A program made the position numbers and the translations under genes. Of a stretch of DNA of 64,000 nucleotides, positions 1 through 64,000 are shown piece by piece (positions within the stretch are counted from its first letter, which is position 1; each line of letters starts with the position of its first letter). The stretch comes from Modestobacter sp. L9-4 (GTDB taxonomy: Bacteria > Actinomycetota > Actinomycetes > Mycobacteriales > Geodermatophilaceae). Location: positions 1-64,000 of the forward strand of contig NZ_CP077800.1 of NCBI RefSeq assembly GCF_019112525.1. The letters run 5' to 3'. The notes under the pieces were generated by a model. That model was not told where the DNA came from and did no database searches. It saw only the letters and a list, made by a program, of their open reading frames with translations.

Positions 1-141
1 GTCCGCTCCTTGAGAACTCAACAGCGTGCCGAAAGTCAGTGCCAAGTAACAAATCCCCATACGGTGTCTTCGGATGCCGTTGGGTTCCTTTGGTTGATTG
101 AACGAGAGTGCCAACTCTTGGTCTCAGCTGCGATCAAATCA
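1..141 (+). other. pre-16S rRNA leader (partial)
   Basis: Transcribed leader upstream of 16S; the rrn promoter lies outside the window. It contains the TTGAGAACTCAACAGC stretch (about 11-26) that I recognise from actinobacterial pre-rRNA leaders. At 61-80 there is an 8-bp hairpin closed by a UUCG tetraloop (two G-U wobbles), probably a processing or antitermination structure. Short reading frames here are chance. Confidence 0.6.
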
Positions 142-5330
<5,189 letters not shown>

Positions 5331-5362
5331 ACAACACCCAGCCTCATAGCTTTTCTAGTTGT

Positions 5363-5396
5363 CTCGCGTCCACTGTGTGGTTCTGAACGTACGGAA
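5363..5396 (+). other. 3' half of pre-23S processing stem
   Basis: CTCGCGTCCACTGTGTGG followed by TTCTGAACGTACGGAA pairs with 2065-2098 with only a few mismatches. Together they close the 23S sequence into a loop for RNase III cleavage. Confidence 0.8.
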
Positions 5397-5471
5397 CCCA
5401 CCCCCGACCCGATCCCCGCACTCTCGTGTGGTGGTCCGGGTGGAGTGGGGTGGGCCCGATAAGTTCACAGC

Positions 5472-5589
5472 GTTACGGCGGTCATGGCGAAAGGGAAACG
5501 CCCGGTCTCATTCCGAACCCGGAAGCTAAGCCTTTCAGCGCCGATGGTACTGCCCCGGGGACGGGGTGGGAGAGTAGGACGCCGCCGGA
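5472..5589 (+). rRNA. rrf: 5S ribosomal RNA
   Basis: About 118 bases starting GTTACGGCGGTCATGGCG and ending GTAGGACGCCGCCGGAC. The two ends pair as helix I, and CCGGTCTCATTCCGAACCCG (5511-5530) is the conserved loop B/C region. It lies about 140 bases after 23S and directly before a strong terminator, completing the rrn operon. Confidence 0.96.
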
Positions 5590-5598
5590 CACAACTCA

Positions 5599-5640
5599 AC
5601 GAAACGGGGGTCGGAGCTTAGGCTCCGGCTCCCGTTTCGT
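5599..5640 (+). terminator. rrn operon terminator
   Basis: Two 19-base arms (5599-5617 and 5622-5640) around the loop TTAG pair completely, with only two G-U wobbles. The outer part is ACGAAACGGG/CCCGTTTCGT. It starts 10 bases after the 5S end. There is no long U-run, as is common in actinobacteria. Confidence 0.93.
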
Positions 5641-5759
5641 GCGTTTGTCCGCTCTCGTCGACGGACCAGACCCCCGCTCAGCGGTGGAGAGCTGGTTGCG
5701 ATGCCGTTCAGGTGCCCCCGCCGGGCGTGCGCCGTTCACCAGTGAGGTACGTAGACACC

Positions 5760-8135
5760 ATGACTTCTCCGCGACGCGGGCCGGCAGGCTCCGATCGAGG
5801 CCGAGGCAACAGCGGCGGCAGTGGCGCCCCCCGCCAGGGCGGCGCGGCACGTCCGGCCGGCCACCGTGGGTCCCGTCCCACCGGGTACGGCGCAGGTGCC
5901 GGTGGCGCCTCTGGTTCGTCACGTGACGATGCCTACCGCGCACGCGGCGGTGCCGCCGGCGGCGAGTGGGGTGCGCGCCCGTCCGGCGGACGACCGCAGC
6001 GCGGTCGCCCCCAGGGTGACGGCGCCCCCCGTCGCGACGCGCAGGAACGCGGCCCCCGCACCGACCGGCCCACCGGTACCGGCCGGCCTCAGGGTGACCG
6101 TCCGTCCTGGCAGGACCGCGCCCCCCGCGGTGACCGCCCCACGAGCGGCGGACGCCCCACTGGGGGTGGACGCCCGACCGGTGGTGGCCGTCCCTCCGGC
6201 GACCGCGCCGGTGGTGGCCGCCCGTCCGGTGACCGCCCGTCCTGGCAGGACCGCCGTCCCGCAGGGGCAGGACGTCCCTCCGGCGACCGTCCGTCGTGGC
6301 AGGACCGCGGGGACCGTCCCCAGGGTGGCCGTCCCCAGGGTGGGGGCCGTCCCTCGGGAGACCGCCCTGCCGGTGGCCGCCCGTCGGGTGACCGCCCGTC
6401 GTGGCAGGACCGCCGTCCCGGTGGGGACCGTCCCGCCGGTGGTGGGCGTCCCTCCGGTGACCGTCCGGGCTCCCAGGACCGTCGTCCGAGCGGTGACCGT
6501 CCTGCCGGTGGCGGCCGCCCGTCTGGCGACCGTCCGTCGTGGCAGGACCGCCGTCCGGGTGGGGACCGTCCCTCCGGGGGCGGCCGCCCGTCTGGCGACC
6601 GCCCCTCGTGGCAGGACCGCCGTCCCGGTGGGGACCGCCCGTCCGGTGCTGGGCGTCCCTCTGGCGACCGTCCGGGCTTCCAGGACCGTCGTCCCGGTGG
6701 TGACCGTCCTGCCGGTGGCGGCCGCCCGTCCGGTGATCGCCCGGCGTGGCAGGACCGCCGCCCCGGTGGCGACCGTCCCGCCGGTGGTCGGCCGTCGGGT
6801 GACCGTCCGGCGTTCCAGGACCGTCGTCCGGGTGGAGACCGTCCTGCTGGTGGGCGTCCCTCCGGTGACCGTCCGGCGTGGCAGGACCGCCGTCCCGGCG
6901 GGGACCGTCCCACCGGTGGCCGTCCGTCGGGCGACCGTGGAGACCGCCCGCAGGGCGACCGCCCGGCGTGGCAGGACCGCCGCCCCGGCGGCGACCGACC
7001 CTCCGGTGCTGACCGCCCGGCGCCTGCCGGACGTCCCGCCGGCGACACCCCGTCCTGGCAGGACCGCCGCCCCGAGCGACGGCCGGCCGGCGGGCGCGAC
7101 GAGGAGGGCGGCAGCCGGCCCGCCGGCCCGCCGATCCCCGAGTGGGCCGACCCCCGTGACCTCGACCCGGCGGTCCGCTCCGCCCTGCGCAGCCTGGACT
7201 CCCGCAACGCCGAGCTGGTGGGCAAGCACCTCGCCGCCGCCGGTGGCCTGGTCGACGACGAGCCCGAGCTCGCCCTGCAGCACGCCCGTGCGGCCCGTGA
7301 CCGGGCCTCGCGCATCGCCCCGGTCCGCGAGGCCGTCGGGGTCGCCGCCTACCTCGCCGGCGACTTCGCCGAGGCCGCCCGGGAGATCCGCGCCTACGCC
7401 CGGATGAGCGGCGACCAGAGCTACCGGGCCGTCCTCGCCGACTGCGAGCGCGCCCTCGGCCGCCCGGAGAACGCGCTGCGCCTCGTGGCCGAGGCCCTCG
7501 AGGGCCAGCCCGACGACGAGGAGCTCGTGGAGCTGCAGCTGGTGGAGGCCGGCGCCCGGCAGGACCTCGGTGAGCTCCCCGCTGCGGCCCTCATCCTCGA
7601 GGCCGCACTCGGTGGCCGGCCCACCCCGGCCGGTCTCGGCCACCCCGACCTGGGTCAGCTCCGGCTGGCCACCGCCTACGCCGACCTGCTCGCCGCCCGC
7701 GGTGAGGAGGAGCTGGCCATGGACTGGTACGGCGCGATCGCCGCCGCCGACCCCGACGACCTCACCGGCGTCTCCGACCACTTCCTCGACGACGAGGACG
7801 AGGACGACGAGCTCGACGGTGACGAGCTCGCCGGCGGGCTCGACGAGGACGACGACGCCGAGGGTGACGTCCTGGTGGGCGCGGACTCCGACGGGTCGTC
7901 CGTCGACGAGCCGACCACTGCGCCGACCACGGTCACGGCCGAGCTGGACGACGACGAGGACGACGACGAGGCCGAGGTGGACGACGTCGACGAGGGAGCC
8001 CTCGACGACGTGGCCGACGACGACATCGAGGCCGAGGTCGCCGAACTGCTCGGTGAGGTGCCCCCGCCGCCGGTGGAGCGGGACCACAGCCGGCTGTTCC
8101 AGCAGGCGACGGAGCAGCACCCTCCGACGAACTGA
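5760..8135 (+). CDS. TPR protein with long Arg/Gly/Pro tandem-repeat N-terminus and acidic tail
   Basis: 791 aa, function unknown. Three regions differ sharply. Residues about 1-450 are low-complexity and basic, with 13 copies of a WQDRRPGGDRP-type unit spaced by RPSGDRP/AGGGRP. Residues about 455-660 are a helical tetratricopeptide-like domain beginning PIPEWADPRDLDPAVRSALR; from memory this resembles the mycobacterial Rv1691 protein. Residues about 680-780 are extremely acidic, with runs of D and E. The context (HAD phosphatase, tlyA, NAD kinase, recN downstream) supports the Rv1691 equivalence. The start is ATG 5760, with GAGG about 12 bases upstream; an in-frame GTG at 5712 would add 16 residues. 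No signal peptide or membrane segment is seen. The opposing charges suggest RNA or ribosome association or self-interaction, which is inference only. Confidence 0.85.
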   Translation: MTSPRRGPAGSDRGRGNSGGSGAPRQGGAARPAGHRGSRPTGYGAGAGGASGSSRDDAYRARGGAAGGEWGARPSGGRPQRGRPQGDGAPRRDAQERGPRTDRPTGTGRPQGDRPSWQDRAPRGDRPTSGGRPTGGGRPTGGGRPSGDRAGGGRPSGDRPSWQDRRPAGAGRPSGDRPSWQDRGDRPQGGRPQGGGRPSGDRPAGGRPSGDRPSWQDRRPGGDRPAGGGRPSGDRPGSQDRRPSGDRPAGGGRPSGDRPSWQDRRPGGDRPSGGGRPSGDRPSWQDRRPGGDRPSGAGRPSGDRPGFQDRRPGGDRPAGGGRPSGDRPAWQDRRPGGDRPAGGRPSGDRPAFQDRRPGGDRPAGGRPSGDRPAWQDRRPGGDRPTGGRPSGDRGDRPQGDRPAWQDRRPGGDRPSGADRPAPAGRPAGDTPSWQDRRPERRPAGGRDEEGGSRPAGPPIPEWADPRDLDPAVRSALRSLDSRNAELVGKHLAAAGGLVDDEPELALQHARAARDRASRIAPVREAVGVAAYLAGDFAEAAREIRAYARMSGDQSYRAVLADCERALGRPENALRLVAEALEGQPDDEELVELQLVEAGARQDLGELPAAALILEAALGGRPTPAGLGHPDLGQLRLATAYADLLAARGEEELAMDWYGAIAAADPDDLTGVSDHFLDDEDEDDELDGDELAGGLDEDDDAEGDVLVGADSDGSSVDEPTTAPTTVTAELDDDEDDDEAEVDDVDEGALDDVADDDIEAEVAELLGEVPPPPVERDHSRLFQQATEQHPPTN
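6090..7085 (+). repeat. in-frame tandem repeats encoding GDRP-WQDRRP units
   Basis: Imperfect units of about 60-75 bases built on TGGCAGGACCGCCGTCC and GGTGACCGTCC/GGGGACCG. Unit lengths are multiples of three, so the frame is kept. Variants encode SWQDR, GFQDR, AFQDR, AWQDR and GSQDR. Near-identical neighbours (for example around 6540-6680) suggest recent unequal exchange. The same bias keeps all other frames open and produces long false reading frames on both strands. Confidence 0.93.
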
Positions 8136-8220
8136 TCCGCTCCGTCCACACCGGCCGGCGTCGTCCACAGAATGCGGACGACGCTGGCCGGTGGGGGCGG
8201 CGGGCCACGAGGCTCGGAGC

Positions 8221-8571
8221 ATGAGCCTGACCGTGATCGACCGCAACGACGTCGTCCTGCGGGGGCGGCTGAGCGCGCCCCCGGAGCTCCGCCCCATGCC
8301 CAGCGGGGACACGCTCCTGCTGTTCAAGCTCGTCGTGCGCCGCGAGGACCCGCGACCGCGCGGCCCGAGGTCCGACGTCATCACCTGCGTGAGCTACGCA
8401 CCCGCTCTGCAGCGGTACGCGGCGGCCTGGACCGTCGAGGACGTCGTCGAGGTCGAGGGCTCGCTGCAGCGCCGGTTCTGGCGCACCCCCACCGGCACCG
8501 CCGTGGCCTACGAGGTCAGCTGCCGCCGCGGCCGCAAGGTGGGCCGCACGTCACGCGCCCAGCCGGCCTGA
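8221..8571 (+). CDS. small single-stranded DNA-binding protein
   Basis: 116 aa with an OB-fold pattern of the SSB family: N-terminal VIDRNDVVLRGRLSAPPELR, then the strand LLLFKLVVRR, DVITCVSYAPALQRYAAAW, and VVEVEGSLQRRFWRT. It lacks the acidic PF-ending tail of the main replicative SSB and ends SRAQPA. It is therefore likely an accessory paralogue, of the kind actinobacteria often carry beside their essential ssb. Start is ATG 8221, with only a weak GGAGC immediately upstream. It is convergent with the DUF1015 gene, with just three bases between their stop codons. Confidence 0.8.
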   Translation: MSLTVIDRNDVVLRGRLSAPPELRPMPSGDTLLLFKLVVRREDPRPRGPRSDVITCVSYAPALQRYAAAWTVEDVVEVEGSLQRRFWRTPTGTAVAYEVSCRRGRKVGRTSRAQPA

Positions 8572-8574
8572 GGC

Positions 8575-9885
8575 TCAGTCCTCGTGCGGTCGCAGGACCA
8601 GGCCCGTGCGGGGCTTGGGCACGAACAGCGTCGACTTGCGCGGCATCCGGGCGCCGGCCCGCGCCACCGCGGCCACGTCCGAGGGCGACGGCGAGCGCAG
8701 CAGCAGCGCTACGCCGGACCGGTCCCGGGCCGACTGCAGCGCCTCGTCCACGTCGTGGGCGATGAGCACCGACGCCGGGTCGTCGGGCAGCCCCCACAGC
8801 CGGGACAGCACCGCGGCGTGCGCCAGGACGACGTCGAGCCGGCGCCACGCCGCCGGTGCCTCCGCGGGGACGGCGGCGAGCATCTCCGGCGCGGGGTGGG
8901 ACAGCTCGGCGACACCCACCCCGTCGGTGACCAGGAAGGCCGGGCCGTCCCGCCGTGCCGTCCAGTCCTCGACCACCCGGCGCAGGTCACCGTCGGTGGG
9001 GGAGAGGTCCTGCACGGCGAAGCCGGCCGCGGCCGTGGCGAGCGCGTCGGCGAGGGCGAGGTCGGGCACCACCCGGTGGATCGCCTGCAGGCGCAGGCCC
9101 CCGGCGCCCATCGGGGTCAACAGCGCCAGCACGCTGCCGTGCCCGCCGTGCGCCTGCTGGTGGTCGCGAGCGGCGGCGAACCGGTGGTGGCCGTCAGCGA
9201 TCACGGCCCGGGTGGCGGCCAGCGCCCGGGGCAACCGGTCCAGCACGTCGGGGTCGGTGACCCGCCACAGCCGGTGCACGACCCCGTCGGGGTCGGCGAC
9301 CTCGACCGTGGGCGGGCTGCCGACGGCGACCCGGTCGGTCAGCTCCGCGACCACGGCGTCGGCGTCGTGGGCCAGCACGATCGGCTCGAGGTCGGTGTCG
9401 GTGGCGGCCAGCAGTGCGGCCCGCCCGGCGACGGCGGGCGCGAACGTGTCCTCGTGCGGCAGCACCGCCGCCGACCCCGCCGGCGGCACGGTGACCGCGC
9501 CCAGCCAGCCCGTCGTCGGCTCGCTGCCGGGGGCGCTCATCTCGTACCGCCACAGGGCAGGGGCCTCCTCGCGCACCAGCACGCCCTCGGCCAGCCAGGC
9601 GTGCAGCGTCTGCGCCGCGACCGTGGCCGACGCGCGGTCCCGGCCGGCCCGGGTTCCCTCCGGGCTGTCAGCCGGGTCGACGTGGGGCAGGATCAGGCGG
9701 ACGATGTTGTGCGGATCGGCCGCGGCCAGACGCTCGCGGCCCGCCGCGGTCACCAGGTCGTAGGCCGGCGAGCTCACCCGCGCCAGCTGCGCGGCGTCGT
9801 GGTCGCGGTACAGCAGGGCACGGAACGGCCGGACGTCGAGGCCCGCTTCGTCAGGAGGCGGGGCGTCCGCCGACGTCGAGGGCAC
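8575..9885 (-). CDS. DUF1015 family protein
   Basis: 436 aa, recognised as DUF1015 by the N-terminal VRPFRALLYR...VSSPAYDLVTAAGRE segment, the central ALWRYEM, and VIADGHHRFAAARDHQQ (about residues 225-241), the family's conserved histidine-rich motif. The biochemical role is uncertain; some distant relatives have been linked to serine kinase activity, which I cannot confirm here. The reading frame opens at 9915, but I prefer GTG 9885. A TACGAT -10 hexamer (9892-9897, minus strand) ends 6 bases upstream, which fits leaderless transcription. It is divergent from the TPR gene at 9963. Confidence 0.8.
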   Translation of the reverse strand: MPSTSADAPPPDEAGLDVRPFRALLYRDHDAAQLARVSSPAYDLVTAAGRERLAAADPHNIVRLILPHVDPADSPEGTRAGRDRASATVAAQTLHAWLAEGVLVREEAPALWRYEMSAPGSEPTTGWLGAVTVPPAGSAAVLPHEDTFAPAVAGRAALLAATDTDLEPIVLAHDADAVVAELTDRVAVGSPPTVEVADPDGVVHRLWRVTDPDVLDRLPRALAATRAVIADGHHRFAAARDHQQAHGGHGSVLALLTPMGAGGLRLQAIHRVVPDLALADALATAAAGFAVQDLSPTDGDLRRVVEDWTARRDGPAFLVTDGVGVAELSHPAPEMLAAVPAEAPAAWRRLDVVLAHAAVLSRLWGLPDDPASVLIAHDVDEALQSARDRSGVALLLRSPSPSDVAAVARAGARMPRKSTLFVPKPRTGLVLRPHED

Positions 9886-9891
9886 GGGTCC

Positions 9892-9897
9892 GATCGT
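9892..9897 (-). promoter_or_regulatory. -10 element for the DUF1015 gene
   Basis: TACGAT on the minus strand fits the actinobacterial TANNNT consensus and lies 6 bases before the GTG at 9885. That places the transcription start at or next to the start codon. No clear -35 was found. Confidence 0.4.
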
Positions 9898-9962
9898 AGG
9901 AGCGCGTCGCCGCACGTCCCGCGGGGGCGTCGGCCACGGGCGCGTGCCAGGGAGGAGCGGCG

Positions 9963-10364
9963 GTGGTCGACCCAGGACAGCCCGACGGCGGGGTCTACGA
10001 GTGGTACCAGCGGGGGCTGCAGCTGCTGGCCGCCCGCAACCCGGCTGCGGCCGCGACGCTCCTGGAGCGGGCGGTGGCCGCCGAACCGGCCTCCCGCAGT
10101 GTCCGGGAGGCCCTGGCCCGCGCCCAGTACGACGCCGGCCGCTACCGGGACGCGATCGACAGCTTCACCTCCCTCATCGCCGCCAACCCCACCGACGACT
10201 ACGCCCAGTTCGGGCTCGGCCTGGCCGCCAGCCGGGCCGGCGACCTCGAGCTGGCCGCCGAGCACCTCGCCCTGGCCGTGGCCATGCGCCCCGACCTCGA
10301 CCACTACGCCCGCGCGCTGCGCGGGGTCCGGGCCCGCCGCGGCCTGGCGGAGGAGCTCCCATGA
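9963..10364 (+). CDS. small tetratricopeptide-repeat protein
   Basis: 133 aa. It has three TPR-like helical pairs: WYQRGLQLLAARNPAAAATLLERAVAAEP, SVREALARAQYDAGRYRDAIDSFTSLIAANP, and YAQFGLGLAASRAGDLELAAEHLALAVAMRP. These have the typical A, G, Y and P spacing of the 34-residue repeat. There is no signal peptide or membrane segment, so it is probably a cytoplasmic adaptor. Start is GTG 9963 behind a strong GGAGGAGC ribosome site. It lies 40 bases before the HAD phosphatase and reads with it, so the two are probably co-transcribed. Confidence 0.85.
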   Translation: MVDPGQPDGGVYEWYQRGLQLLAARNPAAAATLLERAVAAEPASRSVREALARAQYDAGRYRDAIDSFTSLIAANPTDDYAQFGLGLAASRAGDLELAAEHLALAVAMRPDLDHYARALRGVRARRGLAEELP

Positions 10365-10404
10365 CCTGCTGCACCCACCCGTCCCGCACCCCGCAGGTCC
10401 AGCC

Positions 10405-11478
10405 GTGACCGACGACCGGCCCCCGCTCTCGGCAGGCAGCGACGCGCCGCCCACCGCCACCCACGACGTCGCCCTGCTCGACCTCGACGGCGTCGTCTAC
10501 GTCGGGCCGGCCGCGGTGCCCGGGGTGCCCGTGGCGCTCAGCGACGCCCGCACCGCCGGCATGCGGCTGGGGTTCGTCACCAACAACGCCGCCCGCACCC
10601 CCGAGCAGGTGGCCGCCCACCTCACCGAGCTGGGCGTCCCGGCCGAGCCCGGCGACGTCATCACCAGCTCGCAGGCGGCCGCCTCCGTGGTGGCCGGCCT
10701 CGTCGGGGCCGGCGGCCGGGTGCTCGCCGTCGGCGGACCCGGGGTCACGGCGGCGCTGACCGCGGCCGGGCTGACCGTCGTGGAGCGAGCCGAGGACTCC
10801 CCGGCCGCCGTCGTCCAGGGCTACGGGCCGGCGGTGGGGTGGACGCAGCTGGCCGAGGCCGTCGTCGCCGTCCGGGGCGGGGCGCGGCACGTCGCCACGA
10901 ACACCGACGCGACCATCCCGTCCCCGCGCGGTGTGCTGCCGGGCAACGGCGCCCTGGTGGGGGTGGTCAGCACCGTCACCGGTCAGCAGCCGCTGGTCAC
11001 CGGCAAGCCCGACCCGGCCATGCACGCCGAGTGCGTCCGGCGCACCGATGCCCGCCGGCCGCTGGTCGTCGGCGACCGGCTCGACACCGACATCGAGGGC
11101 GCGCGCCGGGCCGGCGCCGACAGCCTGCTGGTGCTCTCCGGCGTCGCGACCCCCGCCGACCTGCTCGCCGCCGGGCCCGTACACCGGCCAGACCTGCTCG
11201 CCCCCGACGCCGCCGGGCTGCTCACCGCCCACCCGCCGGTGACGCGGGCGGGTGCGGCGTGGCGCTGCCGCGGGTGGACGGCCGAGGCGGTCGACGGCGT
11301 GCTCACCCTGCAGGCCGACGGGTCCGACACCGGGCAGACCGACGGGCTGGACGGCCTGCGGGCGCTGGCCGTCGCGCACTGGGCCGAGCACCCGGGAGAG
11401 GGGGCACCGGCCGTCGTCCGCGGTGGTGACGCCGTCGCGACCGAGGCGCTGCGCGGCTGGGGGCTGGCCGGCGACTGA
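10405..11478 (+). CDS. HAD-IIA phosphatase (NagD / glycerol-3-phosphate phosphatase type)
   Basis: 357 aa. The HAD motifs are DLDGVVYVG (about residue 26, catalytic aspartates), FVTNNAARTPEQ (motif II Thr), TGKPDP (motif III Lys) and VVGDRLDTDIEGA (motif IV). The NagD-type cap lies between motifs II and III. It is syntenic with mycobacterial Rv1692, reported as a glycerol-3-phosphate phosphatase, which makes lipid-polar-head turnover a reasonable guess. The C-terminal 100 residues are an extra domain. Start is GTG 10405 (VTDDRPPLSAG); upstream in-frame sequence runs through neighbouring genes and is not coding. Confidence 0.88.
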   Translation: MTDDRPPLSAGSDAPPTATHDVALLDLDGVVYVGPAAVPGVPVALSDARTAGMRLGFVTNNAARTPEQVAAHLTELGVPAEPGDVITSSQAAASVVAGLVGAGGRVLAVGGPGVTAALTAAGLTVVERAEDSPAAVVQGYGPAVGWTQLAEAVVAVRGGARHVATNTDATIPSPRGVLPGNGALVGVVSTVTGQQPLVTGKPDPAMHAECVRRTDARRPLVVGDRLDTDIEGARRAGADSLLVLSGVATPADLLAAGPVHRPDLLAPDAAGLLTAHPPVTRAGAAWRCRGWTAEAVDGVLTLQADGSDTGQTDGLDGLRALAVAHWAEHPGEGAPAVVRGGDAVATEALRGWGLAGD

Positions 11479-11494
11479 GCGGCCGGCCGCGGGA

Positions 11495-11833
11495 TCAGAG
11501 CAGGGAGCGCAGCCGCAGCATGTCGCGCAGCCCGGCCTCCAGCTTCACCCGGCCGGTGGCCCACGCGGGGGCGAAGGCGAGCTCGCCGGAGGTCAGCGCG
11601 AGCAGGTCGTCGCTGGTCATGGTCAGGCGGATGTCGGCCTTGGGCACGACCGGGGAGTCCGGTACCGCGGTCATGTCGTGCACCGAGCCCAGCGCCAGCC
11701 GGCCGGCGACCACCTGACCGAGGTCGGTCAGCCGGCAGGACACGGTGCGGTCGAGGTCGCGGGCGCCGTCGGCGGCGGCCAGCTTCCCGACGAAGCCGTC
11801 CAGGGCGGTCATGCACTGCTCCAGCGTGGCCAC
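11495..11833 (-). CDS. SCP2 sterol-binding-domain protein
   Basis: 112 aa, about the length of one SCP2 fold. Features seen are ALDGFVGKLAAAD..., DLDRTVSCRLTDLGQVVAGRLALGSV, and the C-terminal pattern ADIRLTMTSDDLLALTSGELAFAPAWATGRVKLEAGLRDMLRLRSLL. The last part, a SDDLLALxxGxLxxxxAxxxGRxKxxG arrangement, is typical of small actinobacterial SCP2 proteins that bind hydrophobic ligands. Start is GTG 11833, with GAGGAGG about 10 bases upstream on the minus strand. It is convergent with the HAD gene and divergent from the tlyA operon. Confidence 0.82.
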   Translation of the reverse strand: MATLEQCMTALDGFVGKLAAADGARDLDRTVSCRLTDLGQVVAGRLALGSVHDMTAVPDSPVVPKADIRLTMTSDDLLALTSGELAFAPAWATGRVKLEAGLRDMLRLRSLL

Positions 11834-12117
11834 GTGCGGGGTGCCTCCTCGAACCAGGGGACCGCGCCGGCCGGCCGGGGGGTCCGGCGGTGCCGACCCG
11901 GCCAGGAACAGCCGGTGGTCCGTCGCCGGACGCTACCGGCGGGGTCCGACGGTCGCCGACGGCGGGCGGCCCCCGACCCGGCTCTGTCCACCGTCCCGGG
12001 CACGCACAGCCGCCTGTCGGGCTCGGCCGGTAACCTCGGGGCGCGCCGGTCCCCGGCAGCCCGGCCGGCCCTGCAGCGGGCCGGCACCCGACAGCGACGA
12101 GTGGACAGGAGGACCGC

Positions 12118-12347
12118 GTGAGCCAGCCCCATCACCCCCGCCCGGTCCCCGGTCCGGTCGCCCCTCGACCCGCTGCCCCAGGGCCGGCTGCGGTCCCCGC
12201 GCCTGGTCCGGGCACCCCGGCGGGTGCGGGGTCCGCCGGTCGGCCCTTCGCCGATCTGGCCGAGCGTCCGGTGTCCGAGCACGTCGCGGTGTTCGAGGCC
12301 GAGCACGACCGGCTGCAGCGCGAGCTGGCCACCATCGACCAGCTCTG

Positions 12348-12348
<1 letters not shown>
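12118..12348 (+). CDS. small conserved protein upstream of tlyA
   Basis: 76 aa, occupying the position of mycobacterial Rv1693. The first 45 residues are Pro/Ala-rich and low-complexity. The conserved part is C-terminal, RPFADLAERPVSEHVAVFE followed by AEHDRLQRELATIDQL, one amphipathic helix. Start is GTG 12118, with AGGAGGA about 6 bases upstream. Its TGA overlaps the tlyA ATG (TGATG), so translation is coupled. Function unknown. Confidence 0.75.
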
Positions 12349-13141
<793 letters not shown>

Positions 13142-13145
<4 letters not shown>

Positions 13146-14212
13146 CCCAGGGCATCGTCGCTCCGGCCGGTCAGACCACCCGCCGCGTCCTGCTGGCCGT
13201 GCACACCGGGCGGGCCGACATCGTCGACCTCGCCCGGTCGGCTGCGGCCCGCCTCACCCGGGCGGGCATCGTCGTGCGCCTGCTCGACGACGAGGCCGAG
13301 GACATGGCCGTGCCCGGTGCCGAGGTGTGCCCGTTCGGGCCCGGCGCGGCCGAGGGCGTGGAGCTCGTGCTGGTCTTCGGTGGTGACGGCACCTTCCTGC
13401 GCGCCGCGGAGCTCGCCCGGAGCACCGACGCGGCCATCGTCGGGGTGAACCTGGGGCGGGTCGGCTTCCTCGCCGAGACCGAGCCCGACGCCATCGAGGA
13501 GATGATCGCTGCCGTCGAGCGGCGCGAGTACCAGGTCGAGGAGCGGCTCACCCTCGACGCGACGGTCTACGACGACGCCGGTGAGCTCGTCGGGGAGACC
13601 TGGGGGCTCAACGAGGTCTCCATCGAGAAGGTCGACCGTGCCCGGGTCCTCGACGTGGTCCTGGAGGTCGACGGCCGGCCGCTGACCAGCTTCGGTTGCG
13701 ACGGCATCCTGTGCGCCACCCCGACCGGCTCCACCGCCTACGCCTTCTCCGCCGGCGGCCCGGTCGTGTGGCCCGACGTCGACGCGCTGCTGGTGGTGCC
13801 CACGAACGCGCATGCGCTGTTCGCGCGCCCGCTGGTCGCCTCGCCGGCCTCGGTGCTCACCGTCGCCATCCCACCCGACGGCAACCGCGCCCGGGTCTCC
13901 GCCGACGGCCGCCGGGTCATCGACGTGCCCGACGGCGGACGCGTCGAGGTGCGCCGGTCCGACCGGCCGGTGCGGATCGCCCGGGTCAACCCGACCAGCT
14001 TCAGCGACCGCCTGGTCGCCAAGTTCGGGCTCCCGGTGCGCGGCTTCCGCGACGCCCGCTCGCACGGCCCCGGCCACGAGGCCCCGGTCTTCGCCCAGAA
14101 CGTGCTCACCCGCGGCATCGCCACCGCCGGCAGCCCGACCGTCGGCAGCCCGGCGCACGACGACGCCCCGACCGAGGAGGCAGCCGGTGGCTCCCCGCAC
14201 CGCACGGCCTGA
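13142..14212 (+). CDS. nadK: NAD kinase
   Basis: 356 aa. Phosphorylates NAD to NADP. The diagnostic GGDGTFLRAAE (about residues 80-90), NLGRVGFLAE, the WGLNEVSIEK strand and the CDGILCATPTGSTAYAFSAGGPVVWPD region (split across two motifs) are all present. The C-terminal 60 residues beyond the core are Pro/Ala-rich and look disordered. GTG 13142 overlaps the tlyA stop (GTGA). recN begins inside its last 26 bases, so tlyA-nadK-recN are translationally linked, the same order as in mycobacteria. Confidence 0.95.
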
Positions 14213-16073
14213 GCGGACGACGGCCCGGAAGCCGGCCGCACCGCCCGTCACCGCGCCGCCCGACGACGTCCCGACGCCCGGTGACGCCACACCCGCCGGC
14301 GCCGCACCCGCCGGCCGCGCACCCAGCGGCGGCGTGCCGCGCAACGGGGCGCTGTCCGAGCTGCACCTGCACGGTCTCGGGTCGATCGACGACGTCACCC
14401 TCGAGCTCGGTCCCGGCCTGACCGTCGTCACCGGCGAGACCGGCGCCGGCAAGACCATGGTGGTCACCGGCCTGACCCTGCTGTTCGGTGGTCGCGCCGA
14501 CCAGGGACGGGTCCGCGCCGGGGTGCGGGCCGGCGTCGAGGGGCGTCTCGTGCTGCCCAGCGACTCACCCGTCTGGGCGCGCGCGGTCGAGGCCGGCGCC
14601 GAGCCCGACGAGGACGGCAGCCTCATCCTGGCCCGCACGTTCAGCGCCGAGGGCCGGTCCCGGGCACACCTGGGCGGGCGCAGCGTGCCGGTCGGCGTGG
14701 TGTCGGAGCTGGCCGAGCAGTTGGTGGCCGTGCACGGCCAGACCGACCAGCTGCGGCTGACCCGCCCGGCCGAGCAGCGACGGGCGCTGGACCGCTACGC
14801 GGGTGCCGCGCACCTGGCCGTGCTGGAGCAGCACCGCGCCGCCTACACCACCTGGCGCGCACTGGCCGAGGACCTCGACCGCCGCCGCAGCCAGGCCCGC
14901 GAGCTCGCGCAGACGGCCGAGGTGCTGCGCCACGGCCTGGAGGACATCGCCGCGGTCGCGCCCGAGGAGGGCGAGGACGAGGCGCTGGACGCCCAGGCCC
15001 GCCGGCTCGGCGACGCCGACGCGCTGCGGTCGGCCGCCGACACCGCCCGGTTCGCGCTGGTCGGCGACGTGACCGGCGAGCTGGGCGGGGGAGGGGACGC
15101 CGAGAGCGACGCCTCCACCGCGCTGGCCGTCGCCGAGCGGGCGCTGGCCGGGTCCGACGACCCGGCGCTGGTGCTGCTGGCCCGCGACCTCGCCGACGCC
15201 GTCGCCGTGGTCTCCGACGTCGCCGTGCAGCTGGCCGGGTACGTGGCCGACCTGGACGCCGACCCCGCGCGGCTGGCCGAGGTGCTGGACCGCCGCGCGG
15301 CGATCACCGCGCTGGTGCGCAAGTACGCCGACCCGGGCGAGGGCCTGGCCGGGGTCCTGGCGTGGTCGGCGGACGCGGCGTCCCGGCTGAGCCAGCTGGA
15401 CGTCTCCGACGAGGCGCTCGAGGCGCTGCAGGCCCAGCGGGACGCCGCCCGCGCCGAGCTGGACGCGCTCTCCGTGCAGGTCACGGCCGGGCGCCGGGCC
15501 GCTGCTGCCGGGTTCGCGGCCGAGGTCGGCACCGAGCTGGCCGGGCTGGCGATGAAGAACGCCCAGGTGTCCTTCCAGATCGACACCGACCCCGACCACC
15601 CCGGGCCCGAGGGCGTCGACGAGGTGGTCCTGTTGATGTCGCCGCACCCCGGGGCGCCGACCCGACCGGTGCACAAGGGCGCCTCCGGCGGTGAGCTCTC
15701 CCGCGTCATGCTCGCCATCGAGGTGGTGTTCGCCGGTGCCGACCCGGTGCCGGTGATGGTGTTCGACGAGGTCGACGCCGGCGTCGGTGGCTCCGCGGCC
15801 GGCGAGATCGGCCGGCGCCTGGCCCGGCTGGCGGCCGAGCACCAGGTCGTCGTGGTCACCCACCTGGCCCAGGTCGCCGCCTTCGCCGACACCCACCTGG
15901 TGGTGGACAAGTCCCCGGACACCGCGCAGGGCGTCACCGCGACCGACATCCGCGCGGTGCGCGGGGAGGACCGGGTGCGCGAGCTGGCCCGGATGCTGTC
16001 CGGTCTCGCCGACAGTGACACCGGTCAGGCCCACGCCCGTGAGCTGCTCGCGGTGGCCGCCGAACGCCAGTAG
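14187..16073 (+). CDS. recN: DNA repair ATPase RecN
   Basis: 628 aa. SMC-like double-strand-break repair protein. Walker A GETGAGKTM (about residue 83), long Ala/Glu/Arg-rich coiled-coil arms (about 230-470), the ABC signature ASGGELSRVMLA (about 497), and Walker B VMVFDEVDAGVGG (about 525) are intact. GTG 14187 is chosen because GAGGAGG lies six bases upstream. This gives about 50 extra low-complexity residues before the usual RecN beginning (ALSELHLHGLG). A later GTG (VPRNGALSEL) is an alternative start. It overlaps nadK by 26 bases. Confidence 0.94.
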   Translation: MAPRTARPERTTARKPAAPPVTAPPDDVPTPGDATPAGAAPAGRAPSGGVPRNGALSELHLHGLGSIDDVTLELGPGLTVVTGETGAGKTMVVTGLTLLFGGRADQGRVRAGVRAGVEGRLVLPSDSPVWARAVEAGAEPDEDGSLILARTFSAEGRSRAHLGGRSVPVGVVSELAEQLVAVHGQTDQLRLTRPAEQRRALDRYAGAAHLAVLEQHRAAYTTWRALAEDLDRRRSQARELAQTAEVLRHGLEDIAAVAPEEGEDEALDAQARRLGDADALRSAADTARFALVGDVTGELGGGGDAESDASTALAVAERALAGSDDPALVLLARDLADAVAVVSDVAVQLAGYVADLDADPARLAEVLDRRAAITALVRKYADPGEGLAGVLAWSADAASRLSQLDVSDEALEALQAQRDAARAELDALSVQVTAGRRAAAAGFAAEVGTELAGLAMKNAQVSFQIDTDPDHPGPEGVDEVVLLMSPHPGAPTRPVHKGASGGELSRVMLAIEVVFAGADPVPVMVFDEVDAGVGGSAAGEIGRRLARLAAEHQVVVVTHLAQVAAFADTHLVVDKSPDTAQGVTATDIRAVRGEDRVRELARMLSGLADSDTGQAHARELLAVAAERQ

Positions 16074-16095
16074 TCCACCGCCCCGGCCGGCATCG

Positions 16096-16178
16096 TCGAC
16101 CCGGGCCAGCGGCAGTGACCCGAGCCGGCGGGGGGACCCGGGCCGGCGTCATCGACCCGGGTCGGCGGCAGTGACCCG
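16096..16178. repeat. pair of 27-base direct repeats after recN
   Basis: TCGACCCGGGCCAGCGGCAG + TGACCCG (16096-16122) recurs at 16152-16178 with two changes. The second copy contains the palindrome CGACCCGGGTCG. Both lie in the 203-base gap between the convergent recN and TetR genes. They could pair into termination structures; I see no gene here. Confidence 0.6.
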
Positions 16179-16276
16179 GCTGGCCGGGGGCGGGCCCGGC
16201 CGGGGGGAGGTCCCGATCGGCCGAGGGCGGGGCTGGCCGGGACCGCGCTCCGGACGGGGGACGGCCTGCGGCGGCG

Positions 16277-17377
16277 CTAGCGGCGCTTGGCGTAGCCCGC
16301 CAGGCCGAACTGCAGCAGGGCGAGACCGCGCTGACCGCGGGTGCGCAGCTCGGTGACCAGCGCCGGTCCGGACGCCCCGGCCAGCACCCGGTCGCGGGCC
16401 AGCTCCAGCAGCGAGGAGTACAGCCCGAGCACCGCGTTGGCGGCCAGCCACGGTTCCAGCTCACCCGGCGTCGCGCGCGTCTCCAGGGTGATCTGCTCGG
16501 CCAGGGAGTCGGTCAGCGCGCCGAGGATCTCCCGTTCCCGGCCCTGCAGGGTGCGGCTGCCGCGGATGACCCGGGTCATCTCGGTCATGCCCTCGGCGGC
16601 TGCGGGGTCACCGAGCTGGCTCACCGCGGCGACGACGAAGCCACCGGCGGCCGCGGCCACGGACTCCCCGGCCGGTCGGCGCCGGACGGCGTCCAGCAGG
16701 GCCGCACGCATCGGCGGGTCGGACTCGAAGACCAGCCCCTCCTTGACCGGGAAGTGGTTGAAGACCGTCTTCTCGACCACACCGGCGCGCTGGGCGATCT
16801 CGCTGACGCTCACGGCGTCGAAGCCGCGCTCGACGAACAGCTCGGCGGCCGCGTCCACGATCGCCTCGCGCGTGCGCTGCCGGCGCTGCTCACGCAGGTT
16901 CGGGCCGCGCCGGTCGCGACGGCGCGCGCGGCGGCCGGGGCCGGGGGCGTCCGCGGGCACGGCGTCACCGTCGGACACCACGGCGTCGGACGCCACGACC
17001 TCGGACGACCCGGCCTCGAGCGCCCCGGCTCCGAGTGCAGTGGCCTCGAGCACCCCGGCCTCGAACACCCCGGCCTCGAGCCCCCCGACCTCGGACGACC
17101 CGACCTCCGACGCCGCGACCTCGTGCGCCCCGTCGGTCAGGGCCACGTCGTCGGGCGGGGTGACCGTGACGTTCGGCTCCAGCGCGGCGGGTACCGGGGC
17201 GCCGGCGGCCTCGGGCACCGGCGGGCGGGACCGCAGCTCGACCACGGCGGCGGGCGTCTCGGGCAGCGCCGTCCCGGGATCGGGGACGACCGCGCCGTCC
17301 GGTGCCGCGGTGGGGTCCTCGAACACGACAGTCGCTGTACTCCGGCGCGCGGAGGCCCCTGCAGTCACACCAGTCAC
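16277..17377 (-). CDS. TetR-family regulator with long repetitive N-terminal extension
   Basis: 366 aa. The regulator proper begins near residue 160: NLREQRRQRTREAIVDAAAE, LFVERGFDAVSVSEIAQRAG, and the helix-turn-helix end VVEKTVFNHFPVKEGLV. Its ligand domain is about 140 residues, so the core is of normal length (about 200 aa). Residues 1-155 are Ala/Pro/Glu/Val-rich, with a run of five-residue units (LEAGV, FEAGV, LEATA, LEAGS). The GTG at 17377 is the furthest start. Inverted repeats lying on that start suggest it is at or near the true transcript start, but translation from an internal codon is possible. Target genes unknown. Confidence 0.8.
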   Translation of the reverse strand: MTGVTAGASARRSTATVVFEDPTAAPDGAVVPDPGTALPETPAAVVELRSRPPVPEAAGAPVPAALEPNVTVTPPDDVALTDGAHEVAASEVGSSEVGGLEAGVFEAGVLEATALGAGALEAGSSEVVASDAVVSDGDAVPADAPGPGRRARRRDRRGPNLREQRRQRTREAIVDAAAELFVERGFDAVSVSEIAQRAGVVEKTVFNHFPVKEGLVFESDPPMRAALLDAVRRRPAGESVAAAAGGFVVAAVSQLGDPAAAEGMTEMTRVIRGSRTLQGREREILGALTDSLAEQITLETRATPGELEPWLAANAVLGLYSSLLELARDRVLAGASGPALVTELRTRGQRGLALLQFGLAGYAKRR

Positions 17378-17400
17378 GCTAGTGACGGGACGGTCCCGTC
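17373..17400. promoter_or_regulatory. overlapping inverted repeats, probable TetR autoregulatory operator
   Basis: GTCAC-GCTA-GTGAC (17373-17386) overlaps GACGGGA-CGG-TCCCGTC (17384-17400). Both have perfect arms. They lie on the start codon and just upstream of the TetR gene, the usual place for a self-repression site. Confidence 0.5.
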
Positions 17401-17529
17401 CCGGTGCAGCGACGCGCAGTCAGATCACGGGCGTGTCGCGGTCGCGCCGGTGTCGTCACGCTGCGTGCCCGGTTGCTCGCTGATGCGCGTCGCGATCATG
17501 GGTCCAGGCACCCGTGGGACCATCCCGCC

Positions 17530-18714
17530 ATGCGCATCGGCCCCCTGCGGCGCGGAGGAGTGCCGGACCAGGCACCGGGCGTGACCGGTCCGGCGCGGCT
17601 GGACCGACGGACGAAGAACCTCACCAAGCGCCTGCGCCCGGGCGACATCGCGGTCATCGACCACGTCGACGTCGACCGGGTGGCCGCCGACGCACTCGTC
17701 GCCTGCCAGGTCGCCGCCGTCGTGAACGCCGCACCCAGCACGTCGGGCCGCTACCCGAACCTGGGTCCCGGCGTCCTGGTCGACGCGGGCATCCCGCTGA
17801 TCGACGGGGTGGGCAAGGAGGTCTTCACCCGGGTCCGCGAGGGCACCCGGCTGCGGATCGAGGGTGACCAGGTCTTCGCGGGGGAGACGCTGGTCGCCGA
17901 GGGCGTGGAGCAGACGCCCGAGCGCGTGGCCGAGGCGATGGTGGAGGCCCGCGCCGGTCTGTCGGCCCAGCTGGAGGCCTTCGCGGCCAACACGATGGAG
18001 TACATGAAGCGCGAGCGCGCGCTGCTGCTCGACGGTGTGGGCGTGCCCGACGTGACCACCCGGATCGACGGCCGGCACGTGCTGATCGTCGTCCGCGGCT
18101 ACGACTACCGGGAGGACCTGCAGGCGCTGCGGCCCTACATCCGCGACTACCGGCCGGTGCTCATCGGGGTCGACGGCGGGGCCGACGCGCTCAAGGAGGC
18201 CGGCTACCAGCCGGACATGATCATCGGGGACATGGACTCCGTCAGCGACGCGGTGCTGCGCTGCGGGGCCGAGGTCGTGGTGCACGCCTACCCCGACGGG
18301 CAGGCCCCGGGCCTGCAGCGGGTCACCGACCTCGGCGTCCCCGCCATCACCTTCCCCGCCGCGGCTACCAGCGAGGACATTGCGATGCTGCTGGCCGACG
18401 AGAAGGGCGCCTCGCTCATCGTCGCCGTGGGCACGCACGCCACCCTGGTGGAGTTCCTGGACAAGGGCCGCGGCGGCATGGCCTCGACCTTCCTCACCCG
18501 GCTCCGGCTGGGCGGCAAGCTGGTCGACGCCAAGGGCGTGAGCCGGCTCTACCGCAGCCGCATCTCCACCCTGGCCCTGGTCCTCCTGGTGCTGGCCGCG
18601 CTGGCCTCGATCGTCGCCGCCCTGGCCGTGTCCACCGCCGGCCGGGTGTACTTCGACCTGCTGATCGACCAATGGGACAGCTTCGTGTTCTGGCTGGAGA
18701 ACCTCTTCTCGTGA
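17530..18714 (+). CDS. steA: SteA-like protein (thiamine-pyrophosphokinase-like fold, one membrane helix)
   Basis: 394 aa. Conserved actinobacterial membrane protein (Rv1697 / corynebacterial SteA type) implicated in cell-envelope integrity and septal peptidoglycan turnover. The cytosolic part carries a TPK-like core: RPVLIGVDGGADALKEAGY, IIGDMDSVSD, and TSEDIAMLLADEKGA. A single hydrophobic helix (about residues 345-370, ALVLLVLAALASIVAALAV) precedes a short tail. Start is ATG 17530. Its stop overlaps the GTG of steB (GTGA), consistent with SteA and SteB acting as a pair. Confidence 0.88.
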   Translation: MRIGPLRRGGVPDQAPGVTGPARLDRRTKNLTKRLRPGDIAVIDHVDVDRVAADALVACQVAAVVNAAPSTSGRYPNLGPGVLVDAGIPLIDGVGKEVFTRVREGTRLRIEGDQVFAGETLVAEGVEQTPERVAEAMVEARAGLSAQLEAFAANTMEYMKRERALLLDGVGVPDVTTRIDGRHVLIVVRGYDYREDLQALRPYIRDYRPVLIGVDGGADALKEAGYQPDMIIGDMDSVSDAVLRCGAEVVVHAYPDGQAPGLQRVTDLGVPAITFPAAATSEDIAMLLADEKGASLIVAVGTHATLVEFLDKGRGGMASTFLTRLRLGGKLVDAKGVSRLYRSRISTLALVLLVLAALASIVAALAVSTAGRVYFDLLIDQWDSFVFWLENLFS

Positions 18715-19658
18715 TCGACTTCCGCTACCACCTGGTCTCGCTGATCGCGGTGTTCCTGGCCGTGGCGCTCGGGATCGTCATCGGCACCACCCAGCTCAAC
18801 GGGCCGGTCCTGACGAACCTGCAGGGCCAGGTGACCGCGCTGCAGACCGACAAGCGGGCGCTGGAGGACCAGAGCCGGCAGCTGCAGACCCAGCTGGACG
18901 ACGTGGGCAGCTTCGACGAGGCCGTGGGCCCCGCGCTCGTCGAGGGCAGCCTGACCGAGCGCAGCGTGGTGCTGGTCGTCGGTTCCGACGACGTCGCCCC
19001 CGACGTCCTGGAGGGGCTCACGGCCCTGCTGGGCAGCGCCGGCGCGACCGTCACCGGCACCATCCGGCTGACCACCGGCTACGGCGACCCGGTCAACGAC
19101 GCCGCGGTGGAGGCCTACGCGTCCGGGCCCGGCCGCCCGGCCGGGCTGGCGCCCGCCGACGGCACCGACGCCGCCTCCGTGACCGCCGACCTGCTGGCCG
19201 AGGTGCTCATGGTGCCCCCGGCCGTGGCCGGCACGCCCGGACCGGTGCCGGCGGCCGCCACCTCCTCGGTGCTGGCCGGTCTCGAGGAGCTCGGCGTGCT
19301 CAGCCGGGCCACCTCCTCGGTCACCCCGGCCGACTACGCCGTGCTGCTGACCGCCGGGACCCTCACCGAGGACGACGCGCTGCCGCGGACCGCCGCGCTG
19401 ACCGACCTGGTCACCGCCCTGGACCGGCGCGGGTCGGGGGCGGTGGCCGCCGGCGACCCGACCGCGACCGAGGACGGCGGCCTGATCCGGGCCCTGCGCG
19501 CCGACAGCTCGGTCTCCGCCGTTGTCTCCACCGTGGACAACGTGAGCGTGCCCGCCGGCCGGATCAGCACGGTGCTGGCGCTGGCCGCGGAGAGCCGCGG
19601 CACCACCGGCAAGTACGGCACCGGCGAGGACACCCAGCCCGTGCCCCCGGCGTCGTGA
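18711..19658 (+). CDS. steB: SteB/MctB-like envelope protein
   Basis: 315 aa, matching the family annotated as copper transporter MctB (Rv1698) or corynebacterial SteB. It starts IDFRYHLVSLIAVFLAVALG, an N-terminal membrane helix. This is followed by a coiled coil (VTALQTDKRALEDQSRQLQ, about residues 40-65) and an extracytoplasmic alpha/beta domain. The tail is TGKYGTGEDTQPVPPAS. GTG 18711 overlaps the steA stop. The next gene's GTG (19655) overlaps its own stop, so the operon is tightly coupled. Whether it handles copper or organises cell-wall enzymes is unsettled. Confidence 0.88.
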   Translation: MIDFRYHLVSLIAVFLAVALGIVIGTTQLNGPVLTNLQGQVTALQTDKRALEDQSRQLQTQLDDVGSFDEAVGPALVEGSLTERSVVLVVGSDDVAPDVLEGLTALLGSAGATVTGTIRLTTGYGDPVNDAAVEAYASGPGRPAGLAPADGTDAASVTADLLAEVLMVPPAVAGTPGPVPAAATSSVLAGLEELGVLSRATSSVTPADYAVLLTAGTLTEDDALPRTAALTDLVTALDRRGSGAVAAGDPTATEDGGLIRALRADSSVSAVVSTVDNVSVPAGRISTVLALAAESRGTTGKYGTGEDTQPVPPAS

Positions 19659-20467
19659 CCGGCACCCGGGACCTGCGGGCCGCCGCGGTCGGGCTGGTGG
19701 CCGCGCGGGCCGGGCTGGTCGCGGCCGGACGGGTGCGCGACCAGCGGTGGCAGCGCACCAACTTCGCCGGCCGGCCGGTGAGCCTGCTCGGCGGACCGGT
19801 GCTGGCCGCCGCCGCCACCGGCAGCGCGGTGCTCGGCGCGCCCCCCGGGCAGCGCGCGGCCGCCGCGGTGGTCGGCACGGTCGCCGGTCTCGTGGGCGGC
19901 TACGACGACCTGGCCGGAGCCCGCCCGGAGCAGGCCCGCGACAAGGGGCTGGCCGGGCACCTGGCCGCGCTGCGCGCCGGGCGGGTCTCCGCAGGGGTCG
20001 TCAAGGTCGTGGGCATCGGCGCCGCGGCCGGCGTGGCCGCCGTCCTCACCCGCCGGGGGAGCGCGGTCGACGCCGTCCTCACCGTCGGGCTGGTGGCCGG
20101 GACGGCGAACCTGGTCAACCTGCTGGACCTGCGCCCGGGGCGGGCCGGCAAGGCCGCCGTACTGCTGGCCTCGGCGACCCTGGGCGGACCGGCCGGCGGG
20201 CTGGCCGCCGGACCGCTGGGTGCCACCGCCGGACTGCTGCCGGCCGACCTCGGCGAGCGGGTGATGCTCGGCGACTGCGGCGCCAACGCCCTCGGCGCCC
20301 TGCTGGGACTGCGGCTGGCGGCGCTGCCCGGCCGCCCCGCCCGGACGGCGCTGCTCGCGGTCGTGTCCGCGCTCACCCTGGCCAGCGAGCGGGTCAGCTT
20401 CACCCGGGTCATCGAGTCGACCCCCGGTCTGCGCGAGCTGGACCGGCTCGGCCGCCGCGTCGCGTGA
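19655..20467 (+). CDS. MraY/WecA-like glycosyl-phosphate transferase family membrane protein
   Basis: 270 aa. Polytopic; about eight hydrophobic segments. Family signatures seen are RTNFAGRPVSLLGGP, GGYDDLAGARPEQARDKGLAGHL (split by a conserved YDD), VKVVGIGAAAG, NLVNLLDLRPGRAGKA (the NxxNxxDxxPGR motif of the polyprenyl-phosphate transferases) and MLGDCGANALGALLGL. It probably acts on an undecaprenyl or decaprenyl phosphate carrier. It is shorter than bona fide MraY (about 350 aa), so activity is uncertain. It is coupled to steB and to the flippase-like gene by GTGA overlaps. Confidence 0.8.
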   Translation: MTGTRDLRAAAVGLVAARAGLVAAGRVRDQRWQRTNFAGRPVSLLGGPVLAAAATGSAVLGAPPGQRAAAAVVGTVAGLVGGYDDLAGARPEQARDKGLAGHLAALRAGRVSAGVVKVVGIGAAAGVAAVLTRRGSAVDAVLTVGLVAGTANLVNLLDLRPGRAGKAAVLLASATLGGPAGGLAAGPLGATAGLLPADLGERVMLGDCGANALGALLGLRLAALPGRPARTALLAVVSALTLASERVSFTRVIESTPGLRELDRLGRRVA

Positions 20468-22090
20468 CCACCACCTCCCGGCGGGCCCTGCTGCAGGGTG
20501 CGGCCGGTGCGGCGCTGCTGATCTCGGTGCTCACCGTGCTGAGCCGGCTGGCCGGGTTCGGGCGCACCGTCGTGTTCACCAACACCGTCGGCGCCGGCAG
20601 CACCGGCGACACGTACCTGGCCGCCAACACCGTCCCGAACATCGTCTTCGAGGTCGTCGCCGGCGGCGCCCTGGCCAGCCTGGTCGTGCCGATGCTGGCC
20701 GGCGGGATCGCCGCCGGGGACCGCGAGCAGGTGCGCCGCACCGCCTCGGCGCTGCTGGGCTGGACCCTGCTGCTGCTCGTCCCGCTCGCGGTGGCCGTCG
20801 CCCTGCTCGCCCGGCCGATCGCAGCCGGGCTGCTCGGGGAGGACGCCGGGGACCCCGCCCAGGTCGACCTGGCGGCCCGGCTGCTGCTGGTGTTCGCCCC
20901 GCAGGTGGTGCTCTACGGCATCGGCGTGGTGCTCACCGGCGTGCTGCAGGCCCACCGCCGGTTCGCCGGGCCGGCGCTGGCCCCGCTGCTGTCCTCGGTC
21001 GTCGTCGCGGCGGCCTACCTGCTGTTCGCCGGCACCGGCGGGAGCCGCGACGTCGCCGGGCTGACCCGCCCCGCCGAACTGGTGCTGGGCGTGGGGACGA
21101 CGCTGGGCGTGGTCGCGCTGAGCCTGTCGCTGCTCGGGCCGCTGCGCGGGCTGCGGCTGGGTCTGCGCCCGGCGCTGCGGTTCCCGGTGGGCGTGGCACA
21201 CCGGGTCCGCCGGCTCGCGCTGGCCGGGGTGGTGACCCTGGCCGGCCAGCAGCTGGTCACGGTGGTGGCGATCCGGCTGGCCAACGCCGGCGCCCCCGAC
21301 GGCACCCAGGTCGTGCACGTCGCGGCGATGACGGTCTTCCTGCTGCCGTGGGCGGCGCTGGCGGTGCCACTGGCGACGTCGGTCTACCCGGCGCTGAGCG
21401 AGCGGGCCGCGGCCGGCGACGAGCCCGGCTACCGGCGCGCGCTGGCCCCGGCCGCCGTGCTCACCGTGGTCACCGCCGCGGTCGCCGCCGCCGGCCTGGT
21501 CGCGGTCGCCGGGCCGGTCGCCCGGTTGTTCCTCGCCTCGGCTCCCGACGCGGCCACCGCCCCGGCGCTGCGGGCCGCGGTCGTCGCGTTCGCCCCCGGC
21601 CTGGTCGGCTACGCGCTGGTCGCGCTGCTGTCACGGGCGCTGTACGCCCGCGGCCTGTGGCGGGCGCCGACGGTCTGCATCACCGCGGGCTGGCTGGTCG
21701 CGGTCGCCGCGGACCTGGTGTTCGCCGCCGTCCTGCCGGCCGCGGACCGGGCGCTCGCACTCGGCGCCGGGCACAGCGTGGGGGTGACCGTGGCCGGGGC
21801 GTCGCTGCTGGTGGTCCTCGTCCGGGTCGCCGGGCCGGGCGCGCTGACCGGCGTCCCGCGCACCGGGGCGGCCGCCCTGCTCGCCGCGCTGCTCGCCGGT
21901 GCCGCCGGCCTGGCGACCGCCACCGCGCTCGGCGCCGACCCGGTGCCCCGGAACGTGGCGGCCGCCGTCGGCACCGGTGTGGTGAGCGGGGGAGTCGTGC
22001 TGGTCGTCGCGGCCGCGGTCCTGGCGGCCACCGCCCGCCGGCCGTTGGCCACAGCCGTGCGCGGCCTGCGCGCACCGGAGGGAGCAGACC

Positions 22091-22098
<8 letters not shown>
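20464..22098 (+). CDS. MurJ/MviN-family lipid flippase-like protein
   Basis: 544 aa with about 14 hydrophobic segments. The N-terminus (SVLTVLSRLAGFGRTVVFTN, GSTGDTYLAANTVPNIVFE) is the typical MurJ opening. Later marks are GVLQAHRRFAGPALAPLLSS and LPWAALAVPLATSVYPALSE. It is placed between a lipid-carrier glycosyl-phosphate transferase and a glycosyltransferase, so it probably exports a lipid-linked envelope precursor. Actinobacterial murJ proper normally sits near oriC, so this is likely a second, specialised member (inference). GTG 20464. Confidence 0.85.
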
Positions 22099-24928
<2,830 letters not shown>

Positions 24929-24929
<1 letters not shown>

Positions 24930-25513
24930 TGGCCCACGACTACGAGGTCCTGGGCACCGAGACGGTCTACGAGGGCCACGTCGTCACCCTGCGCCTGGAC
25001 ACCGTGGCGATGCCCGGTGGCGGGGAGAGCGTCCGCGAGGTCGTGCGCCACGGCGGGGCGGTCGGGATCGTCGCCCTCGACGACCAGGACCGCGTCGTGA
25101 TGATCCGCCAGTACCGGCACCCGGTCGCGGCGCACCTGTGGGAGGTGCCGGCCGGCCTCCTGGACGTCGACGGCGAGGCGCCCGTCGACGCCGCCCGGCG
25201 CGAGCTGGCCGAGGAGGTGCAGCTGTCGGCCGAGCGCTGGTCGCTGCTGACCACCCACCACCCCTCGCCGGGCTTCTGCGACGAGAAGGTGCTGCTCTAC
25301 CTGGCCGAGGGCCTGTCCTCGGTCGACCGGCCCGAGGGCTTCGTGGTCGAGCACGAGGAGGCGGACATGACCGTGCAGCGGGTGCCGCTCGCGCAGGCCG
25401 TGCAGTGGGTCTTCGACGGCACGATCCGCAACTCCCTGGCCGCGATCGGGGTGCTCGCCGCCGCCCAGGTGCGCGCCACCGCCCCGCAGCTCCGCCCGCT
25501 CGACGCGGTCTGA
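24929..25513 (+). CDS. Nudix hydrolase, ADP-ribose pyrophosphatase type
   Basis: 194 aa, the Rv1700 counterpart. The Nudix box runs GLLDVDGEAPVDAARRELAE then EVQL (about residues 75-98). The catalytic REL-x-EE is intact, but the usual glycine near the end of the box is Q (EEVQL in place of EEVGL). Upstream RVVMIRQYRHPVAAHLWEVPA and downstream TTHHPSPGFCDEK are ADP-ribose pyrophosphatase features. Expected reaction: ADP-ribose to AMP and ribose-5-phosphate. Translationally coupled to pyrG. A perfect 38-base palindrome at the stop codon ends the operon. Confidence 0.9.
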
Positions 25514-25549
25514 GCCACCCGGCCCGGCTCGAGCCGGGCCGGGTGGCTC
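25512..25549. terminator. bidirectional terminator palindrome
   Basis: A perfect 19+19 base inverted repeat: GAGCCACCCGGCCCGGCTC followed at once by its complement. It starts within the Nudix stop codon and ends 14 bases before the convergent membrane-protein gene, so it can serve both. Confidence 0.9.
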
Positions 25550-25562
25550 CCGGGTGCCCGGG

Positions 25563-26207
25563 TCAGCCCGGCAGGGCCGACGGCGCCCCGTCGGCCGGCA
25601 GCTGCAGCCCCAGGCGCTGGAGTTCGAGCGCGGCCAGGGCGCGGACGGCAGCCGGGTCGCCGGCCCGCCAGCCGGCGCCGGTGCCCGCCGGGAGGGCGGC
25701 CAGCCGGGCCAGCGGCGCGGTCGCCATCGCCCGGGCCGCCAGCAGCTCCAGGTCGGGCACGCCCTGCGCGCCGTGCGCCAGCAGCCGGTCGGTGGCCCGC
25801 GCCTCGCGCAGCCAGCCCAGCCGCCAGGGCAGCCAGCGCAGCAGCAGCCAGCCCACCGGCAGCACCACCAGGACGACGGCGAGCACCGTGGCCAGCGTCG
25901 ACACGGCGTCCTGCGCGCTCTGCCCGGCGCCGGTCACCGAGCTGCCCGCGGCGCCGAGCGCGTCGAACGGCCGGGACAGCCCGTCGCCGACCACCGGGAC
26001 GTCGCCGGCGGCACCGGCCGCGCTGCCCATGGTGTCGGAGATCGACCGGCCCAGGTCCGACAGCGCGCGGCCCGGCTCGGCCAGCACGAGCACCGCGCGG
26101 TGCACCACCCGGGCGACCAGCACCCAGACCACCAGCCAGGCCACCAGTCCCAGGTCGGCGGCCAGCTGCCGGGTGCGGCGGTCGGGTGAGTCGGCGTACA
26201 GGCGCAT
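25563..26207 (-). CDS. conserved membrane protein
   Basis: 214 aa, family not recognised. It has two membrane helices: LGLVAWLVVWVLVARVVHRA (about residues 19-38) and TLATVLAVVLVVLPVGWLLL (about 105-124). The loop between them is Gly/Ala/Ser-rich with DLGRSISDTMGSAAGAAGDV. The C-terminal 90 residues are cytoplasmic, Ala/Leu-rich and helical (LELLAARAMATAPLARLAAL). ATG 26207 is chosen over the in-frame upstream start at 26243 because GGAGC precedes it. It stands alone on the minus strand between the Nudix and DHFR-like genes. Confidence 0.75.
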   Translation of the reverse strand: MRLYADSPDRRTRQLAADLGLVAWLVVWVLVARVVHRAVLVLAEPGRALSDLGRSISDTMGSAAGAAGDVPVVGDGLSRPFDALGAAGSSVTGAGQSAQDAVSTLATVLAVVLVVLPVGWLLLRWLPWRLGWLREARATDRLLAHGAQGVPDLELLAARAMATAPLARLAALPAGTGAGWRAGDPAAVRALAALELQRLGLQLPADGAPSALPG

Positions 26208-26326
26208 CGGGTGGGCTCCAGGACGTTGAGGGGTCCCCGGCATCGTGCGTCACGCGGACGACGCGGGCGATCCGGGCCCGCCGGTGCGGCACGATGGCCA
26301 CCTCGCCCCGAGCCCCAGGAGGAGCC

Positions 26327-26857
26327 GTGACCCGCACCGTCTACTACACCGCCACGTCCCTCGACGGCTTCATCGCCACCGCCGACCACTCGCTGGACTG
26401 GCTGCTCAGCCGGGAGAACGACCCGGCCGGCCCGATGGGCTACGACGGCTTCATCGCCGGCGTGGGCGCGGTCGCCATGGGTGCCTCGACCTACCGCTGG
26501 GTGCGGGAGAACGACCCCGGTTGGGTGCCCGAGCGGCCCACCTGGGTGTTCACCCACGGGCAGCCGGACCTGGTGCCCGGGGCCGACCTGCGGGTCACCG
26601 CCGAGGACGTCGCCGTCGTGCACGCCGCGATGGTCGCGGCGGCGGGGGACCGGGACGTGTGGGTCGTCGGCGGTGGGGACCTGGCCGGCCAGTTCGCCGA
26701 CCGGGGACTGCTGGACGAGGTCGTGGTGTCCATCGCCCCGGTGACCCTGGGCGGCGGGGCCGCGCTGCTGCCGCGGCGGGTGGAGCTGGCGGTGCAGGAG
26801 GTCGGTCGCAACGGCGAGTTCGTCGCCGTCCGGTACAGCGTCGTCCGGGCGGCCTGA
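26327..26857 (+). CDS. dihydrofolate reductase-family (RibD C-terminal-like) protein
   Basis: 176 aa. It shows TVYYTATSLDGFIATADHSL (N-terminal family motif), AVAMGASTYRWV, WVFTHGQPDL, DVWVVGGGDLAGQFADRGL (NADPH-loop equivalent) and LDEVVVSIAPVTLGGGAALL. This is the small DHFR/RibD-fold family common in actinobacteria. The substrate is unknown and it is not the folate-pathway FolA. GTG 26327 follows an AGGAGGA ribosome site by five bases. Convergent with the aldo/keto reductase gene. Confidence 0.85.
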   Translation: MTRTVYYTATSLDGFIATADHSLDWLLSRENDPAGPMGYDGFIAGVGAVAMGASTYRWVRENDPGWVPERPTWVFTHGQPDLVPGADLRVTAEDVAVVHAAMVAAAGDRDVWVVGGGDLAGQFADRGLLDEVVVSIAPVTLGGGAALLPRRVELAVQEVGRNGEFVAVRYSVVRAA

Positions 26858-26871
26858 CCTCCTGCGCCGGG

Positions 26872-27741
26872 TCAGCCGATCGCGTCCAGCTCGGCGACGT
26901 CCGCGGGCGACAGCTGCAGCGCGGCGCCGGCGACGTTCTCCCGCAGGTGCGCCACCGACGACGTCCCGGGGATGAGCAGCACGTTCGGGGAGCGCTGCAG
27001 CAGCCACGCCAGGGCGACCGACATCGGCGTCGCCCCGAGCCGGGCGGCGACCGCCGAGAGCGCGGCGGACTGGAGGGGGTTGAACCCGCCGAGCGGGAAG
27101 AACGGCACGTAGGCGATCCCCGCGGCGGCGAGGGAGTCGAGGAGTGCGTCGTCGGTGCGGTGCGCCAGGTTGTACATGTTCTGCACGCTGACGACCGGTG
27201 CGATCGACCGCGCCTCGGCGACCTGCTCGCTCGTCGCGTTGCTCACGCCGAGGTGGCGGACCAGCCCCTGCTGCTGCAGCTCGACCAGCGTCTCGAAGGC
27301 CGCGGCGATCGAGCCGGCCACCGGCCCCTCGGCGTCCCCGAGGCGCAGGTGCACCAGGTCCAGGGCGTCCAGGCCGAGGTCGTCGAGGTTCTCCTGCACC
27401 TGCCGCCGGACGTCGGCCGGCTCCCGGGCCGGCGGCCAGCCGCCCTGGGCATCGCGGTCACCGCCGACCTTGGTCGCGACGAGCAGGTCGGCGGGGTAGG
27501 GGTGCAGCGCCTCGCGGATGAGCCGGTTGGTGACGTGCGGGCCGTAGGCGGCGCTGGTGTCGACGTGGGTGAGACCGAGCTCGACGGCCTCCCGGAGGAC
27601 GGCGAGGGCGCCGTCCCGGTCGGCCGGCGGGCCCATGACCCAGGGCCCGGCGAGCTGCATGGCCCCGTAGCCGACGCGGGAGACGGTGCGGTCGCCCAGC
27701 GTCCAGGTGCCGCCGGGGAGGGTGGTGTTGCTGATGGTCAC
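26872..27741 (-). CDS. aldo/keto reductase
   Basis: 289 aa, NADPH-dependent TIM-barrel oxidoreductase. The catalytic tetrad is visible: Asp and Tyr in THVDTSAAYGPHVTNRLI, Lys in LLVATKVGG and His in LDLVHLRLG. C-terminal cofactor residues lie in NVLLIPGTSSVAHLRENV. GTG 27741 (VTISNTTLPGG) is preferred, with GAGAGG about nine bases upstream. The longer frame to 27867 would run over the operator and into the divergent HxlR gene. The pairing implies induction by a reactive aldehyde or quinone sensed by HxlR (inference). Confidence 0.88.
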   Translation of the reverse strand: MTISNTTLPGGTWTLGDRTVSRVGYGAMQLAGPWVMGPPADRDGALAVLREAVELGLTHVDTSAAYGPHVTNRLIREALHPYPADLLVATKVGGDRDAQGGWPPAREPADVRRQVQENLDDLGLDALDLVHLRLGDAEGPVAGSIAAAFETLVELQQQGLVRHLGVSNATSEQVAEARSIAPVVSVQNMYNLAHRTDDALLDSLAAAGIAYVPFFPLGGFNPLQSAALSAVAARLGATPMSVALAWLLQRSPNVLLIPGTSSVAHLRENVAGAALQLSPADVAELDAIG

Positions 27742-27792
27742 GGTCGGTGCCTCTCGTCCTGCGGGGGTGTTGCGTACCATCCTCAGCTGGGC

Positions 27793-27828
27793 ACTTCCCG
27801 ACGGGAAGTACGCACTCCGGAGTGCGTA
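27793..27828. promoter_or_regulatory. tandem palindromes, operator for the HxlR regulator
   Basis: ACTTCCCG-A-CGGGAAGT (27793-27809) abuts TACGCACTCCGGAGTGCGTA (27809-27828), a perfect 20-base palindrome. They sit in the 112-base space between the divergent aldo/keto reductase and HxlR genes. Confidence 0.65.
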
Positions 27829-27853
27829 ACGGGCCCACGGGTGAGGAGCGGGC

Positions 27854-28309
27854 ATGGCGACGACCACGGCGGCACAGCAGCGGCAGCAGGCCCGGGTCGC
27901 CTACGACGCGTTCCTGGCGGCGTGCCCCAGTCGGCAGCTGTTCGACCGGCTGTCGGACAAGTGGGTGGGCCTGGTCCTGTGTGCGCTGGGTGGCGGCACG
28001 GCCGGCCCGGATGTCGCGGGCTCCGGCGTGCCCGGCCCGCTGAGCTGGTCGGAGCTGGCCCGCGCGCTGGCCGGGGTGAGCCCGAAGATGCTCACCCAGA
28101 CGCTGCGCTCGCTGGAGCGCGACGGCCTGGTCAGCCGGACCGTCACCCCGACCGTGCCGGTCACCGTCACCTACGAGGCGACCGAGCTGGGGCTCTCGCT
28201 GCACACGATGGTGCGCGGGATGAAGAGCTGGGCCGAGACCCACATGGACGACGTCCTGGCCGCCCGCGCCGAGCACGACGCACGCGACCTGCCGGGGAGT
28301 GCTCCCTGA
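27854..28309 (+). CDS. HxlR-family winged-helix regulator
   Basis: 151 aa. The pattern ACPSRQLFDRLSDKWVGLVL (residues about 22-41) includes the single Cys often used for redox or electrophile sensing in this family. The winged-helix is LSWSELARALAGVSPKMLTQTLRSLERDGLVSRT (split). Wing and dimer helix continue to VTVTYEATELGLSLHTMVRGM. An insert of about 15 Gly/Pro residues (GGGTAGPDVAGSGVPGP) interrupts the N-terminal half. ATG 27854 follows GAGGAGC. It is divergent from the reductase it probably controls through the palindromes at 27793-27828. Confidence 0.88.
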   Translation: MATTTAAQQRQQARVAYDAFLAACPSRQLFDRLSDKWVGLVLCALGGGTAGPDVAGSGVPGPLSWSELARALAGVSPKMLTQTLRSLERDGLVSRTVTPTVPVTVTYEATELGLSLHTMVRGMKSWAETHMDDVLAARAEHDARDLPGSAP

Positions 28310-28429
28310 CACACTCCGGCCACGCGCCGTGCCTAGACTCCGGCCGAGGTGGGCCCCGACCGGGCCGCCCGGACACGGTGGCACCACCGGCACCCCGGTG
28401 GGCGCACGCCGGGACAGTGGAGAGCACGC

Positions 28430-29545
28430 ATGCGGGTCGGGGTCGCCCGAGAGGTCAAGAACCGTGAGTACCGGGTCGCGCTGACCCCCTCCGGGGTCAC
28501 CGAGCTGGTCGCCGCCGGCCACGAGGTGCTGGTCGAGGCCGACGCCGGCGCGGGGTCCTCCATCCCCGACGCCGACTACGTCGCCGCCGGTGCCCGGATC
28601 GTCCCGACCGCCGACGACGTGTGGGGCGCGGCCGACCTGCTGCTCAAGGTCAAGGAGCCGGTCGCCGAGGAGTTCGGCCGCCTGCGCGCCGGGCAGACGC
28701 TGTTCACCTACCTGCACCTGGCCGCCGGCCGCGCGTGCACCGACGCGCTGCTGGCCGCGGGCACCACCGCCATCGCCTACGAGACCGTGCAGACCGACGG
28801 CGGCGCGCTGCCGCTGCTCGCCCCGATGTCGGAGGTCGCCGGCCGGATGGCCCCGCAGGTGGGCGCCCACACGCTGGAGCGCGCCTCCGGTGGCCGCGGC
28901 GTCCTGCTCGGCGGGGTGTCGGGGGTGCACGCGGCCAAGGTCGCCGTCCTGGGTGCGGGGGTGTCGGGGATGAACGCGGCCACGATCGCCCTCGGCATGC
29001 AGGCCCAGGTGACCGTGCTCGACCGCGACCTGGAGAAGCTGCGCGCGGCCGACCGGCTCTACCGCGGCCACCTGCAGACCGTGGCGTCCAACGCCCTGGA
29101 GGTCGAGCGGGCCGTGCTGGAGGCCGACCTGGTGATCGGCGCCGTGCTCGTGGCCGGGGCCAAGGCGCCGGTGCTGGTGAGCGATGACCTGGTGGCGGCG
29201 ATGAAGCCCGGTTCGGTGCTCGTCGACATCGCCGTCGACCAGGGCGGCTGCTTCCAGTCCACCCGGCCCACCACCCACGACGACCCGACGTTCGGCGTCC
29301 ACGACTCGGTCTTCTACTGCGTGGCCAACATGCCCGGCGCCGTGCCGCACACCTCGACCTACGCCCTCACCAACGTCACGCTGCCCTACGTGATGGCACT
29401 GGCCAACCGGGGCACCGCGGCCGCGCTGGCCGCCGACCCCGCCCTCGCCCGCGGCGCCAACGTCGCCGCCGGCCACCTGGTGCACGCCGGTGTGGCGGAT
29501 GCGCACGCGCTGCCCTCGGTGCCGTGGCAGGAGGTGCTGTCCTGA
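28430..29545 (+). CDS. ald: alanine dehydrogenase
   Basis: 371 aa. NAD-dependent interconversion of L-alanine and pyruvate with ammonia. Starts [20 protein letters not shown], the hallmark N-terminus with the substrate Arg and Lys. Substrate-binding [12 protein letters not shown] and FTYLHLA (catalytic His) and the NAD loop [14 protein letters not shown] are intact, followed by [14 protein letters not shown]. Length equals the family norm. GGAGAG about seven bases upstream of ATG 28430. A TAGACT -10 candidate lies at 28334-28339. xerD starts inside its last codons. Confidence 0.96.
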
Positions 29546-30522
29546 CAGGGGCCACCCTCACCAGCGCGACCGCGCCCGGTCCGGACGTCGCCCGCACGGT
29601 CACCGGCTTCCTCGACCACCTGACGGTCGAGCGGGGACTGTCGGCCAACACGACCAGCGCCTACCGCCGCGACCTGCGCCGCTACGCGGAGTTCCTCGCC
29701 GCGGCCGGGGTGCGCGGGCTCGGCGAGGTGGGGGAGTCCGACGTCGCGGCGTTCCTGGTGGCGCTGCGCACGGGTGACGACGACCACCCGCCGCTGTCGG
29801 CGACCTCGGCCGCCCGCGCGGTGGTCGCCGTCCGCGGGCTGCACCGCTTCGCCCTGCTCGACGGGCTGATCAGCGACGACGTCGCAGCCGAGGTGCGGCC
29901 CCCGGCACCGGCCCGGCGGCTGCCCAAGGCGATCCCGGTCGAGCAGGTCGAGGCGCTGCTGGAGGCCGCCGCGTCCGTCGAGGGCCCGCGCGGGCTGCGC
30001 GACCGGGCGCTGCTGGAGCTGCTGTACGGCACCGGCGCCCGCATCTCCGAGGCCGTCGGTCTCGCCGTCGACGACCTGTCGCTGACCACCGACCCGACCG
30101 CGGCGTCGGTGCGGCTGGCCGGCAAGGGCGGCAAGGAGCGCGTCGTGCCGGTGGGCAGCTACGCCGTCCGGGCGGTGCAGGACTACCTGGTGCGCGCCCG
30201 CCCGGCGCTGGCGGAGAAGGCCCGCGGTGGGGTGCGCGGGGGAGCGCTGTTCCTCAACGCCCGCGGCGGTGCGCTGTCCCGGCAGAGCGCCTGGACGATC
30301 CTGCGCGAGGCCGCCGAACGGGCCGGCATCGACGCCGAGCTCTCCCCGCACACGCTGCGGCACTCCTTCGCCACCCACCTGCTCGACGGCGGCGCCGACG
30401 TCCGCGTCGTGCAGGAGCTGCTCGGGCACGCCTCGGTGACCACCACGCAGGTCTACACGCTGGTCACGGTCGAGCGGCTGCGCGAGGTCTACGCCACCAG
30501 CCACCCCCGCGCGCTGCGCTGA
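29524..30522 (+). CDS. xerD: tyrosine recombinase XerD
   Basis: 332 aa. Housekeeping dimer-resolution recombinase (Rv1701 position). N-terminal SAM-like domain [23 protein letters not shown]. All catalytic residues are visible: Arg in [12 protein letters not shown], Lys in [12 protein letters not shown], HxxR in [12 protein letters not shown], the second His in [11 protein letters not shown] and the Tyr nucleophile in [14 protein letters not shown] 29524 overlaps ald by 22 bases. A CTG at 29542 sits well spaced behind GGAGGT and could be the real start. Its presence does not indicate a mobile element. Confidence 0.93.
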
Positions 30523-30543
30523 CCCCCGTTCGCCCGCGCCCGG

Positions 30544-30565
30544 GGCAACTTGTCGACAAGTTGCC
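30544..30565. promoter_or_regulatory. perfect 22-base palindrome between xerD and parA
   Basis: GGCAACTTG-TCGA-CAAGTTGCC begins 22 bases after the xerD stop. It can fold into a 9-bp hairpin with a TCGA loop and no U-run. It could be a terminator for ald-xerD or an operator; the TTGTCGACAA core resembles GntR/LacI-type sites. It is not a consensus parS (TGTTTCACGTGAAACA). Confidence 0.55.
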
Positions 30566-30714
30566 GGGTTCGGGTCACGGTCGGCACCGGCCCTGCCGAT
30601 GAGGGGTGCAGGAGTTCGGACCGGTGGCTTCCCCCCGCCGGGGACCCACGTCCTCCTGTCGTGACCGCCAGCCGGTGGCCACGGACGCCACGGTCCAGGG
30701 AAGAGGAACGAGCG

Positions 30715-31623
30715 ATGTCGACACGAGCCGAGGCAGCGGCGGCCACCGTCGGGCTGCCGTTCTCCGGTGGTGCCGAGATGGGTGCCCCGGCCGGACGGGT
30801 CGACCCGGCCCGCGCCCGGCAGCGCAAGCTGCCCGAGCCGCGGCGCCTGACCTCGCACGGGCCGGCCCAGATCATCGCCATGTGCAACCAGAAGGGCGGG
30901 GTCGGCAAGACGACCTCGACCATCAACCTGGGTGCCGCGCTGGCCGAGCACGGCCGCAAGGTGCTGCTGGTCGACCTGGACCCGCAGGGTGCGCTGTCGG
31001 TCGGCCTCGGCATCCCCTCGCAGGCCCTGGACCGCACCATCTACAACGCGCTGATGGAGCCGGCCACCACCCTGGCCGACGTCCGGGTCGCCACCGGCAT
31101 CCCCGGCCTGGACCTGGTGCCCAGCAACATCGACCTCTCCGCCGCCGAGGTGCAGCTGGTCAGCGAGGTCGCCCGTGAGCAGACGCTGCTGCGGGTGCTG
31201 GCGCCCATCCGGGCCGAGTACGACTACGTGCTCATCGACTGCCAGCCCTCCCTCGGGCTGCTGACGGTCAACGCGCTCACCGCCGCCCAGGGCGTGATCA
31301 TCCCGCTGGAGTGCGAGTTCTTCTCCCTCCGCGGCGTCGCCCTCCTCGTCGACACGATCGACAAGGTCAAGGAGCGGCTCAACCCGTCGCTGGAGATCTC
31401 CGGCATCCTCGCCACCATGTACGACACGCGGACCGTGCACTGCCGCGAGGTGTTCAGCCGGGTCGTCGAGGCCTTCGGCGACACCGTGTTCCAGACCGTC
31501 ATCTCCCGCACGGTGCGCTTCCCGGAGACCACCGTCGCCGGCCAGCCGATCACCCAGTGGGCCCCGACGTCCGGTGGCGCTGCTGCCTACCGCGACCTGG
31601 CCAAGGAGGTCCTGGCCCTGTGA
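30715..31623 (+). CDS. ParA/Soj-family ATPase
   Basis: 302 aa, at the Rv1708 position upstream of scpA. Deviant Walker A CNQKGGVGKTTSTINL with both signature lysines (about residues 62-70), Walker A' LLVDLDPQGALSVGL, and Walker B YVLIDCQPSLGLLTVNAL. The first 45 residues are a basic, probably disordered extension. ATG 30715 follows AAGAGGAACG. An in-frame upstream frame to 30550 has no ribosome site. Its stop overlaps the next GTG. Likely role: ATP-driven positioning of chromosome or SMC-related cargo with its downstream partner. Confidence 0.92.
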   Translation: MSTRAEAAAATVGLPFSGGAEMGAPAGRVDPARARQRKLPEPRRLTSHGPAQIIAMCNQKGGVGKTTSTINLGAALAEHGRKVLLVDLDPQGALSVGLGIPSQALDRTIYNALMEPATTLADVRVATGIPGLDLVPSNIDLSAAEVQLVSEVAREQTLLRVLAPIRAEYDYVLIDCQPSLGLLTVNALTAAQGVIIPLECEFFSLRGVALLVDTIDKVKERLNPSLEISGILATMYDTRTVHCREVFSRVVEAFGDTVFQTVISRTVRFPETTVAGQPITQWAPTSGGAAAYRDLAKEVLAL

Positions 31624-32126
31624 CCCGCCGTCCCGTGCTCCCGGGTGCGTCCGAACTGTTCCGTCGGACCGACACCCCGGCGACACCCCCGCCGGCCCCG
31701 GTCACCGAGCTGCCGAACCTGGCCGCCGCGACGTCGTCCCCGGCGCTGCGCGGCTCCTCGTCGGCCTCGCGCGAGACCGACCCGGCCAGCCCGCCGCTGA
31801 CCCTCGTGCCCGACGTCGCCGGTGGTGCCCCGCGCATCGTCGTCGACGAGCTGGCCGCCCACCGCGCCACGCTGCCGGCCGCACCGGCCCAGCGCACCCG
31901 CGGTGCCGTGGACAAGAACCGCACCCGGCACGAGGAGAAGATCACCGTCTACTGCTCGGCCGACGAGCTGCTGGCCCTGGAGACCGCGCGGCTGACCCTG
32001 CGCGGCCAGCACGGTGTGGCCACCGACCGCGGCCGGATCGTCCGCGAGGCGATCGCCGTCCTGCTGGACGACCTCGAGGTGCACGGCGAGGACTCCGTCC
32101 TCGTCCGCCGCCTCCGCAAGCACTGA
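31620..32126 (+). CDS. ParA-partner protein with ribbon-helix-helix-like C-terminus
   Basis: 168 aa. Residues 1-95 are Pro/Ala-rich and disordered. Residues about 100-165 look like a ribbon-helix-helix or ParB-substitute DNA-binding module: RHEEKITVYCSADELLALET (short strand then helix), ARLTLRGQHGVATDRGRIVR and EAIAVLLDDLEVHGEDSVLV. GTG 31620 overlaps the ParA stop (GTGA), so the two are co-translated. No ParB-like HTH or CTPase motif is present. I infer it is the DNA adaptor of the ParA. Confidence 0.7.
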   Translation: MTRRPVLPGASELFRRTDTPATPPPAPVTELPNLAAATSSPALRGSSSASRETDPASPPLTLVPDVAGGAPRIVVDELAAHRATLPAAPAQRTRGAVDKNRTRHEEKITVYCSADELLALETARLTLRGQHGVATDRGRIVREAIAVLLDDLEVHGEDSVLVRRLRKH

Positions 32127-32144
32127 GGGGCGCCCTCCGGGGTC

Positions 32145-32201
32145 GATCATCGGCATGCGGCCGTCCCGGACGGCGCGTAGGGCGGCCAGTCGCCGATGAT
32201 C
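32145..32201. promoter_or_regulatory. split inverted repeat with internal hairpin
   Basis: GATCATCGGC (32145-32154) and its exact complement GCCGATGATC (32192-32201) are separated by 37 bases. Those bases contain a second hairpin, GCCGTCC-C-GGACGGC. It lies in the 105-base gap before the next gene. It could be a terminator/attenuator or a looped operator. Confidence 0.5.
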
Positions 32202-32231
32202 AACCGCCCGGTGCGGCTCTACGCTGGAGGC

Positions 32232-32600
32232 GTGCCCGGACTGCCCTACGTCGAGGAGCTGGTCCGCCGGCTGCAGCTGGACATGGACGGGCGGCAGTTG
32301 GACGTCGAGTACGGCTCGCCCCGCACGGTGACGCTGAGCTGGCCGCACCGGCAGGAGCCCCACCGCGTGACCCTGGTGGTCAGTGAACCGGACCTCGCTT
32401 CCGCCATCGCCGCGATCGGCCCTGCTGCCCAGGAGCTGATCTGGCCGGAGTGCACGGCCGACGACGCCGGGTTCAACCACCTGCTGGTGAACCTGGACGA
32501 GCTGGTGGGCACCTACGACACCTCCGAGCCGGTGCGGATCACCGCAGACGGGCTGCAGTGGCCCGGCCGCCGGTCCCACCACCGCGGGCACCGGCGATGA
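32232..32600 (+). CDS. conserved hypothetical protein between parA pair and scpA
   Basis: 122 aa, family not recognised. Contains PYVEELVRRLQLDMDGRQLD, PHRVTLVVSEPDLASAIAAI and LVNLDELVGTYDTSEPVRIT; a mixed alpha/beta fold with no membrane segment. Actinobacterial genomes often have an uncharacterised gene in this position. GTG 32232 is chosen because CTGGAGGC directly precedes it. The in-frame ATG at 32196 has no ribosome site and lies inside the inverted repeat. Its TGA overlaps the scpA ATG (ATGA), suggesting a job linked to ScpAB. Confidence 0.72.
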   Translation: MPGLPYVEELVRRLQLDMDGRQLDVEYGSPRTVTLSWPHRQEPHRVTLVVSEPDLASAIAAIGPAAQELIWPECTADDAGFNHLLVNLDELVGTYDTSEPVRITADGLQWPGRRSHHRGHRR

Positions 32601-33463
32601 CGGCGACCGCGGCGGTGCCGGAGGTGGGCACGGGGCGGTTCACCGTCCGGCTCTCGAACTTCGAGGGGCCGTTCGACCTGCTGCTGCAGCTGATCGGCCG
32701 GCACAAGCTCGACGTCACCGAGATCGCGCTGTCGGTGGTCACCGACGAGTTCATCGCCCACCTGCACGACCTGTCCGACGAGCTGCACCTGGACCAGGCC
32801 AGCGAGTTCCTCGTCGTGGCCGCCACCCTGCTCGACCTCAAGGCCGCCCGGCTGCTGCCCGCCGCCGACGTCGAGGACCCCGACGACCTCGACGTCCTGG
32901 AGGCCCGCGACCTGCTGTTCGCCCGGCTGCTGCAGTACCGGGCCTACAAGCAGGCCGCCGCCTTCCTCCGCACCCGCGAGGCCGAGGCCGCCCGCCGGTA
33001 CGCCCGCGACGCCGGCCTCGAGCCGCGGTTCGCCGAGCTGCTGCCCGAGGTGCTGCTCGGCGTCACGCCGGAGCAGTTCGCCGCGCTGGCCTTCGAGGCG
33101 CTCACGCCCAAGCCGCCGCCCACGGTCAGCGTCACCCACCTGCACGCCCCGGCGGTCAGCGTCACCGAGCAGCTGGTCATCGTCCGCAGCCGGGTCGCCG
33201 AGGCCGGGACGGCGACCTTCCGGTCGCTGAGCCGCGACTGCGCGCACACCCTCGAGGTCGTCGCCCGGTTCCTCGCGCTGCTGGAGCTCTACCGCCAGCA
33301 GCTGGTGACCTTCGACCAGGCGACGCCGCTGGGGGAGCTGCACGTGCACTGGACCGGCCCGGCCCTCGTCGACGGCCGGCTGCCGGACGGTCTGGACCTG
33401 CACGTGCCCGACGACCTGGACACGAACCCGGACCTGGACGGGACGCCGGAGGACCTGTCGTGA
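32597..33463 (+). CDS. scpA: segregation and condensation protein A
   Basis: 288 aa kleisin that bridges SMC heads. N-terminal FTVRLSNFEGPFDLLLQLIG (the canonical ScpA opening), RHKLDVTEIALSVVTDEFI, and LVVAATLLDLKAARLLP. The C-terminal winged-helix is near TATFRSLSRDCAHTLEVVAR followed by FLALLELYRQQLVTFDQ. ATG 32597 overlaps the previous stop, and its own stop overlaps the scpB GTG. Works with ScpB and Smc in chromosome compaction. Confidence 0.95.
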   Translation: MTATAAVPEVGTGRFTVRLSNFEGPFDLLLQLIGRHKLDVTEIALSVVTDEFIAHLHDLSDELHLDQASEFLVVAATLLDLKAARLLPAADVEDPDDLDVLEARDLLFARLLQYRAYKQAAAFLRTREAEAARRYARDAGLEPRFAELLPEVLLGVTPEQFAALAFEALTPKPPPTVSVTHLHAPAVSVTEQLVIVRSRVAEAGTATFRSLSRDCAHTLEVVARFLALLELYRQQLVTFDQATPLGELHVHWTGPALVDGRLPDGLDLHVPDDLDTNPDLDGTPEDLS

Positions 33464-34326
33464 CCGACGAGCCGTCCGCCCCGCGCCCGTTCTCCTGGGA
33501 CGCCGTGGTCGCCGAGGTGGCCGCCGGGCTGGCCGAGGGGGAGGCCGAGGGCACCGGCGCGGAGCAGAGCTGGGACGCCGTGGCCGCCCGGCTGGCCGCG
33601 GAGTTCGGCCGGCCCGGCACCGGCCCGGACGCGGCGGGGACACCGTCGACGCGCGTGCTGGGCCGGGCGCCGGCCGATCCGCCGGTCGAGCTGGTCGTCG
33701 TCCCCGAGCCCGAGGCGGCCGTCGAGGAGACCGTCACCCCGGTCCAGGAGGAGCTGCCCTGGGACGGCACCCCCGTGGACGACGCCGACCTGCGCGGCGG
33801 GCTGGAGGCGCTGCTGTTCGTCACCGACTCCCCGCTGGACGAGCCGTCGCTGGCTGCGGCGCTGCAGTCCCCGCTCGCCCGGGTGCGGGCGGAGCTGGCC
33901 GCGCTGGCCGCCAGCTACGACCAGCGCCGGGCGGGCATCGTGCTGCGCCGGGTGGGGGAGGGGTGGCGGCTCTACACCCGGGAGGAGCACGCTCCGGTCG
34001 TCGAGCGCCACCTGCTCGAGGGGCAGCGCAGCCGGCTGACCCAGGCCGCGCTGGAGACCCTCGCGGTGATCGCCTACCGGCAGCCGGTGACCCGCGCCCG
34101 GGTCTCGGCCATCCGCGGGGTCGGGGTGGACGCCGTCGTGCGCACACTCACCGCCCGCGGGCTGATCCGCGAGGCCGGGTCCGACCCCGACACCGGGGGC
34201 GGGCTGTACGTGACCACGCCGCTGTTCCTCGAACGGCTCGGGCTCACCGGCCTCGACGAGCTGCCCGAGCTCGCCCCGCTGCTGCCCGACACCCGCACCC
34301 TGCTCGACGAGCACCCCGACAGCTGA
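33460..34326 (+). CDS. scpB: segregation and condensation protein B
   Basis: 288 aa. The ScpB core (about residues 108-285) has two winged-helix domains: LRGGLEALLFVTDSPLDEPS, RRAGIVLRRVGEGWRLYTRE, LTQAALETLAVIAYRQPVTR, and ARVSAIRGVGVDAVVRTLTA. The first 105 residues are an acidic, Ala/Glu/Pro-rich extension not seen in typical ScpB of about 200 aa. It includes two SWDAV repeats (residues about 12 and 37). GTG 33460, coupled to scpA. Confidence 0.94.
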   Translation: MTDEPSAPRPFSWDAVVAEVAAGLAEGEAEGTGAEQSWDAVAARLAAEFGRPGTGPDAAGTPSTRVLGRAPADPPVELVVVPEPEAAVEETVTPVQEELPWDGTPVDDADLRGGLEALLFVTDSPLDEPSLAAALQSPLARVRAELAALAASYDQRRAGIVLRRVGEGWRLYTREEHAPVVERHLLEGQRSRLTQAALETLAVIAYRQPVTRARVSAIRGVGVDAVVRTLTARGLIREAGSDPDTGGGLYVTTPLFLERLGLTGLDELPELAPLLPDTRTLLDEHPDS

Positions 34327-34379
34327 CCGCGGGCGCCGGGCGGTAGGAGCACCGCCGCGCAGGTGGGAGACTGGAGGGG

Positions 34380-35222
34380 ATGGACACGACTGCAGACGAC
34401 ACTCCCACCACCTCCGGCGGTGAGGGCTGGTCCGAGGACATGGAGCTCGCACCGATCCGCCCGGGTGACGTCGAGGAGCCCGAGCACGACGACGACAGCC
34501 CCGGCGAGCGGCTGCAGAAGGTGCTGGCCCGGGCCGGGGTCGGCTCCCGGCGCGTCTCCGAGGACATGATCGACGCCGGCCGGATCAGCGTGAACGGCCA
34601 GGTCGTGCGGGTGCAGGGCATGCGCGTGGACCCCGACACCGCGGTCATCGCGGTCGACGGGCGGCGGGTCGACATCCGCAACGACAAGGTCACCTACGCG
34701 ATGAACAAGCCCGTCGGCATCATCACCTCGATGAGCGACGACCGGAACCGCCCGACCGTCGGGGACATGATCGGTGACCTCGCCGCCGGGCTGACCCACG
34801 TCGGCCGCCTCGACCAGGACACCGAGGGCCTGCTGCTGCTCACCACGGACGGCGAGCTCGCCCACCGCCTCACCCACCCGTCCTACCTGGTGACCAAGAC
34901 CTACCTGGCCCAGGTCACCGGCTCGGTGCCGCGCGACCTGCACCGCACCCTGCGCAAGGGCATCGAGCTGGAGGACGGCCCGGTCGCGGTCGACTCCTTC
35001 CACGTCGTCGACGCCCACGCCGGCCAGTCCGTGGTCGAGGTCGTGCTGCACGAGGGCCGCAAGCACATCGTCCGCCGGCTGCTGGCCGAGGTGAACCTGC
35101 CGGTCACCCGGCTGACCCGCACCGCCATCGGGCCGATCGAGCTGGCCCGGATGCGCACCGGCACCATCCGCAAGCTCACCCGCACCGAGGTCGGCGCCCT
35201 CCACGAGCTCGTCGGCATGTAG
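34380..35222 (+). CDS. RsuA/RluB-family rRNA pseudouridine synthase
   Basis: 280 aa. S4 domain ERLQKVLARAGVGSRRVSED (about residues 42-100) followed by the pseudouridine synthase fold with the catalytic Asp in HVGRLDQDTEGLLLLTTDGE. Other marks are TKTYLAQVTG and LHEGRKHIVRRLL. The first 40 residues are an acidic extension. ATG 34380 is preceded at very short distance by GGAGGGG. It is the last gene of the scp group; the hairpin at 35291-35326 ends transcription. Confidence 0.92.
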   Translation: MDTTADDTPTTSGGEGWSEDMELAPIRPGDVEEPEHDDDSPGERLQKVLARAGVGSRRVSEDMIDAGRISVNGQVVRVQGMRVDPDTAVIAVDGRRVDIRNDKVTYAMNKPVGIITSMSDDRNRPTVGDMIGDLAAGLTHVGRLDQDTEGLLLLTTDGELAHRLTHPSYLVTKTYLAQVTGSVPRDLHRTLRKGIELEDGPVAVDSFHVVDAHAGQSVVEVVLHEGRKHIVRRLLAEVNLPVTRLTRTAIGPIELARMRTGTIRKLTRTEVGALHELVGM

Positions 35223-35290
35223 AAGGACCCCCTTGCCCCCCACCACACGCTCCGCGTGCGGCGGGGCCCTGCAGGAGGGCCGAGAACGCA

Positions 35291-35326
35291 ACCGGCCGGC
35301 GTCCCCTCGCGGGGACGCCGGCCGGT
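35291..35326. terminator. bidirectional terminator at left edge of xylose island
   Basis: Perfect 16-bp stem, ACCGGCCGGCGTCCCC / GGGGACGCCGGCCGGT, with loop TCGC. It lies between the convergent pseudouridine synthase and GH3 genes. Confidence 0.9.
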
Positions 35327-35345
35327 GTGCGTTGCGGGGGGCCGC

Positions 35346-37727
35346 TTACAGCGCGGTGACCTCGACCGGGGTGGTGAGGACGCGGTCCACGCCGACGACG
35401 CGGTCGGGGCCGGTGACGCGGACGGTGGTCTCCAGCGGCAGGTCGGTGCTCGACGTGCCGACCTTGAGCACCAGGTCACCGGACTCGACGATGCGGGTCA
35501 GCTCCCGGCCGGTGAACGACGTCCGGTCGGCGTGCAGCGTGAACGAGACGCGGGCGCCCGCGCCGGCGGCCAGCTCGACCCGGGCGAAGCCGGCGAGCTG
35601 GGTGACCGGGCGCACGACGCTGGCGACCGGGTCGTGCAGGTAGAGCTGCACGACCTGGGCGCCGTCCCGCTCCCCGGTGTTGCGCACCGTCGCCGAGACC
35701 GTGACCGAGCCGTCGGTGGCCAGCTCCCCGGTCGCCGTGCCGTCGGCGCCGGCGACCTGCAGGTCGCCGAGCTCGAAGGACGTGTAGGACAGGCCGTGCC
35801 CGAACGGGAAGGCCGGCGTCGGGTCGGCGGAGCTGATCCCGCTGTGGGCGCCCAGGATCGGGTGCAGGTAGGTGGCCGGCGAGCCGCCGGGGGTGGCCGG
35901 CACCGAGACCGGCAGCCGCCCGGAGGGGTTGACCCGCCCGCTGAGCACACCGGCGACCGCGCCGGCGCCCTCCTCGCCCGGGAAGAAGGCCTGCACGATG
36001 GCCGCGGCCCGGTCGACGACCGCGCCGAGGGCGTAGGGGCGGCCGGTGAGCAGCACGACCACGACCGGCTTGCCGGTCTCCAGCAGGGCCTCGAGCAGCT
36101 CGCCCTGCAGGCCCGGCAGGCTGAGGTCGTCGGCGTCGCAGCCCTCACCGGAGGTGCCGCGGCCGAACAGACCCGCGACGTCGCCGAGGACGGCGAGGAC
36201 GACGTCGGACCCACCGGCGACGCGCACTGCCTCGGCGATGCCGCTGCGGTCCAGCTCCTGCACGGGGACGCCCTGGGCGGTGGTGACCTCGGCGTCGGGG
36301 AACTCGGTGCGCACGGCGTCCAGCAGGGTGGGGAGCTCGATGCCCAGCGGCATGTCCGGGTGCTGCACGCCCACGTGGTTCGGGAAGGCGTAGCAGCCCA
36401 TCAGCGACAGCACCTCGTCGGCGGCGGGACCGACGACGGCGAGCTTCGCCGGCGACTGCAGCGGCAGCACCGAGGCGCGGTTGTCCAGCAGGACGACGGA
36501 ACGCTCGGCCAGCGTGCGGGCCAGCGCACGCATGTGCGGCGGGTCGAAGTCCAGGCTCTCGGGGGCGTCCCGCAGCGCCGCGGGCTCGGGGTCCCAGCCG
36601 GCGTCCAGCAGGCCCAGCTCGCCCTTCTGCAGCAGCACCCGCTCCAGCGCCCGGTCGATGACGTCCATGCCGACCTCGCCGGAGCGGATGCGCTCCAGCA
36701 GCGGCTCGCCGTAGCAGCGCACCGTGGGCAGCTCGACGTCGATGCCGGCCCGCAGCGCCTGCGCGGCGGCGTCACCGGGGGAGGAGGCCACGCCCTGGGT
36801 GGTCTCCAGCATGGAGACGGCGAAGTAGTCGGCCACGACGACGCCGTCGAAGCCGAGGGTCTCCCGCAGCAGGCCCGTCATGAGCGCGGGGTCCGCGGCC
36901 GGGGGCAGGCCGTCGACGGCGGCGTAGGAGTTCATCACCGAGCGGGCACCGCCCTCGCGCAGTGCGGTCTCGAACGGGGGGAGCACGATGTCGGCGAAGT
37001 CGCGGGGGCCCAGCCGCACCGGGGCGTGGTTGCGGCCCGAGCCCGAGCCCGAGTACCCGGCGAAGTGCTTGAGCGTGGCGACGATCCCGGAGCTCTCCAG
37101 CCCGCGGGTGTACGCCGAGCCGAGGACGGCGACGAGGTAGGGGTCCTCGCTGATGGTCTCCTCGGTGCGGCCCCAGCGGTGGTCGAAGCTCACGTCGAGC
37201 ACCGGGGACAGGCCCTGGTGCACGCCGACCGAGCGCATGAGCTCGCCGATGCCGGCGGCCATGGTCTCCACCGAGGCGGTGTCGAAGGACGCGCCCCAGG
37301 CCAGCGGGGTCGGGAAGACGGTGGCCTGCCAGGCGGTGAAGCCGGTCAGGCACTCCTCGTGCGCCACGGCCGGGATGCCCAGGCGGGAGTTGGCCACGAG
37401 GTCGCGCTGGGTCTGGGCGAGGACACGGGCGCCGGTGAGCGGCTCGACCGGGCCGGTGCCGAAGACGCGGGTGAGCTGCCCGAGGCCGGGCTTGGTCAGC
37501 TCCTCCCACGGCGGGAGCGGCTCGGAGAACTCGTGCTGGTTGGGGGCCACCTCCTCGCCGTCGGAGATCGTCGTCCAGATGCCGTAGAGCTGGGCGACCT
37601 TCTCCTCGAGGGTCATCACGTCCATCAGGGCGCGGACGCGCTCGGGCAGCGGGCGTGCCGGGTCGGCCCACACGTCGGCGGCGGGGGCAGCCGGGTCGTG
37701 GTCGGACGAGGACGGTGACGAGGTCAC
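35346..37727 (-). CDS. cytoplasmic GH3 glycosidase, probable beta-xylosidase
   Basis: 793 aa. Glycoside hydrolase family 3 barrel plus alpha/beta sandwich, ending in a fibronectin-III-like domain. Seen are LMDVMTLEEKVAQL, LSPVLDVSFDHRWGRTEETI, KHFAGYSGSGSGRNHAPV, the nucleophile region GFDGVVVADYFAVS (Asp near residue 300) and LTGRPYALG. No signal peptide, so it acts on imported oligosaccharides. Specificity for xylosides is inferred from the LacI gene, importer, xylA and xylB beside it and from the resemblance to Streptomyces BxlA; beta-glucosidase is the alternative. GTG 37727 is eight bases after AGGAG. The longer frame into lacI is not coding. Confidence 0.88.
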   Translation of the reverse strand: MTSSPSSSDHDPAAPAADVWADPARPLPERVRALMDVMTLEEKVAQLYGIWTTISDGEEVAPNQHEFSEPLPPWEELTKPGLGQLTRVFGTGPVEPLTGARVLAQTQRDLVANSRLGIPAVAHEECLTGFTAWQATVFPTPLAWGASFDTASVETMAAGIGELMRSVGVHQGLSPVLDVSFDHRWGRTEETISEDPYLVAVLGSAYTRGLESSGIVATLKHFAGYSGSGSGRNHAPVRLGPRDFADIVLPPFETALREGGARSVMNSYAAVDGLPPAADPALMTGLLRETLGFDGVVVADYFAVSMLETTQGVASSPGDAAAQALRAGIDVELPTVRCYGEPLLERIRSGEVGMDVIDRALERVLLQKGELGLLDAGWDPEPAALRDAPESLDFDPPHMRALARTLAERSVVLLDNRASVLPLQSPAKLAVVGPAADEVLSLMGCYAFPNHVGVQHPDMPLGIELPTLLDAVRTEFPDAEVTTAQGVPVQELDRSGIAEAVRVAGGSDVVLAVLGDVAGLFGRGTSGEGCDADDLSLPGLQGELLEALLETGKPVVVVLLTGRPYALGAVVDRAAAIVQAFFPGEEGAGAVAGVLSGRVNPSGRLPVSVPATPGGSPATYLHPILGAHSGISSADPTPAFPFGHGLSYTSFELGDLQVAGADGTATGELATDGSVTVSATVRNTGERDGAQVVQLYLHDPVASVVRPVTQLAGFARVELAAGAGARVSFTLHADRTSFTGRELTRIVESGDLVLKVGTSSTDLPLETTVRVTGPDRVVGVDRVLTTPVEVTAL

Positions 37728-37834
37728 GGGACGGGCTCCTGGGTCGGTTCGGGCGCCGGTTCGGGCGCGGGCTGGTCGCCGGTGTCGGCGCCGGGAGAGG
37801 GGGACGGGGGTGGCGGAGGGGTGCAGGCCGCGGG

Positions 37835-38833
37835 TCAGCGGCGCGGGGGAGCGGTGGAGGCGCGGGTCACCAGGTGGGTGGCCAGCTCCATGCGCTGGCT
37901 GCCGAGGACCTCGCCGTTGATCAGGTCGTGCAGCATCCGGCCGGCCATCCGCCCCATGTCGGCCAGCGGCTGGCGCACGGTGGTCAGCGGAGGAGAGGAC
38001 CAGCGGGCCATCGGCAGGTCGTCGAAGCCGACGACGCTGAGGTCGTCGGGCACGGAGAGCCCGGCCTGGCGGGCGGCCTCCATGACGCCGAAGGCCTGCT
38101 CGTCGCTGCCGGCGAAGACCGCCGTCGGCGGGTCGGGCAGGGCCAGCAGCGCCTTCGCCTGGTCGTAGCCGCCCTGGTGCCGGAAGGTGCCGTGCACGAC
38201 CAGTGCGGGGTCGACGGCGATGCCGGCGCGCTCGAGCGCGGCCCGGTAGCCGTCGATGCGCGCCCGGCTGCACAGGTAGGCCTGCGGCCCCCCGACGACG
38301 GCGATGCGCCGGTGGCCCAGCTCGACCAGGTGCTCGGTGGCTGCCAGCCCGCCGGCCCAGTTGGTCGCCCCGACGCTGGGGACGTCCTGCCCGGGCATGT
38401 CGACCGGGTCGATGACGACGACGGGCAGCTTGGAGCGGCCCAGCCGGCGCTGGTCGGCGGGGGTGAGCCGGGAGGTGACGACGAGCGCGCCGCGGCGACC
38501 GCCGGCGACCAGTGCCTGCACCCAGTCGACGTCCGACGTGCGGCTCTGCGAGGAGACCACCACCTCCAGGCCGCTCTCGGTCACACCGCGGAGGATCTCC
38601 ACCGCCCAGGGGCTGTCGAGTGCGGTGAAGACGACGTCGACGAGCACGTCCTCGGGCGGGCGGCGGGTCACCGGGACGTAGTTGTGCTGCTCCAGCAGTG
38701 CCTGCACGTGCGCGCGGGTGGCGGGGGCGACGTCGGTCTTGCCGTTGACCACCTTGGACACGGTGGGCAGCGAGACCCCGGCGGCCGCGGCGATGGACGC
38801 CAGCGTCGGTCGGCCCAGCTGGTGCGGTGGCAC
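37835..38833 (-). CDS. LacI-family repressor (BxlR-like)
   Basis: 332 aa. N-terminal helix-turn-helix RPTLASIAAAAGVSLPTVSK + VVNGKTDVAPATRAHV (residues 8-43), then a periplasmic-binding-protein-like effector domain with WAVEILRGVTESGL, AVVGGPQAYLCSRARIDGY and SVVGFDDLPMARWSSPPLTT. GTG 38833, with GGGAGG eight bases upstream. It reads toward the GH3 gene (107 bases apart, probably one transcript) and diverges from the importer. The two CGAAA-N-TTTCG sites in the divergent region are its likely operators. Confidence 0.92.
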   Translation of the reverse strand: MPPHQLGRPTLASIAAAAGVSLPTVSKVVNGKTDVAPATRAHVQALLEQHNYVPVTRRPPEDVLVDVVFTALDSPWAVEILRGVTESGLEVVVSSQSRTSDVDWVQALVAGGRRGALVVTSRLTPADQRRLGRSKLPVVVIDPVDMPGQDVPSVGATNWAGGLAATEHLVELGHRRIAVVGGPQAYLCSRARIDGYRAALERAGIAVDPALVVHGTFRHQGGYDQAKALLALPDPPTAVFAGSDEQAFGVMEAARQAGLSVPDDLSVVGFDDLPMARWSSPPLTTVRQPLADMGRMAGRMLHDLINGEVLGSQRMELATHLVTRASTAPPRR

Positions 38834-38942
38834 TGGACGGCCTCCCGGGTCCGTGTGGCGGTGGCGGCTGGCGCACGAGCCTGCCCCCGGACGGACCGGT
38901 GCGGTCAGGCCGGCGTCGCTGTCGGCGTGACGCGGACGTTAT

Positions 38943-38953
38943 CGAAAGTTTCG
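38943..38953. promoter_or_regulatory. LacI-type operator 1 (CGAAAGTTTCG)
   Basis: 11-base palindrome with 5-base arms, directly upstream of a minus-strand TAACGT -10 candidate (38936-38941) for the lacI gene. It would therefore mediate autorepression. Confidence 0.65.
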
Positions 38954-39056
38954 GTGATTGGGTAGTCGCCAGGCCCGTCGAGCGCCCTGTTCGCGGGCCG
39001 GCCGGGGCGCCGGAAGGTCACGATCAGGACACGGCGCCGTAGGTCTGGCGGGACCG

Positions 39057-39086
39057 TTGACAGGTGCCGGTGACGTGGCTTACGTT
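39057..39086 (+). promoter_or_regulatory. promoter of the sugar importer operon
   Basis: TTGACA (39057-39062), 18-base spacer, TACGTT (39081-39086). Near-consensus SigA-type promoter; transcription would start near 39093. Confidence 0.7.
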
Positions 39087-39098
39087 CTCGCAACTGCT

Positions 39099-39109
39099 CG
39101 AAACTTTCG
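39099..39109. promoter_or_regulatory. LacI-type operator 2 (CGAAACTTTCG)
   Basis: Same palindrome as operator 1 (flanks CT...GT versus AT...GT), 6 bases past the expected transcription start and 35 bases before the importer ATG. Binding here would block elongation. The CGAAA-N-TTTCG form is one I recall from xylan-related genes of Streptomyces. Confidence 0.7.
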
Positions 39110-39143
39110 GTTTTCAACGACGAAACAGGAAGGTGGCGGTGGG

Positions 39144-40475
39144 ATGTCCCCCCGGCGTCTGACCAAGGTGGCCGTGTCGGCCACCACCCTTGCTCTGCTC
39201 GGCTCGATGGCTGCTTGCGGCTCCGACAACACCGCCGGTGGTTCCGGCGGCGGTGGTGGCGGTGGCGGCGGCACGGCCGACGTGTGGGCCCTGCAGGACA
39301 CGAACCTCAACCCGATCGAGCAGGCCTCGATCGACCGTTACAACGACGGTGACGGTCCGGGAGCTGCCAAGCTCTCGACCTTCGGCAACGACCCCTACAA
39401 GCAGCGGCTGCGCACGGCGATCAACTCGCCGCAGGCCCCCGACGTCTTCTTCAACTGGGGCGGTGGCTCCCTCAAGGAGTACGTCGACGCCGGGAAGATC
39501 GAAGACCTCACCCCGATGCTGAACGACAACCCGGACCTGAAGAACGCGTTCCTCCCGAGCGTGCTCGCCGGTGCCGAGATCGACGGCAAGCAGTACGGCT
39601 TGCCGATGCGCGGTGTCCAGCCCGTCCTGATGTTCGGCAACCTCGACGTCCTCAAGGCCAACGGCATCAACGAGATGCCCGCCACCTGGGACGACCTGCT
39701 CGCCGACGTCGCGACGCTCAAGACCGCCGGCATCAAGACGCCGATCGCGCTGGCCGGTTCGCAGTCGTGGACCGAGCTCATGTGGGCCGAGTACCTGCTC
39801 GACCGCGTGGCTGGCCCGGAGAAGTTCCAGGCGATCCGCGACAACGGCGGCTCGGCGTGGAGCGACCCCGACGTCCTGAAGTCCATGCAGATGCTCAAGG
39901 ACCTCATCGACGCCGGTGCCTTCGGTGCGGCGGAGGACTTCTCCTCCAACAGCTACGACGAGGGCGCCACCAGCCAGATCCTGGCCAACGGCGACGCCGG
40001 CTTCCACCTCATGGGCTCGTGGGAGTTCACGAACCAGCTGGGCAACAGCCCCGACTTCGTGAACGGCGGCGGCCTGGGTGTCGCTCCCTTCCCGACCATC
40101 TCCGGTGGCAAGGGCGACCCGTCGAACCTGGTCGGCAACGTGTCGAACTTCTACTCGGTGACCAGCGCGTCCCCGAACAAGGAGGCGGCGCTGGAGTACG
40201 TCAAGACGGCGCTGACCGACCCGACGTACGTGTCCGACCTGATCAAGGCCGGCGACGTCATGCCGATCGCCGGTGCGCGTGAGCAGCTGGCGGCCGCGGA
40301 CAACGGTGAGTACCTGACCCAGGTCTACGACCTCACCAGCGACGCGAAGAACTTCCAGCTCTCCTGGGACCAGGACCTGGCTGCCGACCAGGCGTCGAAG
40401 ATGCTGACCGAGCTCAGCAACCTCTTCCTGGGTCAGCAGACCCCGGAGGGCTTCGTCGCCGCCATGGCAGGCTGA
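39144..40475 (+). CDS. sugar ABC transporter substrate-binding lipoprotein
   Basis: 443 aa, CUT1-type extracellular solute-binding protein. Signal sequence RRLTKVAVSATTLALLGSM ends in the lipobox SMAACGSD, so Cys near residue 24 is lipidated. A Gly-rich linker follows. The mature part has FGNDPYKQRLRTAINSPQAP, KQYGLPMRGVQPVLMF and GSWEFTNQLGNSPDF, typical of oligosaccharide-binding members. ATG 39144 follows AGGAAGG. First gene of an importer operon and the BxlE equivalent if the substrate is xylobiose (inference). Confidence 0.93.
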   Translation: MSPRRLTKVAVSATTLALLGSMAACGSDNTAGGSGGGGGGGGGTADVWALQDTNLNPIEQASIDRYNDGDGPGAAKLSTFGNDPYKQRLRTAINSPQAPDVFFNWGGGSLKEYVDAGKIEDLTPMLNDNPDLKNAFLPSVLAGAEIDGKQYGLPMRGVQPVLMFGNLDVLKANGINEMPATWDDLLADVATLKTAGIKTPIALAGSQSWTELMWAEYLLDRVAGPEKFQAIRDNGGSAWSDPDVLKSMQMLKDLIDAGAFGAAEDFSSNSYDEGATSQILANGDAGFHLMGSWEFTNQLGNSPDFVNGGGLGVAPFPTISGGKGDPSNLVGNVSNFYSVTSASPNKEAALEYVKTALTDPTYVSDLIKAGDVMPIAGAREQLAAADNGEYLTQVYDLTSDAKNFQLSWDQDLAADQASKMLTELSNLFLGQQTPEGFVAAMAG

Positions 40476-40517
40476 TCCGCCGTCCCATCCGCACGCTGAC
40501 TACACAGAGGACCTGAC

Positions 40518-41396
40518 TTGGCTGCCAAGGGGCGAGAGCGTCCTTCCGGCTGGTACATGGCACCGGTGCTGACCTTCTTCGGGGTCTTCGCCGTCCTGCC
40601 CATGGTGCTGGTCGTCTACCTGAGCTTCACCGACTGGGACGGCTTCGGCTTCCCGTCGCTGTCCGGAGGAGGGAACTGGTCCCGACTCCTCGACGACAGC
40701 GAGGTGTGGCGCTCGCTGAAGCTGACGCTCGTGTTCATGGTCCTCGGCTGGGTCGTCCAGACCCCGATCGCGATGCTGATCGGGGTCTGGGCGGCCGGGC
40801 GTCAGCGCAACCGCGCCGTCCTGAGCTCGATCTTCTTCCTGCCCGTCCTGCTGTCCACCGCCGCGATCGCGCTGCTGTGGAGGTCGGTGCTGGACCCGAA
40901 CTTCGGTCTCACCCAGCGGCTGCCCTTCCTGGACCAGTTCAACTTCCTGGGCGACCGCACCCTGGTCATCTTCACGGTGGCCTGGGTGCTGACCTGGCAG
41001 TACGTCCCGTTCCACACGCTGCTGTACCAATCGGCGGCGCGGGGGATCCCGGTCTCGATCTACGAGGCCGCGACCATCGACGGTGCCGGGCGCTACAAGC
41101 AGTTCTTCCGGATCACGCTGCCGCTGCTGCGCTACACGCTCATCACCTCGACCGTGCTGATGCTGGTCGGGTCGGTGACCACCTTCGACACGATCCTGCT
41201 GCTCACCAACGGTGGGCCGGGCACGGCGACCCGCATCGCGCCGCTGTACATGTACATCACCGGCTTCTCCGGCTTCGAGTTCGGCTACGCCAGTGCGATC
41301 GCGGTGGTGCTGCTGATCGTCGGTGCCGGCCTGTCCCTGCTGGTCACCCAGCTCACCGGGTTCCGCAAGATGTCCAGTCAGCAGGAGGGTCTGTGA
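40518..41396 (+). CDS. sugar ABC transporter permease (MalF type)
   Basis: 292 aa with six membrane helices. The cytoplasmic EAA loop ARGIPVSIYEAATIDGAGRY + KQFFRITLPLL (about residues 173-203) docks the ATPase. MAPVLTFFGVFAVLPMVLVV is the first helix. The start codon is TTG 40518, seven bases behind AGAGG; no ATG or GTG fits. Its stop overlaps the GTG of the second permease. Confidence 0.93.
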   Translation: MAAKGRERPSGWYMAPVLTFFGVFAVLPMVLVVYLSFTDWDGFGFPSLSGGGNWSRLLDDSEVWRSLKLTLVFMVLGWVVQTPIAMLIGVWAAGRQRNRAVLSSIFFLPVLLSTAAIALLWRSVLDPNFGLTQRLPFLDQFNFLGDRTLVIFTVAWVLTWQYVPFHTLLYQSAARGIPVSIYEAATIDGAGRYKQFFRITLPLLRYTLITSTVLMLVGSVTTFDTILLLTNGGPGTATRIAPLYMYITGFSGFEFGYASAIAVVLLIVGAGLSLLVTQLTGFRKMSSQQEGL

Positions 41397-42304
41397 GCAT
41401 CACCCAGTCCGGCGTCCCGATGGCGACGCCGCCGGCCTCGGCCGGCCCCTCGGCCTCGATCACCGGGCCCAAGCGGCGCAAGGTCGGCCGGGAGAAGCCG
41501 AACTACCTGGCCGGTGTCCTGTCGGCGATCTGGCTCGTGCTGGTCCTCGTGCCGCTGTACTTCGTGGTCAGCAGCAGCTTCCGCACCCGGCAGGAGTACC
41601 TGCGGGACAACCCGCTGAAGCTGCCGAGCGCGCCGACTCTCGACAACTACAAGTCGGTCTTCACCGGCGGGTTCGGCCGGTACTTCTTCAACAACATCGT
41701 CGTCACGGTGGGCACGGTCGCCATCGTGGTGCTCCTGGTGGTGCCGGCGGCCTACGCGGTGGCCCGCAACACCTCGCCGATGGTCCAGCGCGGGTTCTCC
41801 CTCATGCTGATCGGCCTGGCCGTCCCCGCCCAGGCGGTGATCATCCCGGTATACCTCCTGATCAACCAGCTGCGGCTCTACGACACCCTGCTGGCGGTCA
41901 TCCTGCCGACGGCGGCCTTCGCGCTGCCGGTGGCGATGCTGGTGATGACCAACAGCCTGCGGGACATCCCCAACGAGCTGTACGAGGCGCAGGTCCTCGA
42001 CGGGGCCAATGCCCTGCAGACGCTGCGCAACCTGGTGCTCCCGCTGGCCAAGCCGGCGATCACCACGGTCTCGGTCTTCACCGCGCTGGGGGCCTGGAAC
42101 GGCTTCCTCTTCCCGCTGGTGCTCACCCAGTCCAAGGAGCAGCGCACGCTGACGCTGGGTCTGCAGACGTTCTCCAGCCAGTTCGGCACCAACGTGCCCG
42201 GGCTGCTGGCAGCGGTCACGCTGTCGCTGCTGCCGATCTTCTTCGTCTACCTCTTCGGGCGGCGCTACCTGCTCGGCGGCCTGACGGCGGGCTTCGGCAA
42301 GTAG
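41393..42304 (+). CDS. sugar ABC transporter permease (MalG type)
   Basis: 303 aa, six membrane helices after a 35-residue cytoplasmic N-terminus. EAA loop: [20 protein letters not shown] then [35 protein letters not shown] is typical of the MalG side. GTG 41393 is coupled to the first permease by GTGA. The operon has no ATPase gene of its own; the MsiK-like gene at 46400 is the expected partner. Confidence 0.93.
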
Positions 42305-42326
42305 CGGCACCTGCTCACCCGGCGCG

Positions 42327-43529
42327 TCAGCCCAGCTGGCGCGCCGGGTCGGCGAGGACGTCGGCCAGCACCTGGAGGGCGGCGCCGCTGGCACCGGCGG
42401 CGGGGGGCCCGGGGACGCCGACCACCCGCGGGCGGCGCCAGCGGGCGGACAGCACCCGGTCGGTGAGGTGCTGCTCCAGTGCCGGGCGGAGCAGGTCGGC
42501 CAGCTCGGCGAGGTGGCCACCGAGCACCACGGTCGGGATGCCGACGACGTTCACCACCCCGGCCAGGGCCACGCCCAGGGCCCACGCCCCGGTGTCCAGG
42601 GCGGCGACCGCAGCAGGCTCGCCGGCCGCGGCCAGCCGGGCGAGGTCCCCGGGTGGCGTCTCCAGCGGCAGACCCGCGGCCCGCAGCAGGGCGTGCCGGC
42701 CGGCGTAGAGCTCCAGGCAGCCGGTGGAACCGCAGCTGCAGGCCGGGCCGGCGGGGTCCACGCACACGTGGCCGACCTCCCCGGCCCAGCCGGAGCTGCC
42801 GGTGACCCGGCCGCCCAGGACCACCGCACCACCGATGCCGATCTGACCGGACAGGTACACGACGTCGCGGTGGTGCCCGGGACGCCCGGGCGCCTCCTCG
42901 GCGACGGTGCGAGCGGCGAGGTCGGCCTCGTTGCCGAGCCCGAGGTCCAGGCCGGCCGGCAGCGACGGCGTGATCAGGTCCGCCGCGCGCAGGTCCGACC
43001 ACCCCAGGTTGGGCGCGCGCAGCAGCACGCCCGCCTCGGCGTCCACCACCCCGGGCAGGGCCAGGCCGGCCCCGACCAGGTGGTGGTCGTCCGGCAGTCC
43101 GGTGAGGACGTCGGTGGCGAGCGCCCCGAGGGCGGCCAGCGTTGCCGTCGGGTCGGAGTCGCGGTGGTCGCCGTGTTCCACCCGCTCGGCGACCACCCGG
43201 CCGCGGAGGTCGAGCACCCGGGCGGCGAGCAGCCCGGCGTCGGCCTGCAGCCCCAGGGCGCTGAACCGGGCGCCGGGCACCAGCGGGGTGGCGGGGCGAC
43301 CGCGGCCGTGGGGCGCCTCGCGCTCGACCTCGTCCAGCAGGCCACCGGCCACCAGCTCGTCGGCCAGCCGGGCGGCCGTCGCCCGGGTGACCCCGGTCAG
43401 GCCGGCGATGTCGGCGCGGGACAGCGGCCCCTCGGCAGCGCACACCGTACGCAGCACCAGGCCGAGGTTCGCCGTCCGGACGGTGGACTGGCGGGCACTG
43501 CTCGACACCCCGGTCAGTCGCTGCGTCAT
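42327..43529 (-). CDS. ROK-family transcriptional repressor (XylR-like)
   Basis: 400 aa. N-terminal winged helix [20 protein letters not shown] (about residues 37-56), then a ROK sugar-kinase-like domain with the zinc motif [20 protein letters not shown] and the ROK loop [23 protein letters not shown] 43529 lies 108 bases from the divergent xylA. The inverted repeat over the xylA -10 makes control of xylA-xylB likely, with xylose as inducer (inference from Bacillus XylR). Confidence 0.92.
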
Positions 43530-43532
43530 GGC

Positions 43533-43561
43533 TTGAGATTAGCCGTCCCCTGCATTATGTT
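43533..43561 (+). promoter_or_regulatory. xylA promoter
   Basis: TTGAGA (43533-43538), 17-base spacer, TATGTT (43556-43561). Start of transcription expected near 43568. Confidence 0.65.
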
Positions 43562-43577
43562 TCGCGACAGAACAAAA
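43555..43577. promoter_or_regulatory. ROK/XylR-type operator over the xylA -10
   Basis: TTATGTT - nine bases - AACAAAA, six of seven arm positions complementary. It covers the -10 and start point. The TTNTGTT/AACANAA layout resembles XylR operators of Firmicutes. Confidence 0.55.
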
Positions 43578-43637
43578 GATCGTCCGGGTGGGCGACGCGC
43601 TCCTGCCCGCCACCCCGACCCCGAGAGGAACTCATCG

Positions 43638-44825
43638 ATGAGCACCCCCCAGGCCACCCCCGCGGACAAGTTCACCTTCGGTCTCTGGACCATCGGCTGG
43701 ACGGCCCGCGACCCCTTCGGTGACGCCACCCGCGCCGACGTCGACGTCGTCGAGTCCGTGCACAAGCTCGCCGGGATGGGCGCCTACGGCGTCACCTTCC
43801 ACGACGACGACGTCATCCCCTTCGGCAGCGAGGCCGCTGCGCGCGACAAGGTCATCGCCCGCTTCAAGGGCGCCCTGGACGAGACCGGTCTCAAGGTCCC
43901 CATGGTGACCACCAACCTGTTCACCCACCCGGTGTTCAAGGAGGGCGGGCTCACCGCCAACGACCGCGAGGTCCGCCGCTACGCGATGCGCAAGGTCATG
44001 CGCAACATGGACCTCGCCGCCGAGCTCGGTGCCGAGACCTACGTCCTGTGGGGTGGCCGCGAGGGCGCCGAGGTCGACATGGCCAAGGACCTGCAGGCCG
44101 CCCTCGACCGCTACGCCGAGGCCATCGACACCCTGGCCCAGTACTCCGAGGACCGCGGCTACGGGCTCAAGTTCGCCCTGGAGCCCAAGCCGAACGAGCC
44201 CCGCGGCGACATCTTCCTGCCGACCATCGGGCACGCCATCGCCTTCATCAGCAAGCTGCAGCACAAGGACCTGGTCGGGATCAACCCCGAGACCGGCCAC
44301 GAGCAGATGGCGAACCTGAACTTCACCCACGGCATCGCCGAGGCGATCTGGCTGGGCAAGCTCTTCCACATCGACCTCAACGGCCAGCACGGCCCGAAGT
44401 TCGACCAGGACCTGGTCTTCGGCCACGGCGACCTGCTGCAGGCCTTCAGCACCGTCGACCTGCTGGAGAACGGCGGCCTGAACGGCGGCCCGTCCTACAC
44501 CGGCCCCCGGCACTTCGACTACAAGCCGCTGCGCACCGAGGACATGGACGGCGTGTGGCGTTCGGCCCAGGCCAACATCACCACCTACCTCCTGCTCAAG
44601 GAGCGGGCCGCTGCGTTCCGCGCCGACCCGGAGGTCCAGGAGGCCATGGCCGCGGCCCGCGTCGGCGAGCTGAGCACCCCCACCCTCGGTGAGGGCGGCT
44701 ACCAGGAGCTGCTGGACGACCGTTCTGCGTTCGAGGACTTCGACGCCGACACTGTTGCCCAGCGGGGCGCCGGCGTCGTCCGGCTCGACCAGCTGATGAT
44801 CGAGCACCTGCTCGGCGCCCGCTGA
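43638..44825 (+). CDS. xylA: xylose isomerase
   Basis: 395 aa, standard length for the actinobacterial class. Converts D-xylose to D-xylulose. Catalytic and metal residues seen: His and Asp in [13 protein letters not shown] (about residue 54), [19 protein letters not shown], the metal-binding Glu/Lys in [24 protein letters not shown] and [21 protein letters not shown] 43638 follows GAGAGGAA. First gene of xylA-xylB. A paralogue with the same length lies at 55309-56496. Confidence 0.97.
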
Positions 44826-44862
44826 TCCCGCAGTACTGAGCCGTAGCCAGGAGAGGACTGTC

Positions 44863-46293
44863 GTGACGCTGGTCGCAGGGGTCGATTCGTCGACCCAGTC
44901 GTGCAAGGTCGTTGTCCGGGACGCCGAGACCGGTGCCCTGGTCCGGGAGGGCCGGGCGTCGCACCCCGACGGCACCGAGGTCGACCCCGCCGCCTGGGCC
45001 GTGGCCCTGGAGACGGCGATCGAGGCGGCGGGCGGCCTGGCCGACGTCGCCGCGGTCGCCGTCGGCGGCCAGCAGCACGGCATGGTCGCCCTGGACGCCG
45101 AGGGCGAGGTGGTCCGGGACGCGCTGCTGTGGAACGACACCCGCTCGGCGCAGGCCGCGACCGACCTCATCGCCGAGCTCGGCGAGGGAGAGGCCGGCCG
45201 CCGCGCCTGGGCCGAGGCGGTCGGCCTGGTGCCGGTCGCGTCGTTCACGGTGACCAAGCTGCGCTGGCTGGCCGAGCACGAGCCGGCCAACGCCGAGCGC
45301 ACCGCGGCGGTCTGCCTGCCGCACGACTGGCTCACCTGGAAGCTGGCCGGTGCCACCGGTCTGGACACCCTGGTCACCGACCGCGGTGACGCCAGCGGCA
45401 CCGGCTACTGGTCCACGCACACCAACGAGTACCGCCCCGACCTGCTCGAGCGCGCGTTCGGCCGCACCCCGGTGCTGCCCCGCGTGCTCGGGCCGGCCGA
45501 GCAGGCCGGCACCGTCGCCGGCGGCGCCCTCGGCGCTGCCGGTGGCGCGCTGCTCGGCCCGGGCACCGGCGACAACGCCGCCGCCGCGCTGGGCATCAAC
45601 GCCGAGCCCGGCGACGTGGTGCTGTCCATCGGCACCTCCGGTGTGGTCTCCACGATCTCCACCACGCCGAGCGCGGACCCCTCCGGCACCGTCGCCGGCT
45701 TCGCCGACGCCACCGGCAACTACCTGCCGCTGGTGGTCACGCTCAACGCCGCACGCGTCCTCGACGCCACCGCGCGGCTGCTCGGGGTCGACCACGACGA
45801 GCTGTCCCGGCTGGCGCTCACCGCGCCGGCCGGCTCCGGCGGCCTCGTGGTCGTGCCCTACCTCGAGGGCGAGCGCACCCCGGACCGCCCGACGTCCACC
45901 GGTGCGGTCCACGGCCTGACCCTGGCGACCTCAGACCCGGCGCACCTGGCCCGGGCCGCGGTCGAGGGGCTGCTCTGCGGCCTGGCCGACGGGCTCGAGG
46001 CCATCGCCGCGCTGGGCAACCCGGTCCGCCGGGTGTTCCTCGTCGGTGGCGGCGCCCGCTCGGAGGCCGTGCGCCGGCTGGCGCCGGCCGTCCTCGGGGT
46101 GCCGGTGCTCGTGCCGCCGCCGGGGGAGTACGTCGCCGACGGCGCCGCGCGCCAGGCCGCCTGGGTCCTGGCCGGCGGCAGCACGTCGCCGGTGTGGCCG
46201 GCCACGAGCACCGAGGTGTTCGAGGCCGACGCCGTCCCGTTCGTGCGCGAGCGGTACGCCGAGGTGCGGGACATGACCGCTGCACGGGTGTGA
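44863..46293 (+). CDS. xylB: xylulokinase
   Basis: 476 aa, FGGY-family sugar kinase. ATP-loop start [32 protein letters not shown], the [12 protein letters not shown] motif (about residue 85), [11 protein letters not shown] in the second domain and [15 protein letters not shown] near the C-terminus. Makes xylulose-5-phosphate. GTG 44863 is set by GGAGAGGA upstream. A short palindrome at 46309-46322 follows. Confidence 0.96.
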
Positions 46294-46308
46294 CCTGCAC
46301 TACCTCAG

Positions 46309-46322
46309 ACGCTCGCGAGCGT
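46309..46322. promoter_or_regulatory. 14-base palindrome before the MsiK-like gene
   Basis: ACGCTCGCGAGCGT, perfect, 16 bases after the xylB stop and about 78 bases before the next ATG. It could be a regulator site or part of a weak terminator. Confidence 0.4.
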
Positions 46323-46399
46323 GCATGATCTCCACTGCACCACCCCGTCCCACCCACTCGGATCGTCCGGCACGTTCCTGCCGGTAGGAGGACTTCACA

Positions 46400-47469
<1,070 letters not shown>

Positions 47470-47473
<4 letters not shown>

Positions 47474-48387
47474 GCGTCCTGCCCACCGGCGAGCAGTTCA
47501 CGCTGCGGTCGGCCGGTGCCGAGGTCGTCGTCACGGAGGTCGGCGGCGGCCTGCGCAGCTACCGCGCCGGTGGGCGGGACCTGGTCGACGGCTTCGGCGA
47601 GCAGGACATGGCCCCCAACGCGCGGGGCCATGTCCTGGCGCCCTGGCCGAACCGGCTGCGCGACGGCCGCTACGTCTGGGACGGCGAGGAGAACGAGACG
47701 CCGATCTCGGAGTCCGAGACGCACAACGCCATCCACGGGCTGGTGCGCTTCGTGGCCTGGCAGGTCGTGGAGCGCACCAGTGAGCGGGTCGAGCTGGAGC
47801 ACCTGCTGCACCCCCAGCCCGGATACCCGTTCACCCTGCGGCTGCGGATCGCCTACGAGCTCACCGAGGCCGGGTTGCGGGTGCAGACCACCGCGACCAA
47901 CGAGGGCGACCAGGCGCTGCCCTACGGGGAGGGGCACCACCCCTACCTGGCGGCCGGTGCCGGGCTGCACGTCGACGACTGCGTGCTGATCGCTCCCGGC
48001 GCCACCCGGCTGGAGACCGACGAGCGGGCCATCCCGACCGGCGCGGTCGACGTCGCCGGGACGCGCTACGACCTGCGGGCCGGGGACAAGATCGGTGACC
48101 TGCTCATCGACCACGCCTTCACCGACCTCGAGCGGGACGACGACGGGCTGGCCTGGGTGCGGCTGACCGGGCCCGACGGCCGGGGCGCGGCGGTGTGGAT
48201 GGACCGCGCCTACGGCTACCTGCAGCTGTTCACCGGCGACGTGGTGCCCGAGCCACGGCGCCGTCAGGGGCTGGCGGTCGAGCCGATGACCTGCCCGCCC
48301 AACGCGTTCGCCACCGGTGAGGCCGTGCTGCGGCTCGAGCCGGGGGAGTCGACGACGGCCGCGTGGGGGATCACCCCGCTCGGCTGA
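47470..48387 (+). CDS. aldose 1-epimerase family protein
   Basis: 305 aa, galactose-mutarotase-like beta-sandwich. Seen are LRSYRAGGRDLVDGF, LAPWPNRLRDGRYVWDGEEN, NAIHGLVRF (conserved His), NEGDQALPYGEGHHPYLA (second His) and the C-terminal GLAVEPMTCPPNAFATGE with the catalytic Glu. Interconverts sugar anomers, here probably xylose feeding XylA. GTG 47470 is coupled to the ATPase gene. Last gene of the xylose island. Confidence 0.92.
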
Positions 48388-48401
48388 CAGCTGCCCGTCC
48401 C

Positions 48402-48446
48402 GGTGCCCGGGTCACGACCTCCGCGAGAGGTCGGGACCCGGGCACC
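48402..48446. terminator. terminator at right edge of xylose island
   Basis: Outer arms GGTGCCCGGGTC (48402-48413) and GACCCGGGCACC (48435-48446) are exact complements. Inside, GACCTC and GAGGTC form a second helix. It is 14 bases after the epimerase stop. Confidence 0.9.
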
Positions 48447-48535
48447 TGCCGTCTGGCGCGGTGGGTGGCGCGGGCTCCCTAGACTCGACCGAGGTGCCCG
48501 GCGATCCGGGTGCTGCGTCGATCGAGGAGAGTGCT

Positions 48536-48898
48536 GTGGCCGTCCGAGCCATCCGGGGTGCGACGCAGGTGGGCGCCGACGACCGCGACGAGGTGCTGGG
48601 CGCCACCCGCGAGCTGGTCAGCGCCGTGCTGGAGCGCAACGAGATCGACCCGGCGGACCTGATCAGCATCCTGTTCACGGCCACCCCAGACCTGGTGTCG
48701 GAGTTCCCGGCGCTGGCCGCCCGCGAGCTGGGCCTGGGCGACGTGCCGCTGATGTGCGCCACCGAGATCGCCGTCCCGCACGCCCTGCCCCGGGTGCTGC
48801 GGCTGATGGCGCACGTGGAGACGCCGATGGCCCGCGCCGACGTGCAGCACGTCTACCTGCGCGGGGCCGTCGCCCTGCGCCGGGACATCGCGCAGTGA
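48536..48898 (+). CDS. aroH: chorismate mutase, AroH type
   Basis: 120 aa, the size of monofunctional AroH trimers. VAVRAIRGATQV (substrate Arg near residue 7), PLMCATEIAVP (Cys and Glu of the active site), LPRVLRLM and VYLRGAVALRRD match the Bacillus AroH residues. Chorismate to prephenate. GTG 48536 follows GAGGAGA by five bases. A TAGACT -10 candidate lies at 48480-48485, so the block restarts transcription here after the island. A tyrA gene often found after aroH in actinobacteria is missing. Confidence 0.92.
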   Translation: MAVRAIRGATQVGADDRDEVLGATRELVSAVLERNEIDPADLISILFTATPDLVSEFPALAARELGLGDVPLMCATEIAVPHALPRVLRLMAHVETPMARADVQHVYLRGAVALRRDIAQ

Positions 48899-48942
48899 GC
48901 GACGGCGCAGTGAGTGAGCGAGCAGTGAGTGGAGAGAGTGCA

Positions 48943-49632
48943 GTGAGCGAGCAGTTCCGCGGGCAGGTGACCCTCGACGGGCCGTCGGGCACCGGCAAGT
49001 CCAGCGTGGCCCGCGACGTGGCCACCCGCCTCGGCGCGGCGTACCTGGACACCGGCGCCATGTACCGGGCGGCCACCGTCGCGGTGCTCGACGCCGGCGT
49101 CGACCTCGACGACCCCGAGGGCATCGCCCGGGCGGTGAGCGCCGCCGACATCCAGGTCGGGACGACGGCCGACGCCGAGACGGTCACCGTCGACGGCGTG
49201 GACGTCGCGGCGCGGATCCGGGGTGCGGAGGTCACCCGCACCGTGTCACCGGTCTCCGCCGTCCCGGCCGTGCGCCGGCTGCTGGTCGACCGGCAGCGCT
49301 CGCTGGTCGCGGCCGCCGACGCGGTGGTCGTGGAAGGGCGCGACATCGGCACCGTGGTGCTGCCCGAGGCCACGTGCAAGATCTACCTGACCGCCGCCCC
49401 CGAGGCGCGAGCGCAGCGGCGGGCCGGACAGCTCGGCGTGACCGACGCAGCCCGGATCGCCGAGATCGCCGCGGACCTGCGCCGCCGGGACGAGTACGAC
49501 AGCAGCCGGGCCGACAGCCCGCTGCGCCCAGCTGCCGACGCCGTGGTCGTCGACAGCACCGGGCTGGACCGCGACGCCGTCGTCGAGCGTGTGCTCGACC
49601 TGGCGCGCACTGCAGTGGGAGAACTGGCATGA
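48943..49632 (+). CDS. cmk: cytidylate kinase
   Basis: 229 aa. P-loop [46 protein letters not shown] (NMP-binding) and the lid REL-like [20 protein letters not shown] are present. Phosphorylates CMP and dCMP. Four in-frame GTG codons precede the core (48895, 48910, 48925, 48943) within a GCAGTGAG repeat. I chose 48943 because GGAGAGAG lies about six bases upstream; 48895 would overlap the aroH stop. Stop overlaps the der ATG. Confidence 0.93.
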
Positions 49633-51002
49633 GCACCGACAACGACGCGCCCTTCGGCGGCGGCGACGAGCCCACCGGGCCGCTGCCCGTGGTGGCCATC
49701 GTGGGGCGGCCCAACGTGGGCAAGTCCACCCTGGTCAACCGCTTCCTGGGCCGCCGCGCCGCCGTGGTGCAGGACGTCCCGGGCGTGACCCGCGACCGCA
49801 TCCCGTATCAGGCGCTGTGGAACGGCAAGAACTTCACCGTCGTCGACACCGGCGGCTGGGAGCCCAAGGCGACCGGCATGGCCGCCTCCATCGCCCGGCA
49901 GGCCGAGTACGCGATGAAGACCGCCGACGTGATCGTGCTGGTCGTCGACGCCTCGGTGGGCGTCACGGAGACCGACCTGGCGGCCGCGCGGGTGCTGCGC
50001 CGCAGCACCACCCCGGTCATCGTGGTCGCCAACAAGGTCGACGACGAGCGCGGTGAGGCGGGCGCCGCCGAGCTGTGGTCGCTGGGCCTGGGCGAGCCGT
50101 TCTCGGTCAGCGCCCTGCACGGGCGCGGCAGCGGTGACCTGCTGGACCTGGTGCTCGACGCGATGCCCGAGGCGCCCCGGGAGACCGAGGACCTGGGCGG
50201 CCCGCGCCGCGTCGCGCTGGTCGGGCGGCCCAACGTGGGCAAGTCCAGCCTGATCAACCGGCTGTCGAAGGAGGAGCGCTCGGTCGTCGACTCCGTCGCC
50301 GGCACCACCGTCGACCCGGTCGACTCCATCGTGCGGCTCAACGGCGAGGACTGGCGCTTCGTCGACACCGCGGGCCTGCGCCGGCGGGTCAACACCGCCA
50401 GCGGCACCGAGTACTACGCCAGCCTGCGCACCGAGGCCGCCATCGAGGCCGCCGAGGTCGCCGTGGTGCTGCTGGCCGCCGACGAGGTGATCAGCGAGCA
50501 GGACCAGCGGGTGATCACCCAGGTGATCGAGGCCGGCCGGGCGCTGGTCATCGCCTTCAACAAGTGGGACAACGTCGACGAGGACCGGCACGCCCAGCTG
50601 GAGAAGGAGATCGACCGCGACCTGGCCCGCATCCAGTGGGCGAGCCGGATCAACATCTCCGCGACCACCGGCCGTGGCGTGAACAAGCTGGCCGGGCACC
50701 TGAAGTCTGCGCTGGCCGGCTGGGAGACCCGGGTGCCCACCGCGGAGCTGAACACCTTCATCCGCACGCTGGTGCAGGAGACGCCCCCGCCGGCCCGCGG
50801 CGGCCGGGCGCCCAAGATCAAGTACGTGACCCAGGCCGACATCCGGCCGCCGCGGTTCGTGGTGTTCTCCACCGGGTTCCTGGAGGCCGGGTACCGGCGG
50901 TTCCTGGAGCGCAAGCTGCGCGAGCAGTTCGGCTTCCACGGCACGCCGATCGACGTCTCGGTCAAGGTCCGCGAGGGTCGGGAGACCGGCCGGCGCAACT
51001 AG
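49629..51002 (+). CDS. der: ribosome-assembly GTPase Der (EngA)
   Basis: 457 aa with two GTPase domains in tandem. First: [33 protein letters not shown]. Second: [38 protein letters not shown]. The C-terminal KH-like domain is [18 protein letters not shown] onward. Length equals the family norm. ATG 49629 overlaps the cmk stop (ATGA), the usual cmk-der pair. Confidence 0.96.
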
Positions 51003-51010
51003 GGCCGGAG

Positions 51011-51039
51011 TTCGAGCGGGGAGAGGCGTGCGGTAATCT
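51011..51039 (+). promoter_or_regulatory. promoter for tRNA-Pro
   Basis: TTCGAG (51011-51016), 17-base spacer, TAATCT (51034-51039). The leader contains a 7-bp hairpin CCGGCGG-TTC-CCGCCGG (51062-51078). Confidence 0.5.
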
Positions 51040-51091
51040 CTCCCCGCAGCGATCGAGCGCACCGGCGGTTCCCGCCGGGGGGTTCGGAGCT

Positions 51092-51165
<74 letters not shown>

Positions 51166-51183
51166 CCGAGGAAGTTGCAGGTG

Positions 51184-51227
51184 AGGGGCCGTTCCCGGGA
51201 GACCGGGGGCGGCCCCTGCTGCTGTCC
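51184..51227 (+). repeat. left copy of a 44-base direct repeat
   Basis: 39 of 44 bases match 55215-55258. It contains the hairpin listed at 51185-51216 plus CTGCTGCTGTCC. It begins 19 bases after tRNA-Pro. Confidence 0.6.
51185..51216 (+). terminator. tRNA-Pro terminator hairpin
   Basis: GGGGCCG...CGGCCCC outer stem (51185-51191 / 51210-51216) and inner CCCGG/CCGGG stem with a GAGA tetraloop, directly after the tRNA. Confidence 0.8.
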
Positions 51228-51321
51228 CGGGTCGTTCGACCACCATCTCGCACACCCTGGGTCACCGAGGACGGCGCCCAGGGTGGTCACGGCGTCCTGG
51301 GAGACGTCGGTGCGAATGCAA

Positions 51322-51363
51322 ACCGCACTGCGTCGACGAGCTGAGCCGTCGACGCAGTGCGGT
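51322..51363. terminator. terminator downstream of the SDR gene
   Basis: Exact 17-bp stem, ACCGCACTGCGTCGACG and its complement, with the 8-base loop AGCTGAGC. It lies 18 bases past the minus-strand SDR stop. A weaker ACCCTGGG/CCCAGGGT hairpin is at 51254-51284. Confidence 0.88.
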
Positions 51364-51380
51364 CGTGGATGCGGGGTGGG

Positions 51381-52196
51381 TCAGGAGGCGTCGGCGGAGC
51401 GGCTGGTCTGCTCCCATGCCTTCCAGGTCTGCACGCGCTGCTCGTAGACGTGCTGGACCATGTCGTAGGCCACCGAGGTCAGCAGCAGCCGGGTGGGCGG
51501 CTCGTCGGCGTCGACGGCGGCCAGGACGGCGGCGACGCTGTCCTGGGCGGTGGGCGCAGGGCCACCTGCACGGGCGGCCATGGCGTCACGGATGGGCTTG
51601 TAGACCGGGTTGCCCTCGGACCGGACGGCGGAGTCGGTGCCCCAGTCGGTGGCGAACCCGCCGGGCTCGATGAGGGTGGTGCGGATGCCGAACATGGCGA
51701 CCTCCTGGGCCAGGGCCTCGGTGAGGCCTTCCAGGGCCCACTTGGAGGCGTGGTAGATGCCCAGGCTGGGGAAGGCGACGACCCCGCCCATGCTGGAGAC
51801 CTGCACGATGTGGCCGCTGCCCTGCTCGCGCATCAGGGGGATGGCGGCCTGGGTGATCCACAGGGCGCCGAAGACGTTGGTCTCCAGCTGCTCGCGGGCC
51901 TCGGCCTCGGTGATCTCCTCGACGAACCCGAAGTGGCCGTAGCCGGCGTTGTTGACCACGACGTCGAGACGGCCGAAGTGGTCGAAGGCCTGCTGGACGG
52001 CGGCCTGACCGGCGCTGCGGTCGGTGACGTCGAGGGCGATGGGCAGGATCGCGTCGCCGTACTGCTGCACCAGCTCGTCGAGGCTGGCGGTGTTGCGGGC
52101 GGTGGCTGCGACGCGGTCGCCGCGCTCGAGGGCCGCGGTGGTCCAGGCCTTGCCGAAGCCGCGGGAGGTGCCGGTGATGAACCAGGTCTTGCTCAT
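51381..52196 (-). CDS. short-chain dehydrogenase/reductase
   Basis: 271 aa classical SDR. Cofactor loop ITGTSRGFGKAWTTAALERG, DVTDR, VVNNAGYGHFG, catalytic Ser in VQVSSMGGVVAFPSLG and YxxxK in YHASKWALEGLTEAL. The C-terminal part (PAPTAQDSVAAVLAAVDADE) is usual for the oxidoreductase group with unknown substrate. ATG 52196, with GGAG shortly upstream on the minus strand. It follows the SCO6745-like gene by 93 bases on the same strand. Confidence 0.9.
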   Translation of the reverse strand: MSKTWFITGTSRGFGKAWTTAALERGDRVAATARNTASLDELVQQYGDAILPIALDVTDRSAGQAAVQQAFDHFGRLDVVVNNAGYGHFGFVEEITEAEAREQLETNVFGALWITQAAIPLMREQGSGHIVQVSSMGGVVAFPSLGIYHASKWALEGLTEALAQEVAMFGIRTTLIEPGGFATDWGTDSAVRSEGNPVYKPIRDAMAARAGGPAPTAQDSVAAVLAAVDADEPPTRLLLTSVAYDMVQHVYEQRVQTWKAWEQTSRSADAS

Positions 52197-52289
52197 GGAG
52201 GGTCTCCTTCTCGTGCCGCGGGGGTGCGGCTGTGGGGGTGCGTCCTGCGGAGGGGTGTCAGGTGAGCCGCGCCCGGTGGCCGGTGGTGG

Positions 52290-53228
52290 TCAGGCGGCCG
52301 GTGCGAGTGGGATGGCCGGCCAGGGCGACCCGACCGGGGTGGTGCCGACCATCTGGCCGGAGGTGATCAGCCGGCCCGAGGCCTCGGCGAGCAGGTCCCA
52401 GGCCGCCTGCGTCCGCTCCCGGCCCAGTGCCGCCCACGGGGCGGCGCTGGCGGCGTCGGTCGCCCGCTCGATGCCCTCACGCAGCTGTCGACCCCGGGGG
52501 GTGAGGGTGGTGCCGTCAGAGGTGAGCAGACCGCGGCGCACGAGGGCGTTCGAGGCCTGCGCCCAGGTGTCGTCGTCGAGGCTGCGGGTCGAGCGCAGCC
52601 CCGCCACGTCCAGGTTCGTCCCGGCCCAGGCGGCGGTGAGCACCTCGGCCTGCACGCGGGGGAGGTCAGCGGCGGTCAGCGCGGCGATGTGACCGTCCCC
52701 GCGGTGCTCCCGCAGTGTGTTGGCCGCCCGCCACAGTCGCGCCCACGGGTGCACCGGCGCCACCGTGCTGCCCGGCGCGGTGATCGCCTGCCCGCCGGCG
52801 GCCAGTGGCCGTCCGGTGGTGTCCAGGTCGGCGACCGCGGCCTCCAGGTCCTCGGCCACGGCGAGCACGCGGGGGTCCTCGACCAGGTCCGGCTGCTGCC
52901 GGGCGGCGGCGAGGACGACGGCGTCGTGCATGCCCCGCACCGCGTCCTCGGCCGGCAGCACCGGCCGACTCCGCTGCAGGACCCCGGTGATGAGCGGGTA
53001 GGGGAACCCCCGGAACGCCGCGGCTGCCACGGCCGGGGCAGCGTCACCCAGCGGAGCTGCGCGCAGCACGACCAGCGCGCTGCGCCCGTCCAGGCCGGCG
53101 GCGGTGACCACGGCCGCGGCCTCGGGGGTGAAGTAGGCCGACAGGGTCATCGGCTCCGCCGCCGTCCACACCGCCCGCGCCCACTGCGCCGCTCCCTCGT
53201 CCACTGCTGCAGGGCTGGTGGTGCTCAT
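52290..53228 (-). CDS. SCO6745-family protein
   Basis: 312 aa. I recognise an actinobacterial family with ARAVWTAAEPMTLSAYFTPE near the start, PLGDAAPAVAAAAFRGFPYP, and the conserved LWRAANTLREHRGDGHIAAL. The tail is RRGLLTSDGTTLTPRGRQLR, a winged-helix-like end. Function uncertain; the HTH-like tail hints at regulation. ATG 53228 is six bases after GGAGGC; the longer frame to 53396 would overlap the divergent TetR gene and is rejected. Probably regulated by that TetR. Confidence 0.8.
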   Translation of the reverse strand: MSTTSPAAVDEGAAQWARAVWTAAEPMTLSAYFTPEAAAVVTAAGLDGRSALVVLRAAPLGDAAPAVAAAAFRGFPYPLITGVLQRSRPVLPAEDAVRGMHDAVVLAAARQQPDLVEDPRVLAVAEDLEAAVADLDTTGRPLAAGGQAITAPGSTVAPVHPWARLWRAANTLREHRGDGHIAALTAADLPRVQAEVLTAAWAGTNLDVAGLRSTRSLDDDTWAQASNALVRRGLLTSDGTTLTPRGRQLREGIERATDAASAAPWAALGRERTQAAWDLLAEASGRLITSGQMVGTTPVGSPWPAIPLAPAA

Positions 53229-53295
53229 GGCGTGCCTCCGGAACCGGGTCGGGTGGACGTCCGGGATGCACTTGGGAGTGCGCCACTCGGACCGC

Positions 53296-53317
53296 GTCAC
53301 TGTATGCCCAATGTGAC
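53296..53317. promoter_or_regulatory. candidate operator between the SCO6745-like and TetR genes
   Basis: GTCAC - 12 bases - GTGAC, in the 127-base divergent region and just upstream of the TetR promoter. Confidence 0.4.
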
Positions 53318-53319
53318 AC

Positions 53320-53349
53320 TTGGTGCCAAACACGGCATCAGGGTAGGAT
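53320..53349 (+). promoter_or_regulatory. TetR promoter, leaderless
   Basis: TTGGTG (53320-53325), 18-base spacer, TAGGAT (53344-53349), then six bases to GTG 53356. The -35 lies inside TTGGTGCCAA, a short inverted repeat that a repressor could cover. Confidence 0.5.
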
Positions 53350-53355
53350 TCGGAC

Positions 53356-53964
53356 GTGGTCAACGAGGAGGATCCGACCCCGATCCGGGAGCGCACCCGT
53401 CGGCTGGTCCAGACCGAGCTGACGACGGTGGCCCAGGACCTCTTCGTCGCGCAGGGCTATGACGACACGACCGTGGACCAGATCGCCGCCGCGGCCGGGA
53501 TGTCCCGACGGACGTTCTTCCGGTACTTCGCGTCCAAGGACGACCTGGTGATCGGCAAGTACGACCTGCTCGGGGACCGCATGGTCGATGCCCTCGACGC
53601 CCGGCCCGCCGACGAGCCGGTGTGGCAGTCGCTCCGCCGCGTCTTCGACATCGCCACCGAGTACGTCGACGACCCCCGGCTGCGGGCGCGCAACGACGCC
53701 ATGAGCGCGATCGTGCAGAGCACCCCACAGCTCAACGCGCGCTACCTCGAGAAGCTGCAGCGCATCCAGCAGCTGCTCGGCGGTCGCGTCGCCGCCCGCC
53801 TCCACGGTGCCGACCCCGACCCAACCGACCCGCGCCCCGCGGCCATCGTCGGCGCAGCCTTCGCCTGCATGCAGGCAGCCCGCATCGCCTACCTGGCCTC
53901 CGACCAGGCCGCACCGATCGGCACGTACCTGGACCGGGCGATGGAGGCGGTCCACATCGCCTGA
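53356..53964 (+). CDS. TetR-family regulator
   Basis: 202 aa. HTH: TTVAQDLFVAQGYDDTTVDQ then IAAAAGMSRRTFFRYFASKD, residues about 24-63. The C-terminal ligand domain continues to AYLASDQAAPIGTYLDRAME. GTG 53356 seems leaderless. It is divergent from the SCO6745-like gene. Just downstream is the tail of an MFS transporter, the class of gene such regulators commonly control, now reduced to a remnant. Confidence 0.88.
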   Translation: MVNEEDPTPIRERTRRLVQTELTTVAQDLFVAQGYDDTTVDQIAAAAGMSRRTFFRYFASKDDLVIGKYDLLGDRMVDALDARPADEPVWQSLRRVFDIATEYVDDPRLRARNDAMSAIVQSTPQLNARYLEKLQRIQQLLGGRVAARLHGADPDPTDPRPAAIVGAAFACMQAARIAYLASDQAAPIGTYLDRAMEAVHIA

Positions 53965-54000
53965 CTGCTGACGTCGTCGGTGCACCGAGGTCACGTCCCG

Positions 54001-54132
54001 CGCGGCGCGAGCTCGCGTGCGGCGACGGAACGGCTCGGATCTCTGCTCACCTCCGCGGTGCTGGCCGTGATCGCGCTGATCGCGATCCTGTTCATCCGGG
54101 AGGTGCCATGGCGGTCCCAGAGCGGTGAGGAG
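54001..54132 (+). pseudogene. remnant of an MFS drug-efflux transporter C-terminus
   Basis: About 44 codons in frame with 53980 read AATERLGSLLTSAVLAVIAL and then IAILFIREVPWRSQSGEE. This is one membrane helix followed by the short basic tail that ends DHA2 (EmrB/QacA) transporters. No other part of such a gene is upstream; the TetR stop is about 40 bases before. I read it as a deletion remnant of an efflux pump once paired with the TetR gene. Confidence 0.5.
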
Positions 54133-54572
54133 ATGCGACTGGACGCCGAGCAGGCCGTCCGGGCGGACCCGGTCGCGCCGTCCCGGCTGGTTCCGGGACT
54201 GGGCGGGTCGGGGGCGCCTCCAACCTCCTGTACGTCCTCTCCTTCGCTGTCCTGGCCGGGGCGGGCACCCAGTTGGCCAACGGCGTGGGCTTCCTCGCGT
54301 CGACGGCGCTCGCGAACGCGCTGCACCGGCGGCGCACCTTCCATGCCCGCGGGTCCGTCCGCTGGTACACGGCCCAGCTGGACGGCGGGGGGCTCGCACT
54401 CGCCGGACTGCTCGCCACCTCTGTGGCACTGGCCGGTGCGCAGCACGTGGCCGAGCCGTCGACGACCGTGCAGGTGGTGCTCGTCGTGGCGATCACCGGG
54501 TTGGTCGGGCTGGTCCGCTTCGTCGCGCTACGGGCCCGGTTCCGACCGAGCGGAGACAGGGGCGAGGAGTGA
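54133..54572 (+). pseudogene. GtrA-like membrane protein, frameshifted
   Basis: The N-terminal part MRLDAEQAVRADPVAPSRLV is in one frame (ATG 54133 just after GTGAGG). The conserved part VGASNLLYVLSFAVLAGAGT, then ALANALHRRRTFHARGSVRW and QHVAEPSTTVQVVLVVAITG, is in another. The switch lies around 54195-54215 in a G-rich run and equals loss of one base. The second frame has no ATG or GTG before TTG 54273, which would skip the first helix. GtrA proteins are small four-helix membrane proteins linked to lipid-carried sugars. It is either a real pseudogene or a sequencing slip. Confidence 0.6.
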
Positions 54573-54856
54573 CCAACGGCGAGTTGCAGACGCTCCGACG
54601 CGCAGTTCCTACGGCAACAGCACGTCGAAGCGGTCGTGACGCCGTCAGGCGTTCATCCCATCGACCAGAGTGCGTCGGCGCCGGGGCGGGCTCGGTCGCG
54701 TGGGATCCGGCTGGAGCAGTTCGCCGCCTACCTCGTGAGCGGCTGGCAGGCCCTCCTCCACGACACTCGTCGCAGGTCGCCCCGACCGTCCGAGGCGACC
54801 TGTGCTGGCCGTGACGGCAGGGTCCTGGTCCCGGGGGAGCAGCCCGCAGCGGCACG
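54573..54856. other. stretch without a recognisable gene
   Basis: 284 bases after the GtrA remnant. Frames are short, composition is mixed, and I see no promoter, repeat or family motif. Probably decayed sequence. Confidence 0.5.
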
Positions 54857-55117
54857 GTGCACACTGCCGATGTGGTGCAGGTCACCGGCGACCTGCACCG
54901 CCCACGGGAGGTGCACGTGTCCGAGGTGACTGCGACGTTCGAGGACGTGGTCGGACCGATCCGCGCAGAGTTCGCCCTCTGCCCGGTCACGGGGCAGCTG
55001 GCGGGGCGCCGCAGCGGCCGGCTGGCCCGGCTGCTGCGCGGGCTGGTCGTGCTCGGCTGCGTGCAGGGACACGCCCTGCAGACCCCGGCCACCGGCGTCC
55101 GCCACCCCAGGGGCTGA
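54857..55117 (+). CDS. possible small protein, unknown
   Basis: 86 aa from GTG 54857: VVQVTGDLHRPREVHVSEVT, ATFEDVVGPIRAEFALCPVT, and LARLLRGLVVLGCVQGHALQ. No family recognised and no good ribosome site. The coding case rests on the open frame only. A perfect inverted repeat GGTGCAGGTC-ACCGGC-GACCTGCACC (54874-54899) lies within its first codons and could instead be a regulatory or structural element. Confidence 0.3.
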   Translation: MHTADVVQVTGDLHRPREVHVSEVTATFEDVVGPIRAEFALCPVTGQLAGRRSGRLARLLRGLVVLGCVQGHALQTPATGVRHPRG

Positions 55118-55210
55118 ACACCCGGGACGGCGGCCCGCACCGCTGCCGGACAGGCCACTCCCGACGTCCATGACGCGCCCGGGGCGTCCGCAGTGCTGGG
55201 CTGGGAACGA

Positions 55211-55252
55211 CAGCAGGGGCCGTCCCCGGTCGACCGGGGACGGCCCCTGCTG
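55211..55252. terminator. xylA2 terminator, perfect 42-base palindrome
   Basis: Two 21-base arms with no mismatch; the left half reads CAGCAGGGGCCGTCCCCGGT + C. It lies 57 bases beyond the stop of the minus-strand xylose isomerase. Confidence 0.88.
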
Positions 55253-55258
55253 GTGTCC
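55215..55258 (+). repeat. right copy of the 44-base direct repeat
   Basis: Matches 51184-51227 at 39 of 44 positions, including CGGCCCCTGCTG and TGTCC beyond the hairpin. Confidence 0.6.
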
Positions 55259-55308
55259 TGCCCGTACACGCCCCGGAGCCGCGTGCGGCTGCCGGGGCGT
55301 GCGGGAGG

Positions 55309-56496
55309 TCAGCGGACGCCGAGCAGGTGCTCGATGGCGTAGCGCTGGATGCGGGCGTAGCCGTAGCCCTTGGTGCGGGCGTCGTCGATCGGGTAGTCCT
55401 CGAACGAGCCGCGGTCGGCCAGCAGCGCGGCGTGGTCCTCGCCCTCGTTCAGGGTCGGGGTGTGCAGCGCCTCGACGCCGGAGTACTCCAGGGCCTCCTG
55501 CACGCGCGGGTCGGCCCGGAACTCCTTGGAGCGCTCGCGCAGCGTCACGTACAGCTCCATGTTGGCCTTCGCCGACTCCCAGACGCCGTCCATGTCCTCG
55601 GTGCGCAGCGGCTTGTAGTCGAAGTGCCGGTCGCCGTCGTAGGTCGGGCCACCACCGGGGGCGCCGTTCTCCAGCAGGTCGACGGTCGAGAACGCCTGCA
55701 GCAGGTCGCCGTAGCCGAAGACCAGGTCCTGGTCGTAGCGCGGGCCCTTCTGCCCGTTGAGGTCGATGTGGAAGAGCTTCTCCTGCCACAGCGCCTGGGC
55801 GATGCCGTGCGTGTAGTTGAGGCTGGCCATCTGCTCGTGGCCGGTCTCGGGGTTGATGCCGACCATCTCGTGGTGCTCGAGCTGGGAGATGAACGCCAGC
55901 GCGTGCCCGATGGTGGGCAGCAGGATGTCGCCGCGGGGCTCGTTGGGCTTGGGCTCCAGGGCGAACTTCATGTTGTAGCCCTTGTCGATCGAGTACTGGG
56001 CCAGGAAGTCGATGCCCTCGCGGTAGCGGTCCAGCCCGGCCCGCACGTCCTTGGCGAAGTCGACCTCGGAGCCCTCGCGGCCGCCCCAGAAGACGTAGAT
56101 CTGCGCACCGAGCTCGGCGGCGAGGTCCATGTTGTGCATGACCTTGCGCAGCGCGTACCGGCGGACGCCGCGGTCGTTGCTGGTGAACCCGCCGTCCTTG
56201 AACACCGGGTCGCCGAACAGGTTGGTGGTCACCATCGGCACCACCAGGCCGGTCTCGGCCAGCGCGGCCTTGAACTCGTCGATGATCCGGGTGCGCTCGC
56301 TGGCGCTGGAGCCCGGCGGGATCAGGTCGTCGTCGTGGAACGTGATGCCGTAGGCGCCGAGCTCGGCCAGCTTGTGCACGGCCTCCGCGCCGGCCAGCGC
56401 GGGCCGGGTGGCCTCGCCGAAGAGGTCACGGGCCTGCCAGCCGACCGTCCACAGGCCGAAGCTGAACTTGTCGTCGCGGCTGATGGTCGGGGTCAC
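55309..56496 (-). CDS. xylose isomerase, second paralogue
   Basis: 395 aa, the same length as xylA at 43.6 kb and roughly two thirds identical by eye. Active-site segments are kept: [37 protein letters not shown] and [20 protein letters not shown]. Differences cluster in the N-terminus ([20 protein letters not shown]) and the C-terminal helix region. It is a lone gene with no kinase beside it. The HAD gene on the same strand is separated by a hairpin and 279 bases, so it has its own promoter. GTG 56496, with GGAGGCAG about six bases upstream. Confidence 0.95.
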
Positions 56497-56567
56497 GAGC
56501 TGCCTCCAAAGACGTCAGGTGGTCGCGCGCCAGGTCCTCGACCTGACCGCCTGGCCATACTGCGCGA

Positions 56568-56579
56568 CCTGGCGCCAGG
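56568..56579. promoter_or_regulatory. 12-base palindrome upstream of xylA2
   Basis: CCTGGCGCCAGG, perfect, 72 bases upstream of the start codon. CAGGTC-CTC-GACCTG (56531-56545) is a second inverted repeat nearby. Neither resembles the operators of the xylose island. Confidence 0.4.
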
Positions 56580-56698
56580 CCGCGAACGCACAGCGGTCGA
56601 CCGCACCGCCTGGAGCGCACTGCCGGGGGTCGGCGGACCGCCCGCCTCGACCGGACCGACCGCCGGCCTCGCCGCTCCGGGACGCGGCCCCGGTCAGA

Positions 56699-56718
56699 GC
56701 GCCTCGCGGAAGAGGCGC
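56699..56718 (-). terminator. hairpin after the HAD dehalogenase gene
   Basis: GCGCCTC - GCGGAA - GAGGCGC, 7-bp perfect stem, 57 bases past the HAD stop on the minus strand. Confidence 0.6.
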
Positions 56719-56774
56719 CGGACCCGGGGAGCGGGTGGGGACGTCGTCCGGCGCCGGCCGCCCACGGGTCCCGG

Positions 56775-57476
56775 TCAGCCGACCGGGAGCAGCTGCTCTG
56801 CCAGGGCCGCCAGGTCGGCGGCGACGTGGTCGAACCGCCGGGCCAGGTCGGCCAGATCGGCCTGCGGGCTGCCGGGGCGGTCCAGGTACGCGGTGCGGAA
56901 GCCGTGCTCCGCGGCGGCGTCGAGGTCCCAGGGGTGGGCGGCGATGAAGAGGCAGTCCGCCGGGACCAGGTCCAGGGTCCGGACGACGTGTGCGTACACC
57001 CGCGGGTCCGGCTTGAACGTCTGCACCGCCTCGCCGGAGACCAGCGTCGTCCAGCGCAGCCCGGCGGCGCGGGACATGGCGAACGCCTGCGCGCTGCCGG
57101 CGTTGGTGAGCGCCACGAGCGCGTGCGCGGGGGCCAGCCGCTCCAGCGCCGCGACCACCTCGGGGAACGGGGCCAGCCGACGGCCGGCGGTGGCCAGCCA
57201 GGTGACCTGGTCGTCGGTCAGCTCCAGCCCCTGCTCGGCCGCCACGGCGGCCACCGCCTCGGCGCCGAGCACCTCGGCGACCGCGTAGGGACGCCGCCCC
57301 TCCCGCACCGCGGTCATGGCGGCGGAGGCGACCTCCTCCCAGCGGGCCACGAACGCCGGGGCGTCGCCGACGGTCCCCGCTCCGAGGGCCTGCACGGCGG
57401 CGAGCCGGCCGGCGTCCTCGTCCAGCAGCGTCCCGAGGACGTCGAACACCAGCGTGGACGGCGGGGTCTGCGACAC
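56775..57476 (-). CDS. HAD-superfamily hydrolase, haloacid dehalogenase type II-like
   Basis: 233 aa. Nucleophile Asp in STLVFDVLGTLLDEDAG, ALVALTNAGSAQAFAMSRAA (motif II), FKPDPRVYAHVVRTL (motif III Lys) and FIAAHPWDLDAAAEHGFRTA (motif IV; the HPWDLDAA form is typical of L-2-haloacid dehalogenases). GTG 57476 (VSQTPPSTLVF) is preferred; an in-frame GTG at 57494 adds six residues without a ribosome site. The true substrate may not be halogenated. Confidence 0.85.
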   Translation of the reverse strand: MSQTPPSTLVFDVLGTLLDEDAGRLAAVQALGAGTVGDAPAFVARWEEVASAAMTAVREGRRPYAVAEVLGAEAVAAVAAEQGLELTDDQVTWLATAGRRLAPFPEVVAALERLAPAHALVALTNAGSAQAFAMSRAAGLRWTTLVSGEAVQTFKPDPRVYAHVVRTLDLVPADCLFIAAHPWDLDAAAEHGFRTAYLDRPGSPQADLADLARRFDHVAADLAALAEQLLPVG

Positions 57477-57540
57477 GCACCCATCCAACTCCACCGCGCC
57501 GCCACCCGCGCCGGGCCGGCGTCGGGGGAGCCGCCCACGC

Positions 57541-58887
57541 TCACTGCGCCGACAGCACCGCCACGGGGTCCTGGCGCAGCCGCAGCACCGCCGGTACGAC
57601 CGTGGCGGTGAGCACCAGCAGCAGCGTCGCCCCTGCAGTGACCCCCAGGGCGGGCAGGCCGAGCGCGCCAGGGTCCAGCGACCAGGACCCGACCGCCCAC
57701 GCGCCGGCGATCGCGGTGGTGGCGACCGCGACCAGGGCCAGCAGGGTCGCGGTGCCCACCTGCACGACCGCCTCCCAGGCCGCGGTGGCCACGACCAGCC
57801 CCGGGGTGGCGCCGGCGGACTCCAGCAGGGCGGCGTCCCGGGCGCGGGCCCGGCCGGAGACGGCCACGGTGGTCGCGGCGCCCACGGCGGCCAGCAGGAG
57901 CGGGCCGCCCAGCAACAACACCAGCGAGGAGACCGGCAGGTCTGCCGGGGGCGTACCGGACCGACCCACCTGCGCTGCGGCGATGGTCCCGTGGGTCGAC
58001 CACAGGCCGCCGGTCAACGCGATCATCACCACCAGGGGGTTGATCGCCGCGGTGCTGCGGTCGAGGTCGGCCAGGGCGACGTTGCGCGCCAGGTACCAGG
58101 AGGACGACGCGTCCGCCGGCACGACCCGGGTCCAGGTCCGGGCAAGGGCCGGGGTGAGCAGCGGGGCCGCCGCCACGAGTGCGCCGGCCAGCAGTGGCGC
58201 GATGAGCATCAGGGGGTTGCTCAGCTGGTCGAGATCGCGTCCGGGCAGGCCCAGGACGAGGGAGACGACGGCGGCGACCAGGACGCCGCCGACCACCCAG
58301 CGCGTGCGGGTCATGGTCAACCGGGGGACGGCGGCCTCGCTCAGCAGCTCCAGCCCGGTCACCCGGCTGGCCTGGCGGGCGGCGCCGGAGCCGCCGGCGA
58401 GCACCAGCAGCGCGACCAGGGCGACGGTGCCGGCCACGCCCACGGGGCCGATCCTGAGCTGGACGTCCCCCAGCCCCTGGGCGTCGGCGAGGACGTAGTC
58501 GGCGAAGGGCTGCAGGAACGGGGCCGCGACGAGGCAGCCGAGCAGGGCCCCCAGCGCACCGACGACCAGCAGCTGCGCCAGCACGATGAGCCGGATGGCG
58601 CCCGGGCGGACGCCGACCAGTTGCCACAGCGCGTGCGAGCGGCGCTGCAGGGTGACGGTCAACCGGGCCACCGAGCTCAGCACCACGACGATGGAGATCA
58701 CCACGAACCCGGTCAGCGAGCCGCCCACCCCGTACAGCGCGAGCCCCGCGGTGCCCGGGGTTCGGTACGCGGTCTCGACGAGCGCCGCGCTGACCGAGAC
58801 GACTCCGCCGGCGGCCAGGCACACGAACAGGACCGCCAGCCACATCCGGGCGTTGGCGACCAGGTCGCTGACCAGCAGCCGGAGCAC
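57541..58887 (-). CDS. FtsX-like ABC transporter permease
   Basis: 448 aa with about eight hydrophobic segments. N-terminal SDLVANARMWLAVLFVCLAA helix, then VVLSSVARLTVTLQRRSHAL and WQLVGVRPGAIRLIVLAQLL typical of FtsX/MacB domains. The C-terminal SGRARARDAALLESAGATPG repeats the same domain pattern, so it is a two-FtsX-domain permease of reduced size. It lies one base after the ATPase gene on the minus strand. Substrate unknown; such pairs often expel peptides or antibiotics. Confidence 0.87.
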   Translation of the reverse strand: MLRLLVSDLVANARMWLAVLFVCLAAGGVVSVSAALVETAYRTPGTAGLALYGVGGSLTGFVVISIVVVLSSVARLTVTLQRRSHALWQLVGVRPGAIRLIVLAQLLVVGALGALLGCLVAAPFLQPFADYVLADAQGLGDVQLRIGPVGVAGTVALVALLVLAGGSGAARQASRVTGLELLSEAAVPRLTMTRTRWVVGGVLVAAVVSLVLGLPGRDLDQLSNPLMLIAPLLAGALVAAAPLLTPALARTWTRVVPADASSSWYLARNVALADLDRSTAAINPLVVMIALTGGLWSTHGTIAAAQVGRSGTPPADLPVSSLVLLLGGPLLLAAVGAATTVAVSGRARARDAALLESAGATPGLVVATAAWEAVVQVGTATLLALVAVATTAIAGAWAVGSWSLDPGALGLPALGVTAGATLLLVLTATVVPAVLRLRQDPVAVLSAQ

Positions 58888-58888
58888 G

Positions 58889-59623
58889 TCAGACCACCTG
58901 GCCGGCGGAGATCTCGGCGAAGACCTGGTCGGCGGTGGGCCGGGTCAGCTCGCGGGAGACCACGCCGTCGCGCAGCACCACGACGCGGTCGGCGCGCGCG
59001 GCGGACACCACGTCGTGGGTGACCAGCACGACCGAGCGGTCGCCGGCCGCCGTCTGCCGCAGCAGGTCCAGCACCTGGGTGCCCGACGCGGTGTCCAGCG
59101 CGCCGGTCGGCTCGTCGGCGAACACGACCTGCGGCCGCGCGGCCAGCACGCGGGCGATGGCCACCCGCTGCTGCTGGCCACCCGACAGCGCCGACGGCTT
59201 GTGCCCGCCGCGGTCGGCCAGCCCCACCTCGGCCAGCGCGCGGTCGACGTCCTCGACGCTGATCCGGTGCCGGGCCAGCCGGGCCGGCAGTGCCACGTTC
59301 TCCCGGGCGCTGAGGGAGGGGATGAGGTTGTAGGACTGGAAGACGAAGCCGACTCGGCCGCGGCGCAGCGCGGCGAGCTGGCCGCGGCGCAGCGTGGACA
59401 GGTCCTCGCCCAGCAGCCGCACGGTGCCGGAGGTGGCGGCGTGCAGCCCGGAGAGGCAGTAGAGCAGCGTGGACTTGCCCGACCCGCTGGGGCCCACGAT
59501 CGACACCATCTCCCCGGGCTCGACGCGCATCGAGACGCCGCGCAGCACCGACACCGGTGGGCCGCCGTCCGGGCCGGCGAAGGTCGCGGTCAGGTCGTGC
59601 GCCTCGAGCAGGGGAGGGGGCAT
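58889..59623 (-). CDS. ABC transporter ATPase (MacB/LolD type)
   Basis: 244 aa. Walker A IVGPSGSGKSTLLYCLSGL (about residue 43), Q-loop GFVFQSYNLIPSLSARENVA, signature LSGGQQQRVAIARVLAARP, Walker B VVFADEPTGALDT and switch VLVTHDVVSAA. Works with the permease at 57541. ATG 59623. The 381 bases upstream hold a GTCACGTGAC-centred motif shared with two other promoters. Confidence 0.93.
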   Translation of the reverse strand: MPPPLLEAHDLTATFAGPDGGPPVSVLRGVSMRVEPGEMVSIVGPSGSGKSTLLYCLSGLHAATSGTVRLLGEDLSTLRRGQLAALRRGRVGFVFQSYNLIPSLSARENVALPARLARHRISVEDVDRALAEVGLADRGGHKPSALSGGQQQRVAIARVLAARPQVVFADEPTGALDTASGTQVLDLLRQTAAGDRSVVLVTHDVVSAARADRVVVLRDGVVSRELTRPTADQVFAEISAGQVV

Positions 59624-60004
59624 GGTCTCGTGTCTCCATCAGTGGTCCGGTCCGGTCCGGGCCGGGCCCTCGCCGGGCGGCCGTCGGCGACAGCGTGCCG
59701 GGGAGGTCGCGTCGTCGTCATCAGTCACGTGACTCGGCGGGACGGGGCCGGTGGGCCGCACGGGTGGTCGTGCCGTCCCCGTCGGCGGCCGCGACCCCCG
59801 GGTGCGCGGCGAGGGCAGGACGTGGGGTCGTGCGCGGCCACAGCGGTGACCGCGCCGGTCAGCCGGTCGGACCGGGTGCGTCGAGGGCAGCCGACTCGGC
59901 CTCCACCCCGGCGAGCAGGAGGTGGTCCTCGGCCGCTGTGCACTCGGCTGGGCTCGCTGGGCTCGGCCGGTGAGCTGCCCCCTCGCCCGGCCGGGCCCGC
60001 GGCG
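59624..60004. other. intergenic region upstream of the ABC pair
   Basis: 381 bases. It holds the shared motif (59719-59734), a short GGTCC iteration (TGGTCCGGTCCGGTCCGG, from about 59642) and GC-rich sequence near the DUF4331 stop. I see no gene. Confidence 0.6.
59719..59734 (-). promoter_or_regulatory. shared 16-base motif, copy 1
   Basis: AGTCACGTGACTGATG read on the minus strand, 95 bases upstream of the ABC ATPase start. The core GTCACGTGAC is a perfect palindrome. Confidence 0.6.
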
Positions 60005-61027
60005 TCAGGCGGGGACGACGTACGGGAACTCCGTGCGCCGCAGGTCCCGGTTCGTCGCCGGCGTCAGGCCCGACGGGACGGCGCTGCCGGTGACCAGCGA
60101 CAGCATGACCTCGGGGGCGTTGTCGGCCAGCGTGCGGCCGTTGCGGACAGCGAACCCGTAGGTGGCCGGCGTGCCGACGACGTAGGACAGCACGTCGGGG
60201 AAGAGCTCGGCGACCACGGCAGCGGCGTGCCCCGCCGGGTCGGCGACGGCCCCGCTCGCGGCGACGGTGGCGGCGATGTGCTCGGCGATGTGCGCCCGGT
60301 CGTTGTCGACGTCCTGGGAGACGTGCTGAGTGTTGGCCGGGTGGGTGAACTGGACGTCGGTCGGCCAGAAGATCGGCCACGTCATCGGGTGCCCGGCGCG
60401 GTTGACCTGCCGCCAGCCGCCGGCGTCGGTGGCCAGCTTGGTGGCCGCCCAGACCCCGATCCGGGCGCCGGGGCGCAGCAGCGGGTGGTCGTGGGAGACC
60501 TCCAGCACGATCGTGTCCACGGTGGTGCCGGTGAAGCTGTTCGTGGCCTGCTCGGGCCGCCAGTCGGACAGGTCGACCGCCGTCCCGTCGGCGACGGCGG
60601 CGTTGACCTTCGAGAGCAGCCCGAGGTCGATGTAGAACCAGTCCCGGATGCGACCGGCCCACAGCTGCACGCCGGCGCCCGTGGCCGCCGTCCCGGTCGT
60701 GCCCTCCACCAGCAGCTCGCCGGTCGCGTCGTCCCCGACCGCGTCGCTGCCGGTGAGCGCGTGCAGCTGCAGCGTCTGCCGGCCGTCGGCGCCCGCCTCG
60801 GCGAAGGCGACCCGGTAGGTGAGCTCCTCGGACTCGGCCCCGTCGAGGTGGACCTTGAACTCGTACCGCGCCTCGGGGTGGAAGCTCGGCTCGGAGTGCA
60901 GGCCGTTGATCGTGGAGTTGACGTCCATGACGAAGACGGTGCTGTCCTGCCCCGGGAAGACGCACAGGTCGTCCAGGAAGAGCTGGCCGGTCTGGGCGGC
61001 CAGCGGTGTGTCGAGGTGGTGGGACAC
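60005..61027 (-). CDS. DUF4331 family protein
   Basis: 340 aa, recognised from SHHLDTPLAAQTGQLFLDDL (the SSH-D-P opening), VFVMDVNSTINGLHSEPSFH, ARYEFKVHLDGAESEELTYR and the C-terminal NAPEVMLSLVTGSAVPSGLT. Function unknown; many members are abundant in actinobacteria under stress. No signal peptide here. GTG 61027 lies eight bases after GAGAGG; the longer frame to 61165 runs over the regulatory motif and is rejected. The promoter region is shared with the divergent hydrolase gene. Confidence 0.85.
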   Translation of the reverse strand: MSHHLDTPLAAQTGQLFLDDLCVFPGQDSTVFVMDVNSTINGLHSEPSFHPEARYEFKVHLDGAESEELTYRVAFAEAGADGRQTLQLHALTGSDAVGDDATGELLVEGTTGTAATGAGVQLWAGRIRDWFYIDLGLLSKVNAAVADGTAVDLSDWRPEQATNSFTGTTVDTIVLEVSHDHPLLRPGARIGVWAATKLATDAGGWRQVNRAGHPMTWPIFWPTDVQFTHPANTQHVSQDVDNDRAHIAEHIAATVAASGAVADPAGHAAAVVAELFPDVLSYVVGTPATYGFAVRNGRTLADNAPEVMLSLVTGSAVPSGLTPATNRDLRRTEFPYVVPA

Positions 61028-61110
61028 GGTGGTTCCTCTCGCTCGGGAGCCTGGTGGACGAACCCCGCGCGGCGGGGCCCGTCCACCCTGTCCGAGGAGC
61101 CGGGGTCCGA

Positions 61111-61126
61111 CATCGGTCATGTGACT
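61111..61126 (-). promoter_or_regulatory. shared 16-base motif, copy 2
   Basis: AGTCACATGACCGATG read on the minus strand, 83 bases upstream of the DUF4331 start. Confidence 0.6.
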
Positions 61127-61217
61127 GGGCCGGACGCCGATCGCCGTCCGCGTCGTCCGGCGCACCCGTCTGTAGAGGACGCGAGCCCGACCGGGACCAC
61201 CGCTGCGGCAGCGGGAC

Positions 61218-61233
61218 AGTCACGTGACCGATG
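61218..61233 (+). promoter_or_regulatory. shared 16-base motif, copy 3
   Basis: AGTCACGTGACCGATG on the plus strand, 70 bases upstream of the alpha/beta hydrolase start. Same orientation to its gene as copies 1 and 2. Confidence 0.6.
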
Positions 61234-61303
61234 CGCGGCCGTGGCCGCTCCGGTGAGGCTCCTCATCGATCTCGTCCACCCCGAGCCGAAGAGGTACCAC
61301 CTG

Positions 61304-62269
61304 ATGACCGAGCCCGTGAAGCCCGTCCTGGAGCCCACCGCCCAGGCGTTCGCCGATGCCAACGCCAACCCGCCGTTCCTCTACCAGCTCTCCCCGGCCG
61401 AGGGCCGGAAGATCGTGGACGGCGTGCAGTCCGACCCGCCGCCGGTGGTCCTGGACGCCGACGTCTCCGACCTGACCATCGAGGGCGGCCCGACCGGCTC
61501 CGTGCGGGTCCGCATCGTGCGCCCGGCCGGCGCCACCGGCGTCCTGCCGGTGATCCTCTACGTGCACGGCCTGGGCTGGGTGTTCGGCGGGCCGCAGACC
61601 CACGACCGGCTGGTTCGCGAGCTGGCCGTCGGCGCGCAGGCCGCCGTGGTGTTTCCCGACTACGACCTGGCGCCGGAGAAGCAGTACCCGACCCAGATCG
61701 AGCAGGTCTACGCGGTCGCGGACTGGCTGGCGATGAACGCCCCCGAGCAGAGCCTGGACGCGAGCCGGATCGCGATCGCCGGTGACTCGGTCGGCGGCAA
61801 CATGGCCGCCGTCACCACCATCCTGGCCAAGCAGCGCGGCGGGGTGTCCTTCACCGGCCAGCTGCTGTTCTACCCGGTGACGAACGCGGACTTCGAGACC
61901 GGCTCCTACCACCAGTTCTCCTCCGGCTACTTCCTCGAGCGGGCCGGCATGCAGTGGTTCTGGGACCAGTACACGACCGACCCCGCCCAGCGCGCGAAGA
62001 TCACCGCCTCCCCGCTGCGGGCGACGCTGGAGGACCTCGCCGGCCTGCCCCAGGCGCTGGTCATCGTCGGTGAGGCCGACGTCCTGCGCGACGAGGGCGA
62101 GGCCTACGCGGCCAAGCTGCGCGCCGCCGGCGTCCCGGTCACCGCGGTCCGCTACGCCGGGATCACCCACGACTTCGTGGGCCTGAACCCGCTGCGGCAC
62201 ACCTACGCCGCCGAGGCCGCCATCAACCAGGGCATCGCGTTCCTGCGCGGCGTGCTCGGCACCGACTGA
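61304..62269 (+). CDS. alpha/beta hydrolase (fold-3, HSL/esterase type)
   Basis: 321 aa. Oxyanion motif LYVHGLGWVFGGPQTHDRL (HGLG in place of HGGG), FPDYDLAPEKQYPTQIEQVY, nucleophile Ser in IAGDSVGGNMAAV, acid Asp in IVGEADVLRDEGE and His in RYAGITHDFVGLN. Hormone-sensitive-lipase-like esterase, cytoplasmic, substrate unknown. ATG 61304, with GAGG about 10 bases upstream. The stop overlaps the NTF2-like ATG (TGATG). Confidence 0.92.
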   Translation: MTEPVKPVLEPTAQAFADANANPPFLYQLSPAEGRKIVDGVQSDPPPVVLDADVSDLTIEGGPTGSVRVRIVRPAGATGVLPVILYVHGLGWVFGGPQTHDRLVRELAVGAQAAVVFPDYDLAPEKQYPTQIEQVYAVADWLAMNAPEQSLDASRIAIAGDSVGGNMAAVTTILAKQRGGVSFTGQLLFYPVTNADFETGSYHQFSSGYFLERAGMQWFWDQYTTDPAQRAKITASPLRATLEDLAGLPQALVIVGEADVLRDEGEAYAAKLRAAGVPVTAVRYAGITHDFVGLNPLRHTYAAEAAINQGIAFLRGVLGTD

Positions 62270-62637
62270 TGCCCGACGCCCTGGTGCCCGGTCCCGCGGA
62301 GCTGTTGGAGCGGATGGTCGCCGACGTCTTCAACCAGCCCGACGCCGACCGGCGGGCTGCGGTGATCGCCGAGCTGTTCACCTCCGACGTCGAGTTCACC
62401 GACCCGGAGCGGACCGTGCGCGGCCGCGACGAGCTGGCCGCGACGGTGAGCGGGCTGCTCGCGCAGGGACCCGGCCTCGTCTTCGTCCACGCGGGTCCCT
62501 TCCGCGGCGTGGGCGACCTGGGCATGCAGTCCTGGCGGCTGGGCCCGCCCGGCGGCGAGCCGGTGCTCGGCGGGCTGGACGTCGTGACCGTCGTCGACGG
62601 CCGCATCGCCCGGCTCTGGACCCTGATCGACGCCTGA
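62269..62637 (+). CDS. NTF2-like / SnoaL-like protein
   Basis: 122 aa cone-shaped fold: ELLERMVADVFNQPDADRRA, IAELFTSDVEFTDPERTVRG, RDELAATVSGLLAQGPGLVF and GGLDVVTVVDGRIARLWTLI. Typical of small hydratase/isomerase-like or ligand-binding NTF2 proteins. Coupled to the hydrolase by TGATG, so the two probably act in one step of an unknown pathway. Confidence 0.82.
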   Translation: MPDALVPGPAELLERMVADVFNQPDADRRAAVIAELFTSDVEFTDPERTVRGRDELAATVSGLLAQGPGLVFVHAGPFRGVGDLGMQSWRLGPPGGEPVLGGLDVVTVVDGRIARLWTLIDA

Positions 62638-62646
62638 CCCGCTGCC

Positions 62647-62692
62647 CGCGCCCGCTGCCGCCCCGGCCGTCACCGGGGCGGCGGCGGGCGCG
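62647..62692. terminator. bidirectional terminator
   Basis: 20-bp stem (62647-62666 / 62673-62692) with one G-U pair and loop CCGTCA, between the NTF2-like gene and the convergent LuxR-type gene. Confidence 0.9.
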
Positions 62693-62694
62693 GT

Positions 62695-64000
62695 TCAGCG
62701 GCCGAGCGCGTCGCGCAGCTGTGCCCGGGAGGTGAGCCCCAGCTTCGGGAAGATCCGGTACAGGTGGCTGCCCACCGTGCGGTGGGAGAGGTAGACCTGG
62801 TCGGCGATCTCCTTGTTGGTGTGACCGTCGGCAGCCAGGTGCGCGATCTGCAGCTCCTGGGCGGTGAGCAGGGCGGCGGCGTCGCGGGCGCCGCGCGGGT
62901 GCCGGTCCACCGGTGCCGCGCCGGCCGCCCGCAGCTCCGCGGCGGCCCGCTCGGCCCACAGCCGGGCACCGGCGGCGTCAAAGGCGTTCAGCGCCTCCGT
63001 GAGCGGCTCCACCGCCGACCCGATCTGCCGCTGGCGGCGCAACCACACCCCGTGCGCGAGCCGGGTGCGGGCCAGCTCCAGCGGGGCGCCGCCGACCTCG
63101 CCGGCCGCGGTCGCCGCCCGGTAGGCGTCCTCGGCGTCCGGCCCGTCGCACAGCAGCGCGCGGCTGCGGTGGAGCAGCATCGCCAGGTGCGGTGAGCCGA
63201 ACACCGCGTTGTCCCGCTCCAGCTGCTCCACCACGCCGGTCACCTCGGCGGCCTTGCCACTGCGGACGGCGGCCTCGGTCAGGTCCCCGATCGCCCAGGC
63301 GGCGACCACGGGGTGCTCCTCGACCTGGCGCAGCCGCACCCACGCGTCGCGGTGCCGGTGCTCGGCCAGGGCCAGGAGACCCGCGGCCCAGTGCAGCTCG
63401 GCCGCCGTGCGGCCCACCGGCGCGCTGCCGGCCGTCGTCTGAGCCTGCTGCAGCGCCGCCGCGGCCCGCTCCAGGTCACCCGTCCAGGTCGAGGCCTGCG
63501 CGAGGACGCCGAGGGCGGCCGCCTGCACGATGAACAGGCCGGCGTCGCCGGACATCCGCCGGGTGAGCTCGGCGCTGGCCAGCGCGCCGGTGAGGTCACC
63601 GGTCACCACCCGCACGAGCGCCTGGCCGTGCAGGGTGAGGCACTCCTCGCTCACCTCCCGCGCCTGCCGGGTCAGCTCGGTCGCGGTCGACCACAGCGCC
63701 GCTGCCGTGGGCAGGTCCTGGATCGCCTCCGCCGCGGTCGCCAGCCGGTTGGGGGCCGGCACCGCACCGCCGATCTGACCCAGCCGGCCACGCCACCGGG
63801 CGGCGTGCTGCAGCGGGTCCACCAGCAGCAGGGCGACCTGCAGCTCGGCGTCGGGCACGCCCAGCGGGCGGACGGCGGCCAGCGCGTCCCGCACCCGCCC
63901 GGGCAGTGTGCCGCCGGGGTGCAGCACGTTGACCCCGATGGCGGCGGCCGACAACGCGCGCATCCGGGCGTGGGGGTGGGCGGTGCCGGTGGGCCCGGCC
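62695..64000 (-). CDS. LuxR-type (LAL-like) regulator, truncated by the window
   Basis: At least 435 residues; the N-terminus lies beyond 64000. The visible part is a chain of TPR-like helices (DLPTAAALWSTATELTRQAR, DLERAAAALQQAQTTAGSAP, WIRL-type repeats). It ends in a LuxR HTH: LTAQELQIAHLAADGHTNKE then IADQVYLSHRTVGSHLYRIF, with KLGLTSRAQL closing. Large LAL regulators carry an N-terminal ATPase, which would be outside the window. It may control the neighbouring hydrolase/DUF4331 genes (inference from proximity only). Confidence 0.88.
   Translation of the reverse strand, partial: AGPTGTAHPHARMRALSAAAIGVNVLHPGGTLPGRVRDALAAVRPLGVPDAELQVALLLVDPLQHAARWRGRLGQIGGAVPAPNRLATAAEAIQDLPTAAALWSTATELTRQAREVSEECLTLHGQALVRVVTGDLTGALASAELTRRMSGDAGLFIVQAAALGVLAQASTWTGDLERAAAALQQAQTTAGSAPVGRTAAELHWAAGLLALAEHRHRDAWVRLRQVEEHPVVAAWAIGDLTEAAVRSGKAAEVTGVVEQLERDNAVFGSPHLAMLLHRSRALLCDGPDAEDAYRAATAAGEVGGAPLELARTRLAHGVWLRRQRQIGSAVEPLTEALNAFDAAGARLWAERAAAELRAAGAAPVDRHPRGARDAAALLTAQELQIAHLAADGHTNKEIADQVYLSHRTVGSHLYRIFPKLGLTSRAQLRDALGR

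Follow-up and report, generated by a model that had tools for sequence, protein, structure and literature searches.

Three 16-base sites lying within 1.6 kb of one another in the genome of Modestobacter sp. L9-4 are very probably, to judge from the sequence, the operators of a large ATP-binding LuxR-family (LAL) regulator encoded beside them at 62,695-65,463, which we predict to be a class II activator of the esterase/SnoaL, ABC-FtsX, and DUF4331 genes (Table 1). Positions refer to contig NZ_CP077800.1, whose first 64,000 nucleotides we call the window; other genomes and loci carry our G and L numbers. The sites are rare by computation and clustered, they share one orientation relative to their genes and a common spacing to a -10-like element, they are associated with LALs, and boxes recur in orthologous modules.

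Table 1. Coordinates of the candidate operators, putative -10 elements, and genes discussed in the text.
Feature	Position	Strand	Basis or remark
FtsX-type permease	57541..58887	-	Pfam FtsX, 24.9 bits, just below the cut-off of 25.5
ABC transporter ATPase, target 1	58889..59623	-	Pfam ABC_tran, 1.3e-35
Putative -10, CACGCT	59692..59697	-	21 bases past GATG of operator 1
Operator 1 (candidate)	59719..59734	-	AGTCACGTGACTGATG; 95 bases upstream of ABC ATPase start
DUF4331 protein, target 2	60005..61027	-	Pfam DUF4331, 8.8e-20
Putative -10, CAGGGT	61085..61090	-	20 bases past GATG of operator 2
Operator 2 (candidate)	61111..61126	-	AGTCACATGACCGATG; 83 bases upstream of DUF4331 start
Operator 3 (candidate)	61218..61233	+	AGTCACGTGACCGATG; 70 bases upstream of esterase start
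Weak putative -10, GAGGCT	61255..61260	+	21 bases past GATG of operator 3; misfits [TC]AnnnT
Alpha/beta-hydrolase (hormone-sensitive-lipase type) esterase, target 3	61304..62269	+	Pfam Abhydrolase_3, 7.3e-70
SnoaL_2 (NTF2-like) protein	62269..62637	+	Pfam SnoaL_2, 1.2e-11; start overlaps esterase stop
LAL regulator, C-terminal part with HTH	62695..64000 in window	-	Gene extends to genome position 65463

The initial annotation had described the three sites as copies of one motif, and its observation as a whole is confirmed: positions and strands are all as claimed, as are the distances to the start codons at 59623, 61027, and 61304. Its consensus needed correction, in that the site at 61111 departs from it by one mismatch; the centre of that site is CATG, and the consensus therefore becomes AGTCACRTGACYGATG. 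The centre varies among the sites, so that the fixed CACGTG of an E-box is absent. A scan of the 4.22-Mb single-contig genome, which bears on the question of whether the motif is commoner than chance, returned only four exact matches to GTCAYRTGACYGATG; 17 further matches carry two mismatches and none carries one, and the reversed motif gave 15 matches at up to two mismatches. Three of the exact 15-base copies lie in the window and one at 222.5 kb, and the same four sites are the exact matches to GTCANNTGACNGATG, for which base composition predicts about 0.12 in this genome. Across 112 family genomes the 15-mer occurs exactly eight times, four of them in this genome, and its reverse does not occur. 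Within the window alone, at up to three mismatches, the sites are unremarkable, three matches being reached in 15 of 100 shuffles. The idea of a shared regulatory site is thus supported. That of an unrecognised local regulon needs changing, since the exact site at 222.5 kb makes it more than local and similar sites adjoin LAL genes elsewhere, so that the box is not peculiar to this genome; the interpretation as a whole is partly supported. A site at 222136 with two mismatches was set aside because by eye it resembles a terminator hairpin 3' of a transporter gene. A fourth GTCACGTGAC palindrome falls outside called genes at 5918-5927 of the window, where GATG follows on the plus strand without a spacer base.

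The permease and ATPase genes probably share one operon. The best NCBIfam match of the esterase is LipP1, at 289.7 bits and below the cut-off of 350. Directly downstream of the permease gene, at 55309-57476 of the window on the minus strand, are genes for a xylose isomerase and a type II haloacid dehalogenase.

The LuxR-type gene at 62.7 kb, named by the initial annotation as a candidate regulator, now stands as the likely (predicted) one. Its product has 922 residues, in keeping with the size of about 900 expected of a LAL, with an N-terminal ATPase domain (Pfam AAA_16, 1.1e-22, residues 14-176) and a C-terminal HTH (Pfam GerE, 4e-14, residues 865-916). All helices of the 19 LuxR-type HTH matches in the genome were read, and the helix HLYRIFPKLG is unique to this LAL; the next match is 51% identical. 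The three window sites lie 1.5-3 kb from the helix.

The geometry of the promoters is shared well beyond the window. A hexamer [TC]AnnnT stands 20 or 21 bases past GATG at 33 of 49 distinct intergenic sites versus none of 10 coding sites, and at any other position it occurs in at most 4% of the 49. The pattern was first noticed in part of the 49 sites later counted; among newly fetched loci alone it is found in 16 of 24, and in none of the 10 coding sites. An alignment of 36 sites shows conservation at GTCAnnTGACnGATG and at a -10. All 14 exact intergenic sites have a gene start 51-145 bases away on the GATG side, and in 13 of the 14 that start is closer than the one on the opposite side. If the hexamer is taken as the -10, GATG occupies a position between -37 and -33, and the midpoint of the palindrome is at -42.5 or -43.5; a palindrome near -43, placed by a -10-like hexamer 20-21 bases past GATG, would suit class II activation. 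No TTGACA-like -35 box is evident by eye beside the sites. Regulator class and promoter geometry are both well supported by computation. The asymmetric GATG side had been ascribed to a dimer with an extra contact or to an adjoining promoter element, and both guesses gain support. ECF41-type promoters carry a TGTCAC motif; such a promoter was considered and dropped, as no CGTC was seen at the proper spacing by eye.

We infer binding by the LAL, activation rather than repression, and a response to an inducer. A LAL dimer would bind GTCAnnTGAC, made up of two TGAC half-sites separated by 2 bases, together with the downstream GATG. Centred near -43 on a promoter that by eye shows no obvious -35 box, it would recruit RNA polymerase to the -10 element 20-21 bases downstream, as in class II activation. 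MalT activity requires ATP and an inducer, and the LAL would presumably be active under the same terms. It would then turn on the operon of the esterase and SnoaL_2 genes, the ABC-FtsX transporter and DUF4331 genes, and, at 222.5 kb, a short ORF. A regulator that covers the -35 region can also block polymerase, and SCO6993, itself a LAL, acts as a repressor according to the portion of the study available to us (PMC9628970). That the LAL binds these sites as a repressor or two-way regulator, keeping the promoter blocked until inducer arrives, is nevertheless unlikely in our estimation, given that no -35 box is obvious beside the site by eye and that a fixed position at -43 suits class II activators.

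The association of the box with LALs extends to other genomes. A search of 397 genomes from the order gave 18 GTCACRTGACYGATG sites in 15 genomes, compared with 3 for the reversed pattern. Of 15 exact sites in other genomes, seven are intergenic by eye and eight coding or over an in-frame ATG. The eight were set aside, ATGACCGATG translating to MTD; the site in L034 is ambiguous, lying either 92 bases upstream of the called gene or over an alternative start of that gene, and at one of the eight (G009) the stretch examined held no HLY/HLH LAL. All seven intergenic sites outside Modestobacter L9-4 have a LAL within 5 kb, although that in G124 is a truncated call and belongs to a more remote type (E 4e-9 to the Modestobacter L9-4 LAL). 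By eye, the targets there are alpha/beta hydrolases at four sites, an SDR, an FMN reductase, and a DUF4242-like gene.

A search that began from the protein gave a similar picture. Seven LALs, which also underlie the LAL HMM used below and were originally found adjoining the motif, were aligned against genome contigs; at least 591 stretches matched, and the best 80 loci were kept. At up to one mismatch these loci hold 10 motif matches, with none for the reversed motif and a mean of 0.25 (maximum 4) for 60 shuffled motifs; at two mismatches there are 30 matches, with 6 reversed and a shuffled mean of 7.3, the shuffled maximum of 38 exceeding the motif itself. GTCANNTGACNGATG is found 11 times between genes and never in coding sequence in the 42 loci whose LAL has an HLY helix, and not at all in the remaining 38, and 92 permuted controls average 0.02 (maximum 1). 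The bare palindrome is found at 38 intergenic and 3 coding positions in the HLY loci and at 14 and 0 in the others; for three control palindromes the intergenic matches number 1-3 in the former and 0-6 in the latter.

Among 108 family genomes, GTCANNTGACNGATG marks 44 sites in 27 genomes (reversed, 1), often clustered, as with four within 15 kb in G065. An HLY/HLH-type LAL is nearby at 25 of the 34 intergenic sites versus 0 of the 10 coding ones, kinship being ignored, and at 16 of 24 intergenic sites once the genomes that suggested the idea (Modestobacter L9-4, G004, G077, and G078) are removed; at the other 9 of 34, none was found in the stretch examined. The LAL HMM adds two loci, L197 (intergenic, with a more distant LAL of another helix type) and L193 (coding), and leaves no LAL in the examined reach of L177 (two sites), L191, L192, L194, L195, L199, and the 222.5-kb site. 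Sites were classed as intergenic or coding with a gene finder of our own making, which was trained on nine Modestobacter L9-4 genes and is unreliable at lower GC. Class-wide, in 394 genomes, the composite pattern GTCANNTGACNGATGN{20,21}YANNNT returned 22 sites in 19 genomes and none when reversed. The association is weaker there, with a LAL in reach of 7 of the 19 sites outside Modestobacter L9-4 (6 of these 7 also by tblastn): 6 of the 9 that have a gene start no more than 150 bases away, and 1 of the remaining 10. With a LAL near only 7 of 19, the composite pattern is by itself no proof of an adjoining LAL.

The tail of the box varies with the helix of the neighbouring regulator. We collected palindromes that have a -10 at 20-22 and a LAL no more than 5 kb away, a set in which one LAL may count repeatedly, and found GA after the first base of the tail in 28 of 35 HLY cases versus 0 of 8 HLH cases (Fisher p 4e-5, kinship ignored); six of the eight HLH tails are GCTCG or GTACG. 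Five cases with other helices, four of them GATG, were kept out of the test. The variable Y/H residue falls in the recognition helix of the LAL-DosR alignment, and the NarL residue at the matching position touches DNA. This covariation favours a tail that is read by the LAL. In the loci with HLH-helix LALs (L079, L094, L109, L119, L240, L241, and L242), palindrome and -10 spacing are unchanged. The same data bear on whether GATG and the -10 form a promoter recognised by an unusual sigma factor, with the palindrome incidental. The fixed spacing to a -10-like hexamer would suit such a promoter, and an ECF sigma gene does lie near the 222.5-kb site, at least 149 bases away on the other side; yet the bare palindrome is itself enriched near LALs and the tail changes with the LAL helix at constant -10 spacing, which leaves this reading with hardly any weight.

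Among the 108 family genomes, the DUF4331 protein has one distant relative only (36%), and a search for the LAL at E 1e-150, in which at most eight candidates were scored per listed genome, found only that of Modestobacter L9-4 itself. Conservation was therefore followed through the esterase and the ABC-FtsX pair, and the expectation that the box should be kept upstream of orthologues is borne out in part. It holds where the genes travel as a module, mostly with imperfect boxes. In G136, from another family, a 78% identical esterase has an ABC-FtsX pair and a LAL (42% identical over 930 positions) beside it, with a two-mismatch box upstream of the esterase and a one-mismatch box upstream of the ABC gene. 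The LAL module of Herbiconiux solani has one-mismatch boxes upstream of both genes, and a Curtobacterium sp. has an exact box upstream of the esterase and a second, with one mismatch, past the LAL and upstream of the gene preceding ABC-FtsX. All six boxes are followed by xAnnnT at 20 or 21. At a LAL locus of Actinoallomurus soli, a DUF4331 relative (69%) stands behind two SDR-like genes, the first of which has a GAAG-tailed box upstream.

It fails for the esterase relatives in G022, G069, and G015 (90%, 82%, and 81% identical), which lack the LAL-esterase-ABC module and have no box upstream. There (L210, L211, and L212) the SnoaL-like neighbour is kept and a divergent MarR-like gene is present (both named by eye), while the box is replaced by the palindrome GTGACATGTCATGTAAC. 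Nothing in G022 or G069 matches the LAL helix region at more than 53% or 54% identity, respectively, and G015 has two LALs elsewhere in the genome, both with HLH helices. The esterase/SnoaL pair thus appears from these sequences to have swapped regulators between close relatives. Another regulator travelling with the genes (MarR, TetR, or SARP) might instead read the box, leaving the LAL a bystander: a MarR-like gene is present in the Curtobacterium and Herbiconiux loci as well as beside the LAL-less esterases, L027 has a TetR-like gene, and two SARP-like genes occur by eye beyond the Modestobacter L9-4 LAL. We consider this improbable, because by eye no other regulator is common to all loci, the palindrome of the MarR-linked esterases is a different one, and the tail of the box tracks the LAL helix. 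The two SARP-like genes, 5-12 kb past the LAL, are at L023:7898-9856 and 11900-14800 (genome about 70.4-77.3 kb).

At 222.5 kb the box is followed 21 bases on by the hexamer TACGGT, and by the usual geometry transcription would begin at the initiation codon, ATG, of an ORF that has 75 codons and no Pfam match. This suggests that the transcript may be leaderless and divergent from the ECF sigma gene on the opposite side. No LAL was found within the 20 kb examined around the site, and we infer that the LAL at 62,695-65,463 serves it as well. Box and ORF are at L022:9766-10040 (genome about 222.3-222.5 kb).

Evenly balanced, in our judgment, is the wider proposal that GTCAnnTGAC with a variable tail is a general operator for a large set of actinobacterial LALs, situated about 43 bases upstream of the transcription start, in which the helix would read the tail (GATG/GAAG-like for HLY, GCTCG/GTACG-like for HLH) and target genes would change regulators by operator swap. 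Swapping is proposed because the same esterase operon has the LAL box here and a MarR-linked palindrome in relatives. Because similar sites stand beside similar regulators in other bacteria, LAL targets may become readable from sequence, and if the general-operator proposal is true, those of very many uncharacterised LALs would be predictable in this way. With its defined sequence and fixed place in the promoter, the box provides a sequence test for LAL-controlled genes and permits a simple reporter assay to find LAL inducers. It also ties families of unknown function (DUF4331, SnoaL-like, and DUF4242-like) to hydrolase and transporter regulons.

LALs are described as a poorly studied family in the available part of one report (PMC3282765). 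In the accessible portions of the open-licence literature, taken as text without figures and their logos, we found no LAL operator GTCAnnTGAC; this holds for the parts seen of PMC6099782, PMC9628970, PMC11784345, PMC10100954, PMC10135024, PMC3282765, and PMC3466318, and the literal string turned up in two papers, both of them on oestrogen. SCO6993, TpdR, and MilO are actinobacterial LuxR-family regulators, the first two being LALs, and as far as the excerpts go none has a site like the LAL box: the authors of a recent study could predict no consensus for SCO6993 (PMC9628970), the site proposed for TpdR is a 15-nt direct repeat, TnnAAnnGCGGAnTC (PMC6099782), and MilO has three direct repeats of TGTC(N)3CGGT.

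The prototype LAL, MalT, has the same N-terminal ATPase and C-terminal LuxR-type HTH as the protein at 62,695-65,463 and activates its regulon, as we propose for the latter. Its box is given as GGA[TG]GA in the text available from one study (PMC9628970) and as two decanucleotides in direct repeat in that from another (PMC6099782). The two boxes thus differ, that of MalT having direct repeats and the LAL box being a GTCAnnTGAC palindrome that carries a tail on one side, and GGA[TG]GA repeats are not among the conserved columns of the 36 aligned sites. The HTH of the LAL aligns with PDB chains of DosR (E 4e-8), VpsT, and GerE. NarL sites, with a 7-2-7 layout, resemble the LAL box in having paired half-sites and a 2-base gap, although the DNA words of NarL, DosR (DevR), and GerE differ from it. 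Regulators of the NarL and DosR types carry a receiver domain, whereas the LAL at 62,695-65,463 has an ATPase half instead.
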